A model generated the notes under the pieces. The model did not search any database and was not told where the DNA came from. It saw nothing but the letters and a program-made list of their open reading frames with translations. A stretch of DNA of 44,658 bases. It comes from Sulfurovum sp. (GTDB taxonomy: Bacteria; Campylobacterota; Campylobacteria; Campylobacterales; Sulfurovaceae). Positions 1 to 44,658 of the stretch are shown piece by piece. Made by a program: the position numbers and the translations under genes. The DNA lies in NCBI GenBank assembly GCA_027068435.1, contig JAMOTA010000015.1, positions 1-44,658 of the forward strand, written 5' to 3'. Each line of letters opens with the position of its first letter. The stretch's first letter is position 1.

Positions 1-1054
1 GTATAATACTAGCTTTTTTTACTTTTTTTCGTTTAAGTGGTTTGTTGAGTGAGAGTATCAGTATCTCACTACCAAGTATGTTAACAATCCCCTCTTGATA
101 AACAAACTCTATATTGGCAAAAGAACCCAGCTCACTTCCTCGAACTATACTCTCATTTTTTGCTATGATAATAATCTTTTTATCTTTATGTGACTCTAAC
201 AACTTGTTAGGGTTGACTACTTCTAAGTCACGGTATTTATACCCCTCAGGGATAGCAGGTAAGCTAAAAGCTTCTCTTTCTACGAGAGGTTTAGTAAGGT
301 CATACACCTCTTTAAGCTCATCTTCTAAAGAGGTTGCCCAAACTCCAGAAAACTGCTCTAATGCACTCTCTCCTAGCTCATCTAAATGCCATAAGCCTAA
401 TGAGTCTATATCTTTAACAAAGGTATCGTATCTGCTTCTTTCTGTTCTGCTTTTTAACGCATTATATTGTGCTTCATTTAAAGCCAAAAATGCTGGTGTA
501 AAAGTAAAATCTTCCAACTCTTCGCTCAAACGTTTTTGCGTATTTTCATCATAGTGCTGTATCGTCTCAACCTCTTCATCAAAAAGTGAGATACGATAAG
601 GTTTTTCTGCATCTATAGGGAAAATATCTATGATATCTCCACGAAAGGAGACCTCTCCTCTTTGTGAAGCGATATCTACAAAGTGATACCCCCACTGGTA
701 GAGCTTATCTTTTAACGCTTTTATAGTCAGAGTATCACCAAATTCAATACACTCAGAGCCAAAAAATTCTGCTTTAGGAAAAGGGACTAAGAGCGTACGA
801 AGAGGCGAGATAAGTAGTTTTTTCTTCTCACTTGCATGGTAGTTTGCAAGTTCTATAAAAAGTAACTGCACATCTTCCCCATAAGCTCGCATATCCTCCC
901 CTACACTCACACGCAAATCAGGTAAAACAAAAGTATCATAACCTAGTAAAACTGCAACATCACGAACCTGCACAGCCTCTTTATCGTTATTACAGATAAG
1001 AAGTTTCTCCTCTTTTAACGTCTCTAGGTATTGGTAAATATTACTTTGGTACAT
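1..1054 (-). CDS. mfd: Transcription-repair coupling factor Mfd, N-terminal part (runs off the window)
   Basis: The minus strand is open from an ATG at 1054 to the window edge, about 351 codons. Mfd is the ATP-dependent translocase that removes RNA polymerase stalled at DNA lesions and recruits UvrA. Only the UvrB-like N-terminal region is visible. By eye translation it contains a VGEDMRAYGED stretch at about residues 51-61 and the typical RGDIIDIFP motif at about residues 138-146. The helicase and RNAP-interaction parts lie outside the window. The start was chosen because the only in-frame upstream ATG (1084) is followed at once by a stop. The Shine-Dalgarno before 1054 is poor (GAAAG). A short overlapping ORF with a better ribosome site lies just upstream. 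Identification is by motif recall, not by a search. Confidence 0.87.
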   Translation of the reverse strand, partial: MYQSNIYQYLETLKEEKLLICNNDKEAVQVRDVAVLLGYDTFVLPDLRVSVGEDMRAYGEDVQLLFIELANYHASEKKKLLISPLRTLLVPFPKAEFFGSECIEFGDTLTIKALKDKLYQWGYHFVDIASQRGEVSFRGDIIDIFPIDAEKPYRISLFDEEVETIQHYDENTQKRLSEELEDFTFTPAFLALNEAQYNALKSRTERSRYDTFVKDIDSLGLWHLDELGESALEQFSGVWATSLEDELKEVYDLTKPLVEREAFSLPAIPEGYKYRDLEVVNPNKLLESHKDKKIIIIAKNESIVRGSELGSFANIEFVYQEGIVNILGSEILILSLNKPLKRKKVKKASII

Positions 1055-1088
1055 TTTGCATTCTTTCGGTTTTGGATTTTACATTCAT
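1041..1088 (-). CDS. Possible 15-codon leader ORF overlapping the mfd start
   Basis: An ATG at 1088 is preceded by AAAAAGGTAAAAA, a better ribosome site than that of mfd. It opens a 15-codon frame ending in TAA at 1041. The frame overlaps the mfd start at 1054 in another register. This arrangement would allow translational coupling or attenuation of mfd. It may also be chance in AT-rich DNA, since the peptide (MNVKSKTERMQNVPK) has no recognisable feature. Confidence 0.25.
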   Translation of the reverse strand: MNVKSKTERMQNVPK

Positions 1089-1106
1089 TTTTTACCTTTT
1101 TATTCT

Positions 1107-1112
1107 ATTGTA
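1107..1112 (-). promoter_or_regulatory. Possible -10 box for mfd
   Basis: The minus strand reads TACAAT about 55 bases upstream of the mfd ATG, in a T-rich context as is usual for sigma-70 promoters of this phylum. No clear -35 is seen. Confidence 0.3.
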
Positions 1113-1162
1113 CTTCTTCCAAATTAGGTTTTGCAAGATATTTAATAAATGTTACTTTTATA

Positions 1163-1993
1163 TTAAGAGTTTTTTAATTGCTCAATCTCTTCAATACTTA
1201 AACCTATTTTTAATGCAATTGTCTTGCTATCTAAAACATCTAATAGATTTTTTGCTATCTCATAAGCTTTCTTCTTCTCCCCTTTTCGTTCAGCAGTCTC
1301 CAATGCATTTATCTCATCAAACTCTTTTAAAGCCATATACTCATACACTTCTAACTCTTGTTTGTTCCAAGTGGTTTGTGTAGCGATGTTAAAAGCCTCT
1401 TTAAATGGTTTAATACTTTGATAAGTTTGAGGAATGAGTGTTAAATCATTGGCATTTTTGATAAAAAATATCCATTTATCTAAGATAGTCTCAAGTTCAT
1501 CTAAGCTTTTATTGAACTTTGGTAACTCTATAAAACTAAACTCAAAATCTTCTAAATCTTGTGTTTGTGTCTCTTGATTGATGATAAGATGTCTTGATAT
1601 ATAACTCTCATTTTCAAAGATATTAAAGTTTAGTAGTCCTATAAAATAGACTCTTTTGAGTTTGGTATATTTATTACCTTTTGGAAGTTGAGCTACATAG
1701 GCTTTGGCTGTATAGTAGAGGCTTCTTTTTGCAAAATCTCCTAAATCTTTCTTTTGCATCTCTACGATAAACTCTTCTTTTTTTTGATTGGTCGCTCTTA
1801 TATCAAGTATTGTCTCTTTAAGTTCAGGAATTTTTGGCACTTGGTAGGGATTTGCAAGAGTTACATCAACAATGGTTTGTTCATCTTTAAAGTCTAAAAC
1901 ACTATTGAGAAATGAGATTAAAATCTCTTTATGTCTCTCATCTCCAAATATCTTTTTAAAAGCTAAATCATTTTTGGGATCAACAAATTGCAT
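1163..1993 (-). CDS. Rpn-family recombination-promoting nuclease / PD-(D/E)XK transposase-like protein
   Basis: 276 residues. The N-terminus FVDPKNDLAFKKIFGDERHK is the signature of the Rpn / PF12784-type 'PD-(D/E)XK nuclease family transposase'. Likely catalytic residues are D64 (ILDIRA) and E78-x-Q80 (FIVEMQ), which fits the D...ExQ variant of this fold. The C-terminal third is Lys/Glu-rich and probably helical, ending in an IEEIEQLKNS tail. Known members are DNA endonucleases that promote RecA-independent recombination, and some have been linked to phage defence. It has its own upstream -10 box and AAGGTG ribosome site at the ATG (1993). It stands alone between mfd and folC with a palindromic spacer upstream, so it looks like an inserted single-gene module. 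The family is clear; its biological role here is not. Confidence 0.85.
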   Translation of the reverse strand: MQFVDPKNDLAFKKIFGDERHKEILISFLNSVLDFKDEQTIVDVTLANPYQVPKIPELKETILDIRATNQKKEEFIVEMQKKDLGDFAKRSLYYTAKAYVAQLPKGNKYTKLKRVYFIGLLNFNIFENESYISRHLIINQETQTQDLEDFEFSFIELPKFNKSLDELETILDKWIFFIKNANDLTLIPQTYQSIKPFKEAFNIATQTTWNKQELEVYEYMALKEFDEINALETAERKGEKKKAYEIAKNLLDVLDSKTIALKIGLSIEEIEQLKNS

Positions 1994-2013
1994 TTAATCA
2001 CCTTTTTTATAGG

Positions 2014-2019
2014 ATTATA
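2014..2019 (-). promoter_or_regulatory. -10 box upstream of the Rpn gene
   Basis: TATAAT on the minus strand, 20 bases before the ATG at 1993, followed by the AAGGTG ribosome site. Confidence 0.45.
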
Positions 2020-2039
2020 TCAGTTTTTCTATTCAATTA

Positions 2040-2095
2040 TTCCAAAATTCGGAAGAGATGCTTTAGTGTCGCCCTTTGACGAGACTAAAGCCATC
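2040..2095. repeat. Two adjacent palindromes between folC and the Rpn gene
   Basis: 2040-2054 reads TTCCAAAATTCGGAA, a near-perfect palindrome (6 of 7 arm pairs). Two bases further, GATG-CTTTAGT (2057-2067) pairs with ACTAAAG-CCATC (2084-2095) around a GC-richer centre, with one bulged base. There is no T-run after either arm, so a rho-independent terminator is unlikely. The compactness suggests a dispersed palindromic repeat or the remnant of a small mobile element. No second copy was seen in this window. Confidence 0.45.
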
Positions 2096-2157
2096 GTGTC
2101 TGATAGATTTTCTATATATCTCCCAAAATATTTAATCAAAATATTTCCTTATTTATT

Positions 2158-3312
2158 TTATGTCTCACTATTATACCCTTTCAAAAACCTCTCAACCACA
2201 TAAAAAGAACCAAAGACTAGATAGTTCTCATTACTATCTATCTGAGTATTAAAATGACTATAAGAAATTTTCAATTTATTTAACGCCTCTTCTATCGCTT
2301 CTAAAGTGGTAGCTCTTTGTGAATCTATAGCTATAATCTCTACACGTTTGATTTTTGGTTTTAGTGTACGCAACACCAATTCATAATCTTTATCATCAAG
2401 ACTATTATAGATAAGAACTACTGGTTCTTTTAAAGCTTTGACTATAGCTTGTGCAGCTAAAGGGTTGTGTCCTACATCTATACGAATATTTTTAGTTAAG
2501 GGGTAAAAACGCCCAAAAAGTTCTAAAGATTTTAAATCATTTACATCGTAGTCTATATGTAAAATATCTAACGCTTGTAGTGCAACAGTAGCATTCTCTA
2601 CAAGATAATCACTCCAGCCCTTCTGCTTAGCAACCATAAGCAACTTAGGAGAAACAGACTCTGCCCCACTCCATGAACAAAGAGATAACTCTGCACCTAG
2701 ATTTTGACAAATACCCTCTGCAACCTCTAACACTTCACTATATACTTGTGGGGCTAAGAGGAGGTGGTTTTGTATGCTTCGTATTTTTGTAGAGGCTATC
2801 TCTTCTATTGTATCGCCTAAAAAAGCTTGATGATCTATACCTATGGGAGTGATAATACTCAACTCTTTATCACACACATTTGTCGCGTCAAACTCTCCAC
2901 CTAAACCAGCTTCAAGCACCATAATATCACACGCTTCAAACACTACAAAAGCCAAAAGAGTAGTATATTCAAAATAGCTCAAGGCATGACTCATCTCATC
3001 ACCTAACATAACAAAAAGTCTTTGATGTGCTACCTCTAACACCTCATCAGAAGCATCTTCACCATTAAGCCAGATACGTTCATTAAATTTTACGATGTGA
3101 GGAGAGGAGAAATGCCCTACACTTTGACCACTCTTGTAAGCCAAATGTGCCACCATCCGTCCAGTTGAGCCTTTACCATTTGTACCTACTACATGAACTG
3201 TACGAGGTTGAACAACATGAGGCTTTAACATCTTATAGGCTATATGCACACGCTCATGGTCTATCTCTTTATAATAGAGTGGTTTATTTTCTAAAAAATC
3301 TTTAAAATTCAT
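2158..3312 (-). CDS. folC: Bifunctional folylpolyglutamate synthase / dihydrofolate synthase
   Basis: 384 residues, the usual size for bacterial FolC. The enzyme adds L-glutamate to dihydropteroate and to folates in an ATP-dependent reaction in the cytoplasm. Visible features: the Mur-ligase type P-loop VGTNGKGSTGRM at about residues 42-53, MVLEAGLGGEFDATN (metal and ATP binding region) in the middle, ITPIGIDHQAFLGDT, and the C-terminal IRIDVGHNPLAAQAI. The start codon lies 2 bases after the lptE stop, so the two genes are co-transcribed; lptE-folC linkage is common in Campylobacterota. Downstream is a spacer with palindromes and then the Rpn gene. Confidence 0.93.
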   Translation of the reverse strand: MNFKDFLENKPLYYKEIDHERVHIAYKMLKPHVVQPRTVHVVGTNGKGSTGRMVAHLAYKSGQSVGHFSSPHIVKFNERIWLNGEDASDEVLEVAHQRLFVMLGDEMSHALSYFEYTTLLAFVVFEACDIMVLEAGLGGEFDATNVCDKELSIITPIGIDHQAFLGDTIEEIASTKIRSIQNHLLLAPQVYSEVLEVAEGICQNLGAELSLCSWSGAESVSPKLLMVAKQKGWSDYLVENATVALQALDILHIDYDVNDLKSLELFGRFYPLTKNIRIDVGHNPLAAQAIVKALKEPVVLIYNSLDDKDYELVLRTLKPKIKRVEIIAIDSQRATTLEAIEEALNKLKISYSHFNTQIDSNENYLVFGSFYVVERFLKGYNSET

Positions 3313-3314
3313 CT

Positions 3315-3845
3315 TTATTGCTTCTTACTTTTTAACATCCCTTTTGCACTCACATACGCCAAAAACTGATCTAGTGCTTTTTCCAAGCCACTACGTATCG
3401 CTTCTGTTCTTAGTGCTGAAGAGTAGAGTGAACTTGCCTCTATATCTGACTCATGTACTGTGGTAATTTCTTTACTTACTTTACCCTCTTTTGTCTGCAT
3501 ATCAAACTTCACTTTTATGTTAGCTCGATAACGCGTTACATACCCGTCTTCATACGCCAAAGGGGTAAAAGTACTCCCCTCATACGAGATATAGATTTGA
3601 CTTGTTGCATAAGCTTTAGAGACGATTTGAGATTTAAAACGCGTATAGACTATACGGTTTATCTCATCTTTTACAAAAGGTGCATTCTCTGCTTCTGCTT
3701 TATCGACTAATACCTCTACATATATTTTATCGGTAAATATATTTTTAATCATATGAGAAGAGGGTTTATAACCACAAGAGACTAAGAGTAATAACCCTAC
3801 TAATAAAGTAAATAGTTTTAATCTGTGTTTATCTGTATATTTCAT
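3315..3845 (-). CDS. lptE: LPS-assembly lipoprotein LptE-like
   Basis: The ATG at 3845 was preferred to the longer frame (from 3884) because GAGGA sits 5 bases before it and because it gives a clean lipoprotein signal: MKYTDKHRLKLF, a hydrophobic run, then LLVSC with Cys as the lipidation site. The mature part is about 155 residues with alternating beta-type sequence and a C-terminal helix (LEKALDQFLAYVSAKG). LptE is the outer-membrane plug protein of LptD, which inserts lipopolysaccharide at the cell surface. The assignment rests on the signal, the size and the position directly before folC. Sequence conservation of LptE is weak in this phylum, so a search should confirm it. The overlapping upstream part of the longer frame belongs to the ATPase end. 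Confidence 0.75.
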   Translation of the reverse strand: MKYTDKHRLKLFTLLVGLLLLVSCGYKPSSHMIKNIFTDKIYVEVLVDKAEAENAPFVKDEINRIVYTRFKSQIVSKAYATSQIYISYEGSTFTPLAYEDGYVTRYRANIKVKFDMQTKEGKVSKEITTVHESDIEASSLYSSALRTEAIRSGLEKALDQFLAYVSAKGMLKSKKQ

Positions 3846-3877
3846 TATTTCCTCAGATTTTCCCTCACAAACTATCT

Positions 3878-4849
3878 TTACCATGCTCTCACCTCATGGT
3901 TCTGTGCTATCTCACTTCTAAACATCTCTGCATCTAAAGTAATAGCAATAATTTTATCTTCTCTATTTTTAGAAAGATTGATAAATGCTATATCATCATC
4001 ATCATTCAGCTTTTTAGAAACTCTACTATAGGACTCTATAGCTTCCTTTGAATGTGTAGTAGCAAATATTTGTACGTTTGTCTCTTTAGATATTGTTAAA
4101 ATTATCTCCCACATTTTATCAAACAATTCATAGTGAATACCATTTTCTATCTCATCTATAAACAATACACTATTTTCTAAAGTAAGAAGTGAAATCATGA
4201 TATTGATAAATGTCTTTACACCTTGACCATAAAAAGAGAGTTTTTCCCAACCATCTTTATAAAGTTGTGCTTCGTTATTAATATAGTCTAGTTTTCCAAT
4301 ACCAAATAGTTCTTTGAGGTATGCTTCTAAAATAGGTAGTTTATTGTTAAGTTTTAATTCACTAATTCCTCTATTATACATCTCGTCAAAATCTGAAAAA
4401 GCAGAAATATATAAAGGTGAAAAATACATATATGAGTATTTTATATGACTATCTAAGAGACTATATAAAGTATTATAATCAAAGTTCTTTTCATTTTTAA
4501 AAGGAATCTTTAATAAAAATATATTCTCTTTATTATTAAAATACAAGGCATTATTGTCATTTAAAACCATAGAGATATTTTGATGGTTTAAAATAAGATT
4601 TTTTAAATATACTTGTCTATCTTCCCTTCGTAAAACACTATTTACCAAGTTCCTATGCGTCTGTATCTCCAAAAGTTTCTCATAGAGCATACTTGCATCT
4701 GTTGATGTACACAATAAACAAGCATCTAAAAGCGTACTCTTCCCAACATTATTTCGCCCACCTATAAGATTAACTCTTTTGAGATTATCTACCTCAAAAT
4801 CTTTAAGGCATTTGTAGTTTTTTATTTTTAGAGTTTTTATTTTTTGCAT
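3878..4849 (-). CDS. AAA-family ATPase (AAA_21/AAA_15 type), possible defence or DNA-repair ATPase
   Basis: 323 residues from the ATG at 4849; a TTG at 4882 would add 11 residues but AGGAG lies between the two. The N-terminus KIKTLKIKNYKCLKDFEV is typical of SMC-like/OLD-type ATPases. Walker A is GRNNVGKST (residues 31-39). Near the C-terminus come VLFIDEIENGIHY (Walker B) and IFATTHSKEAI (switch histidine). There is no Toprim or nuclease domain, so it differs from OLD or GajA. The gene lies between a small ORF (20 bases upstream) and lptE (32 bases downstream), a position where Campylobacterota usually carry leuS (recalled, not checked). That suggests an insertion or rearrangement. Its partner and target are unknown. 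Confidence 0.8.
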   Translation of the reverse strand: MQKIKTLKIKNYKCLKDFEVDNLKRVNLIGGRNNVGKSTLLDACLLCTSTDASMLYEKLLEIQTHRNLVNSVLRREDRQVYLKNLILNHQNISMVLNDNNALYFNNKENIFLLKIPFKNEKNFDYNTLYSLLDSHIKYSYMYFSPLYISAFSDFDEMYNRGISELKLNNKLPILEAYLKELFGIGKLDYINNEAQLYKDGWEKLSFYGQGVKTFINIMISLLTLENSVLFIDEIENGIHYELFDKMWEIILTISKETNVQIFATTHSKEAIESYSRVSKKLNDDDDIAFINLSKNREDKIIAITLDAEMFRSEIAQNHEVRAW

Positions 4850-4869
4850 AAATATACTTTTACTCCTTT

Positions 4870-5127
4870 TTAGTCTGTACAATTACATGGTAAACTGTTC
4901 TCAAGATATTCCTTATTTTGACCATTTTTAATTATTTCATAAGATATTTTTCCATTCACACCAAAAAAATTGATAAATGGATTTTCTTCTTGTGTTTTAA
5001 TATCTCTTTTTTCTGCCACTAAGTCTCTTTGATACTTCTTTTCTATTCCAATCCACCAATCAATATTTTCGGGACTTTTATTATCAGTAATAGTATCTAT
5101 TTTTGATAATTTATTTCCACCTTTCAT
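4870..5127 (-). CDS. Hypothetical 85-residue protein next to the AAA ATPase, possibly 5'-truncated
   Basis: The frame starts at an ATG (5127) immediately outside the likely end of an IS481-type element and has no ribosome site of its own. The open frame continues upstream into the IS end, so the true N-terminus may have been replaced. The product is polar and charged (SPENIDWWIGIEKKYQRD, then FINFFGVNGKISYEIIKNG) and ends in LPCNCTD. The ATPase start follows 20 bases after the stop, with the ATPase ribosome site directly after the stop codon, which implies co-translation. No family was recognised. It might be the remnant of a partner protein of the ATPase. Confidence 0.45.
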   Translation of the reverse strand: MKGGNKLSKIDTITDNKSPENIDWWIGIEKKYQRDLVAEKRDIKTQEENPFINFFGVNGKISYEIIKNGQNKEYLENSLPCNCTD

Positions 5128-5132
5128 AAAAC

Positions 5133-5150
5133 AGTAGACACTGTCCAGTT
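5133..5150. repeat. Probable terminal inverted repeat of an IS481-type element
   Basis: AGTAGACACTGTCCAGTT lies 10-25 bases beyond the transposase stop codon. TAGACACTGTCC-like ends are typical of IS481-group elements. The opposite end is missing because the element is truncated, so the repeat cannot be confirmed within the window. Confidence 0.35.
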
Positions 5151-5158
5151 TCACCACG

Positions 5159-5455
5159 TTATACCATTCCATTCAAAGAGGTAGCATAGAAATCATCAGG
5201 AGAAATCTTAAATATTTTAGGTTCAGTTTTGAACCAACTCTGTACAGCTTCATAAGGAGTTCTGACTTTTAACTCTCTTCTTAAACTACCATCTCTTCTG
5301 TTTATATTGTAGTATATCAAGAACTTTTGTAAATCTTCTTTTAATTCTTTTATATTTTTATATGTCTCTACTTTAATAGTTGCATTTTTAATTGTACCAT
5401 TTACTCTCTCTACCATTCCATTGGTTTGAGGTTTTGTCGGTGTTTTCGTGGGAAA
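5159..5455 (-). pseudogene. IS481-type transposase, C-terminal fragment
   Basis: About 100 codons of the integrase-core C-terminus: KPQTNGMVERVNGTIKNATI is the classic rve_3 motif that carries the last catalytic Glu. It is followed by LQKFLIYYNINRRDGSL and RTPYEAVQSWF. The helix-turn-helix N-terminus and the first two catalytic Asp residues are absent. The open frame starts at 5485 only because it runs into unrelated RAYT-derived sequence; homology begins near 5455. It is therefore a dead remnant fused to another decayed transposon. Confidence 0.85.
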
Positions 5456-5464
5456 ACACCCTAC
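5439..5464 (-). repeat. REP-like element: GTAG tetranucleotide plus perfect hairpin
   Basis: Read on the minus strand, GTAG (5464-5461) is followed at once by GGTGTTTTC, the loop CCAC and GAAAACACC, a perfect 9-bp stem. A GTRG tetranucleotide at the foot of a hairpin is the defining structure of REP elements mobilised by RAYT transposases, and a RAYT remnant lies directly upstream. The same GTAGGGTG core recurs in a REP pair inside lnt at 27431-27488. The right arm overlaps the IS481 fragment coding sequence, so part of the pairing could be fortuitous. Confidence 0.6.
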
Positions 5465-5916
5465 GGGAACTATATTTCCAATCATTTATATTCTCTACTA
5501 GACCATGTTTTATGGGGGTTGTTATAGATATAGTTTAGGATGTTCAGATAATCTTTTTCATCTCGAATGGTATGTTCATAAAATCTTTTTTACCACACAC
5601 CAGATAGATTGCGTCTATAACTTGAAGCTGTCAAGTTCCATCGTGCTTCATCTTTTACTTTTTGCTCTAACTCATAGGTAAAACTTCTTTTAATATGAGC
5701 AATAATTTTTGAGTACTCCTTTGGATTTTTAGGAGTAATTATCATGTGTATATGGTCAGGCAAAATAACAATGGCATCTATTATGTATGTATATCGTTTT
5801 TTACTACGACGAAAACTGTCACGCAACAACTCAATATTTCCAATAAGAAGAGGTCTTCTATGTTGAGTTATGATAGTTAACAACTTCCAAAGTATGGATA
5901 CTTTTGTTATCTGCAT
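5465..5916 (-). pseudogene. REP-associated tyrosine transposase (RAYT, Y1_Tnp/HUH), decayed
   Basis: The central part is intact: NIELLRDSFRRSKKRY and the HUH motif in IVILPDHIHMIITP. At least three lesions are visible. (1) The N-terminal YFGS segment is in another frame from LLTIITQHRRP, near 5880. (2) After NLSGVW a TAA codon (near 5590) replaces the expected Gln; the same frame continues with KRFYEHTIRDEKDYLNILNY. (3) In a run of five C bases near 5515 the frame shifts again, and HGLVENINDWKYSS continues in the next register. The tail is then lost at the junction with the REP hairpin. RAYTs are single-copy domesticated relatives of IS200/IS605 transposases that handle REP hairpins. The stop of xerH is 4 bases upstream. 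Confidence 0.8.
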
Positions 5917-5919
5917 GCA

Positions 5920-6735
5920 TTAACCCAAAGGATGATAGCTATGCATCGTCTCTGCTAAGTTCTCTTTTTGTATGTGAGTGTAGATTTGTGTTGTCTCTAA
6001 GGAGCTGTGTCCTAGTAGCTCTTGTACTACACGCAAGTCTGCACCCCCTATGATGAGTGAAGAGGCAAAAGAGTGTCTTAGGACGTGGGGTGAGACACCT
6101 AAGTATTTTTTGACTATCTTATAGGCAGAGATACGACTGAGACGTTCGCCACGGTAATTTAACCAAAGGTTAGAAGATTGGATGTTCTCCTCTTTCACAT
6201 AGGCTATGAGTGCCTCTTGTGCAAGAGGAGCTAAAGGAACCATACGCTCTTTCTCTCCTTTAGCAAAACGTATCTTTACCCACCCCTCAACGATGTCTGT
6301 TCTCGCTACACTCAACGCCTCAGAGACACGACAACCACTTGCATACAAAAAAAGTATAAGTGCATAGTCACGAAGTCCTAGTACTGTACTTCTGTCTATG
6401 TTTTGTAGGGCTTGGAGTATCTCTTCATTGTTTACGTATTTGGGTAAGTTTTTAGGTATTTTTGCCATGGGTATTTTGATTTTAGTATGGTTAAAGTTTT
6501 GTAAATGGCAAAAGTGAAAAAAAGTGTTAATAGCTGAGAGTTTTCGGTTAAGTGTTCGTTTGTTTTTAAATGTAGCTAAGAAAGTTAAGACATCAACAGT
6601 CTCTAGTTTAGTGAGTGTTTTTTCTGTAAAGGTTTCAAGCTGAGTAAGGTCTGTAAGGTAGAAAGAGATAGTTTGAGTATCAAGTGCCTTTGTGACACTT
6701 AAGTACTCTTCAAAGGCTATGAGTAAATCACTCAT
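5920..6735 (-). CDS. xerH: Tyrosine recombinase, XerH/XerD type
   Basis: 271 residues with a SAM-like N-terminal core-binding domain and a complete tyrosine recombinase catalytic domain. Visible active-site residues are R136 (GCRVSEA), K159 (FAKGEKERMVPL), H217 and R220 (HVLRH), H243 (LLGHSS) and Y252 (TQIYTH). Campylobacterota use one Xer recombinase (XerH) with a single dif site, coupled to FtsK, to resolve chromosome dimers. This size and the single-gene layout fit, but a mobile-element integrase cannot be excluded because RAYT/IS debris lies directly downstream. It overlaps the upstream lipoprotein gene by 8 bases, so it is probably translated from the same mRNA. No dif-like site was recognised. 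Confidence 0.82.
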   Translation of the reverse strand: MSDLLIAFEEYLSVTKALDTQTISFYLTDLTQLETFTEKTLTKLETVDVLTFLATFKNKRTLNRKLSAINTFFHFCHLQNFNHTKIKIPMAKIPKNLPKYVNNEEILQALQNIDRSTVLGLRDYALILFLYASGCRVSEALSVARTDIVEGWVKIRFAKGEKERMVPLAPLAQEALIAYVKEENIQSSNLWLNYRGERLSRISAYKIVKKYLGVSPHVLRHSFASSLIIGGADLRVVQELLGHSSLETTQIYTHIQKENLAETMHSYHPLG

Positions 6736-7744
6736 AACCTAGTTCTGAAAGTTCTATAATCGTACCATCTTTGTAGAGTTTACTCCCTGCTATAAACGCT
6801 GGGCTATCTACCTCTCCTAACTCATAGACTCTGTTTTTACTCAAGTCTGAAGAGAGTACTATAAGTGAACCTTTTTGATCTAAAGCAAATACTTTTCCTT
6901 TAAATACTGTAGCAGTAGCGTAATGTGCATACTCAAATTTCTTTTTAGCAATCTCATTAAGGCTACTATCAAGCTTGATGACTTCACCCTCTTTGGTAAA
7001 GAGATAAATCTTCCCTTTAGATGTCACCACTTCTGAAATGTTAGCACGGTATTCATACTCACCATTTTCACCAAGAGTGATAAGTTTTCGTGGTGTAGCT
7101 GCTACCATAGTATTACCCATACGAGAGAGATAAACAACATTATTAAAAATCTTTTCACTACTAATATAAACTACTTTTGCATTTTCAGTGTCACCTGCTG
7201 AGTCTAAAATAATAATTTTACCATCTAGCATAGGCATCACAGCTAAACTGTCAATAAACATAGGACTCGCAGCTCTTGTATCAATAGCAAATGTTCTCTC
7301 CGAGCGGTTCTCTATAATCTTTTTGTTCTTTTTAATGTGATAGATACCAAAGGTATTGTTATTTAAGATATACGCTATCATACCTCTATAAATAGTAGCA
7401 GATACGATAGGCACATGAAGAGAGATAGAACGCAGTGTCTCACCAGTCTTTTTGTTAATAATCTTCAACACACCCTCAATGTTACCAGCCAATACATACG
7501 TAGAACTTTGACTTAAAAATCTATATCCTTCTCCAAGAGTAATATGACTTACCCCTTTAGTTGAGATGTATCTACTGTTGTTAAGTGTTGCACCATTTCT
7601 ACTAATATTTACAATACTTCCACTGTATGTAGAAGTTGTAGTTGTAGGTGCATAAGTCTCCTCAGGTTCAAAATATTTTTTACTACTACATCCTGAAAGA
7701 ACCAATCCAGCAGTTACAAATGTGATGAGTAATAACTTTTTCAT
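6728..7744 (-). CDS. BamB-like lipoprotein with beta-propeller repeats
   Basis: 338 residues. A lipoprotein signal is clear (MKKLLLITFVTAGLVLSGC, Cys19 as lipidation site), followed by a Thr-rich linker. The rest is a series of blade-like repeats of the PQQ/WD type (VLKIINKKTGETLRSIS, KIIILDSAGD, KIYLFTKEGEVIKLDSS, KVFALDQKGSLIVLSSD). BamB of the outer-membrane protein assembly machine has this design. The upstream neighbour looks like YfgM, which is encoded next to bamB in gamma-proteobacteria; that supports the call. The start codon overlaps the stop of the upstream gene by one base. Distance from true BamB is unknown. Confidence 0.7.
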   Translation of the reverse strand: MKKLLLITFVTAGLVLSGCSSKKYFEPEETYAPTTTTSTYSGSIVNISRNGATLNNSRYISTKGVSHITLGEGYRFLSQSSTYVLAGNIEGVLKIINKKTGETLRSISLHVPIVSATIYRGMIAYILNNNTFGIYHIKKNKKIIENRSERTFAIDTRAASPMFIDSLAVMPMLDGKIIILDSAGDTENAKVVYISSEKIFNNVVYLSRMGNTMVAATPRKLITLGENGEYEYRANISEVVTSKGKIYLFTKEGEVIKLDSSLNEIAKKKFEYAHYATATVFKGKVFALDQKGSLIVLSSDLSKNRVYELGEVDSPAFIAGSKLYKDGTIIELSELGYE

Positions 7745-8322
7745 TATTTTGCCTTTATAGTAGAGTGCTTAAGTAGTAATGCCAATGTAGAGAGTGAAGA
7801 ACCCTCACCTATAAGTTCTAGTTTTTCTTTAGCTGTTTGTGTATCACCAGCTTTTATAGCCAAGTATGCAGCTTGAAACAGTGCCATCTCTTTGTAAAGC
7901 TTAGAATCAGTACTCTTACCTTCTAGTGTTGCACTAATGTACTTACTAGAGTCTGCGATAACTTCATTTTTACTATGCATTAATGTAGCTAAAGCTTTGC
8001 TATCTTGCTTTTTAACTGCCTGTGCATAAGAGAAAAATTCAAATAAAGCAGGGTTTTTCTCTTTAAGTTCAGAAAGAGCATCTTTATCTTCAGCATTCTC
8101 TTGTAGTGTTAAAAATGCACTGTTTGCTTCATCTAATTTCTTTTCATGCATTGCTTCCATTGCAACTTTTCCAACAAAAAAGAGTAATAATGCAATTGCT
8201 AAAGTCCAGATAAGTAATTTATATTTTTTATAAATCTCTTCTATCTTAAAAGCACTCTCAAGTATCTTCTCATCACCACTTAACTCTTTTTTCACGTAAT
8301 TTACATCATCTTTAATGCTCAC
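7744..8322 (-). CDS. YfgM/TPR_21-like membrane-anchored protein
   Basis: 192 residues. A short cytoplasmic N-terminus (SIKDDVNYVKKELSGDEKIL) is followed by one transmembrane segment (KLLIWTLAIALLLFFVGKVA, about residues 34-53) and a helical periplasmic domain with TPR-like character (LFEFFSYAQAVKKQDSKAL, FQAAYLAIKAGDTQTAKEKL). This topology is that of YfgM/PF09976, a Sec-translocon and BamB-associated periplasmic factor. The start is a GTG at 8322 with AGGAG 6 bases before it. The gene is tightly coupled to the downstream BamB-like gene. The function is inferred from topology and neighbourhood. Confidence 0.65.
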   Translation of the reverse strand: MSIKDDVNYVKKELSGDEKILESAFKIEEIYKKYKLLIWTLAIALLLFFVGKVAMEAMHEKKLDEANSAFLTLQENAEDKDALSELKEKNPALFEFFSYAQAVKKQDSKALATLMHSKNEVIADSSKYISATLEGKSTDSKLYKEMALFQAAYLAIKAGDTQTAKEKLELIGEGSSLSTLALLLKHSTIKAK

Positions 8323-8354
8323 TTACTTCTCCTAAAACAAATTTAATTAACTAT

Positions 8355-8360
8355 ATTATA
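8355..8360 (-). promoter_or_regulatory. -10 box for the yfgM-like/bamB-like/xerH genes
   Basis: TATAAT on the minus strand in the 59-base gap after mutS2, 32 bases before the GTG start at 8322. No convincing -35 is seen. Confidence 0.45.
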
Positions 8361-8381
8361 CCTTTTGGAGTTAAAACTTAG

Positions 8382-10604
8382 CTACAACTCTACAACGGTT
8401 ATGCCTAAGTTTCCAGGCATTCGGTAAAACTTCTCTATTTTAGGATGTGATTTTAAGTACTCAGCTACAAGTTTTGAAAGTACACCTCCTCCTGTTCCAT
8501 GAATAATCTGCACTTCATTCAAACCATTTACCAGTGCATCTGAGAGAAATTTATCTACAGTATCTATGGCTTCATCGGCGTACATACCTAAAAGTTTTAC
8601 AGAGATAGATGCACCAGATTTCTCTATGTGAACCTTTACCTCTTTAGGTTTAGGCTTTACTTTTACTTGTGGGGTATCACCTCTTCTTTTAAGCTGAGAC
8701 AGTGGTACTCTCATCTTGAGTCCATCGACAATAATAGTCGCATCTTTACCGCGAAGAGAGAGCAGTTCACCTTTATGAGAACGATACTTTACTTTATCTC
8801 CAGCTTTAAGTGCCTCTTCTTTAGCTAGTTTTATCTCTTTTTGTTGAAACTCTTTTCTTTGGTGAGCTACGTTGAGTAAGCGTCTGCCCTCTGTGGACTC
8901 TTTAGCTTTGAGTGCTTCTCTTGCTTTCTTTGTCGCTGCGTTATAACGATTTTCAAGTGTTGCTATGGCTTTTCTATGATGCTCTTGGAGTCTAAACTCT
9001 TCATCTTCAAGCTTTACTTTAAGCTTCTCTACAGACTTCAACTCTTCATCTATTTTCCCGATTTTTAGTCGCATTTCACGTTCTAGTGTGGTAGATTTTT
9101 CTATGAGTTCATTGAGGTTATCTTTATCTTCTCCGTAAACAACCTTTGCTTTGTTAACTATGGAAATAGGAACACCATACCGTTGGGCTGTCTCAAAAGC
9201 GTAACTTTTTCCTATACTTCCTTGTAAAAACGTATAGGTAGGCAGACGGCGTTCTTCATCGTAAAGTGCAGCTATAAGTTCTACTTGCTCATCGGAAGCC
9301 ATGAGTGAAGCTAGACGTTTGTGGTGGGTTGTTACGATAAAAGTAATACCTTTTTTACGTAACTCATCTAACATCACACGAAAAAGACTCGCAGCTTCAT
9401 CGGAGTCTGTTCCAAGCTCTATCTCATCTACCCCAACGATAGCATCTTCTTTAGCAAAAAGTTTAGCAAACTCTTGCATACGCCCTGCAAAAGTTGAGAT
9501 GTCATTTTTTACAGACTGAGGGTCGTCTATAACTGCTTCTATGCTCTTGTAGTGTCCCACCTCTGTCTTAGAGGCATCACACTTAAAAGGAAGCAGATAC
9601 TTAGACATATAGACTGCACTAAGCATCGACTTAAGTAACATCGTCTTACCCCCAGCATTTACCCCAGTAACTAACATTATCTGCTTATTCATATCCATCG
9701 TAATAGGTACAGGATTTTCTATGGCAGGGTGTGCAAACTCTTGTAACTTAATGCGTTTTGTTTTGCTTGGAAGTATAAACTCAAACTCTTTAGCCCTTGC
9801 AAAATTTACCCGTGCTTGGTAGTGGTCAAACCTGTCGTACTCTTTGTTGATAAAAGCTAAAAAGCGTTCCCATTTAAAGAAGACTGCTGAAATCTCTTTA
9901 CAGTACCTATAGATAATCTCCTCTTTACTACTCAGTAATGAGGACTCTTTCTCTTTAAGATGTGAAATACTTTGAGGTATGATGTAAAAGAATCCCCCTG
10001 CACTTCTAGCAACGACGGTAGCCTTGATAGCGTTATTAAATCCACCACGAACAAGGAGTGTCTCTTCTCCACCATTGTAGTGTACTTGTGTATCTACAAG
10101 GTAATCTCTAAGCTTACTAGAGTGTGCTAGTTTATAAAGTGTCTCTTTAATATCTACTCTGTTTTGCTTAATGGCACGTTCTAGCTTAAAAAGCTCAGGG
10201 TCACGTTCAGAGTTGATGCTCCCCTCTTCTGTAAAATAAGCGATAATCTCTACTATCTCTTCAGGTATCTCAATGCCTTTTATCCATGAGAGAAGTGGTT
10301 CACTAAACCCTATGGCACTTAAAGTGTTAAAATACGAGAACATGGTAACAAAAGCGTATATCTCATCTAACGTAAGTATGGCTTGTTTTTTGATACGTGC
10401 TAACTCTCTGTCTAAGTTTGGAACTTCATGAGGGGTAGGAAACTGTACTTTAGAAAGTGCTGAGATATAACGGAAATGTTGATTGATATCTCCTTGCATC
10501 ACTACAGACTTCTCTCTAGCTAAAAACTGTTTAAACTGATGTATATAGCCATCAAGATCTAATTTTTGTATAATTGATTTTTCATTTAGTTGTTGTGTTG
10601 ACAC
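8382..10604 (-). CDS. mutS2: Endonuclease MutS2
   Basis: 740 residues, normal for MutS2. The N-terminal MutS-like core leads to the ABC-type ATPase with Walker A GVNAGGKT (residues 314-321), GVDEIELGTDSDEA (Walker B/signature region) and FIVTTHHKRL (switch). A long Lys/Glu-rich coiled coil and KOW-like segment follow. The C-terminus is a Smr nuclease domain (IHGTGGGVLSKLVAEYLKSH). MutS2 suppresses recombination and, in other bacteria, also rescues collided ribosomes through Smr. The start is a GTG at 10604 with GAGGA 8 bases upstream. It has its own -10 box and lies 83 bases after murC. Confidence 0.95.
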   Translation of the reverse strand: MSTQQLNEKSIIQKLDLDGYIHQFKQFLAREKSVVMQGDINQHFRYISALSKVQFPTPHEVPNLDRELARIKKQAILTLDEIYAFVTMFSYFNTLSAIGFSEPLLSWIKGIEIPEEIVEIIAYFTEEGSINSERDPELFKLERAIKQNRVDIKETLYKLAHSSKLRDYLVDTQVHYNGGEETLLVRGGFNNAIKATVVARSAGGFFYIIPQSISHLKEKESSLLSSKEEIIYRYCKEISAVFFKWERFLAFINKEYDRFDHYQARVNFARAKEFEFILPSKTKRIKLQEFAHPAIENPVPITMDMNKQIMLVTGVNAGGKTMLLKSMLSAVYMSKYLLPFKCDASKTEVGHYKSIEAVIDDPQSVKNDISTFAGRMQEFAKLFAKEDAIVGVDEIELGTDSDEAASLFRVMLDELRKKGITFIVTTHHKRLASLMASDEQVELIAALYDEERRLPTYTFLQGSIGKSYAFETAQRYGVPISIVNKAKVVYGEDKDNLNELIEKSTTLEREMRLKIGKIDEELKSVEKLKVKLEDEEFRLQEHHRKAIATLENRYNAATKKAREALKAKESTEGRRLLNVAHQRKEFQQKEIKLAKEEALKAGDKVKYRSHKGELLSLRGKDATIIVDGLKMRVPLSQLKRRGDTPQVKVKPKPKEVKVHIEKSGASISVKLLGMYADEAIDTVDKFLSDALVNGLNEVQIIHGTGGGVLSKLVAEYLKSHPKIEKFYRMPGNLGITVVEL

Positions 10605-10634
10605 CTGCTGTTTCCTCTAGCGATAATTATTGAA

Positions 10635-10640
10635 ATTATA
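10635..10640 (-). promoter_or_regulatory. -10 box for mutS2
   Basis: TATAAT on the minus strand, about 30 bases upstream of the mutS2 GTG, within the 83-base murC-mutS2 gap. Confidence 0.45.
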
Positions 10641-10687
10641 CTGTAAACTACTTGTAGAGATATTCACTAAAATTTAAGATAGTATAG

Positions 10688-12010
10688 CTAAGCCTCTCCA
10701 CGTATCTGGTAAGTAATATCTCCTGCACCAAAAGCACTTACTAATCCTTCTGCATACTCTTGAATGATATGCCCATCTTTAAATACTTTTACTACTCCAT
10801 CTTCTTTTGTTACAGAGTCAGCCATAAGTAGTTTATAACGGCTAAATGCTCCTTTTAAGTCTATATCTACTTTTAATTCCCCTGCTGACCAAATGGGTAA
10901 AATAACCAATTCATCTACACCTTCAAAACACTCTACAAATGCATGTAAGTTGTCCATAGTACGGCTATATTTATGTGGTTGCCAAATGACATTGAGTTGT
11001 TTAAACCCACGTAACTCTTTATAGGTTTGTAAAGACTCCATCGTTACTTTTATCTCTGTTGGATGGTGTCCATAGTCATCTATAACTACACAGTTTTCTT
11101 GGTTTTGCACAATATCAAAACGCTTTTTAATACCTTTATAGTTTAGTAAATTTTTACGTATATCTTCTAGCTCTTCACCTAACTCTAATGCTGCTAAAAT
11201 AGCCAATGCTGCATCTAAGGCGATGTGATGACCAAAACCAAAGACTTCAAACGCACCCAAATCCAAAAGTTCAAACTTTGTATGGGGTTCGCCATCGACT
11301 AAAACAAATTTTACATTTTTTATCTCTTTAGAGGGGTAGAGCTTGATACTCTCCATCTCTAAACTACTCAGAAACGTATCTTCTGCATTTATCACACGTA
11401 TTTGAGCTAAACCTAAAAAGTTTCTATAGGCGTTGTAAAAACGCTCTTCATCATACTCATAGTACTCCATATGTTCAGGTTCAACATTAGTAACGATGGC
11501 TAAGTGTGGGTTAGAGTTTAAAAAACTCTCATCACTCTCATCTGCTTCAAAAACGACTTTTTTATTTGGGTAATTACGAACATTTGAACCAAACTCTTTA
11601 CTAATAGCCCCTATGAGTGCATTAGAATGAGGTATAACAGAAGAGAGCATCGCAGAAGTGGTACTTTTACCATGAGCTCCACCTACAGCATAGACCTCTT
11701 TATCCCCTAAGATGTCTATAAGTGACTCTTTACGAGAGAGGAGTTCTATCCCTAACTCTTTTGCTTTTTTGTACTCAGGATTGTTAGGACGTACAGCTGC
11801 AGAAAAGATCACTTTATCTACCCTTTCTACTGCATCTTCATGATGAGGAATAGTCACCTTAGCATCAAAATTAGTCGCTAAATCATTGGTAATTTCCGAC
11901 TGTTTTATGTCTGAACCAGAAATCTTGTGTCCATCATTTGCCAAAAACTTAGCCAATGCAGAGAGTCCTATCCCACCTATACCTATAAAATGTATTTTTT
12001 TGTTTATCAT
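10688..12010 (-). CDS. murC: UDP-N-acetylmuramate--L-alanine ligase
   Basis: 440 residues. MurC adds the first amino acid of the peptidoglycan stem peptide in the cytoplasm, using ATP. The Rossmann-like N-terminus IHFIGIGGIGLSALAKFL binds UDP-MurNAc. The P-loop GGAHGKST is at residues 110-117. EADESDESFL, NVEPEHMEYY and VIDDYGHHPTEI are the usual Mur-ligase middle and C-terminal motifs. Position 12010 is an ATG preceded by AGAAGAGAAATC; a TACAAT -10 box is visible at 12044-12039. The gene stands between mutS2 and an exported-protein gene, not in a division and cell-wall cluster. Confidence 0.95.
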   Translation of the reverse strand: MINKKIHFIGIGGIGLSALAKFLANDGHKISGSDIKQSEITNDLATNFDAKVTIPHHEDAVERVDKVIFSAAVRPNNPEYKKAKELGIELLSRKESLIDILGDKEVYAVGGAHGKSTTSAMLSSVIPHSNALIGAISKEFGSNVRNYPNKKVVFEADESDESFLNSNPHLAIVTNVEPEHMEYYEYDEERFYNAYRNFLGLAQIRVINAEDTFLSSLEMESIKLYPSKEIKNVKFVLVDGEPHTKFELLDLGAFEVFGFGHHIALDAALAILAALELGEELEDIRKNLLNYKGIKKRFDIVQNQENCVVIDDYGHHPTEIKVTMESLQTYKELRGFKQLNVIWQPHKYSRTMDNLHAFVECFEGVDELVILPIWSAGELKVDIDLKGAFSRYKLLMADSVTKEDGVVKVFKDGHIIQEYAEGLVSAFGAGDITYQIRGEA

Positions 12011-12070
12011 GATTTCTCTTCTATTTTTTTGTTTTGAAATTGTACCATTAAAATATCAAAGATACTATGT

Positions 12071-13177
12071 TTACTCTCTTGGCATACACTGTCGCATAGC
12101 TTTCATATTTTCTGCTTTATTGACACAAGGAATCATGACATTTAAATACTGTTCAAGAAAACCAAGAATCTCTTTTTTTGTTGAAGGACTCCACTCATCA
12201 AAAGGCTCCTCTTCCTCACCACCCATAGCATTGGCTTTAGAGTTACAGATGTTTGCCTCTTTGAGTGTATTTGCTTTACTTAAACACTCATATCCAAAAC
12301 GCATCATTTTTTCATCTGCTAACATCTCTTGCTTCATACGTGGCAACATCGCTTCCATCATAGAGTTTTTCATCGCATCTTCTTGTTGCGGCGTAGGCTC
12401 TTCGCCATTTTTAAGCCCACTATTTTTAACGACAGTTGCTAACATACTTCCTAACTCTGCCATCTGTTGACTCGTTGCTTCAGCTTCTACTTGTGCTTTT
12501 TTATCCATAGCGGTAAGTTTACTTCTATCTAACTTTTCACCATACTCATTGTAGATAGGGAAATCAGGAAGTACAAAATCATCTTTAGAGAGTGTCATAT
12601 CAAACCCCACTTTTGTAGCAACTTCTGTGTTTTTAATACCCATCATATCTGTCTCTACTTTAAGTACAATACCCTTATAGATACACTGCTTTGTACCCAT
12701 AAGTTCCCACACATTACAGGTATATCCTAACACACTATCTGTGCCAGTTTTTTTACCACCCATCTTTTTCATCATCTCTTCACCCATCTGCTTCATGTTT
12801 TGTCCACCAAATAAAGCACCCATTGAGCTACTCATATTTGCCATACGCATGATACGTTTAGCTTTGAAATCCACTTGATAAACCATACCCTCTTTCATGT
12901 ATGTCATGGTATGCGTCTTTGTAACTTTTTTCTCTCCCATGATAGTCTGTTTCTCTATCTTGTTCTCTTCAGTTAAGTTTTTTGCTCCGTATGCGTCAAA
13001 GATAACTCTTTTTTTACCAATACTTTGTAACTTTTGCCCCATAATCTCACCAGAGCCTTTGATTTTATACTCTATCTTTCCACTCTTTACATCGTACATT
13101 TTTATCTGATTTCCATTTGCTACTAATGCACTACTAGCTAGAACTACTGCTAAACTTAATTTTAATATTTGTATCAT
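12071..13177 (-). CDS. Exported DUF4412-like protein
   Basis: 368 residues from the ATG at 13177, which has GGAAGAGAAG directly before it and gives a clean signal peptide (MIQILKLSLAVVLASSALVANG); a longer frame from 13207 lacks a signal. The product is rich in Met, Lys and Gly (QMGEEMMKKMGGKKTGTD, MMEAMLPRMKQEML). A conserved-looking TDSVLGYTCNVWEL...QCIYKG segment suggests a disulfide, as in DUF4412 proteins, which are periplasmic beta-rich proteins of unknown role. The C-terminal part carries four more Cys residues. It lies 10 bases after the VWA gene and is probably co-transcribed with it. Confidence 0.6.
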   Translation of the reverse strand: MIQILKLSLAVVLASSALVANGNQIKMYDVKSGKIEYKIKGSGEIMGQKLQSIGKKRVIFDAYGAKNLTEENKIEKQTIMGEKKVTKTHTMTYMKEGMVYQVDFKAKRIMRMANMSSSMGALFGGQNMKQMGEEMMKKMGGKKTGTDSVLGYTCNVWELMGTKQCIYKGIVLKVETDMMGIKNTEVATKVGFDMTLSKDDFVLPDFPIYNEYGEKLDRSKLTAMDKKAQVEAEATSQQMAELGSMLATVVKNSGLKNGEEPTPQQEDAMKNSMMEAMLPRMKQEMLADEKMMRFGYECLSKANTLKEANICNSKANAMGGEEEEPFDEWSPSTKKEILGFLEQYLNVMIPCVNKAENMKAMRQCMPRE

Positions 13178-13187
13178 CTTCTCTTCC

Positions 13188-15134
13188 TTATTTTGTAAAC
13201 ATGTCAAGTTCTTTACTCATCTCATCGAACTCTTTATCGGCTTTATCATTCTCTACACTCTGCTTTTTCTTCTCTTTAGGGGTTTTCTCTTGTATCATAC
13301 CACTAAATGCACCCAATATAGCACCAAGTTCTTTAAGTTTATCAGCATCCTTTTGGGTAATACCTTTTATCTCTATCTTCTTGTTTCCTATGGTTATTGG
13401 TTTAGTTGTAACGACCTCTTCATCAGCAGTATCTGCTTTTATCAGTTCCTCTTTGCTTGGTTCTGTTTTAATGTCTGTCATATCAACAGTAAGTTTAGAA
13501 ACATCCCCACCTACTGTAAACTTCACCTCTTTAAGTAGCTCTCCTACTTTAGCTTCAACACTATAATCTCCACTGTTTAGGGTTATTTTTAACTTCTTTG
13601 AACACGTTGTTTGCTTATCATACACAAGCTGTCCACTACTAGCATAAACCTCATAACTAATTTTATCACTCATAGTGGCACATTTAGCTTCTATAATAAA
13701 TTGCCCAAAGATTACATGAATTTTAGTCACTTCTCCTGCTTTAACTTCAAATGGTGTTAGCTTTTCAAACTGATTGTAAAATGACTTTAAGAGGTACTTT
13801 CCAACAGGTATCTGTGCATGTCCAGCTTTTTTCTTTCTTGAACTAGCCCCTCCTACACGCTCTCCTATCTTGCCATCATCATCTTCATAAATGTAATGAT
13901 TTGTTACCACCCATTTACCACCCTCTTTTTCTGAGCCACTTGTCTCTACCATTCCCGTCTCACCCATAATCACATGAATTTTAGTCACTTCTCCTGCTTT
14001 AACTTCAAATGGTGTTAGCTTTTCAAAGTCATTATAACTTGACTTTAAAATATATTTCCCTACAGGTATCTTTGCATGTCCTACAGTTTTCTTTCTTGAA
14101 CTAGCTCCTCCTACACGCTCTCCTATCTTGCCATCATCATCTTCATAAATGTAATGATTTGTTACCACCCATTTACCACCCTCTTTTTCTGAGCCACTTG
14201 TCTCTACCATTCCCGTCTCACCCATAATCACATGAATTTTAGTCACTTCTCCTGCTTTAACTTCAAATGGTGTTAGCTTTTCAAAGTCATTATAACTTGA
14301 CTTTAAAATATATTTCCCTACAGGTATCTTTGCATGTCCTACAGTTTTCTTTCTTGAACTAGCTCCTCCTACACGCTCTCCTATCTTCCCATTATCATCA
14401 GTGTAGATATAGTTGTTCACTGCTATCCACTTTCCACCCTCTTTTTCTGAACCACTTGTCTCTACTGTATATTCAAGCTCTTTTACTATAGGTTTTACTT
14501 TCACTTTTTCTACTTTTTTAACTATTACTTTCATAGCCTTGTTTAAAGCGGAAGCATTCTTAGCCAAAAAGTACTCTCCACCTGTAGCTGAAGCGATACA
14601 CTCTAGCTGTTGACTTGTTTTTTTGTCAACATTGAAACCTATAACATGTGTCACAAAGTCTATACCTTGTTTAGCTAACTCTTTAGCTGCTCCACAAGGG
14701 TCAGGGTCACAAGTCTCTTTACCATCAGAGATAAGAATAATCGTTGCTTTCTCTTCGGTATATTTAAGCTCATCAGCAACTTTACGTAATGAACGGCTTA
14801 TAGGAGTCTTTCCTTTAGGCTTAATAGACATTACAGTTTTAATCATTCTGTTTTTATCTACTTTTCCTACAGGAATAACCGTTTCAATGTCATTACAATC
14901 TCCCTTAGTACGATGTCCATACACAGTAAGCCCCAACTCAACCTTTGGATTCCACTCTTTTACTACATTTTTCAAGGCATCTCTTGCTATCTCTAACTTA
15001 GTTACACCATTTATCTGTCCCCACATACTACCACTCGCATCAAATATAATAACCGCACGAGGATTATCCTCTGCATATACATTTGTAAATAGTGTGGTAA
15101 GAGCCAACACAAAAGTTAAAAATATTTTCTTCAT
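13188..15134 (-). CDS. Exported von Willebrand factor A protein with three 86-residue repeats
   Basis: 648 residues. A signal peptide (MKKIFLTFVLALTTLFTNVYA) leads to a VWA domain: MIDAS DASGSMWG at about residues 33-39, and later ILISDGKETCDPDPCG. Residues 224-309, 310-395 and 396-481 are three near-identical beta-rich repeats starting VETSGSEKEGGKW and containing PVGKYILKSSYNDFEKLTPF; they resemble PEGA or carboxypeptidase-regulatory-like domains. A fourth, diverged beta domain (FIIEAKCATMSDKISYEVY) and a charged tail end the protein. VWA domains usually bind proteins through a metal ion. The partner and cellular role are unknown. The start is preceded by GGAG and a good promoter. Confidence 0.8.
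   Translation of the reverse strand: MKKIFLTFVLALTTLFTNVYAEDNPRAVIIFDASGSMWGQINGVTKLEIARDALKNVVKEWNPKVELGLTVYGHRTKGDCNDIETVIPVGKVDKNRMIKTVMSIKPKGKTPISRSLRKVADELKYTEEKATIILISDGKETCDPDPCGAAKELAKQGIDFVTHVIGFNVDKKTSQQLECIASATGGEYFLAKNASALNKAMKVIVKKVEKVKVKPIVKELEYTVETSGSEKEGGKWIAVNNYIYTDDNGKIGERVGGASSRKKTVGHAKIPVGKYILKSSYNDFEKLTPFEVKAGEVTKIHVIMGETGMVETSGSEKEGGKWVVTNHYIYEDDDGKIGERVGGASSRKKTVGHAKIPVGKYILKSSYNDFEKLTPFEVKAGEVTKIHVIMGETGMVETSGSEKEGGKWVVTNHYIYEDDDGKIGERVGGASSRKKKAGHAQIPVGKYLLKSFYNQFEKLTPFEVKAGEVTKIHVIFGQFIIEAKCATMSDKISYEVYASSGQLVYDKQTTCSKKLKITLNSGDYSVEAKVGELLKEVKFTVGGDVSKLTVDMTDIKTEPSKEELIKADTADEEVVTTKPITIGNKKIEIKGITQKDADKLKELGAILGAFSGMIQEKTPKEKKKQSVENDKADKEFDEMSKELDMFTK
13692..14465 (-). 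repeat. Three tandem 258-bp units inside the VWA gene
   Basis: The unit length is 258 bp (86 codons), measured from the position of the same CCCTC string at 13921, 14179 and 14437. A stretch of about 265 bp (13862-14129 against 14120-14387) looks identical at this period, which points to recent duplication or gene conversion. The outer ends of the first and third units have diverged. Confidence 0.9.
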
Positions 15135-15146
15135 TTTTTCTCCAAT

Positions 15147-15175
15147 TTTATATATTTATTTTAAATTAAGTCTAA
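15147..15175 (-). promoter_or_regulatory. Sigma-70 type promoter of the VWA/DUF4412 operon
   Basis: On the minus strand TTAGAC (15175-15170) and TATAAA (15152-15147) are separated by exactly 17 bases. The ATG at 15134 is close, with GGAG between. Directly upstream is an 11-bp tandem direct repeat (ATGTGCTAAAA at 15183-15193 and 15194-15204) that could be a regulator site or chance. Confidence 0.5.
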
Positions 15176-15198
15176 CATATTAATGTGCTAAAAATGTG

Positions 15199-16077
15199 CT
15201 AAAAAACCATTTTAGGTAACAGACAAAGTTTTCCATCTCTATTTGGTTTTATTTTCTTATTGAAATTAGGACTATAAATAGTTCCAGACGATACTTTTGC
15301 CATCTTTGATTTTAAAAATGGATACAAATCCATGTCACAACCATAAGATTTATTTTTGAATTTATACTTCTTAAATGTGGTTTTTCCTACCTCATCATAG
15401 TATCTCCAAAGTGAACCATCTTTTCTTAGTCCGTAAATAGCACAACATCCCAAAACAATTTTCTTCCAATCATTAAAGTGACCTATTTTCTGTAGTTTCA
15501 ATGGCGTTTTATATGCCCCATAAAAGAAAGAAGATTCTGAAAAACGCCAAAGTGTTCCATCTTTTTTTAACCCAACATCATAGCTACAACAGCCATTGCC
15601 CTCATACTTTAGATTAAAATCTGACCAGTTACGGCTAGAACTCAACTTTTTTGCTTTAACCCCTAAACCTTCACCCCATCCCCAAAGTGTTCCATCTCTC
15701 TTTATAGCATAAAGACGATACCCACCATTTACAACCTTAGCACCCTTAAAGCCACTTCCTATTTTTTTAGGTTTTAAGGTGTAAATCTTTTTCTCTTTAT
15801 ATATCTCTTTACCAGTTAAAGGATCAAAAGGGTTAATCTGCCCCCAACCACACTCGCCAACTATTCCAAACTGCCAAAGAGTACCATCTTTTTTAAGTGC
15901 CGTATAACCTGAACAAGTGTTCCACACTTTAACCCAGTCTCTACTGTGCGTTAACTCTTGCTTAGCATCTCCCTTACATGTGGTTCTGTTTAAGATAGTG
16001 TTTAGTATTGTATTTTGTGCATAAAGCATCTGTGTTACTGCCCATAAAATAACGCCTATTTTATAATATTTACTCAT
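15199..16077 (-). CDS. Exported RCC1-repeat-like protein
   Basis: 292 residues from the ATG at 16077, which overlaps the stop of the upstream gene. A signal peptide ends near MLYAQ. The rest contains at least four blades with the RCC1-type motif: YTALKKDGTLWQFG, LYAIKRDGTLWGWGEG, DVGLKKDGTLWRFS and IYGLRKDGSLWRYY. Each blade begins with a phrase of the type SRDWVKVW or FNDWKKIVLG. The several Cys residues, including two CC pairs, could form disulfides. RCC1-like propellers in bacteria are mostly secreted or surface proteins of unknown ligand. It is co-transcribed with the upstream secreted hypothetical. Confidence 0.7.
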   Translation of the reverse strand: MSKYYKIGVILWAVTQMLYAQNTILNTILNRTTCKGDAKQELTHSRDWVKVWNTCSGYTALKKDGTLWQFGIVGECGWGQINPFDPLTGKEIYKEKKIYTLKPKKIGSGFKGAKVVNGGYRLYAIKRDGTLWGWGEGLGVKAKKLSSSRNWSDFNLKYEGNGCCSYDVGLKKDGTLWRFSESSFFYGAYKTPLKLQKIGHFNDWKKIVLGCCAIYGLRKDGSLWRYYDEVGKTTFKKYKFKNKSYGCDMDLYPFLKSKMAKVSSGTIYSPNFNKKIKPNRDGKLCLLPKMVF

Positions 16078-17266
16078 TTGCATCTATCACTTTCGCCCAT
16101 AAGGTTTTACCTTTACTGTTTAACTTAGCTATGAGAGCACCTTGTATTTGCTCCACCATACCACACTCACCAGAAGGAGCATTTTCACTACTCCCAAACA
16201 TTTCGATACCCACTACATAGGTATAACCTTTATGTTTTACATAGTCCAAAAGCTCTGCATGTAGCATCTCTTTTTTGTTAGGGAGTCCCTCAGGAAGATG
16301 AACACCTTTAGGTATGTAGTTATTTTCTATGTTTTTACCAAGAGTTGGTAGCTTATCTGTTTTGTGAAATGATTCTCTCTTACCATGAAGAGTATATTTA
16401 CCTGTTAACTCTTTATCTTCAAAAAGATAGACCGATTTACCTACAACAGCCATACGATAAGCGTATGTTTTTAGTTTTCTACTCCATACTCTCTTACCAT
16501 CTGTAGTGTATTTATCTAATACCCTATATCTCTCACTATCAAAATCTTTTGTTTTTTTAACCTCTCCTAAGACATAAAGATTGCCTCTTTTATCTGTATC
16601 AATAGCCATATACTCCTCATAATTTATCTTTTTATGATGAACAAATCGTGTATGGACTCTTTTTTTACACCCTCTTCTTTGTAGATAAAATTTAGCATTA
16701 TCTGTAACATAATTTCCAGCTTTATTGATTTTTATTATGCTATTTCTATTTGTACATTTTGCCATAGGTTCAGATACCTTTATGGTGTATCCATTGGCTG
16801 TTCTCTTACAACGCTTTGCATATTTCTCATAACGCAACCACAACAGCAACTGTACCTCAGCAAGTGTGTCTATCTCTCCAAGAAGAACAACAATATCTTT
16901 TTTCATATCCATCTGAAACATCTTACCCTTAGTATCGATAAAAAAGGCATTAGCATTAGCTCTTATATCTGCACGTTTTGAATACTTTGCTCTTAAGGCT
17001 TTAAATTTTTTTATGGTATCTTTTGAGTAGTTTTTTAAAGGTTTTTTGTAGAGTTTAAAAATTTGAGTTGGCTTTGTATTTTTTCTACTTGAGTATGTTC
17101 GTATCTCCATATAGGCAACACGCTCTTTAAGATGATACGCACTACCTACATAAGCTTCTAGGGGCTTGAGTTTTTGCCACTGAGTACTTTTAGCATGAAG
17201 TGAAGGAGTAAACCATAAAAAAGTAAAACATAGTAAAACAAATCCTATTATTTTTTTTTGTATCAT
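16070..17266 (-). CDS. Exported hypothetical protein
   Basis: 398 residues. A signal peptide (KKIIGFVLLCFTFLWFTPSLHAKS) is clear, and GGAG precedes the ATG. The first half is basic (KNYSKDTIKKFKALRAKYSKRA). The second half has propeller-like phrases of the SBBP type (MAIDTDKRGNLYVLGEV, KGYTYVVGIEMFG, GALIAKLNSKGKTLWAKVI). No family was recognised with certainty. Codons 3-5 contain a run of nine A bases, so slippage could switch the frame early in the gene. It overlaps the RCC1-like gene, and the two probably form an operon. A role at the cell surface is inferred only from the signal peptide. Confidence 0.65.
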   Translation of the reverse strand: MIQKKIIGFVLLCFTFLWFTPSLHAKSTQWQKLKPLEAYVGSAYHLKERVAYMEIRTYSSRKNTKPTQIFKLYKKPLKNYSKDTIKKFKALRAKYSKRADIRANANAFFIDTKGKMFQMDMKKDIVVLLGEIDTLAEVQLLLWLRYEKYAKRCKRTANGYTIKVSEPMAKCTNRNSIIKINKAGNYVTDNAKFYLQRRGCKKRVHTRFVHHKKINYEEYMAIDTDKRGNLYVLGEVKKTKDFDSERYRVLDKYTTDGKRVWSRKLKTYAYRMAVVGKSVYLFEDKELTGKYTLHGKRESFHKTDKLPTLGKNIENNYIPKGVHLPEGLPNKKEMLHAELLDYVKHKGYTYVVGIEMFGSSENAPSGECGMVEQIQGALIAKLNSKGKTLWAKVIDANE

Positions 17267-17300
17267 GGGTTTATCTCCTTCAAGTAGATACTAAAATTCC

Positions 17301-17897
17301 TTATTTTGACGCTTCAAGTACTTTTAACTCCTCTTTACCCAACAACACATACTTAGCATACATAGTTAAAAGAATGTCATTAGGTTGAACAAATGACTGA
17401 ATGAAAAAAGCCAAAGGGTCTGTCTCGTCGATGCCACTTACATCTACCATATCTTCTATAAAACTCTCAAAGCTATTGCCTGCCATAACTGCACAAGCAT
17501 GTATCATCATAGCATCTTTAATCTCTTCATGGTTGATGGTATGATGAAGTACTAAGAACATCTCTTTTGCACCCTTTTGGTCATTTTCACTATAACGCTG
17601 AATAGCATGTTCATAGATAGCTCTAGCTATTGCTCTCTCTTCTATGTTGTTAATGATGTCAAATGACTGATGTGTAGAGAGGTACTCTGCAAGTCTGTCA
17701 AATGCCGTATTTACTATAAAAGTAAAGATTTCGTTTATATCATCTTCAGGGGCTTCTATCACGAGTTGTGCATCTAAAAGTTGATACCCTTTTGCGATAC
17801 TCTGCTCATCTCTACACTCCTCTTCTAACCTTTTAATGTTGGCTAGAAACTCAGGGTCTTTTTTTAACTCTTCTACGTGTATTTCAGGTACTTCCAT
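17301..17897 (-). CDS. Conserved-looking cytoplasmic hypothetical protein downstream of dapC
   Basis: 198 residues, acidic, no signal or membrane segment, and predicted mostly helical (KRLEEECRDEQSIAKGYQLLDAQL, RAIARAIYEHAIQRYSENDQKGAKEMFLVL). The start codon lies 1 base after the dapC stop, so translation is probably coupled. No family was recognised. The TPR-like central helices might mediate protein contacts. Its tight link to dapC suggests a shared mRNA but not necessarily a shared pathway. Confidence 0.6.
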   Translation of the reverse strand: MEVPEIHVEELKKDPEFLANIKRLEEECRDEQSIAKGYQLLDAQLVIEAPEDDINEIFTFIVNTAFDRLAEYLSTHQSFDIINNIEERAIARAIYEHAIQRYSENDQKGAKEMFLVLHHTINHEEIKDAMMIHACAVMAGNSFESFIEDMVDVSGIDETDPLAFFIQSFVQPNDILLTMYAKYVLLGKEELKVLEASK

Positions 17898-17898
17898 A

Positions 17899-19053
17899 CT
17901 ATTTTTCCTTTTTTATTTTATTGGTTTTATCGTTTTCTAGTGCTTCTGCAATACGTTCTAGTGCCTCTTTTGTAATGGTATCTTCATAAACCAGTGCTAA
18001 CCTTACATACCCTTTACCCTCACCCTCTCTACCCAAAAATGAACCAGGGATTACTTTGAGGTTGTAGTTCTCATAGAGTGAAATAGTAAAAGCTATCTCA
18101 TCTTCAACTTTAAGCCAAATGTAAAAAGTAGCTTCAGGTGCATCTACACCTAAAACCTCTTTAGCAACTTCAAAGTTTCTCTTATACTTTGCTCTAAACC
18201 CCTCTACATGCTCTTGGTCAGCCCACGCTACAGCAGCTGCATGTTGTAAAGGTAGTGGCGATGCACACCCAACATACGTTCGGTATGTCATGTAAGCTTT
18301 GAGTATCTTTGCGTCACCTGCTATAAATCCTGAACGTAAACCAGGAGCTGAAGAGCGTTTAGAGATAGAGTTAATCACTAAAACATTTTTAAAGCTCTCG
18401 TTCCCCACTTCAATACTTGCATTTAACAAAGAGGGTAGAGGTTTGTTAAGGTATAGGTCACAGTAACACTCATCATTCATAAGAACAAAGTCATGCTTTA
18501 GTGCTAACTTAACCCACTTCTTTAAGTCATCCATCAACATAACAGATGATGTAGGGTTGTTAGGAGAGTTTAAAATAACAAAATCTGCTTTTGCCAACGC
18601 TTCTTCATCTACTTCTGGTTGAAAGTTGTTAGAAGCATTGAGATTTAAGTAAATCACCTCTGCCCTACAGACCTTTGCTGCACCCTCATATATCTGGTAA
18701 AAAGGGTTAGGAAACACCATCACTGGGTTCTCTATATCATGGAGTAAAAACTGAGGAAAGTTAAAAAGTACTTCTCTTGTTCCAAAAGTAGGAATGAGTT
18801 GTGTATTGTCCAAAGTAAGTGCAAATCGCTTCTTCAAATACGTCAACATCCCCTCACGCAAAACCGCTTCACCCGCAGTCTTTGGGTACTTGTTAAGTAG
18901 TGGAGCATGCTCTTCTAATGCATCTAAAATAAACTGAGGTGTAGCAAACTGTGGCTCACCAATAGTCAAAGAGAGTGGTTGATACGCACTGTTAGCTGTA
19001 CGATTTTCAAGTAGTTGATTGAGTTTCTCAAAAGGATAAGTTTCAAAGTTCAT
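17899..19053 (-). CDS. dapC: Succinyldiaminopimelate aminotransferase (class I/II PLP enzyme)
   Basis: 384 residues. Motifs of fold-type I aminotransferases are visible: NSPNNPTSS (about 162-170), NDECYCDLY (193-201) with the PLP-ring Asp and Tyr, and SISKRSSAPGLRSGF with K232 as the PLP-binding lysine. PTFGTREVLFNFPQF and PGSFLGREGEGKGYVRLALV are typical of the DapC group in Campylobacterota. The reaction gives N-succinyl-L,L-diaminopimelate for lysine and peptidoglycan synthesis. An ordinary aspartate aminotransferase role cannot be ruled out from motifs alone. The gene has its own -10 box in the divergent spacer. Confidence 0.82.
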   Translation of the reverse strand: MNFETYPFEKLNQLLENRTANSAYQPLSLTIGEPQFATPQFILDALEEHAPLLNKYPKTAGEAVLREGMLTYLKKRFALTLDNTQLIPTFGTREVLFNFPQFLLHDIENPVMVFPNPFYQIYEGAAKVCRAEVIYLNLNASNNFQPEVDEEALAKADFVILNSPNNPTSSVMLMDDLKKWVKLALKHDFVLMNDECYCDLYLNKPLPSLLNASIEVGNESFKNVLVINSISKRSSAPGLRSGFIAGDAKILKAYMTYRTYVGCASPLPLQHAAAVAWADQEHVEGFRAKYKRNFEVAKEVLGVDAPEATFYIWLKVEDEIAFTISLYENYNLKVIPGSFLGREGEGKGYVRLALVYEDTITKEALERIAEALENDKTNKIKKEK

Positions 19054-19086
19054 AAATGCCCTAAATGTTTATTTGTCATAAAAAAC

Positions 19087-19092
19087 AATTAT
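19087..19092 (-). promoter_or_regulatory. -10 box for dapC
   Basis: TATAAT on the minus strand, 33 bases before the dapC ATG (19053), in the 203-base spacer between dapC and the divergent ATPase gene. Confidence 0.45.
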
Positions 19093-19227
19093 ACCCTACT
19101 TGGAGTAAAATTTGAGAATGAGAGGTGGAAAGCTTGTTGAGTAGATATATACTATGTAAATTAAAAAACATGATTAAGTACAGAAAGCTTACTTTATTAT
19201 TTATACATATAATTTAATTTTTTTCTG

Positions 19228-19233
19228 TATAAT
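19228..19233 (+). promoter_or_regulatory. -10 box for the ATPase-nuclease pair
   Basis: TATAAT preceded by CTG, 23 bases before the ATG at 19257, followed by AAGGA (19247-19251). A second TATAAT is at 19208-19213. The pair therefore has its own promoter. Confidence 0.5.
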
Positions 19234-19256
19234 AATATAAATAATTAAGGATATTT

Positions 19257-20270
19257 ATGATTAAAGACTTTTCAATTAAAAATCTAGCTAATGTTAAAGA
19301 GTTAAGTGTACCTAATCTTTCAAATATAAATGTTTTAATTGGTGAAAATGATACAGGTAAAACTATGATATTAAAAGTTTTATATACCTTATCAAAATCA
19401 ATTGAAAACTTTGACAAAGGCGATGAGAATAGAAGTCTAAAAGAAATCATAAGTGACAAAATCTATTGGACATTTCAAGTAGATAAAATAGGTGACCTTG
19501 TTAGCAAAGATAGAGAAGACAAATCAACACATTTTGAACTACAAGTATCTATTGATAATCAAAAATTATCAGTATCTTTTAGTGATTCTTCTACTAAACA
19601 AGTTGGTAGTGTAACCGACGGAGCAGTAAATCGTAATAAAAACTCTATTTTTATCCCTGCAAAAGAAGTTCTTTCTTTATTTCATGTCATTAAAAGTACT
19701 AGGGAAATTGATAAGACATTTGGATTTGATGATACTTATCTTGATTTAGTAAAAGCATTAGAAAAAGAGCCACAACAAGGTAATAACTTTAGAAATTTTG
19801 CTAAAAGTAAAAACATTCTCAATGAATTACTTGGTGGAAAAATTATTTATGAAAATGGTATTTGGTTTTTTAGAAAAAATAGGATGAAAATACCTATTCA
19901 TTCTACTGCTGAAGGTATTAAGAAAATTGGTATCATTGACAGACTACTTTCAAATAAATTTATACAACCAAATAGTATTATCTTTATTGATGAACCTGAG
20001 TCATTTTTACATCCTAAAGCCATCATAGAATTTTTAGATATTATCACTTTGCTTGCAAAAAACCATATTCAAATTTTTATTGCAACACATTCCTATTTTG
20101 TTATAAATAAATTAATGCTTGTAGCTAAAAAAGAAAAAATGGATATTCCTATTATTTCGTTATCTAAAAATAAAAATGAAATTTCAAATTTAAAAGATGG
20201 GTTACCTGAAAACCCTATTGTTGATACATCTATAGCTTTATATGAAGAGGAATTGGATTTAGAGTTATGA
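19257..20270 (+). CDS. AAA-family ATPase (AAA_15/AAA_21 type) of a candidate two-gene defence system
   Basis: 337 residues. The N-terminus MIKDFSIKNLANVKELSVPNL is typical of OLD/RecF-like ATPases. Walker A is GENDTGKT (residues 29-36), Walker B is SIIFIDEPESFLHP (D245, E246), and the switch histidine is H278 (IFIATHSYFVI). The central insert (about residues 60-200) is not recognisable. There is no Toprim domain, unlike GajA or OLD. The stop codon overlaps the next ATG as ATGA, so the following nuclease-like protein is made from the same mRNA in a fixed ratio. The base composition is visibly more AT-rich than dapC. ATPase plus separate nuclease resembles Septu- or PARIS-like logic, but neither family was recognised here. 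Confidence 0.82.
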   Translation: MIKDFSIKNLANVKELSVPNLSNINVLIGENDTGKTMILKVLYTLSKSIENFDKGDENRSLKEIISDKIYWTFQVDKIGDLVSKDREDKSTHFELQVSIDNQKLSVSFSDSSTKQVGSVTDGAVNRNKNSIFIPAKEVLSLFHVIKSTREIDKTFGFDDTYLDLVKALEKEPQQGNNFRNFAKSKNILNELLGGKIIYENGIWFFRKNRMKIPIHSTAEGIKKIGIIDRLLSNKFIQPNSIIFIDEPESFLHPKAIIEFLDIITLLAKNHIQIFIATHSYFVINKLMLVAKKEKMDIPIISLSKNKNEISNLKDGLPENPIVDTSIALYEEELDLEL

Positions 20271-20749
20271 TTAAAAATGAGTCAGACATGAATTTTATAC
20301 TTGATAGTTATTCATATATTATGGAAGATGATATATTTTATAAAAAAATGTCGTCAAAGTTTGGAACTAAAGATGTAGATTTTATTATAAAAAGAAAAAA
20401 TAAGCTTTTATTTGTAGAAGCTAAGAGAAGTTCTCCACAGGAACTCAAAGATTATATAGCTGAAATTGTTGTAAAATTTATAGATAGTCTATTTATCTTT
20501 ACAGGTATAATTTTGAATAGAAAAAATACACAGTCAAGTATAATTACACAAGATATGAATAAAATAAACCATTTAAAAGGTTCCATACAGCTTGTATTAA
20601 TTATCAAAAATGCGGAGGAGTCACATTTAAGACCTATTAGTTATTTATTACAAAAAAAATTACGAAAAATTATAAAAATGTATAGTTTAGAAACAAGTGT
20701 AATAGTTATGAATGAAGCTCTAGCTAGAAATAAAAGATTTATTCAATAA
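20267..20749 (+). CDS. Small PD-(D/E)XK nuclease-like partner of the ATPase
   Basis: 160 residues. KDVDFIIKRKNKLLFVEAKRSS (given in parts: D38, then E51-A-K53) has the spacing and flanking hydrophobic strands of a PD-(D/E)XK nuclease core: an Asp at the end of one strand, and ExK at the end of the next after a hairpin. A helix rich in Glu and Ile follows. The C-terminus is basic (LLQKKLRKIIKMY). The start overlaps the ATPase stop by 4 bases (ATGA). The nuclease call is inferred from one motif. An enzymatically dead or non-nuclease member of the fold is possible. Confidence 0.6.
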   Translation: MIKNESDMNFILDSYSYIMEDDIFYKKMSSKFGTKDVDFIIKRKNKLLFVEAKRSSPQELKDYIAEIVVKFIDSLFIFTGIILNRKNTQSSIITQDMNKINHLKGSIQLVLIIKNAEESHLRPISYLLQKKLRKIIKMYSLETSVIVMNEALARNKRFIQ

Positions 20750-20786
20750 TAGCTTATATTTATATTACTTTAGGAGTAAATACACA

Positions 20787-21350
20787 ATGAATATATTAAT
20801 CATCGTAGCAAATCCGAAGCAAGAGAGTTTTTCTTTTGCTATAGCAAATAAATATAAAGAAGTTATGTTAGAAAAAAGTAATCATGTAGAACTTATTGAC
20901 CTATATACAGATGAACATCAACAGCCATTTTTTACCTATCAAGATGTAAACAAACTCGAAGTCACCAAAGAGATGAAGTATTACCAAGATAAGATTTTAA
21001 AAGCTGATGAATTGGTTTTTATATTTCCGTACTGGTGGGGTAGTTTTCCTGCAATTCTAAAAAACTTTTTTGATTGGAATTTATCTAAAGGCTTTGCTTT
21101 TGAGTATGTAAATTCAAGACCAAAAGGGTTATTGGAAAACAAAACCGTAAAAATCTTTACAACAACGGGTGCACCCTATTTTATATATATGCTCACAGGA
21201 GTAAACAGAAGACTAAGGAACATGATAAAAAAACAAATTGTAGAGTTTTGTGGCATGAAACTTCAAAAATTTACACTATATGGTGGTGTCAATACAGATA
21301 AAGAAAAGTCAAGAAAAATTTTACAGAAGATAGAACAAGAAAATAGATAA
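20787..21350 (+). CDS. NAD(P)H-dependent oxidoreductase, flavodoxin-2 fold (MdaB/NQO-like)
   Basis: 187 residues. The N-terminus MNILIIVANPKQESFSFAIAN carries the flavin-phosphate loop. FIFPYWWGSFPAILKNFFDW is the hallmark PxxW(W)xxxPAxLKxxxD motif of this family, and TTTGAPYFIYMLTGVN follows as the second flavin contact. These soluble flavoenzymes reduce quinones or nitro compounds with two electrons and protect against oxidative stress. GGAG lies upstream of the start. It may be an ordinary chromosomal gene flanked by the defence-like pair and the VapBC module, or a passenger in the same insertion. Confidence 0.85.
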   Translation: MNILIIVANPKQESFSFAIANKYKEVMLEKSNHVELIDLYTDEHQQPFFTYQDVNKLEVTKEMKYYQDKILKADELVFIFPYWWGSFPAILKNFFDWNLSKGFAFEYVNSRPKGLLENKTVKIFTTTGAPYFIYMLTGVNRRLRNMIKKQIVEFCGMKLQKFTLYGGVNTDKEKSRKILQKIEQENR

Positions 21351-21392
21351 AACTAAAAATAACCCTCGTCCAATTTTTCAACAACTTTTTGA

Positions 21393-21398
21393 TATACT
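21393..21398 (+). promoter_or_regulatory. -10 box for the VapBC module
   Basis: TATACT, 27 bases before the antitoxin ATG, with AAAGGAG (21412-21418) as ribosome site. The 74-base gap separates the module from the oxidoreductase gene. Confidence 0.35.
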
Positions 21399-21424
21399 TA
21401 AAATAAACAACAAAGGAGTCAACT

Positions 21425-21697
21425 ATGCAAGTAGCCTTAAATCTTGGAACTATTAATATCAATGACAAAGAAGTAGCAAAATTTATTCAAAATAAAAGCA
21501 TTGATGAGATTAAGAGTATGATTGTTGAGCTTTTAAAAAGCCAAATCAAAACTGACACTCCTCAAATGCCCAAAGGAAAATGGGGTGCATTTGCTGATAG
21601 GATGAGTGGATTAACTACCCCAGAGGTTACCAAGCATATCCAAAAAACAAGCCTAGAGATGCGAGATGGATTTGAGTTTAGAGAGCTAAATAGATAG
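21425..21697 (+). CDS. VapB-like antitoxin
   Basis: 90 residues, directly upstream of a PIN-domain toxin (7-base gap). The N-terminal half (VALNLGTININDKEVAKFI, KSIDEIKSMIVELLKSQI) looks like a DNA-binding/dimerisation unit. The C-terminal half (KGKWGAFADRMSGLTTPEV and RDGFEFRELNR) has the aromatic and Arg-rich character of a toxin-wrapping tail. It is called an antitoxin mainly on position and size. Confidence 0.7.
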   Translation: MQVALNLGTININDKEVAKFIQNKSIDEIKSMIVELLKSQIKTDTPQMPKGKWGAFADRMSGLTTPEVTKHIQKTSLEMRDGFEFRELNR

Positions 21698-21704
21698 AGG
21701 CAAA

Positions 21705-22169
21705 ATGAACAAATATATTTTAGATACCGATATAGTTTCTTACCTTTGGGATAAAAAATCGGTATACCATCAAAAGGTAGTAGAAAAACTTAACTCATTA
21801 AATGATGAAGATATTGTTGGTATTTCAGTTGTGAGTATCTATGAGCTTACTTATGGAATGGATAGCTTCAAAGATGAAAAATTGAAGGCTATTTTTAAAA
21901 ATGCTTTGGATTTTTTGCAAAATGACCAAGATGCAAATATCTTTTCACTTGATGCCCATGGAGCTACTTTTTTTAGTCAACTTAAACTCAAATACAAAAA
22001 AGCCACAGGCATTAAATCTAAAGAGGCTAAAAAGAATGATTTAGATTTGGTTATCGCTTCTATTGCAATGGGACAAGATGCTATTTTGATTAGCAATGAT
22101 AGAATTTTTGAAAAGCTAACAGAGCTTGAACTAAAGTTTAAATATGAGGGTTGGATAAACAAATTTTAA
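21705..22169 (+). CDS. VapC-like PIN-domain toxin
   Basis: 154 residues. PIN-domain features: NKYILDTDIVSYLW with D7 and D9, VSIYELTYG with the second acidic residue (Glu), NDLDLVIASIAMGQDA with the third acidic pair, and ILISNDRIFEKL with the fourth. PIN toxins are Mg-dependent RNases that cut tRNA or rRNA and are neutralised by the cognate VapB. The Lys-rich insert KYKKATGIKSKEAKKNDLD before the third acidic motif is typical of longer VapC types. It is convergent with dacB, with 25 bases between stops. Confidence 0.87.
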   Translation: MNKYILDTDIVSYLWDKKSVYHQKVVEKLNSLNDEDIVGISVVSIYELTYGMDSFKDEKLKAIFKNALDFLQNDQDANIFSLDAHGATFFSQLKLKYKKATGIKSKEAKKNDLDLVIASIAMGQDAILISNDRIFEKLTELELKFKYEGWINKF

Positions 22170-22194
22170 AGATATTCTAAAATCAATATAACAA

Positions 22195-23871
22195 CTACAT
22201 TTTAGTAATAAATGCACCTCTGTGAATACTTTTATGTACTTTTGCTAGGGCTTCTCTTGCGGTGTTTTTGTCTTGGTATGAGCCTATGAGTACTTTGTAG
22301 TTGTGTGTATGTTTGACTACGCAAGTAAATCCTAAGTCTTCTATGTTAGATAAGTATGAGCTACTTGGTATTTTGTCAAATGCTCCTATTTGGATGTAGT
22401 AGTTTTCATTGCTTTTATAACTTTTTTTTACTGGTATTTGAGGTAGTGGCTCTTCTTGTTCTGCAACTTTTGTGGCTCCACCTTTGTAGGTAACAAGCCA
22501 TTTTAAAATAGTGTTTTGAAGTTGTGATGCTCTCCATCTGCCTTTTTTTGTATTTACCATAATAACCACTGTATAGAGTTTTCCTGACTTACTTTTAAGG
22601 TAACCCCCTATATTTTTTACTCTTTTTAGTGTTCCTGTTTTCATCCATGCACGTTTTTTTACGATGGTACTTCTAAAACGCTTCTTGATAGTCCCATCTA
22701 CTCCAGCTATGGAAAGTGTGTTCATCCATCTTTGTCCATAGTATCTGTGAGCATTGTCAAACATTTTAGCTAGTGTTAGAGCCGTAACCCTAGAGCTACG
22801 AGAAAGGCCACTTCCGTTGTCTATGTAAGGTGTGTATCTTCCTAATGCACCTTTTTGTCTTAACAGACTCTCAACTGCATCTCTTCCTTTTTTAAGCGTT
22901 GCAGGAGCACCATACATTTTTGCAGCTAGATAGAGTAAAAGATGTCTAGCGTAAAGGTTGTTTGACTTTTTTGCTGTTTTTGAGATAATCACTTCTAAAC
23001 TTTTAGAGTAGTGAGTGAAGATAAGTTTAGCATTTGAAGGCACTTTTTCTAAACGCATATTTCCAGTAACATTAACACCAGATTTAACCAAAGCATTCTT
23101 TAAAGCATAATAAAAAGAGTTATAGGGTTTAGCTATCACTTTACAGATATTACGTTTACCACATCTCTTGGAAATTTTACCTTTCAGTATAAGTTTTGGA
23201 GTAGCTTGACTTTTATCTATCTTTATTCCTGGCCAAGAGTACTTACCTCTACATGATCGGTTCACGTATTGTAGGTTGTTTACCACTTTATAGCTACCAT
23301 CTACTACTTTTTTATGTATATCATTTCTATTGGGGGTAACACATACTGTACTTACACGTTCGTTAAACATCATTGCATCAGGCATAGCGTTATATGGACT
23401 GTAGGTGTATTGGTCAAATCCAGAGTTATCTTTAGAACCTATATTAAAATAACTTCTATCTATAACAATATTTCCTCTAATCCCATGTATGCCTCTAGCT
23501 TTAATCTCTCTTACTATACTTTTTAAGTTGGATGTACAGAGTGTAGGGTCACCAAAACCTTTTACGATAAGGTCACCATAGAGTTGCCCATTTTTTAGCT
23601 TACCCTTAGTATAAAATTGTGTAGGAAAGCGGTGATTAAAACCCAGTTTTAGAAGTGATGCATAGATTGTCATAACTTTAATTACAGATGCAGGGGGTAC
23701 ACTTTTTTTAGCATTTAAAGAGGCTACAACACCACCATTATCTCCTATCTCCTTAATATAAATACTAATATCATTTTTAGAAATACCAGATTTTTTAATG
23801 GCATTTTCTACCCCTAATGGTAAAGCAAACAGAGAGTAAGAGAGAAGAATATAAAGTATAAGATGTTTCAA
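22195..23871 (-). CDS. dacB: D-Ala-D-Ala carboxypeptidase/endopeptidase (PBP4 type) with C-terminal SPOR domain
   Basis: 558 residues from a TTG at 23871, chosen because AAGGA lies 7 bases before it and because it gives a signal sequence (LKHLILYILLSYSLFALPLG). A longer frame to another TTG at 23913 lacks a ribosome site. Penicillin-binding motifs: SVIK (S62-K65), SNN in KKSNNLYARHLL, and KTG in WMKTGTLKRV. A Gly/Lys linker leads to a SPOR-like C-terminus (YYIQIGAFDKIPSSSYLS ... YKVLIGSYQDKNTAREALAK), which in other proteins binds denuded glycan strands at division sites. The enzyme trims or cuts peptide crosslinks in the periplasm. A SPOR domain on a PBP4 is unusual. Confidence 0.87.
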   Translation of the reverse strand: MKHLILYILLSYSLFALPLGVENAIKKSGISKNDISIYIKEIGDNGGVVASLNAKKSVPPASVIKVMTIYASLLKLGFNHRFPTQFYTKGKLKNGQLYGDLIVKGFGDPTLCTSNLKSIVREIKARGIHGIRGNIVIDRSYFNIGSKDNSGFDQYTYSPYNAMPDAMMFNERVSTVCVTPNRNDIHKKVVDGSYKVVNNLQYVNRSCRGKYSWPGIKIDKSQATPKLILKGKISKRCGKRNICKVIAKPYNSFYYALKNALVKSGVNVTGNMRLEKVPSNAKLIFTHYSKSLEVIISKTAKKSNNLYARHLLLYLAAKMYGAPATLKKGRDAVESLLRQKGALGRYTPYIDNGSGLSRSSRVTALTLAKMFDNAHRYYGQRWMNTLSIAGVDGTIKKRFRSTIVKKRAWMKTGTLKRVKNIGGYLKSKSGKLYTVVIMVNTKKGRWRASQLQNTILKWLVTYKGGATKVAEQEEPLPQIPVKKSYKSNENYYIQIGAFDKIPSSSYLSNIEDLGFTCVVKHTHNYKVLIGSYQDKNTAREALAKVHKSIHRGAFITKM

Positions 23872-23913
23872 GAGTCTTTCCTTAAGTAAAATGGAGTCAC
23901 AGATGTAAGACAA

Positions 23914-23928
23914 CAGACAAACTGTCTG
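23914..23928. terminator. Short hairpin between the DUF6394 gene and dacB
   Basis: CAGACA-AAC-TGTCTG is a perfect 6-bp stem directly after the DUF6394 stop. The following minus-strand sequence is only moderately T-rich, so it may be a weak terminator or an RNA-stability hairpin. Confidence 0.35.
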
Positions 23929-24267
23929 CTAAAAGTCAACTTTCTCTTTAGAACTCTCAACTATAGAGATAATGATTGTGTAAACATTTGCTACTACTGC
24001 ACCGATAACCAAACCTACAGCTAAAAGTTGGTTATCATAAAATTTCATTGCAAAAAAAGCAGGGATAAGATGTAAATCTGCAACTAAAGAGCCTGCTAGA
24101 AGCTCTGCTGAGAGTATGTTTCTCACTCCTATTTTCATAATAGTTGAGATAACATTTACAGAACCTGCAATAAATAGTGCTACAAGTGCATGGTCATACA
24201 AAAACGCTGCAGAAGTCGTAAGACTCATCAACGTAAAAAATATATAAAAAACTTTTCCCCAATGCAT
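23929..24267 (-). CDS. DUF6394-type small membrane protein
   Basis: 112 residues with several hydrophobic segments (VFYIFFTLMSLTTSAAFLY, ALVALFIAGSVNVISTIM, LIPAFFAMKF, LLAVGLVIGAVVANVYTIII). The fold resembles the DUF6394 family, which in Campylobacterota is encoded directly after secF. The start shares one base with the secF stop (TAATG), so translation is coupled. Its role is unknown; the context suggests the Sec/YidC membrane machinery. Confidence 0.75.
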   Translation of the reverse strand: MHWGKVFYIFFTLMSLTTSAAFLYDHALVALFIAGSVNVISTIMKIGVRNILSAELLAGSLVADLHLIPAFFAMKFYDNQLLAVGLVIGAVVANVYTIIISIVESSKEKVDF

Positions 24268-25238
24268 TACATTGTACCATTTTCATACATGGCTCTCATC
24301 TTCTCTTTATCTTTCTCTATTTTTACTTTTTCTGCCTCTTTTTCTCTAAAACCTGAAACAGAGAAGCCTAACCACATTAACACTGGTGATGCCACAAAGA
24401 TAGAGGAGTACGTACCAACAATAATACCTACAAGTAGCGTAAAACTAAATCCGTTGATAATCTCTCCACCAAATACATAGAGCGATAAAACCACAAAGAA
24501 TGTAGTTAATGAAGTCAGTGTTGTACGTGAAAGCGTACGTGTTACAGACTCATCAATAATAGCACCTAAATCAGGGTCTTTAATCGTTCTTATCCCTTCA
24601 CGAATACGGTCAAATACAATAATCGTATCATTTAGTGAATACCCTAATATGGTAAGTAATGCTGCTAAAATATCAAGGTTTACCTCTACACTAAAGAGTA
24701 CTATCATTCCCATAGCTATAGTAACATCGTGCAGTAGTGCCATAATAGAAGCTACAGCAAAACGCCACTCAAATCTGAAAGATACATAAATAAGAATACC
24801 AATAATAGCAAGTAACATGGACATAAGCCCTTGTTCACGTAACTCAGACCCTACTTTTGCCCCTACCATATCTACTCGTCTTACTTCAAATTTACCTGTC
24901 TTAGCAAGTAAAGTCCGTATTTTATCACCTACATCTTCACCCAAATTTTTAGAAGACATTTTAGTTTTTATAACTATTTCATCTTCTCCACCAAAGAATG
25001 TAACTGTTGCACCTTCATAAGAGGCATCTTTACCGATAGTTTCTCTTACTTCATCTATGGGTGCCGTACCTTCATATTTTACTTGTATAAGTGTACCACC
25101 AGCAAAATCAATACCGTAGTTAAACCCTTTGGTTAAGATAAGCCCAAGTGCCAAAATAAGCACCACTACAGAGAGCATACCAAAACGCTTACTTTTACTC
25201 ATTAATGAAAGAGATTTTTTATATTTAAATATTTCCAT
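24267..25238 (-). CDS. secF: Protein translocase subunit SecF
   Basis: 323 residues with six transmembrane segments. The N-terminal GFNYGIDFAGGTLIQVKYEG motif is the SecF signature. The large periplasmic P1-like loop follows (about residues 45-125). The RND-type membrane domain has LTILGYSLNDTIIVFDRIRE and ITRTLSRTTLTSLTTFFVV-like stretches. With SecD it uses the proton gradient to pull preproteins out of SecYEG on the periplasmic side. The start shares one base with the secD stop. The C-terminal extension (EKVKIEKDKEKMRAMYENGTM) is charged and cytoplasmic. Confidence 0.95.
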   Translation of the reverse strand: MEIFKYKKSLSLMSKSKRFGMLSVVVLILALGLILTKGFNYGIDFAGGTLIQVKYEGTAPIDEVRETIGKDASYEGATVTFFGGEDEIVIKTKMSSKNLGEDVGDKIRTLLAKTGKFEVRRVDMVGAKVGSELREQGLMSMLLAIIGILIYVSFRFEWRFAVASIMALLHDVTIAMGMIVLFSVEVNLDILAALLTILGYSLNDTIIVFDRIREGIRTIKDPDLGAIIDESVTRTLSRTTLTSLTTFFVVLSLYVFGGEIINGFSFTLLVGIIVGTYSSIFVASPVLMWLGFSVSGFREKEAEKVKIEKDKEKMRAMYENGTM

Positions 25239-26818
25239 TATTTTGCCCCTTTGCTTTTAATACCAAACCAAAAGCTCAATCTGTTTTTATCCATACGAGG
25301 TAAAATCCACTGATAGATACCATGTGTTCCTAGAATAGCTGTTAACATTGAAGCTAAGATACCAATACTCATCGTAAGAGCAAAACCTTTAATAGCACCA
25401 GTACCATACGCATAGAGTACAGTTGCAGCGATGAGTGTTGTTACGTTTGCATCCCAAATAGCAGTAAATGCATTGCTATATCCATCTTCTATAGATTTAC
25501 CTATAGACTTACCTTCATGTAAAAGCTCACGTATACGTTCATTGATAATAACATTGGCATCTACAGCCATACCAACGGTAAGTACAATACCCGCCATACC
25601 AGGAAGTGTAAGTGTTGCACCAAAGAGTGACATAATCGCTAAGATTAAAAAGAGGTTACCTATAAGGGCAACATTTGCAACCACTCCTGCTATACCATAA
25701 TATACAACCATAAAAATAACAACTAAAATAAATCCTAATACCAATGCAATTGAACTAGATCTAATACTATCTGCACCTAGACTAGGCCCTACAGAGCGTT
25801 TTTCTAAGACTTCTACAGGAGCCAATAATGCACCTGAACGTAAAGCAATAGCCAAGTCATGTGCTTCTGATAACTGAAAGTTACCAGAAATCTGCACGCG
25901 TCCACCACCGATACGCTCATTGATATTTGGAGCAGAATAGACTTGATTATCTAAAACAACAGCCATACGTTTTCCTACACTTTTTCCTGTAAAGTCACCA
26001 AATATTTTGGCACCTTGTCCATTGAGTGTAAAGTTAATAACAGGTTGATTACCCTTGTCAAATCCTACTTTAGCATCTGTTAACATAGAACCATCAAGTA
26101 CAGGTATCGCACGAAGTAGGTACTTTTCATGTGTGTTAACATCTGTTAGTATAACATCTCCAAAGCTTTTTGCTTCATCTGAACTCATAGTAGAGACCCT
26201 AGCAACACGGTCTTCATCTACTGCCATAAGCTGTAAGTGAGCCGCACGAGCGATGAGTTCACGGATACGTTGTTCATCTGCTTGTGTCTTAATACCAGGT
26301 ACCTCTACAAGGATTTTATCTTCACCCTGTTTTGCTACAGTTGGTTCTGCAAGTCCAAACTCATTAAGTCTATTACGTATCGTATCTACTGCTTGTTGGA
26401 TGGCATTTTGCTTTGTACGTACCATCTCTTCATCTGTCATTTTCAGAGAAAACTTCAAACTATTTTCTGTAAATACTGTACCTTTTAACTCTTTTTTCAA
26501 AAGTTCTTTAGCTTTTAAAAGATCATCATTGTCAAGAAGTTCAAAGGTAATCTCTTCACCATCAACCATTCTTAACTCATCAAAGATAATCTCTTCATCG
26601 TCAAAAACGTACTTGACTGTTGCTGCCATAGACTTGATACGTGATTCAATAGCTATTTCACTTTTGATACCAAGAAGCATATGAAGCCCACCTTGAAGGT
26701 CAAGCCCTAAGGTAATCTTTTTTCCACTTTCACTTTGCGTCAAAGAAGGAATAGAAAAAACTATCCCAAAGATGAGTGCAAAAACAAATAGTATAACTCT
26801 AAAATTAAGCGTTTTCAC
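25238..26818 (-). CDS. secD: Protein translocase subunit SecD
   Basis: 526 residues. The N-terminus has one membrane segment and the LGLDLQGGLHMLLGI motif. The periplasmic domain contains DTIRNRLNEFGLAEPTV and GEDKILVEVPGI. The membrane domain holds GMAGIVLTVGMAVDANVIINERIRE and GYSNAFTAIWDANVTTLIAA, the conserved proton-path segments. It works as a heterodimer with SecF. It overlaps yajC by 14 bases, which points to translational coupling in the yajC-secD-secF-DUF6394 operon. Confidence 0.96.
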   Translation of the reverse strand: MKTLNFRVILFVFALIFGIVFSIPSLTQSESGKKITLGLDLQGGLHMLLGIKSEIAIESRIKSMAATVKYVFDDEEIIFDELRMVDGEEITFELLDNDDLLKAKELLKKELKGTVFTENSLKFSLKMTDEEMVRTKQNAIQQAVDTIRNRLNEFGLAEPTVAKQGEDKILVEVPGIKTQADEQRIRELIARAAHLQLMAVDEDRVARVSTMSSDEAKSFGDVILTDVNTHEKYLLRAIPVLDGSMLTDAKVGFDKGNQPVINFTLNGQGAKIFGDFTGKSVGKRMAVVLDNQVYSAPNINERIGGGRVQISGNFQLSEAHDLAIALRSGALLAPVEVLEKRSVGPSLGADSIRSSSIALVLGFILVVIFMVVYYGIAGVVANVALIGNLFLILAIMSLFGATLTLPGMAGIVLTVGMAVDANVIINERIRELLHEGKSIGKSIEDGYSNAFTAIWDANVTTLIAATVLYAYGTGAIKGFALTMSIGILASMLTAILGTHGIYQWILPRMDKNRLSFWFGIKSKGAK

Positions 26819-27083
26819 TCACCTCTACCTTTTTTGATATATATAATTTATCTAATTTTACAATTACGTCATCATTTAGCTTGATTTTGATAAACTCTTC
26901 TTCAGGTTTAACAATTACTGCTATAAGCCCACCTGTAGTGATAATTTTATCACCTTTTACAAGTCCATCAAGCATTGCTGTATGAGCTTTTTGTTGTTGC
27001 TGTTGTGGTCTGATGATTAAAAAATAAAAAATCGCGAATAAGATGATAAGTGGCAAGAATTGTGCCAGTGCATTACTGTCCAT
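26805..27083 (-). CDS. yajC: Sec translocon accessory protein YajC
   Basis: 92 residues. An N-terminal membrane segment (LAQFLPLIILFAIFYFLIIRPQQQQQKAH) is followed by DGLVKGDKIITTGGLIAVIV, the standard YajC core. YajC copurifies with SecDF-YidC and AcrB in other bacteria, but its exact role is not settled. The ATG at 27083 faces the divergent lnt start only 11 bases away. The ribosome site AAAGGA is part of a palindrome used by both genes (see 27084-27096). The promoter must lie within the lnt coding region. Confidence 0.93.
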   Translation of the reverse strand: MDSNALAQFLPLIILFAIFYFLIIRPQQQQQKAHTAMLDGLVKGDKIITTGGLIAVIVKPEEEFIKIKLNDDVIVKLDKLYISKKVEVSENA

Positions 27084-27096
27084 AAAGGAATCCTTT
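27084..27096. promoter_or_regulatory. Palindromic bidirectional ribosome-binding site between yajC and lnt
   Basis: AAAGGAATCCTTT reads AAAGG on both strands around AAT. On the plus strand AAAGGA (27084-27089) precedes the lnt TTG at 27095 by 5 bases. On the minus strand the other arm gives AAAGGA 7 bases before the yajC ATG at 27083. One 13-bp sequence therefore supplies a Shine-Dalgarno to both divergent genes. Confidence 0.65.
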
Positions 27097-28417
27097 GAAT
27101 AAAATTAAACATTATCTTAGCACTTTTGAACTAACAAGATGCTTTTTTATGGCTCTTTTAAGCTCTGCATTTATATATCTAAATTTTTTTGGTATCTCTT
27201 ATCCATTTTTAAACACCCTTCTAGGCATTCTCTCTCTGTATCTACTGCTTAAAGAAGAAGAAAAAACATGGTTTTACTTTGGTGCATTTGTAGGGCTTTT
27301 TTGGTTTTGGTGGATAGTAATAAGTTTTAAACATTATGAGATGCTCTGGGCTATTCCTATTGGACTTGTAATGATAGCACTTATATATGGAGTGGTTTTC
27401 TGGTTTATAGCCAAAATAGCATCTCTTACCGTAGGGTGTATTTATCCAGCAAATTCTAGCACATTAAAGGTGGATAAATCCACCCTACTCTCTCTTTGCA
27501 TAAAAGGATTAGGGCTTTTACTACTTAGTTACCTACACCCTTTTGGGTTTGACTGGCTAAAGCTTGAACTTATGTTTGTAGAGAGTTACATAGGCATAGA
27601 AAAATGGCAGTTTTTAGTCGTACTTTTAGCTCTCATTCTTACGCTAGGAAAAAGAAAAAATATCTATCTTATTTTAATATTTTTAGCGTACCAACCCACA
27701 GACGTCATCTCCCATGATAACTCTCCTACTAAAGAGAAAATAGAACTTATTAGCACACACACAACCGTACAAGACAAATGGAACACTGCACTCCAACCTA
27801 CACAATTTGAACTACTTTTTGCACAGATAGACCAAGCTATAGAGGAAAACAAAACTTTAGTCATACTCCCTGAGTCTGTTTTTCCTCTTTTTTTGAACCA
27901 TTCACAAACACTCATAGACAAACTACAAAAGAGAGCAAAAAAGATAGATATAGTCACAGGAGGACTCTACTGGGATGGAAAGGTTCCACACAACTCTACT
28001 TACATTTTTAGACAAAACAAAATAAGTGTTGCACACAAAGTGATACTCGTTCCCTTTGGTGAGAGTAACCCTCTACCCAACTTTTTAAGTGACTGGGTAA
28101 ACAGAGTCTTTTACGATGGAGCCATCGACTACCAAGCAAGTGCCAACATAACTGACTACAAAGTAGGAGAAGTACATTATAGAAATGCCATCTGCTTTGA
28201 AGCGACATCAGAAGCACTTTATGCAAAAAGCAAAAAGGGGAACTACCCTAAAAACATGATAGTCCTAAGTAACAACGGATGGTTTACCCCCTCCACTGAA
28301 CCCACTTTACAAAAACTCTTATTAATGTACTATAGTAAGAAGTATGGCACAACCATTTACCACGCAGTCAATATGTCTGAGTCATACATTATAGAGGATG
28401 GAAAGGTACGAGATTAA
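27095..28417 (+). CDS. lnt: Apolipoprotein N-acyltransferase with an in-frame REP insertion
   Basis: 440 residues from a TTG start. Lnt transfers a third acyl chain to the N-terminal Cys of lipoproteins in the inner membrane. N-terminal membrane segments are followed by a nitrilase domain with the catalytic triad E260 (VILPESVFPLF), K315 (AHKVILVPFGESNPLP) and C367 (NAICFEATSE). Residues about 113-132 (VGCIYPANSSTLKVDKSTLL) break the membrane domain and are encoded by a REP pair. Without 69 bp flanked by TCTCTT repeats the protein would read AKIASLCIKGLGLLLL, as expected for the family. It overlaps the convergent 28414-28770 gene by 4 bases. Confidence 0.9.
   Translation: MNKIKHYLSTFELTRCFFMALLSSAFIYLNFFGISYPFLNTLLGILSLYLLLKEEEKTWFYFGAFVGLFWFWWIVISFKHYEMLWAIPIGLVMIALIYGVVFWFIAKIASLTVGCIYPANSSTLKVDKSTLLSLCIKGLGLLLLSYLHPFGFDWLKLELMFVESYIGIEKWQFLVVLLALILTLGKRKNIYLILIFLAYQPTDVISHDNSPTKEKIELISTHTTVQDKWNTALQPTQFELLFAQIDQAIEENKTLVILPESVFPLFLNHSQTLIDKLQKRAKKIDIVTGGLYWDGKVPHNSTYIFRQNKISVAHKVILVPFGESNPLPNFLSDWVNRVFYDGAIDYQASANITDYKVGEVHYRNAICFEATSEALYAKSKKGNYPKNMIVLSNNGWFTPSTEPTLQKLLLMYYSKKYGTTIYHAVNMSESYIIEDGKVRD
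27431..27488. repeat. Inverted REP pair (BIME-like) inside lnt
   Basis: GTAGGGTGTATTTATCCA (27431-27448) and TGGATAAATCCACCCTAC (27471-27488) form an 18-bp stem with one mismatch around a 22-base loop. Each half is itself a REP: on the minus strand GTAG is followed by GGTGGA-TTTA-TCCACC, a perfect hairpin; the plus-strand half is a degenerate version. TCTCTT occurs at 27422-27427 and 27491-27496, 69 bp apart (23 codons), and may be a target duplication. The GTAGGGTG core matches the REP beside the RAYT remnant at 5439-5464. Confidence 0.75.
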
Positions 28418-28770
28418 CCGTTTTTCTCTTTTTTACGTACTAAAGTGAGTGCCTCTTCGTATGAGATTTGTTCATCTTTAGCTATGGGCTTGATAGTCCC
28501 CTCTTTTTCTAACTGGTTAATTGCTACCATACCTACCCAAATGTCAAAAAGCATGACTCTCTTTTCTCTTGTTTGTATCCATTCGTTGTAGTTCTTTGCA
28601 TACTCTAAAAAAGTCTCTTCACGAGCATACAACGCACCAAGTTTTGGCATAAGAAGCCCAATAACCCCCTCCCCAAACTCTTTCACACGATACGCCATAA
28701 ACCCTAAATTAGCATCTTTAAAATGCGGACTTTTTCTCTGCTTTTCAATAAGTTCTATAATTTGTTCCAT
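28414..28770 (-). CDS. Hypothetical protein, convergent with lnt
   Basis: 118 residues, no signal, mostly helical (KSPHFKDANLGFMAYRVKEFG, YNEWIQTREKRVMLFDIWVG, ISYEEALTLVRKKEKNG). The ATG has a ribosome site (AAAGGAAAATAA). It overlaps the lnt 3' end by 4 bases in convergent direction. No family was recognised. It may be a conserved Campylobacterota protein, but this could not be checked. Confidence 0.6.
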   Translation of the reverse strand: MEQIIELIEKQRKSPHFKDANLGFMAYRVKEFGEGVIGLLMPKLGALYAREETFLEYAKNYNEWIQTREKRVMLFDIWVGMVAINQLEKEGTIKPIAKDEQISYEEALTLVRKKEKNG

Positions 28771-28859
28771 TTATTTTCCTTTTTTAGTGTAAAAGCATAG
28801 CAGAATATTTCCAAATAATTAAGAAATATATAGATATAAATTTAAGACTAAACCTTTAC

Positions 28860-29486
28860 CTAAAAGTTATGTCTCAATCCAATACTAAAATAAACTCCAT
28901 TCATATCTACCTCAGAATTTGCATAGCCATCTTTATATTGAGTATTAGCACTATATTTTGCAGAACCTAGATATTCTAATCCTGTTACTAATTTCCAATC
29001 TTCTACTCCCCATACTGCCTTAAAACCTACAGCCCATGCACTATGAGTATCATATTCAGCTTTTTTGGCTTCATCATATTCAGAATCTACATAATAATGA
29101 TTATAATGATAAAGATATTTTATTTTTGGACCTAATTTAACCTTTGTGTTAAATACCTTCATTTTATATAATACTGGTAATTCAATAAAAAGAGCATTAC
29201 TAAAATATGTTTGCTCCAACAACGCAAATGTTGTTCCTATAGATGGTTCTAAAACAATACTAGAATTTTTTATATTCAATGCTTTACCTACTTGAAAGTA
29301 CATCATATCTTCTGTACCTTCTCCATCTATATGCACACCATTACGACCTAAATCATCAAAAGTATTATAACTTTCTGATGTATATTGCAAAGAAATTTGC
29401 CATCCTAATTCCATAAACCAAGCATCTTTATCTGCATGAGAAACTGTTAATATAATAATTAATCCTAAAAAATATTTTTTTAACAT
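28860..29486 (-). CDS. Outer-membrane beta-barrel-like protein
   Basis: 208 residues. A signal peptide (MLKKYFLGLIIILTVSHA) is followed by alternating amphipathic strands (WFMELGWQISLQYTSES, SIVLEPSIGTTFALLEQTY, AWAVGFKAVWGVEDWKLVTGLEYLG). It ends in VYFSIGLRHNF, a terminal aromatic as expected for BAM-inserted barrels. It may have 8-10 strands. It is the last gene of a probable six-gene operon of exported proteins, 1 base after the YiiX-like gene. The ligand or function is unknown. Confidence 0.7.
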   Translation of the reverse strand: MLKKYFLGLIIILTVSHADKDAWFMELGWQISLQYTSESYNTFDDLGRNGVHIDGEGTEDMMYFQVGKALNIKNSSIVLEPSIGTTFALLEQTYFSNALFIELPVLYKMKVFNTKVKLGPKIKYLYHYNHYYVDSEYDEAKKAEYDTHSAWAVGFKAVWGVEDWKLVTGLEYLGSAKYSANTQYKDGYANSEVDMNGVYFSIGLRHNF

Positions 29487-29487
29487 T

Positions 29488-30141
29488 TTATTCCTTTATT
29501 TTTTTATGACTACTTTGTACCAATTTTGAATACTTATTTTCATACAAATTTGATATTGTCACAAATGTTCGTGACATAAATCGTTTACCAGCATGAATAA
29601 TTTCTTCATTTGCAGAACGATTCACTACTTTATATATAAATTCTGAACAATACATCTTTTTATCTTCATCTAAATTAAAATCATTATCAAATAATATATT
29701 CTGTGTTTCTAAAATTAATGCCTGTGTAATTATAGTTTCTTTAACTTTATCAGACATATTAAATCTATATACAGCCCATATAGGTGAATCATCAATAAAT
29801 GTATTTAATTCCTCTTTAAACACACCGTTACGTTTATCATCTTCATCCTCAGAATGTATGATGTAAATTTTGTCTTTTTCTATATATACTATACCTGCAT
29901 GAGAATATCTTTTTTCACCTTCTGAAAAATTCATAGCTACAGTAGAATCAACACCGTAACCTCTACGAAATAGAATATCTCCATTCTCAAGAAGGTCAGT
30001 ATTTGGAAACTGTTGACTTGGCTTTTTTTCATATAAATGATTATTTCTAAAAGATTTTTTAGAAATTTCTCTATCTCCAAATGCAGAGTATAAAATAAAA
30101 ATTATAATAAAAGAGGAAGCATATAAATAATTCTTTTTCAT
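29488..30141 (-). CDS. YiiX/YebB-like permuted NlpC/P60 cysteine hydrolase
   Basis: 217 residues. An N-terminal hydrophobic segment (NYLYASSFIIIFILYSAFG) acts as signal or anchor. The catalytic layout of the permuted papain-like YiiX family (PF05708-type) is visible: GDILFRRGYG, then RYSHAGIVYIEKD with the catalytic His, and late in the sequence MYCSEFIYKVVNR with the catalytic Cys. The family cleaves amide or thioester bonds in lipids or peptidoglycan-like substrates; the substrate here is unknown. The gene lies between two small lipoprotein genes and a beta-barrel gene, so action in the periplasm is likely. Confidence 0.78.
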   Translation of the reverse strand: MKKNYLYASSFIIIFILYSAFGDREISKKSFRNNHLYEKKPSQQFPNTDLLENGDILFRRGYGVDSTVAMNFSEGEKRYSHAGIVYIEKDKIYIIHSEDEDDKRNGVFKEELNTFIDDSPIWAVYRFNMSDKVKETIITQALILETQNILFDNDFNLDEDKKMYCSEFIYKVVNRSANEEIIHAGKRFMSRTFVTISNLYENKYSKLVQSSHKKIKE

Positions 30142-30155
30142 AATATATCTTTTCT

Positions 30156-30299
30156 CTATTTTTGTATCTGATATAAGTTAGGTAAGTTATTTGTCTTATC
30201 TATATATAATTTATAATTTGTAGCATCATACTCCCATGTGTAGTTTTTTGTGCAACCTGTAAAAGAAATTATTAAAATAATGAATAAGATAATTTTCAT
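30156..30299 (-). CDS. 47-residue lipoprotein
   Basis: ATG at 30299, TAG at 30156. The product begins MKIILFIILIISFTGC, a complete lipoprotein signal with Cys16, and has a short mature part (TKNYTWEYDATNYKLYIDK and a Pro-containing tail). AGGA lies 9 bases upstream of the start. It fills half of an otherwise apparently empty stretch. The tiny size recalls entericidin-like lipoproteins, but there is no sequence match that I recognise. Confidence 0.65.
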   Translation of the reverse strand: MKIILFIILIISFTGCTKNYTWEYDATNYKLYIDKTNNLPNLYQIQK

Positions 30300-30338
30300 A
30301 TTTAGCTATCCTTTCTTTTATTTAAAACAAAACAAGTA

Positions 30339-30509
30339 TTAATTAACATAATTATCAAAACAATTACTATCTTTCCAAGGTTTTTTAGTACTTTCTTTTA
30401 TACAAATTGAAGTACTATCAGATATTGGTAAATAAAGTCCTCTCGTACAGCCACTTATTAATAATATTATAATTACTATCCATATTATTTTTAAAATAGA
30501 TTTAAACAT
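30339..30509 (-). CDS. 56-residue lipoprotein
   Basis: ATG at 30509, TAA at 30339. The product has a lipoprotein signal (SILKIIWIVIIILLISGC, Cys21) and a 35-residue mature part with two further Cys residues (SICIKES and DSNCFDN) that could form a disulfide. The ribosome site is weak. It is 12 bases from the upstream gene and 39 bases from the next, so it is probably part of the same operon. No family was recognised. Confidence 0.62.
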   Translation of the reverse strand: MFKSILKIIWIVIIILLISGCTRGLYLPISDSTSICIKESTKKPWKDSNCFDNYVN

Positions 30510-30521
30510 ATTTCAATTTAT

Positions 30522-31250
30522 TTAAAATTTAATAGTTGTTTTTGCAGAAAAATCATAACAACCTTTTTTATTATTAAGGATAGCACCTGCATAAGAATTA
30601 GTCTTAATCGTATATTCACCTGATGAAAATTTAATTGGTACAAACCATGCAATTGGAATAGTGTTACGCACAAAAGGAATATTGTATACTGTCAAATCTA
30701 CATCAAACAATTCTTTAATATCAATATTACCTCGAATTTTTGTACCTCCTGAACTTACTGAAAGATTATCTTTATATCCATTTGGTAAAACAATACCACT
30801 ATCAGTATAAGCATAACCTACTGCTGTATAACACTCATTTACTGCACCTACTCCTTTCATTTTAGCTCTTATGTAACTTTTATTTATTGCAGATATATGC
30901 CTTCTATTATCATAATAAATATCCATTCTTGCAATATTGTATGGAATACCACAGGATTTACTAGATGTACCAAGCGTTGCTCTCATTTCGGCATATCCAT
31001 TTAATCCAAGTTGTACACCTCTAAACCAATTTTTAACTCTTACATGAAACTTTGCTTTAACATGTACATATTGTCTACATGCATCTGTAGAATCACTAAT
31101 TTTACTAGCCTCTGTACTTGTTATTTTTTTACTTGCATAACCGAATTTATCATAATTCCATTTACCAAAACTACTTTTACTTTTACCTTTTGCATACGTA
31201 TCAACAGATAGCAATGCAAATAAAACCATAATTATTAAACTTTTTTTCAT
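30522..31250 (-). CDS. Exported hypothetical protein, beta-rich
   Basis: 242 residues with a signal peptide (MKKSLIIMVLFALLSVDTYAKG). The mature part is basic and Tyr-rich, with strand-like stretches (YVHVKAKFHVRVKNWFRGVQLGL, ARMDIYYDNRRHISAI, AYAYTDSGI-like) and four Cys residues that could pair. It ends in KGCYDFSAKTTIKF, with a terminal Phe. No family was recognised. It is the second gene of the exported-protein operon, 25 bases after the propeller lipoprotein gene. Confidence 0.6.
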   Translation of the reverse strand: MKKSLIIMVLFALLSVDTYAKGKSKSSFGKWNYDKFGYASKKITSTEASKISDSTDACRQYVHVKAKFHVRVKNWFRGVQLGLNGYAEMRATLGTSSKSCGIPYNIARMDIYYDNRRHISAINKSYIRAKMKGVGAVNECYTAVGYAYTDSGIVLPNGYKDNLSVSSGGTKIRGNIDIKELFDVDLTVYNIPFVRNTIPIAWFVPIKFSSGEYTIKTNSYAGAILNNKKGCYDFSAKTTIKF

Positions 31251-31275
31251 AATATTATTCTCCTTTTCTTTAAAA

Positions 31276-32556
31276 TTATTGACTAATTTTTAGCATTATG
31301 CTATTAGCAAAATTCTGATCATTCACTTTAAATTCACCTTCACCCGAAATAATAATATTTCCATTATAAACATCTATATTATAAATATCAGCATCCGATG
31401 TAAAATTATCAATTTTAATTGTTTTACCCATTTTATCTACAATATAAAATGAACGATTTGTGCTATTATCATCTTCTGCAATAAAATCTCCTCCAAAAAT
31501 AATTTTATCTTCACTAACTGACAAATCAAATATCATTCCATTTAATTTATCTATACTAAAACTTTCATCATGTTCTCCATCAAAAGAGTATGCAACAAGA
31601 TTATTATACAAAACTGTTTTTTTAATAAACTCAAAATCCCCTGCTATATATAATCTATTTTCATCTTTTACTATGGAAAATGCTTCATTTCTAATATCAT
31701 TAAATTTATTACTCTCTTCATCTAATATATTTCCATTTTTATCTATAATTAAAATACTTTTTGTCATAGTTAGTAACTCTTCTTTAGAGGTATTTTCATC
31801 TTCAACTGTAATTTCTTTAATAAATGTCCCAGCTAAAATAAGTTTATCTGAACCATACGCTTCAATATCATTAATTTTTGCTAAAAAATAGTCTTTAAAC
31901 GGTAAAAAATTTGTATCTGAAATACCTTGAGGATTTATTTTAATAATACTATATGCTTCGTTATCATTATATCCACCAAATACTCCAGCAATATAGATGT
32001 TACTCTCTATTTTTAACATTTTATATACAGCACCAATAATACTTCCTGAAAATGAATTATCAATACTTCCATCATACTTTAATTTGACTAAATTATCTTT
32101 TTCTATTCCATTTACCATGGCAAATTTACCACCAATTAAAATACCATCAGTTAACTTTAACATACTGTATATTTTTGGATTATCTGGAGTTTCATCAGTT
32201 GTATTAGTCTCATTTGAATCAACAGTCTTTAATAAAAATTGTTTTTCAATCTGTTCATATGATTTAAAGCTTGGTATATTAAAATTACTTCCAATATTTT
32301 TAAATTGTTTAGAACTAGAAGCATCATTTAACCCTATATCTATCTTGGTTAACAACATACCATCTTCAGCTGCCATTAATACGGTATTCTCTCCCAATAC
32401 AAGAGAAGAATAAATATTCTTTTTCTTTAAGGCTTCCACCTCTTGTACACTTATTTTAGCTAATGAAGATGTATCTTCTTCTGCTTGTTGACAACCTTGT
32501 AAGGCAAATATTCCTATAATAACTAAACTTATTATTTTAGTCAATTCTTTATTCAT
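31276..32556 (-). CDS. Lipoprotein with delta-60/propeller-like repeats
   Basis: 426 residues. The signal is ELTKIISLVIIGIFALQGC with Cys22 as the lipidation site, followed by an acidic linker. The rest has propeller-type blades with a recurring 'ILIGGKFAMVNG', 'IYIAGVFGGYND', 'LILAGTFIKEI', 'LYIAGDFEFI', 'IIFGGDFIAED' and 'IIISGEGEF' strand, as in delta-60 repeat proteins, which are surface proteins of unknown ligand. The start has GGGAG before it. A run of nine G bases lies about 40 bases upstream next to a TAATAT box. It is the first gene of the exported-protein operon. Confidence 0.72.
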   Translation of the reverse strand: MNKELTKIISLVIIGIFALQGCQQAEEDTSSLAKISVQEVEALKKKNIYSSLVLGENTVLMAAEDGMLLTKIDIGLNDASSSKQFKNIGSNFNIPSFKSYEQIEKQFLLKTVDSNETNTTDETPDNPKIYSMLKLTDGILIGGKFAMVNGIEKDNLVKLKYDGSIDNSFSGSIIGAVYKMLKIESNIYIAGVFGGYNDNEAYSIIKINPQGISDTNFLPFKDYFLAKINDIEAYGSDKLILAGTFIKEITVEDENTSKEELLTMTKSILIIDKNGNILDEESNKFNDIRNEAFSIVKDENRLYIAGDFEFIKKTVLYNNLVAYSFDGEHDESFSIDKLNGMIFDLSVSEDKIIFGGDFIAEDDNSTNRSFYIVDKMGKTIKIDNFTSDADIYNIDVYNGNIIISGEGEFKVNDQNFANSIMLKISQ

Positions 32557-32593
32557 CTTTTCTCCCTATTTAAATATAAAACTTGAAATATTA

Positions 32594-32602
32594 CCCCCCC
32601 CC
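32594..32602 (-). repeat. G9 homopolymer tract in the promoter region of the exported-protein operon
   Basis: Nine C on the plus strand (G on the coding strand), directly followed on the minus strand by TAATAT, a fair -10 box, and 38 bases from the ATG at 32556. In very AT-rich DNA such a tract is improbable by chance. Poly-G tracts are known phase-variation switches in Campylobacter and Helicobacter. Length change here would alter promoter spacing. Confidence 0.55.
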
Positions 32603-32630
32603 ATGCTTAAACTGTTCTTAATTAATAAGA

Positions 32631-32659
32631 TTGACATCCCACCCCATTTAAGATAAAAT
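32631..32659 (+). promoter_or_regulatory. Sigma-70 promoter of the Phd/RelE-type module
   Basis: TTGACA (32631-32636), 17-base spacer, TAAAAT (32654-32659). This is the closest match to consensus in the window. The antitoxin ATG follows at 32687 with AGGA before it. Confidence 0.6.
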
Positions 32660-32677
32660 TGTCAATATATTGTACAA
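32659..32677 (+). promoter_or_regulatory. Palindromic operator candidate of the toxin-antitoxin module
   Basis: CAATATATTG (32663-32672) is a perfect 10-bp palindrome inside TTGTCAATATATTGTACAA, between the -10 box and the start codon. Phd/YefM antitoxins autoregulate by binding such sites (established for the family); use of this one is inferred. Confidence 0.45.
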
Positions 32678-32686
32678 AGGATTTTT

Positions 32687-32941
32687 ATGCAAGCTGTTAA
32701 CTACTCTCATGCAAGAAATAATCTCAAATCTATCATAGATAATGTTTGTGATAATAATGAAGAGGTTATTGTGACGACTAAGAATGATAAGTCTGTTATT
32801 ATACTCTCTATAGATGAGTACAATCGTACCCATGCACGAGTGAAGAGAGATGTTCAAGAGGCTTTAGCTCAAGCTGAGCGTGGTGACTTTATGGATATAG
32901 ATGAAGTATTTGATAAAATATTAGCCAAATATGAAGATTAG
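32687..32941 (+). CDS. Phd/YefM-type antitoxin
   Basis: 84 residues. MQAVNYSHARNNLKSIIDNV and EVIVTTKNDKSVIILSIDEYN are the standard N-terminal features of the Phd/YefM family (N-terminal DNA-binding domain, then the toxin-binding tail RDVQEALAQAERGDFMD). It represses its own promoter in other systems. The toxin ATG lies inside its 3' end (11-base overlap). Confidence 0.9.
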   Translation: MQAVNYSHARNNLKSIIDNVCDNNEEVIVTTKNDKSVIILSIDEYNRTHARVKRDVQEALAQAERGDFMDIDEVFDKILAKYED

Positions 32942-33215
32942 ATTTAGTCCAAAATTTTATCAAAGACTTGATGAAATATCTGATTTTATATATAATCAAA
33001 GTCAATCTAAAACCTTGACAATAAGGTATATAGTTAATTTAAAAAAACATATAGATATTTCTTTAACTACTTTTCCTAAATTAGGAAGACCTGCAGAGGA
33101 GTTTGGAGAAAACATACGTAAACTTGTTCATCAAAGATATACTATACTTTACAAAATAGAGAAAGAGTATATACTTGTTATTACTATCTATAAGGAGAAT
33201 TTACCTTTTTTATGA
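32931..33215 (+). CDS. RelE/ParE-superfamily toxin
   Basis: 94 residues. KIRFSPKFYQRLDEISDFIY opens the RelE/ParE fold; KLGRPAEEFGENIRKLVHQRYTILY and EYILVITIYKENLPFL form the central sheet. ParE poisons gyrase and RelE cuts mRNA on the ribosome; these cannot be told apart here. The stop overlaps the yidD start as ATGA, so a toxin gene feeds into a housekeeping operon by translational coupling. Confidence 0.87.
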   Translation: MKIRFSPKFYQRLDEISDFIYNQSQSKTLTIRYIVNLKKHIDISLTTFPKLGRPAEEFGENIRKLVHQRYTILYKIEKEYILVITIYKENLPFL

Positions 33216-33574
33216 AAAAATTATTTATAACCCCTATAAAAGGGTACCAATACATCTCCAAAATGCTACCTGCTAACTGTCGGTATTACCCCTCTTGTTC
33301 TGAGTATGCTAAGTGGCAGTTTGAGTTTAATGCTCCTCATAAAGCACTTGTTGCTAGTTCATTGCGTATTTTACGTTGTAATCAGTTTTTTGATGGGGGT
33401 ATAGATTACCCTGTGGTTACTTTTAACTCTCATAAAGCCTCTTATTTACTCACTTTTAATCACACTTGTGGCAAAATGAAAGTTATTTATTGGTTTGTAC
33501 CAAAAGATTTAAACCATTCACAATATTATATTTTAAAGGATTTTAATGCCATCAACACCCCTAGTAGTTCTTAA
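33212..33574 (+). CDS. yidD: Membrane protein insertion efficiency factor YidD
   Basis: 120 residues. LFITPIKGYQYISKMLPANCRYYPSCSEYAK is the YidD hallmark, with the CRYYPSCSEYA motif. SLRILRCNQFFDGGIDYPV follows. YidD is a small amphipathic inner-membrane-associated protein near the YidC insertase. Here the C-terminal part (residues about 72-120) is longer than in the minimal family form but resembles other Campylobacterota versions. The start overlaps the toxin stop by 4 bases; its 3' end overlaps pyrC by 29 bases. Confidence 0.92.
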   Translation: MKKLFITPIKGYQYISKMLPANCRYYPSCSEYAKWQFEFNAPHKALVASSLRILRCNQFFDGGIDYPVVTFNSHKASYLLTFNHTCGKMKVIYWFVPKDLNHSQYYILKDFNAINTPSSS

Positions 33575-34571
33575 TGCTCCACTCGATATGCACCTTCATC
33601 TAAGAGATGGTGAGATGCTCCAAAATGTAATAAACGGTTCTACCCAAACTTTTTCAGGGGCGATTATCATGCCTAACCTTGTACCTCCTGTAAGCAGTAA
33701 AGAGGAAGTGATTGCCTATAAAGAGCGTATCAGCTTAGCTCAAGGTGATAAAAAATTTACTTCTTACATGACACTCTTTTTTAAACCCTCTTATGACAAA
33801 GCGTTTTTAAGTGCTTTAAGAGATGAGATAACGGCTATTAAACTTTACCCAGCAGGTATCACGACAAACTCTGAGGGAGGGGTAAGTGGTTTTGATGTTG
33901 AGGAGTTACGCCCTGCACTTGATGCGATGAGTGAGCTCAATATTCCACTTTGTGTACATGGAGAGACTAACGGTTTTGTTATGGATAGAGAAGCAGAATT
34001 TGTCTCTATTTATGAGAAGTTAGCTACTGCTTTTCCTAAGCTCAAAATCATCATGGAGCATATTACGACTAAAGAGAGTGTTGCTGCTCTTGAAAAGCAT
34101 GAGAACCTTTATGCCACTATAACGGTACACCATCTGTTTATTACTCTTGATGATGTAGCAGGAGGGATGCTACAACCTCACCTCTTCTGTAAACCTATTG
34201 CAAAACGTCCTGAAGACAGAGATGCACTTCTTAAAGTAGCACTTGAAGCTCACTCTAAAGTGATGTTTGGTTCAGACTCAGCACCACACCCTCAACATGC
34301 AAAAGAGAATTGTGGTTGTGCTGCGGGTGTATTTACTTCTCCTATAGCCCTACAGTTACTCACTGAACTCTTTGAAAAGCATGATGCATTGGAGAATCTT
34401 CAAGCCTTTGTCTCTGGCAATGCTCAAAATATTTATGGGGTACAACCTTTAGCAAAAACCGTAACCTTAGAGAAAAAACCATTTAAAGTACCTGCCAACT
34501 ACAACGGTGTCGTACCGATGTATGCCAACGAAGAGATAGCATATAGCATCAAAGAAGTAAAAAATGGATAG
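33546..34571 (+). CDS. pyrC: Dihydroorotase
   Basis: 341 residues. PyrC closes carbamoyl-aspartate to dihydroorotate in pyrimidine synthesis. Zinc-ligand motif LDMHLHLRDG is at the N-terminus; AIKLYPAGITTNSEGG holds the carbamylated Lys; LCVHGETNG, MEHITTKESV and MFGSDSAPHPQHAKEN hold the other metal and substrate ligands. This is the class II (short, PyrC) type. The ATG at 33546 has AAAGGA 5 bases upstream, inside yidD. It overlaps the carbonic anhydrase gene by 8 bases. Confidence 0.95.
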   Translation: MPSTPLVVLNAPLDMHLHLRDGEMLQNVINGSTQTFSGAIIMPNLVPPVSSKEEVIAYKERISLAQGDKKFTSYMTLFFKPSYDKAFLSALRDEITAIKLYPAGITTNSEGGVSGFDVEELRPALDAMSELNIPLCVHGETNGFVMDREAEFVSIYEKLATAFPKLKIIMEHITTKESVAALEKHENLYATITVHHLFITLDDVAGGMLQPHLFCKPIAKRPEDRDALLKVALEAHSKVMFGSDSAPHPQHAKENCGCAAGVFTSPIALQLLTELFEKHDALENLQAFVSGNAQNIYGVQPLAKTVTLEKKPFKVPANYNGVVPMYANEEIAYSIKEVKNG

Positions 34572-35208
34572 TCATTTAGAAGCTTTTGAAAAAGGAAACG
34601 AAAACTTTCAAAATATTAAATTTAAAAAAAGTAAAGAGCGTTTTAAAAAGCTTATAGATGAGGGACAAAGTCCTAAAGCCCTCTTTATAGGGTGTAGTGA
34701 CTCTCGTGTAATGCCTGCTATGATAACTGGATCTAAGCCTGGTGACCTTTTTATTATTAGGAATATTGGTAACTTTGTTGCCCCTTACAAGCCAGATGCC
34801 GACTTTCATGCTACAGCTTCTGCCATAGAGTATGCAACCAGTATTTTAAAAGTTTCAGACATCATAGTTTGTGGACACTCGCACTGCGGGGCTATTGAAG
34901 CACTCTATAAAGATATAGAAGAGACTCCAGAAAATACCCATACTATCAAATGGTTAGAGTTGGGTAGAGAGGCAAAAAAAGTAGCTATGCTTGCATACAA
35001 AAATGATGATAAAAATACTATGCTTCGCTATACAGAAAAGATATCTGTGGTCTATCAACTTGATAATCTTCTCACCTACCCTGGTGTCAAAAGACGTGTT
35101 GAAGAGGGTACACTCTTTCTTCATGGTTGGTATTATGACATGGAGAATGGAGATATAGCGTACTATGATGATGAAAATTATGAATTTAAACCACTGAGTC
35201 AAAAGTAA
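34564..35208 (+). CDS. Beta-class carbonic anhydrase
   Basis: 214 residues. It interconverts CO2 and bicarbonate in the cytoplasm. Zinc ligands C44, H105 and C108 are visible in IGCSDSRV and VCGHSHCGAIEAL, together with the D46-R48 dyad that orients substrate. RNIGNFVAPY and SAIEYATSILK are usual. The gene overlaps pyrC by 8 bases; supply of bicarbonate for carbamoyl phosphate and autotrophic CO2 fixation is a reasonable link, but inferred. Confidence 0.94.
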   Translation: MDSHLEAFEKGNENFQNIKFKKSKERFKKLIDEGQSPKALFIGCSDSRVMPAMITGSKPGDLFIIRNIGNFVAPYKPDADFHATASAIEYATSILKVSDIIVCGHSHCGAIEALYKDIEETPENTHTIKWLELGREAKKVAMLAYKNDDKNTMLRYTEKISVVYQLDNLLTYPGVKRRVEEGTLFLHGWYYDMENGDIAYYDDENYEFKPLSQK

Positions 35209-35223
35209 AATAAAGGAGAGCTA

Positions 35224-36144
35224 ATGATAGCCAATAGTGTTGAAGATCTTATAGGAAATACACCTCTAATTAGGATTAACTCCCTCTCTAATGCAACAGG
35301 TACAACGATACTTGGAAAATGTGAATTTATGAACCCTACGTCATCTATAAAAGATCGTATCGCTTCAAATATGATAAATGAAGCGATACGCTCAGGGGCG
35401 ATTACAGAAGATACCACTATCATAGAACCTACAAGTGGCAACACAGGCATAGGATTAGCTTCTATTTGTGCCTCAAAAGGGCTGAAACTTATTTTAACTA
35501 TGCCTGACTCTATGAGCATAGAGAGACAAAAACTACTCATCTACTTGGGTGCAGAGCTTGTACTTACACCAGCGAGTAAAGGGATGAATGGATCCATAGA
35601 CAAAGCCAATGCCTTAGCAAAAGAGTTAGATAATGCTTTAGTATTACAACAATTCCAAAATAAAAATAATCCTGATATTCATAGAAAAACTACTGCTCTT
35701 GAACTTCTAAAAGATAGCAACAACTCCATAGATATTTTTGTAGCAGCCGTAGGCACAGGAGGTACTATTACTGGTACGGCTGAAGTACTTAAAGAGAAAC
35801 TACCTTCTATTAAAGTGGTTGCTGTTGAGCCTAAAGATTCGGCAATACTAAGTGGAGGAAGTGCAGGAGTACATAAAATACAAGGCATAGGTGCAGGGTT
35901 TATTCCTGATATTTTAAATACTTCTATTTATGATAATGTAGTAACGGTAAGTAATGAAGAGGCTTATGCTATGGCAAGACAGATAGCGAAAGAGGAGGGA
36001 TTACTAGTTGGTATCTCTTCAGGGGCAAACCTTCATGCAGCATATATGATGGCATCAAAACCTGAGAACATAGGAAAGACCATCGTTACAATACTTTGTG
36101 ATACAGCTGAGCGTTACCTCTCTACTGAACTTTTTGACAGTTAG
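35224..36144 (+). CDS. cysK: Cysteine synthase (O-acetylserine sulfhydrylase)
   Basis: 306 residues. PLP-binding K43 is in NPTSSIKDRIASNM; TSGNTGIGLASI binds the PLP phosphate and substrate; VGTGGTITGTAEVL is the glycine-rich loop; GISSGANLHAA is near the C-terminus. The enzyme makes cysteine from O-acetylserine and sulfide. Members with this NPTSS motif may also accept thiosulfate (CysM-like), which sequence alone cannot decide. AAAGGAG precedes the ATG. Confidence 0.92.
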   Translation: MIANSVEDLIGNTPLIRINSLSNATGTTILGKCEFMNPTSSIKDRIASNMINEAIRSGAITEDTTIIEPTSGNTGIGLASICASKGLKLILTMPDSMSIERQKLLIYLGAELVLTPASKGMNGSIDKANALAKELDNALVLQQFQNKNNPDIHRKTTALELLKDSNNSIDIFVAAVGTGGTITGTAEVLKEKLPSIKVVAVEPKDSAILSGGSAGVHKIQGIGAGFIPDILNTSIYDNVVTVSNEEAYAMARQIAKEEGLLVGISSGANLHAAYMMASKPENIGKTIVTILCDTAERYLSTELFDS

Positions 36145-36153
36145 GGTATAAGT

Positions 36154-36729
36154 TTGTCTTATCTTTTAGAGACCATCAAAATAGAAGATGGGCAAGTGTA
36201 TAACCTCTCTTATCATCAAGCTCGTTGTGATAAGAGTAGAGCAACACTCTTTGGAACAAAAGAGAAGTTAGATCTGTCTTCTATTATTGAAGCACCTAAA
36301 AAAGGACTTTTTCGCTGTCGCATAGTGTATGATAAGAAGCTACATAAGGTAGAATATATCCCCTATAAAGCTAAAGAAATAGCCTCACTTACTATCGTAC
36401 ATTCTGATCTCTTATATAACCATAAATATGCAAATAGAGACGCACTAAATTCCCTACTTAATTTACATAAAGAAACAGATGATATTCTCATTATAAAAAA
36501 TGGATATATTACAGATACGAGTATTGCTAATATTGCTTTTTTTGATGGCAAACAGTGGATTACACCCAAAACCCCACTTTTAGAAGGGACAATGAGAGCA
36601 AAACTACTCGATGAATGCTTTTTAATAGTAAAAGATATTAAAAAAGCATCGTTAAAACACTACTCACACGTAGCTTTAATGAATGCTATGATAGGATTTA
36701 AAGTATTAAACCAAATTACTTATAAATGA
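36154..36729 (+). CDS. Class IV aminotransferase, aminodeoxychorismate lyase-like (PabC-like)
   Basis: 191 residues, shorter than typical PabC (about 270). The start is a TTG at 36154 with a poor ribosome site (AGGGTATAAG). LYNHKYANRDAL holds the putative PLP lysine; ILIIKNGYITDTSIANIAFFDG is the class-IV signature (the usual Glu in the 'ETST' position is Asp here); TPLLEGTMRAKLL follows. It may make 4-aminobenzoate for folate. The short form occurs in Campylobacterota next to pabB-like genes, which are not seen here, so the pathway is inferred. Confidence 0.75.
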   Translation: MSYLLETIKIEDGQVYNLSYHQARCDKSRATLFGTKEKLDLSSIIEAPKKGLFRCRIVYDKKLHKVEYIPYKAKEIASLTIVHSDLLYNHKYANRDALNSLLNLHKETDDILIIKNGYITDTSIANIAFFDGKQWITPKTPLLEGTMRAKLLDECFLIVKDIKKASLKHYSHVALMNAMIGFKVLNQITYK

Positions 36730-36735
36730 GAAAAT

Positions 36736-37182
36736 ATGACTATTAATCTTTTTCAAACCCAAGAATATAGAGGTATTGCACATGAGCATATAGAAAAAAC
36801 TATAGGCTATCTGTTTAACAAAAATCAAGAATTTTCACTTGCATGTGAGATAAAATATGTTGATTTTATGCCTGAATTACCTTCTTATTTAAAGGCAAAC
36901 TTTAAAGAAATAATACTATTTGTTTTGAGTGGATACACCTATGAGAGTGCAAATCTTGAAAATGGATATTTTTCATTTGAAGCAGGATTTGGAGAAGAAA
37001 ATTTTGGCTCTACCGTGAGGATTCCACTACTTGCGATAAAACAAGTTTTTGTAGGAGACAATCCCATAGTATTTAATTTGGCAAAACCTGTTAAAAAAGA
37101 GCCATCAAGTAAAAAAAGCTCTATGGAAGCACTACTTAATAACCCTAGTAATATGAAGCTTCTTAAGAAAAAGAAGCCTTAG
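36736..37182 (+). CDS. SspB-like ClpXP adaptor candidate
   Basis: 148 residues. The central part (EIILFVLSGYTYESANLENG, then FSFEAGFGEENFGSTVRIPL and LAIKQVFVGDNPIVF) follows the pattern of SspB: a strand, loop, a 'F-A-F-G' strand, a 'V-IP-A---I-' strand and an aromatic ending. A flexible Lys/Ser-rich linker leads to a basic C-terminus (NPSNMKLLKKKKP), comparable to the ClpX-binding tail of SspB. SspB hands ssrA-tagged proteins to ClpXP. The similarity is by eye only; it could be an unrelated small protein. Confidence 0.45.
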   Translation: MTINLFQTQEYRGIAHEHIEKTIGYLFNKNQEFSLACEIKYVDFMPELPSYLKANFKEIILFVLSGYTYESANLENGYFSFEAGFGEENFGSTVRIPLLAIKQVFVGDNPIVFNLAKPVKKEPSSKKSSMEALLNNPSNMKLLKKKKP

Positions 37183-37192
37183 TCATACTAAA

Positions 37193-37216
37193 ATCTTAGC
37201 ATTGACCTGCTAAGAT
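37193..37216. terminator. Bidirectional hairpin between convergent genes
   Basis: ATCTTAGCA - TTGACC - TGCTAAGAT is a perfect 9-bp stem with a 6-base loop. It includes the last codons and stop of the LysR gene and lies 11 bases after the SspB-like stop. The minus-strand side is followed by TTTTAGT, so termination is more likely for the LysR transcript. Confidence 0.5.
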
Positions 37217-38098
37217 ATAATCTACAACATTATCTACATAGGCATTGTGCTTATTCTCTTTAGAATAAACAATAAAGAACTTACGCTTCATAGTAAAACC
37301 TCTAAGTCTTGACTCAAAAAGTTCACCTTTTGCTACTTCATCTGCAATAGCATACTTAGAGATAATAGAGACTACAGGTTTATCTAACTCTTTTTTAGCT
37401 CTTTTGATCGTTTGTAAAACCGTAGTTGTATTACTCACTTCACTGATAACATTAAAGCTTTTACACGACACACCTAACTCTTCAAAAACTTCAGAAACTA
37501 CTTTTCGTGTATGAGAAGCCTCCTCACGACAAATCCATCTGTAGTCGTAAAGCTCTTCTGTTTTTACTATTTTAGGGATGGGTACATTACTAACAACAAC
37601 AAGTTCATCTTCCAACCACTCTCTATAGATAAGGTCATTATCCATTACTGGTGATTCTATAAGCCCTACATCTAACTTTCTATCTTTAATTTTTTGAACA
37701 ACTCCATCACTTAAGTCAATACTCAAGTTTACATCATTGTTAATCGCTTCAGACATCTCATTGAGACACTCACCAGGTATAACATACGTCCCAATAGTAT
37801 AAGAAGCACCTAATCTAAAGGTCATCTCTTTATTGATGATTTTAAGTATATCTTTCTCTGACGAGTTAATCTCTTTCTCTAATCTTGTAGCAATTTTGTA
37901 AAGTTCTTCACCTTCAGCTGTAAGTTTTATACCATTTTTCTTTCTCTCAACAATTTTTACTGCAAGATATTTTTCAATAAACTTAATCTGCTGTGTTACC
38001 GCAGGTTGAGAAATACCAAGCTTTGCTGATGCTTTAGAAAAACTTCTTTCTCTTGCAACAGTTAAAAATGTTTCTAATTTTACGAAATCTTTTAACAT
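37196..38098 (-). CDS. LysR-family transcriptional regulator
   Basis: 300 residues. The N-terminal winged helix (ETFLTVARERSFSKASAKLG, SQPAVTQQIKFIEKYL) is standard for LysR. A coiled linker leads to the effector domain (TFRLGASYTIGTYVIPGECL, RKLDVGLIESPVMDN, ISKYAIADEVAKGEL). Such regulators are tetramers that bind near -60 of a target promoter. AAGGA lies before the ATG. The divergent helicase gene shares its upstream region, which holds an inverted repeat that fits a LysR site. The effector is not predictable. Confidence 0.93.
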   Translation of the reverse strand: MLKDFVKLETFLTVARERSFSKASAKLGISQPAVTQQIKFIEKYLAVKIVERKKNGIKLTAEGEELYKIATRLEKEINSSEKDILKIINKEMTFRLGASYTIGTYVIPGECLNEMSEAINNDVNLSIDLSDGVVQKIKDRKLDVGLIESPVMDNDLIYREWLEDELVVVSNVPIPKIVKTEELYDYRWICREEASHTRKVVSEVFEELGVSCKSFNVISEVSNTTTVLQTIKRAKKELDKPVVSIISKYAIADEVAKGELFESRLRGFTMKRKFFIVYSKENKHNAYVDNVVDYILAGQC

Positions 38099-38152
38099 TA
38101 TTTTTCCTTATTATTTACATATAAAACTAAACTATTATTTTAATTCTATCTA

Positions 38153-38179
38153 ATTATACTTAACGATACATAAGGTTAA
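38153..38179 (-). promoter_or_regulatory. -10 box and inverted-repeat operator candidate of the LysR gene
   Basis: TATAAT (minus, 38158-38153) lies 55 bases before the LysR ATG. Directly upstream of it, TTAAC-N10-GTTAA (38160-38179) is an inverted repeat of the size bound by LysR dimers. Autorepression is inferred. Confidence 0.4.
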
Positions 38180-38241
38180 CTTATTATATAACATTTAATT
38201 CATACTTCTTATAATTATCCTTCTTTTTAATAACTATAAGC

Positions 38242-38247
38242 TATAAT
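38242..38247 (+). promoter_or_regulatory. -10 box for the UvrD/Rep-like helicase gene
   Basis: TATAAT, 30 bases before the ATG at 38278. GGAG (38262-38265) is the only ribosome-site-like motif and is rather far from the start. Confidence 0.4.
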
Positions 38248-38277
38248 AAAGACTATCTTACGGAGCATAAAATAGTT

Positions 38278-40344
38278 ATGGAACATATACTCAATGAACT
38301 CAACCCATCTCAACGTGAAGCAGTAGAACACATAGATGGAAGCATGCTTATTTTAGCAGGAGCGGGAAGTGGAAAAACAAAAACACTTACGACAAGACTT
38401 GCTTATCTTGTAGGTGAGATAGGTATCGACCCTGCCAATACCTTAACCCTTACTTTTACCAATAAAGCAGCCTCAGAGATGAGAATACGTGCAACAAAAC
38501 TTATCTCTTCACGTTCCTCTTACCCTCCTCTTTTATGTACATTTCATAAATTTGGATTGCTTTTTTTAAAATTTCATATAGAAAAACTTGGTCGTAAAAA
38601 TACCTTTGTTATTATAGATAGTGATGATAAAAAACGTCTTTTACGTAGCATTACAAAAGAGCTTTCTATAGATCTAAATATTGCATTTATCGCTTCAGAG
38701 ATTTCAAAATATAAAAACTCTCTTCTTACTCCTGAAGTTGTTATAGAAAAAGCAGAACTATCTGACTATAAAAAAATAGCCAAAATCTATACTCGTTATC
38801 AATCTAATATAGAAGAGAATAATCTCGTTGATTTTGATGACTTGCTGATGCTAACGTATAAGATACTTGATGATGATAAAGCACTTAGAAAAGAAGTTAG
38901 TAATAAATACCAATATATCATGGTAGATGAGTATCAAGATACTAATGAGCTACAGTTTCGCTTACTAGAACATCTCTGTTCAGAACATGGAAACCTCTGT
39001 GTGGTTGGCGATGATGATCAAAGTATTTATGGGTGGAGAGGTGCCAATATACGTAATATTTTGGAGTTTTCAACCTACTTTAAAGATACAAAAACGGTTA
39101 AGCTAGAGACAAACTACCGTTCAACAGAACCCATCCTAAAAGCTGCTAATACACTAATAGAGCATAACTCCACACGTTTAGGTAAGAAGCTCACCTCTCA
39201 TAAAGGTACAGGCGAAGATGTAAAACTCCTCCATTCTCTTGATGAGTCCATGGAAGCTAGAGCTATTGCATCTAAAATCCAAAAACTGCTTCAACAAGGT
39301 ACAGACCCAGATGAGATAGCTGTTTTATACCGTATTAATGCTCTTTCTCGTTCTCTTGAAGAGGGCTTTATCAAAGAGGGCTTAAATTTTAAACTTATTG
39401 GTGGTATGCGTTTTTATGAACGTGCAGAGATTAAAGATATTATCTCTTACTTTAGAGTTCTTTCAAATCCCCATGATGATTTTTCACTACTTCGTATTAT
39501 CAACAAACCTAAACGTGGTATAGGTAAAGCCTCATTAGAGAAGCTACAAAAAGCTGCTTTTGATGCAAAATTATCACTTTATAGTTACATAGAACAGAGT
39601 CTTAAAGGTTCGCAACCTATGGTTATGAGTAAAAAAATAGCTACATCTTTAACCACTTTTGTAGAGAGTATACAGCTTTTACAAGATGCAGCTAAAAATG
39701 CTCTTGGTAACTTTATTACACTATTTGAAGAGCAGATAAAACTCAAAGACCACTATGTAGGTATGGTAGATGGTATGGATCGTATTTTAAATATAGATGA
39801 GTTTTATGGTTACTTTCGAGATGCTGTTAAGAAAAATCCTGACCTTAGCTTAGATGAATTTTTAAATGATATATCATTACAAAGTGATCAAGATCAGATA
39901 GAAGAGAATGCCATTACTATTATGAGTGTACATGCATCTAAAGGGTTAGAATTTGAACATCTCTTCATCATAGGACTTGAGGAGGAGTTTTTCCCTCTCC
40001 TTGGTGAGGGGTGTAATATGGAAGAGGAGCGTCGTTTAGGCTACGTGGCTATTACTAGAGCAAAATCTGACCTCACACTCTGTTATGTAGATAGCCGTTT
40101 TTACAAAGGTCGCCGTAAGATGATAGACAAGAGCCGTTTTTTAGGTGAGTCTGGACTCATACAAGATACCAGTTTGAAGATTACTAAAAGTTCTGCGTTT
40201 AAAAAAGGAGATCTTGTCAAACATAAGATTTTTGGTATTGGGCGTGTCCAAGCAGCCAATAAATCTGGTCATGAGTATAAACTTCTTATTAACTTTGGTG
40301 GAAATAAAAAAGAGATTTTAAGCTCTTTTGTACAGTCTATATAA
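38278..40344 (+). CDS. UvrD/Rep-family superfamily-1 DNA helicase
   Basis: 688 residues. Motifs in order: Q-motif LNPSQREAVEH; Walker A AGAGSGKT with K33; TLTFTNKAASEMRIR (Ia); DEYQDTNELQ (II); GDDDQSIYGWRGAN (III); LETNYRSTEPIL (IV); IMSVHASKGLEFEHLFI (V); RLGYVAITRAK (VI). The C-terminal segment (FKKGDLVKHKIFGIGRV) is a Tudor-like RNAP/DNA-binding motif typical of PcrA/UvrD. It unwinds DNA 3'-5' in repair and replication restart. Campylobacterota have several such genes, so I do not commit to uvrD, rep or pcrA. Confidence 0.95.
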   Translation: MEHILNELNPSQREAVEHIDGSMLILAGAGSGKTKTLTTRLAYLVGEIGIDPANTLTLTFTNKAASEMRIRATKLISSRSSYPPLLCTFHKFGLLFLKFHIEKLGRKNTFVIIDSDDKKRLLRSITKELSIDLNIAFIASEISKYKNSLLTPEVVIEKAELSDYKKIAKIYTRYQSNIEENNLVDFDDLLMLTYKILDDDKALRKEVSNKYQYIMVDEYQDTNELQFRLLEHLCSEHGNLCVVGDDDQSIYGWRGANIRNILEFSTYFKDTKTVKLETNYRSTEPILKAANTLIEHNSTRLGKKLTSHKGTGEDVKLLHSLDESMEARAIASKIQKLLQQGTDPDEIAVLYRINALSRSLEEGFIKEGLNFKLIGGMRFYERAEIKDIISYFRVLSNPHDDFSLLRIINKPKRGIGKASLEKLQKAAFDAKLSLYSYIEQSLKGSQPMVMSKKIATSLTTFVESIQLLQDAAKNALGNFITLFEEQIKLKDHYVGMVDGMDRILNIDEFYGYFRDAVKKNPDLSLDEFLNDISLQSDQDQIEENAITIMSVHASKGLEFEHLFIIGLEEEFFPLLGEGCNMEEERRLGYVAITRAKSDLTLCYVDSRFYKGRRKMIDKSRFLGESGLIQDTSLKITKSSAFKKGDLVKHKIFGIGRVQAANKSGHEYKLLINFGGNKKEILSSFVQSI

Positions 40345-40389
40345 GTTGGGAGTGTCCTCTTTCCATAAAACAAACATCATTTTAAATAC

Positions 40390-40412
40390 TCAGGTCAAGA
40401 ACACCCTGACCT
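40390..40412. repeat. Small inverted repeat between the helicase and truB
   Basis: AGGTCA-N9-TGACCT (40392-40397 and 40407-40412), nested with TCAGG-N10-CCTGA (40390-40394 and 40405-40409). The minus strand contains GTCAGGGTGTT, which resembles the GTAGGGTGTT core of the REPs in this window. It could be a decayed REP or a leader hairpin of truB. Confidence 0.35.
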
Positions 40413-40428
40413 ATAAGGAAATTTTATA

Positions 40429-41253
40429 TTGAACCGTCTATTTGTTGTAAACAAACCCATATTCCGTACATCTAACGGTTATATGGGTTATGTAAAAAGA
40501 AAATATAATACTAAAAAAGTAGGTTTTTCAGGAACACTTGACCCTTTTGCTACAGGCTGTCTTATTGTTGCAACTGGGCAGTATACTAAACTTTTTCAAT
40601 ACCTTAACAAAACGCCTAAAAGCTATAAAGCTACCTTATGGTTAGGTGCAAACTCCCCAAGTTTAGATATTGAAAAAATAGATAGTATCAAAGTAACAGA
40701 GACTTTTTCAACTTCTAAGATAGAAGATACTATCGCATCATTGAAAGGTGAGCTTACGTACTACCCACCAAAGTTTTGTGCAAAAAAGATAAACGGTAAA
40801 CGTGCTTATGAACTAGCACGAGCAGGAGAAGAGGTAGAACTCAAAACCATCACTTCAACTGTTTATGATATTAAACTTATTAACTATAATCATCCATTTG
40901 TACACTTTGAAGCTAAAGTAAGTGAAGGGACTTATATACGAAGTCTTGGTTCGATTATTGCAGATAAACTAAAAGTTGATGCTACACTCTCTAGTTTACA
41001 TCGTATTCATGAAGGACAATTTTATTTTGAAAATGAAAAAGCATTAAATCCTTTTACACATTTAGCCTTACCTTCCAATACTTACCTAGGAGAAGAGGAG
41101 TATATGGAGTTAGGTAAAAAACTAACTATTGAGTACTTTAAGATAAAATCTAATGGAATTTATCTCATAGAGACTACAAGTTTTTTTTCTATTATAGAGA
41201 TATTGAATGAAACTGTAAAATACAAGTTTAACCGTATTACTAAATTTAAATAA
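40429..41253 (+). CDS. truB: tRNA pseudouridine(55) synthase TruB
   Basis: 274 residues from a TTG start with AAGGA 9 bases upstream. Catalytic D38 lies in VGFSGTLDPFATGCLIVATG; YKATLWLGANSPSLD and YYPPKFCAKKINGKRAYELAR and GTYIRSLGSIIAD are further family motifs (quoted in part). It converts U55 of the tRNA T-loop to pseudouridine. The short C-terminal domain fits the compact TruB of this phylum, without a full PUA domain. It may share the helicase mRNA, from which it is separated by 84 bases. Confidence 0.94.
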   Translation: MNRLFVVNKPIFRTSNGYMGYVKRKYNTKKVGFSGTLDPFATGCLIVATGQYTKLFQYLNKTPKSYKATLWLGANSPSLDIEKIDSIKVTETFSTSKIEDTIASLKGELTYYPPKFCAKKINGKRAYELARAGEEVELKTITSTVYDIKLINYNHPFVHFEAKVSEGTYIRSLGSIIADKLKVDATLSSLHRIHEGQFYFENEKALNPFTHLALPSNTYLGEEEYMELGKKLTIEYFKIKSNGIYLIETTSFFSIIEILNETVKYKFNRITKFK

Positions 41254-41322
41254 CTATTGATACACAATTTTAAGATAAAATAAGTTATATGATGGTGTAT
41301 AAATTTTAGGGAAAGGAAAAGT

Positions 41323-43644
41323 ATGATAATAGAACCATTTAACTATGAAAATAAAAAGAATGAAGAACAAGAATTAGATTTTAAAGCTATGTATCTAATT
41401 GTACTAAATTACAAAAAATCTATTCTTTTTATCATATTCATTTTTACATTTATGGCTTTTATTCAAGCATACTTTACACATAACACTTATAAATCTACAG
41501 CATTGATAAAATTAGAGTCTGCAAGATATAACTCCTATAAAGATGATCTTGTAACCAATGCCATGGGAAATACAGATAATACTAATATTGATGATGAAAT
41601 AGCCACATTAAAAACCCGTGTTATTGCTCAAAAGTCCTTAGAAAATTTAAATATTGGAGTACGATACTATAGTCAATCACTATTTAAAAAGCATGAACTC
41701 TATAAAGATGCTCCATTTGTTGTTACACTAAAATCTTTATCACAAAAAGCATATAATTTGGAGATAGAACTTAAACCCATAGATAGTAAAACATTTACAC
41801 TTCTTATCGAACCCTCATTTTTAGATAAAGTCTATGATGGTATTCGCCATTTTTTTATTGATAGTCATCCAGAAAATGATACTATAGCATATAAGAAAAA
41901 ATATCATTATGGTGAAAGTATAGAGACACCTTGGTTTCTTATCAAAATTCAAAAAGTACATCAATTTGAAGATAAAACTTACTCTTTTACACTTAATAAG
42001 AATGAATCAATGGGTTGGTTAGTTCATCGTGGTCTCTCTGCTGCACTTCATACAAAATATGGAAATTTTATTACTCTTAAATTTATAGATTCTGTTCCTA
42101 CAAGAGCTAAAGAAGTACTTGAGTCAGTTATTCATGCCTATATAAAAGACAATGTAGAACTAAAAACAAAAAGTATTCAGAGAAAAATTCATTTTATTGA
42201 TATGCAACTTAGTGCTATGAATGAGACACTTAAAAGTTCAGCAAACAAACTACAAAGCTATAAAATTACCAATTTAGATGTTGACCTAAATACCAGTACA
42301 CATCAAAGTTCTACCAAACTTAGTGTGCTAGAGAGTGAACTGTATTCGCTTAGTCTAAAAACAGATATTATGGAAAATATGCTTAACTACTTAGATACAC
42401 ACAATGATATTAGTAGTTTAGACCCATACTCAGCAAAACAAGTGAGCCCTGCTGTTTCATCCATCTTAAATGACATTCATACAGATAATGTAGAACGTAT
42501 GGGATTAAGTGCAAAATTTACGCTTATGCATCCTAGTGTTATAAAGCTTACTAATCGTATAAAATTCAACAAAAAAAGATTACATGAGATTATTAACAGT
42601 ACCCTTCAGTCACTTAATACCCAAAAAGAGACCATAAGAGAGGGAATACGCATAAGAAAAAATGCATTAAAAACCTTACCTATGCAAGAGCAACAACTAG
42701 AACAACTTACAAGAAACTTTAAAGTAAATGAAAAAATATATGCCTTTCTTTTACAAAAACGAGCAGAGATAGCTATTACAGAATCTTCAATTGTTTCTGA
42801 TATACGTATACTCGAGAACCCTATTGTATCCTATTCTCCTATCAGTCCAAATCGTAAAATGATTATTAGTATAGGTCTATTACTAGGAATTTTATTAGCC
42901 TTAGCACTCTCTTTCCTTAGAGATTTTATTGATAATACTATAAAAAAGATAGAAGATATTGAAAAACGTACAGATATACCTATCTATGGAGGATTACCCC
43001 TTTACGATAAAAACGGTTCTAAAAACCATTATGAAGAAGCGATTAGAGTTTTATGGAATAATATAGAGTTTTCCAATATTGAAAGTGAATCAAAGATTAT
43101 TACTTTTACCTCTTCTATCTCAGGTGAAGGAAAAACATTAACTACCTCTGAATTAGGAAATATCATAGCACAAGGAGATAAATCTGTTATTATTCTTGAT
43201 CTTGATATGAGAAAATCTGATCAACATACAAACTATAACTTATCTAATACTAAAGGGATGAGTACCCTACTGACACACAAATATACACTTCAAGAGGTTA
43301 TTCAAAAAACTTCTTGTGAAAATCTTCATATTATCACAGGTGGACCAACACCTCCTAATCCTACAGAACTTATAATGTCAAAGCTGTTAGAAGATATTAT
43401 TGCAAAGCTTAAAAAGAAGTATGATTATATTCTTATAGATTCACCACCTATTGGACTTGTTGCTGATGCGACTAAACTTATGTATCTTTCTGACTTAACA
43501 CTTATCGTTTTTAAAGCCCATATATCTAAAAAAGATTTTATTAAAAATATTATGCGTCTCACACAAGACCCTAAAATACATAAAGGTATTATTCTAAATG
43601 CTCTTGTTCAAGAAGATAACTATGGGTATGGTTATGGGTATTAA
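41323..43644 (+). CDS. Wzc-like polysaccharide copolymerase / tyrosine autokinase
   Basis: 773 residues. The first membrane segment (SILFIIFIFTFMAFIQAYF, about residues 35-53) is followed by a Wzz-type periplasmic domain with a long coiled coil and a GNVR-like end, the second membrane segment (IISIGLLLGILLALALSFL) and a cytoplasmic BY-kinase. Kinase motifs: Walker A SGEGKT with K604, Walker A' VIILDLDMRKS, Walker B YDYILIDSPP. The C-terminus is a Tyr cluster (EDNYGYGYGY), the autophosphorylation tail that tunes chain length of capsule or exopolysaccharide. No wza or glycosyltransferase genes are in view; they may follow beyond the window or lie elsewhere. Confidence 0.92.
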   Translation: MIIEPFNYENKKNEEQELDFKAMYLIVLNYKKSILFIIFIFTFMAFIQAYFTHNTYKSTALIKLESARYNSYKDDLVTNAMGNTDNTNIDDEIATLKTRVIAQKSLENLNIGVRYYSQSLFKKHELYKDAPFVVTLKSLSQKAYNLEIELKPIDSKTFTLLIEPSFLDKVYDGIRHFFIDSHPENDTIAYKKKYHYGESIETPWFLIKIQKVHQFEDKTYSFTLNKNESMGWLVHRGLSAALHTKYGNFITLKFIDSVPTRAKEVLESVIHAYIKDNVELKTKSIQRKIHFIDMQLSAMNETLKSSANKLQSYKITNLDVDLNTSTHQSSTKLSVLESELYSLSLKTDIMENMLNYLDTHNDISSLDPYSAKQVSPAVSSILNDIHTDNVERMGLSAKFTLMHPSVIKLTNRIKFNKKRLHEIINSTLQSLNTQKETIREGIRIRKNALKTLPMQEQQLEQLTRNFKVNEKIYAFLLQKRAEIAITESSIVSDIRILENPIVSYSPISPNRKMIISIGLLLGILLALALSFLRDFIDNTIKKIEDIEKRTDIPIYGGLPLYDKNGSKNHYEEAIRVLWNNIEFSNIESESKIITFTSSISGEGKTLTTSELGNIIAQGDKSVIILDLDMRKSDQHTNYNLSNTKGMSTLLTHKYTLQEVIQKTSCENLHIITGGPTPPNPTELIMSKLLEDIIAKLKKKYDYILIDSPPIGLVADATKLMYLSDLTLIVFKAHISKKDFIKNIMRLTQDPKIHKGIILNALVQEDNYGYGYGY

Positions 43645-43655
43645 TCATATCTCAT

Positions 43656-43865
43656 TTAGTTTTTATCTTTTTTAGTTTCTCTTTCAGGTCTTACACGTTT
43701 ATTTGAACCTGTCATTTTAAAAAAAGGCCATCCTCCAGGAGGTCCTAATGGACCACTTGGAGCATCTGCATGAAGAGAAGGTGGAGTAGTAAACTGTCCT
43801 AATGCCATTAGTACTGGTGCCGTGTATAATGATTTCTTTAAAAAATTTCTTCTACTTTTTTCCAT
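43656..43865 (-). CDS. Small protein with twin-arginine signal
   Basis: 69 residues. SRRNFLKKSLYTAPVLMALG is a clear Tat signal (SRRxFLK, hydrophobic core), with a likely cleavage after the LHADA stretch. The mature part is only about 35 residues (GPLGPPGGWPFFKMTGS, then a basic tail). Tat transport normally serves folded cofactor proteins, so such a short mature peptide is odd; it may bind a partner or be a degraded gene. It lies 5 bases downstream of the surface-protein gene, so the two are probably co-transcribed. No family was recognised. Confidence 0.6.
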   Translation of the reverse strand: MEKSRRNFLKKSLYTAPVLMALGQFTTPPSLHADAPSGPLGPPGGWPFFKMTGSNKRVRPERETKKDKN

Positions 43866-43870
43866 TTTAT

Positions 43871-44658
43871 TTACCTTTTAAATTGTTCTATCATAGGCGG
43901 GTTAGTCATATTAAAAGAGGGTTGAATATGTTTAATACTTTGAACTCTTTTTTCTTTTTTTATAACAATTTTACTATGTTTTGATTTATTTATTAAGACT
44001 TTATCAACCGCTACCACCCACTCAAATAAACGCTCGTTCTCACCATTCATATTGAAAATATAACTATTTGCTTTTCCATCTATTAACGCTTTTATCTCTT
44101 CTCCACTACTACTATCTATAAGTTTCATATATTCAGACAAAGGGTTTGTTAATGATTGATACTCAGTATAACGCAACCTATTCATATCATCCATATAAGG
44201 AGTAAGGATATAGATACCTATCCATGAAAGAGAGATATCTGCATTTACATCATTTGTACGTACTATAAAACGCCAACGTGCTTCCTCTCCATCTTCATAA
44301 TACTGATAATTTACCTTATACTCTCCTGTGCTTACACCTTCTGGATTAGGAAATATAATATCAAGATAACTTCCACCAAAAGGATTAAAGGCTTTTAAGG
44401 TATGCTTTATTGTAGCATCTTCTTCCTCTAATTGACCCAATTGTGCAGAACCTGTATATAATCCTCTTACTTCATCTTTAGCTACTAACCTAATATACCA
44501 ATTTAATGGTTTACTCTCTACAGTACTTTCTGCTCTATATGCTGTAACCATAATAGTCACACTTACTTCATTAGAAGCCAAGCCCTCATTATCTTGTACT
44601 TGGTAGCTAAAGCTATCTTCTCCACTGTATGTAATATCTGAATGGTAGGTCACTACTC
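43871..44658 (-). CDS. C-terminal part of a large cadherin-like surface protein (runs off the window)
   Basis: The minus-strand frame is open to the window edge; the GTG at 44653 is internal, since codons continue beyond it. The first visible residues, YSGEDSFSYQVQDNEGLASNEVSVTI, are the end of a cadherin-like/VCBS-type Ig domain, which occurs in long adhesins. A beta-rich domain follows (LNWYIRLVAKDEVRGLYTGSAQL, SYLDIIFPNPEGVSTGEYKVNYQYY) and a basic C-terminus. Probably an exported Ca-binding adhesin. No C-terminal sorting signal is recognised. The full size and N-terminus lie outside the window. Confidence 0.75.
   Translation of the reverse strand, partial: VVTYHSDITYSGEDSFSYQVQDNEGLASNEVSVTIMVTAYRAESTVESKPLNWYIRLVAKDEVRGLYTGSAQLGQLEEEDATIKHTLKAFNPFGGSYLDIIFPNPEGVSTGEYKVNYQYYEDGEEARWRFIVRTNDVNADISLSWIGIYILTPYMDDMNRLRYTEYQSLTNPLSEYMKLIDSSSGEEIKALIDGKANSYIFNMNGENERLFEWVVAVDKVLINKSKHSKIVIKKEKRVQSIKHIQPSFNMTNPPMIEQFKR

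Follow-up and report, generated by a model that had tools for sequence, protein, structure and literature searches.

The window, as we call the whole stretch of 44,658 nucleotides analyzed here, comes from a Sulfurovum genome of 2.0 Mb (59 contigs, 94% complete). Inspection of the sequence placed two inverted GTAG-type REP units, in frame, within its predicted lnt gene. The features of this locus are as follows.

27140..28417, plus strand: lnt, predicted apolipoprotein N-acyltransferase, 425 amino acids from the ATG at 27140; an in-frame TTG lies upstream at 27095
27422..27427, plus strand: TCTCTT, left of the REP pair; not taken for a target duplication
27431..27450, plus strand: left REP unit, with GTAG foot and one departure from its family (GGTGT); starts at residue 98
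27443..27484, plus strand: codons 102-115, the modelled H4-H5 loop (AlphaFold2; pLDDT 65-80 for this block)
27451..27468, plus strand: spacer between the REP units, from the sequence
27469..27488, minus strand: right REP unit, with GTAG foot and a perfect GGTGGA-TTTA-TCCACC stem
27491..27496, plus strand: TCTCTT, right of the REP pair; not taken for a target duplication

The arms of the REP pair (27431-27448, GTAGGGTGTATTTATCCA, and 27471-27488, TGGATAAATCCACCCTAC) are 18 nt long, are separated by 22 nt and are 94% complementary (17/18, one mismatch). Each unit has GTAG at the foot of a short palindrome on its own strand, and the two are inverted, as is characteristic of GTAG REP dimers. A preliminary description of this DNA had reported inverted units with such arms inside an open lnt frame, together with a minus-strand half bearing the GTAG foot and the perfect hairpin, and both statements were borne out. 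In the left unit GGTGT stands in place of the GGTGG of its family, so that the stem is imperfect and forms a poorer hairpin by itself. When up to three mismatches were allowed, the 17-letter REP core was expected 0.28 times in the window and was found twice in only one of 100 shuffles; both copies in the window are exact. Rfam searches of the window and of 11 loci gave no match.

Against the curated model NF008934, window Lnt scored 466 bits (cutoff 427), and against TIGR00546 it scored 155 bits (cutoff 133); a Pfam scan assigned it no family, and relatives are labelled PF26365. Residues E245, K300 and C352, which we take to be the catalytic Glu-Lys-Cys of Lnt, are invariant in the Lnt alignment. 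An AlphaFold2 model built from 44 sequences (mean pLDDT 87.8, pTM 0.89) has the predicted fold of the E. coli and P. aeruginosa enzymes, its best structure matches being solved Lnt structures (5xhq, 5vrg, 5n6m and others) at 15-18% identity. E. coli Lnt has eight helices, the last of which follows the nitrilase domain, whereas the modelled window protein seems to be without that helix.

In the model, helix H4 (71-101) is joined to helix H5 (116-131) by a loop (102-115), in agreement with the earlier proposal that the insert lies in a loop between membrane helices. Since the REP pair encodes residues 98-117 (numbered from the ATG at 27140), the insert is predicted to lengthen H4 by about one turn and to form the loop. 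Both termini of E. coli Lnt are cytoplasmic according to the accessible text of PMC5500888, from which we infer that the H4-H5 loop of window Lnt would be on the cytosolic side.

The preliminary description treated the two TCTCTT copies, spaced 69 bp start to start, as flanking direct repeats that mark an insertion preserving the frame exactly. The repeats are present and the frame is open across the REP pair (ORF 27095-28417), but the pair itself spans 58 bp, which is not divisible by 3, and 69 bp is only the TCTCTT spacing. A 6-mer common to two 14-nt flanks of this composition has a chance of about 0.03. No counterpart was found in nine other REP-bearing lnt loops, where the flanks have 3 to 5 nt in common, and no target duplication by REP movement is known. 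TCTCTT was consequently rejected as evidence of a target-site duplication. The 69-bp segment corresponds to residues 95-117 when counted from the ATG at 27140 and to 110-132 from the TTG at 27095, so that the range of 111-133 given before was off by one.

Allowing up to two mismatches, the window REP unit (family F1) had 21 matches at 18 sites of the source genome, compared with 1 for the reversed control; the motif thus has the other genomic copies that the insertion reading called for. Of these sites, 17 are clear of genes or reach no further than an ORF's 5′ end, so the copies are dispersed and mostly intergenic, as in GTAG REP dimers and as had been supposed. The lnt site was the only one judged to be well inside a gene, from ORF reading of 3-kb loci. 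At two sites, L005 and L018, the unit overlaps the 5′ end of an ORF; no Pfam family was assigned to the ORF at L005, and that at L018 is GTP cyclohydrolase I, with a Pfam match that begins at residue 19.

REP dimers of E. coli (BIMEs, or REPINs) are inverted short palindromes with a GTAG foot that are mostly intergenic and occur with RAYT transposases. The window pair resembles them in being inverted and GTAG-footed and in belonging to a mostly intergenic family; it differs in that the pair is intragenic and that no F1-flanked RAYT gene was found in the source genome.

Lnt was matched in 73 of 78 genomes of the genus. From 155 loci we obtained 98 different Lnt sequences, a few of them partial, and 94 were placed on a tree calculated with the loop excluded (L095, L097, L098 and L099 were omitted as too short). 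GTAG REPs of five stem families occupy the H4-H5 loop in 10 of the 94, distributed as follows.

F1 in the lnt loop: L025 (window), L026, L069
F2 in the lnt loop: L027, L031, L072
F3 in the lnt loop: L041
F4 in the lnt loop: L036, L059; confined to one clade
F5 in the lnt loop: L038

An F5-like unit was also found in the loop throughout one clade of five (L158, L162, L166, L171, L172), which fits inheritance from one event. A sixth palindrome, F6 (GCGTTGC...GCAACGC or a close variant), is in 10 of 94 loops, and tandem arrays of period 7 are in 16 of the 97 tested; six loops have both. At the threshold used, lnt outside the loop had no 7-bp arrays; of the other periods between 3 and 15, multiples of 7 excluded, none was seen in more than a single loop. 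In total, 35 of 94 loops bear some listed repeat and 59 do not. Note that L095, whose contig starts within the loop and whose sequence is unconvincing, stands outside this count (an earlier union gave 36/98). In Sulfurovum, repeats have settled again and again in the H4-H5 loop of Lnt. The view that a BIME inside a gene is unusual is not supported in this light, since intragenic REPs have been published (PMC3733652) and the same loop carries a repeat in 35 of 94 Sulfurovum Lnt sequences.

In one further sequence, L097 (G031:C2:48400-50300), lnt is matched in pieces with a stop, and a 7-bp array lies at roughly the point of the split, within the loop region; this sequence is not in the repeat counts.

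Among the inner segments of Lnt, this loop has the greatest spread of lengths (sd 8.6 residues, range 47). In 20 order-level relatives, 36-50 residues separate the anchors (37 in 12 of the 20), compared with 60 in the window, and loop length may be constrained outside the genus, where it is short. With a second anchor pair, the window has 48 residues and repeat-free Sulfurovum sequences have 32-59, most of them 35 or 39. The clean 23-residue gap expected in an alignment with relatives therefore holds against the order-level relatives (60 versus mostly 37), but not against repeat-free Sulfurovum, where the gain is usually 9 or 13 and the flanks differ too. Among the 98 Lnt sequences and 120 listed protein homologues (of 1218 found), the residues of the window loop recur only in P0001, whose loop is identical, and no REP-free relative sharing them was found.

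P0001, at 98% identity the nearest of the 120 listed homologues, differs from window Lnt at seven residues and is missing three N-terminal residues. Repeats are known to cause misjoins and the source genome is fragmented into 59 contigs, so that the insert could in principle be an assembly artefact in which repeats were misjoined. Because so close a relative has the identical loop while differing elsewhere, misassembly is unlikely; with the open frame, the homology of both flanks to lnt and comparable inserts in many other records also speaking against it, we regard an artefact as extremely improbable.

On the lnt tree the GTAG-REP state requires 8 changes, and placing the ten GTAG-REP sequences in one clade was rejected (p-AU 9e-21, from a quick tree). 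When the loops of the window and the 120 listed homologues were compared with an expression for REP-encoded peptides built from observed loops, 35 of 121 matched. Outside the loop P0017 and P0022 share 91.8% identity; an F2-type dimer is present in P0022 and absent from P0017. Judged from these sequences, presence and absence of REPs among relatives would be compatible with mobility.

The same comparisons leave room for a second account, in which a few old insertions were followed by exchange of loop alleles between species and REPs with GTAGGGTG...CACCCTAC feet swap at the same spot. The foot of the left REP is in the same codon phase in 9 of the 10 GTAG-REP sequences, and combinations of REP and flank, e.g. 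AKIASIP-VGCC...TTPY, recur in several otherwise different proteins of the 120 listed. Taken together, these suggest that loop alleles may also travel by recombination. P0076 and P0118, which are 91.2% identical outside the loop, differ in REP family, and the left unit of the window, which begins with GTAGGGTGT as in family F2 and continues as F1, could be a mosaic (or the product of point mutation). Set against exchange are the five stem families, with F4 in one clade and others single, and the several flank contexts. Rejection of a single clade also counts against it, yet that test addresses descent along the gene tree and not transfer. We consider exchange following few insertions to be possible, although of rather low probability.

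A bias in codon phase might also be expected if the insert were kept for a function, either because a REP hairpin in the mRNA slows translation between the membrane helices or because the peptide acts in the cytosol. The RNA of 27425-27495 does fold strongly (−25.6 kcal/mol, z −6.2). The sequence, family and length of the insert are, however, unconserved, and the 59 loops devoid of listed repeats likewise argue against a function, which we think very unlikely.

The families found in lnt also occur elsewhere in the genus. F1 was found in 26 of 78 genomes (34 matches in G033, which bears F1 in lnt), F2 in 40 (37 matches in G017 and 25 in G010) and F5 in 27 (11 matches in G012); F6 was found at 33 places in 12 of the 78. 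Reversed controls for these searches gave 0 in the rows shown. F1, F2, F5 and F6 are dispersed repeats in genomes of the genus.

To what extent these repeats enter genes was assessed in samples that were small and not random. Of the 42 F1 matches in G033, loci were available for 30, and only two units were inside an ORF by the rule used, both in lnt. For G017, where loci were available for 30 of 37 F2 matches and lnt itself is among the seven lacking one, there was one further in-gene site, an F2 REP pair in frame in an NFACT (rqcH-like) gene (L305:660-2039, minus strand). Genus-wide, 30 loci were sampled for each of F1, F2 and F6; 31 of these 90 overlap only an ORF end, and few of those were resolved. 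No in-gene case was accepted for F1. One was accepted for F2, a REP pair in frame in priA between the 3′ DNA-binding and helicase domains (L227:3-1811, minus strand), and four for F6, all in lnt, in addition to a lipoprotein-like ORF whose start overlaps the element. These small, non-random samples thus contain few in-gene REPs, and lnt takes a disproportionate share of the genes with in-frame repeats.

Several candidates were discarded in this assessment. L200 was read as a chance match within the sequence of a Tex-like protein; L202, L207 and L220 have no Pfam family; the REP of L195 is outside the ORF; and in L218 and L237 the gene start was read as downstream of the REP.

The concentration of repeats in one loop could alternatively reflect a directed integration site, at which a DNA structure attracts elements. 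A candidate is the hairpin formed by the codons for LxLKAxGLLxLS, just 5′ of which the 7-bp arrays of lnt sit. These codons form a palindrome of up to 15 bp (e.g. L028, L031, L035, L083) that exceeds a synonymous-codon null, with a paired run of at least 10 in 7 of 96 sequences and a null mean of 0.007. It co-occurs with loops containing 7-mers or F6 (Mann-Whitney p 9e-6, kinship ignored), and F6 loci elsewhere often directly abut a locus-specific inverted repeat (score of at least 8 in 13 of 30, mean 7.5 versus 4.0 in shuffles; four lnt loci and one near-duplicate are among the 30). On the other side, GTAG REPs show no association with the downstream hairpin; for 7-mer arrays agreement is limited to 2-3 of 8 independent pairs, with almost none opposed (sign test p 0.25); and the stem at these codons in the window (27500-27533) is only 6 bp. 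Attraction by DNA structure is in our estimate quite unlikely. In the wider form of the idea, the H4-H5 loop would be a true integration site to which unrelated palindromic elements are steered or in which they are swapped like cassettes, and this we hold to be doubtful.

The coding palindrome was rejected as a dispersed repeat, being found in 7 of 78 genomes at one place each. Six of these places are in lnt (G007, G010, G023, G071, G076, G082) and one is elsewhere (G035), indicating that the palindrome belongs to lnt.

Three Y1_Tnp matches were found in the source genome, two of them with an internal stop, and in this 94% complete assembly the F1 unit was not found at any of the three loci with up to four mismatches. 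One match is in the window.

5518..5880 (within 5159-5916), minus strand: Y1_Tnp match (REP-associated transposase type), with one in-frame stop and no F1 flanks

It is possibly a decayed relative of the mobilizer. It adjoins an ORF with a fused REP, GTAGGGTGTTTTCCCACGAAAACACC, that is not F1; this ORF is presumably an integrase-core fragment. At a second locus (L023, around 1306-2027; G000:C23), a Y1_Tnp gene with no stops has REPs of the GTAGGTCGGGTTCCCC type on both sides and is likely to be a RAYT with its own REP family, distinct from F1 and from the REP beside the window match. According to the accessible text of PMC3733652, RAYT transposases are the hypothesized movers of GTAG REPs.

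The REP dimer in lnt is in our judgment best explained, with a probability of roughly 0.65, by blind insertion together with tolerance of a dispensable H4-H5 loop. A GTAG-type F1 dimer, probably moved by a RAYT transposase, would have come to lie in frame in this loop. Insertion would be blind to genes and most coding insertions would be lost; those in the H4-H5 loop, one of few such coding sites, would pass selection because lengthening it does no harm, and such tolerance would be the reason for their retention. Over the genus, the same loop would in this way collect 7-bp tandem arrays and a second family of palindromes as well as several REP families, and the added peptide would have no function. 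The gathering of unrelated kinds of repeat in one loop points to tolerance rather than to target choice by one transposase. Several observations sit less easily with blind insertion and tolerance. Tolerance alone does not require lnt to be over-represented among genes with in-frame repeats; the single codon phase in 9 of 10 sequences and the recurring REP-plus-flank combinations fit allele exchange; no Y1_Tnp gene of the source genome is flanked by F1; and the loop of order-level relatives is short.

In-frame intragenic REPs are already known. As described in the accessible text of Di Nocera, De Gregorio and Rocco (2013, PMC3733652), intragenic GTAG REPs, over half of them dimers or grouped, encode 20-30 residues for which a role as flexible loops or linkers was suggested; the recB genes of two Xanthomonas species have different REPs at about the same site; and Sulfurovum NBC37-1 is named as a holder of GTAG and CGTC repeats. 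The main text of that paper names neither lnt nor an acyltransferase. What differs here is that five GTAG families and other repeats occupy one loop of a membrane enzyme across a genus. Rickettsia palindromic elements, the older example, as far as they are described in the accessible text of PMC10969869 and PMC3733652, are about 150 bp long, lie in frame in many unrelated protein genes and are probably tolerated. The window insert is similarly palindromic and in frame in a protein gene, but its pair spans 58 bp and has GTAG feet, so that it falls short of the length of those elements. Literature searches that covered few subscription journals returned no report of REPs in lnt, and genus-wide recurrence in one Lnt loop with turnover of families is absent from the literature searched.

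The lnt loop amounts to a natural experiment on selfish palindromes becoming protein, having been filled repeatedly over about a hundred genomes that include near neighbors without repeats, and the rate, choice of frame and fate of coding REP insertions are measurable there. The loop seemingly tolerates long insertions, which could be of practical use in tagging the enzyme. Were it a true integration site, Lnt would carry a fast-changing, repeat-encoded loop that tracks the resident repeats of each genome.

Most of the 30 F6 loci contain the palindrome, about 7 bases and then roughly four copies of a 7-mer whose sequence varies from locus to locus (ACTCTTC, ACTATTC, ATTCCTC and others). They have the appearance of a composite dispersed element made up of AGCGTTGCNNNGCAACGC, about 7 bases, about four 7-mers and often an inverted repeat (L240-L269, around position 1500), and the composite is also seen in lnt (e.g. 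L039, L051, L058, L083, L092). No Rfam match was obtained for it in nine loci tested. The 3′ arm of its inverted repeat sometimes holds the AGGAG of the following gene. At L264:1483-2028, an ORF starts MNQRNKSVAKQRIPKFLIPHSSFLIPIALVLLTACG, and here part of a lipoprotein signal peptide is apparently specified by the composite element.
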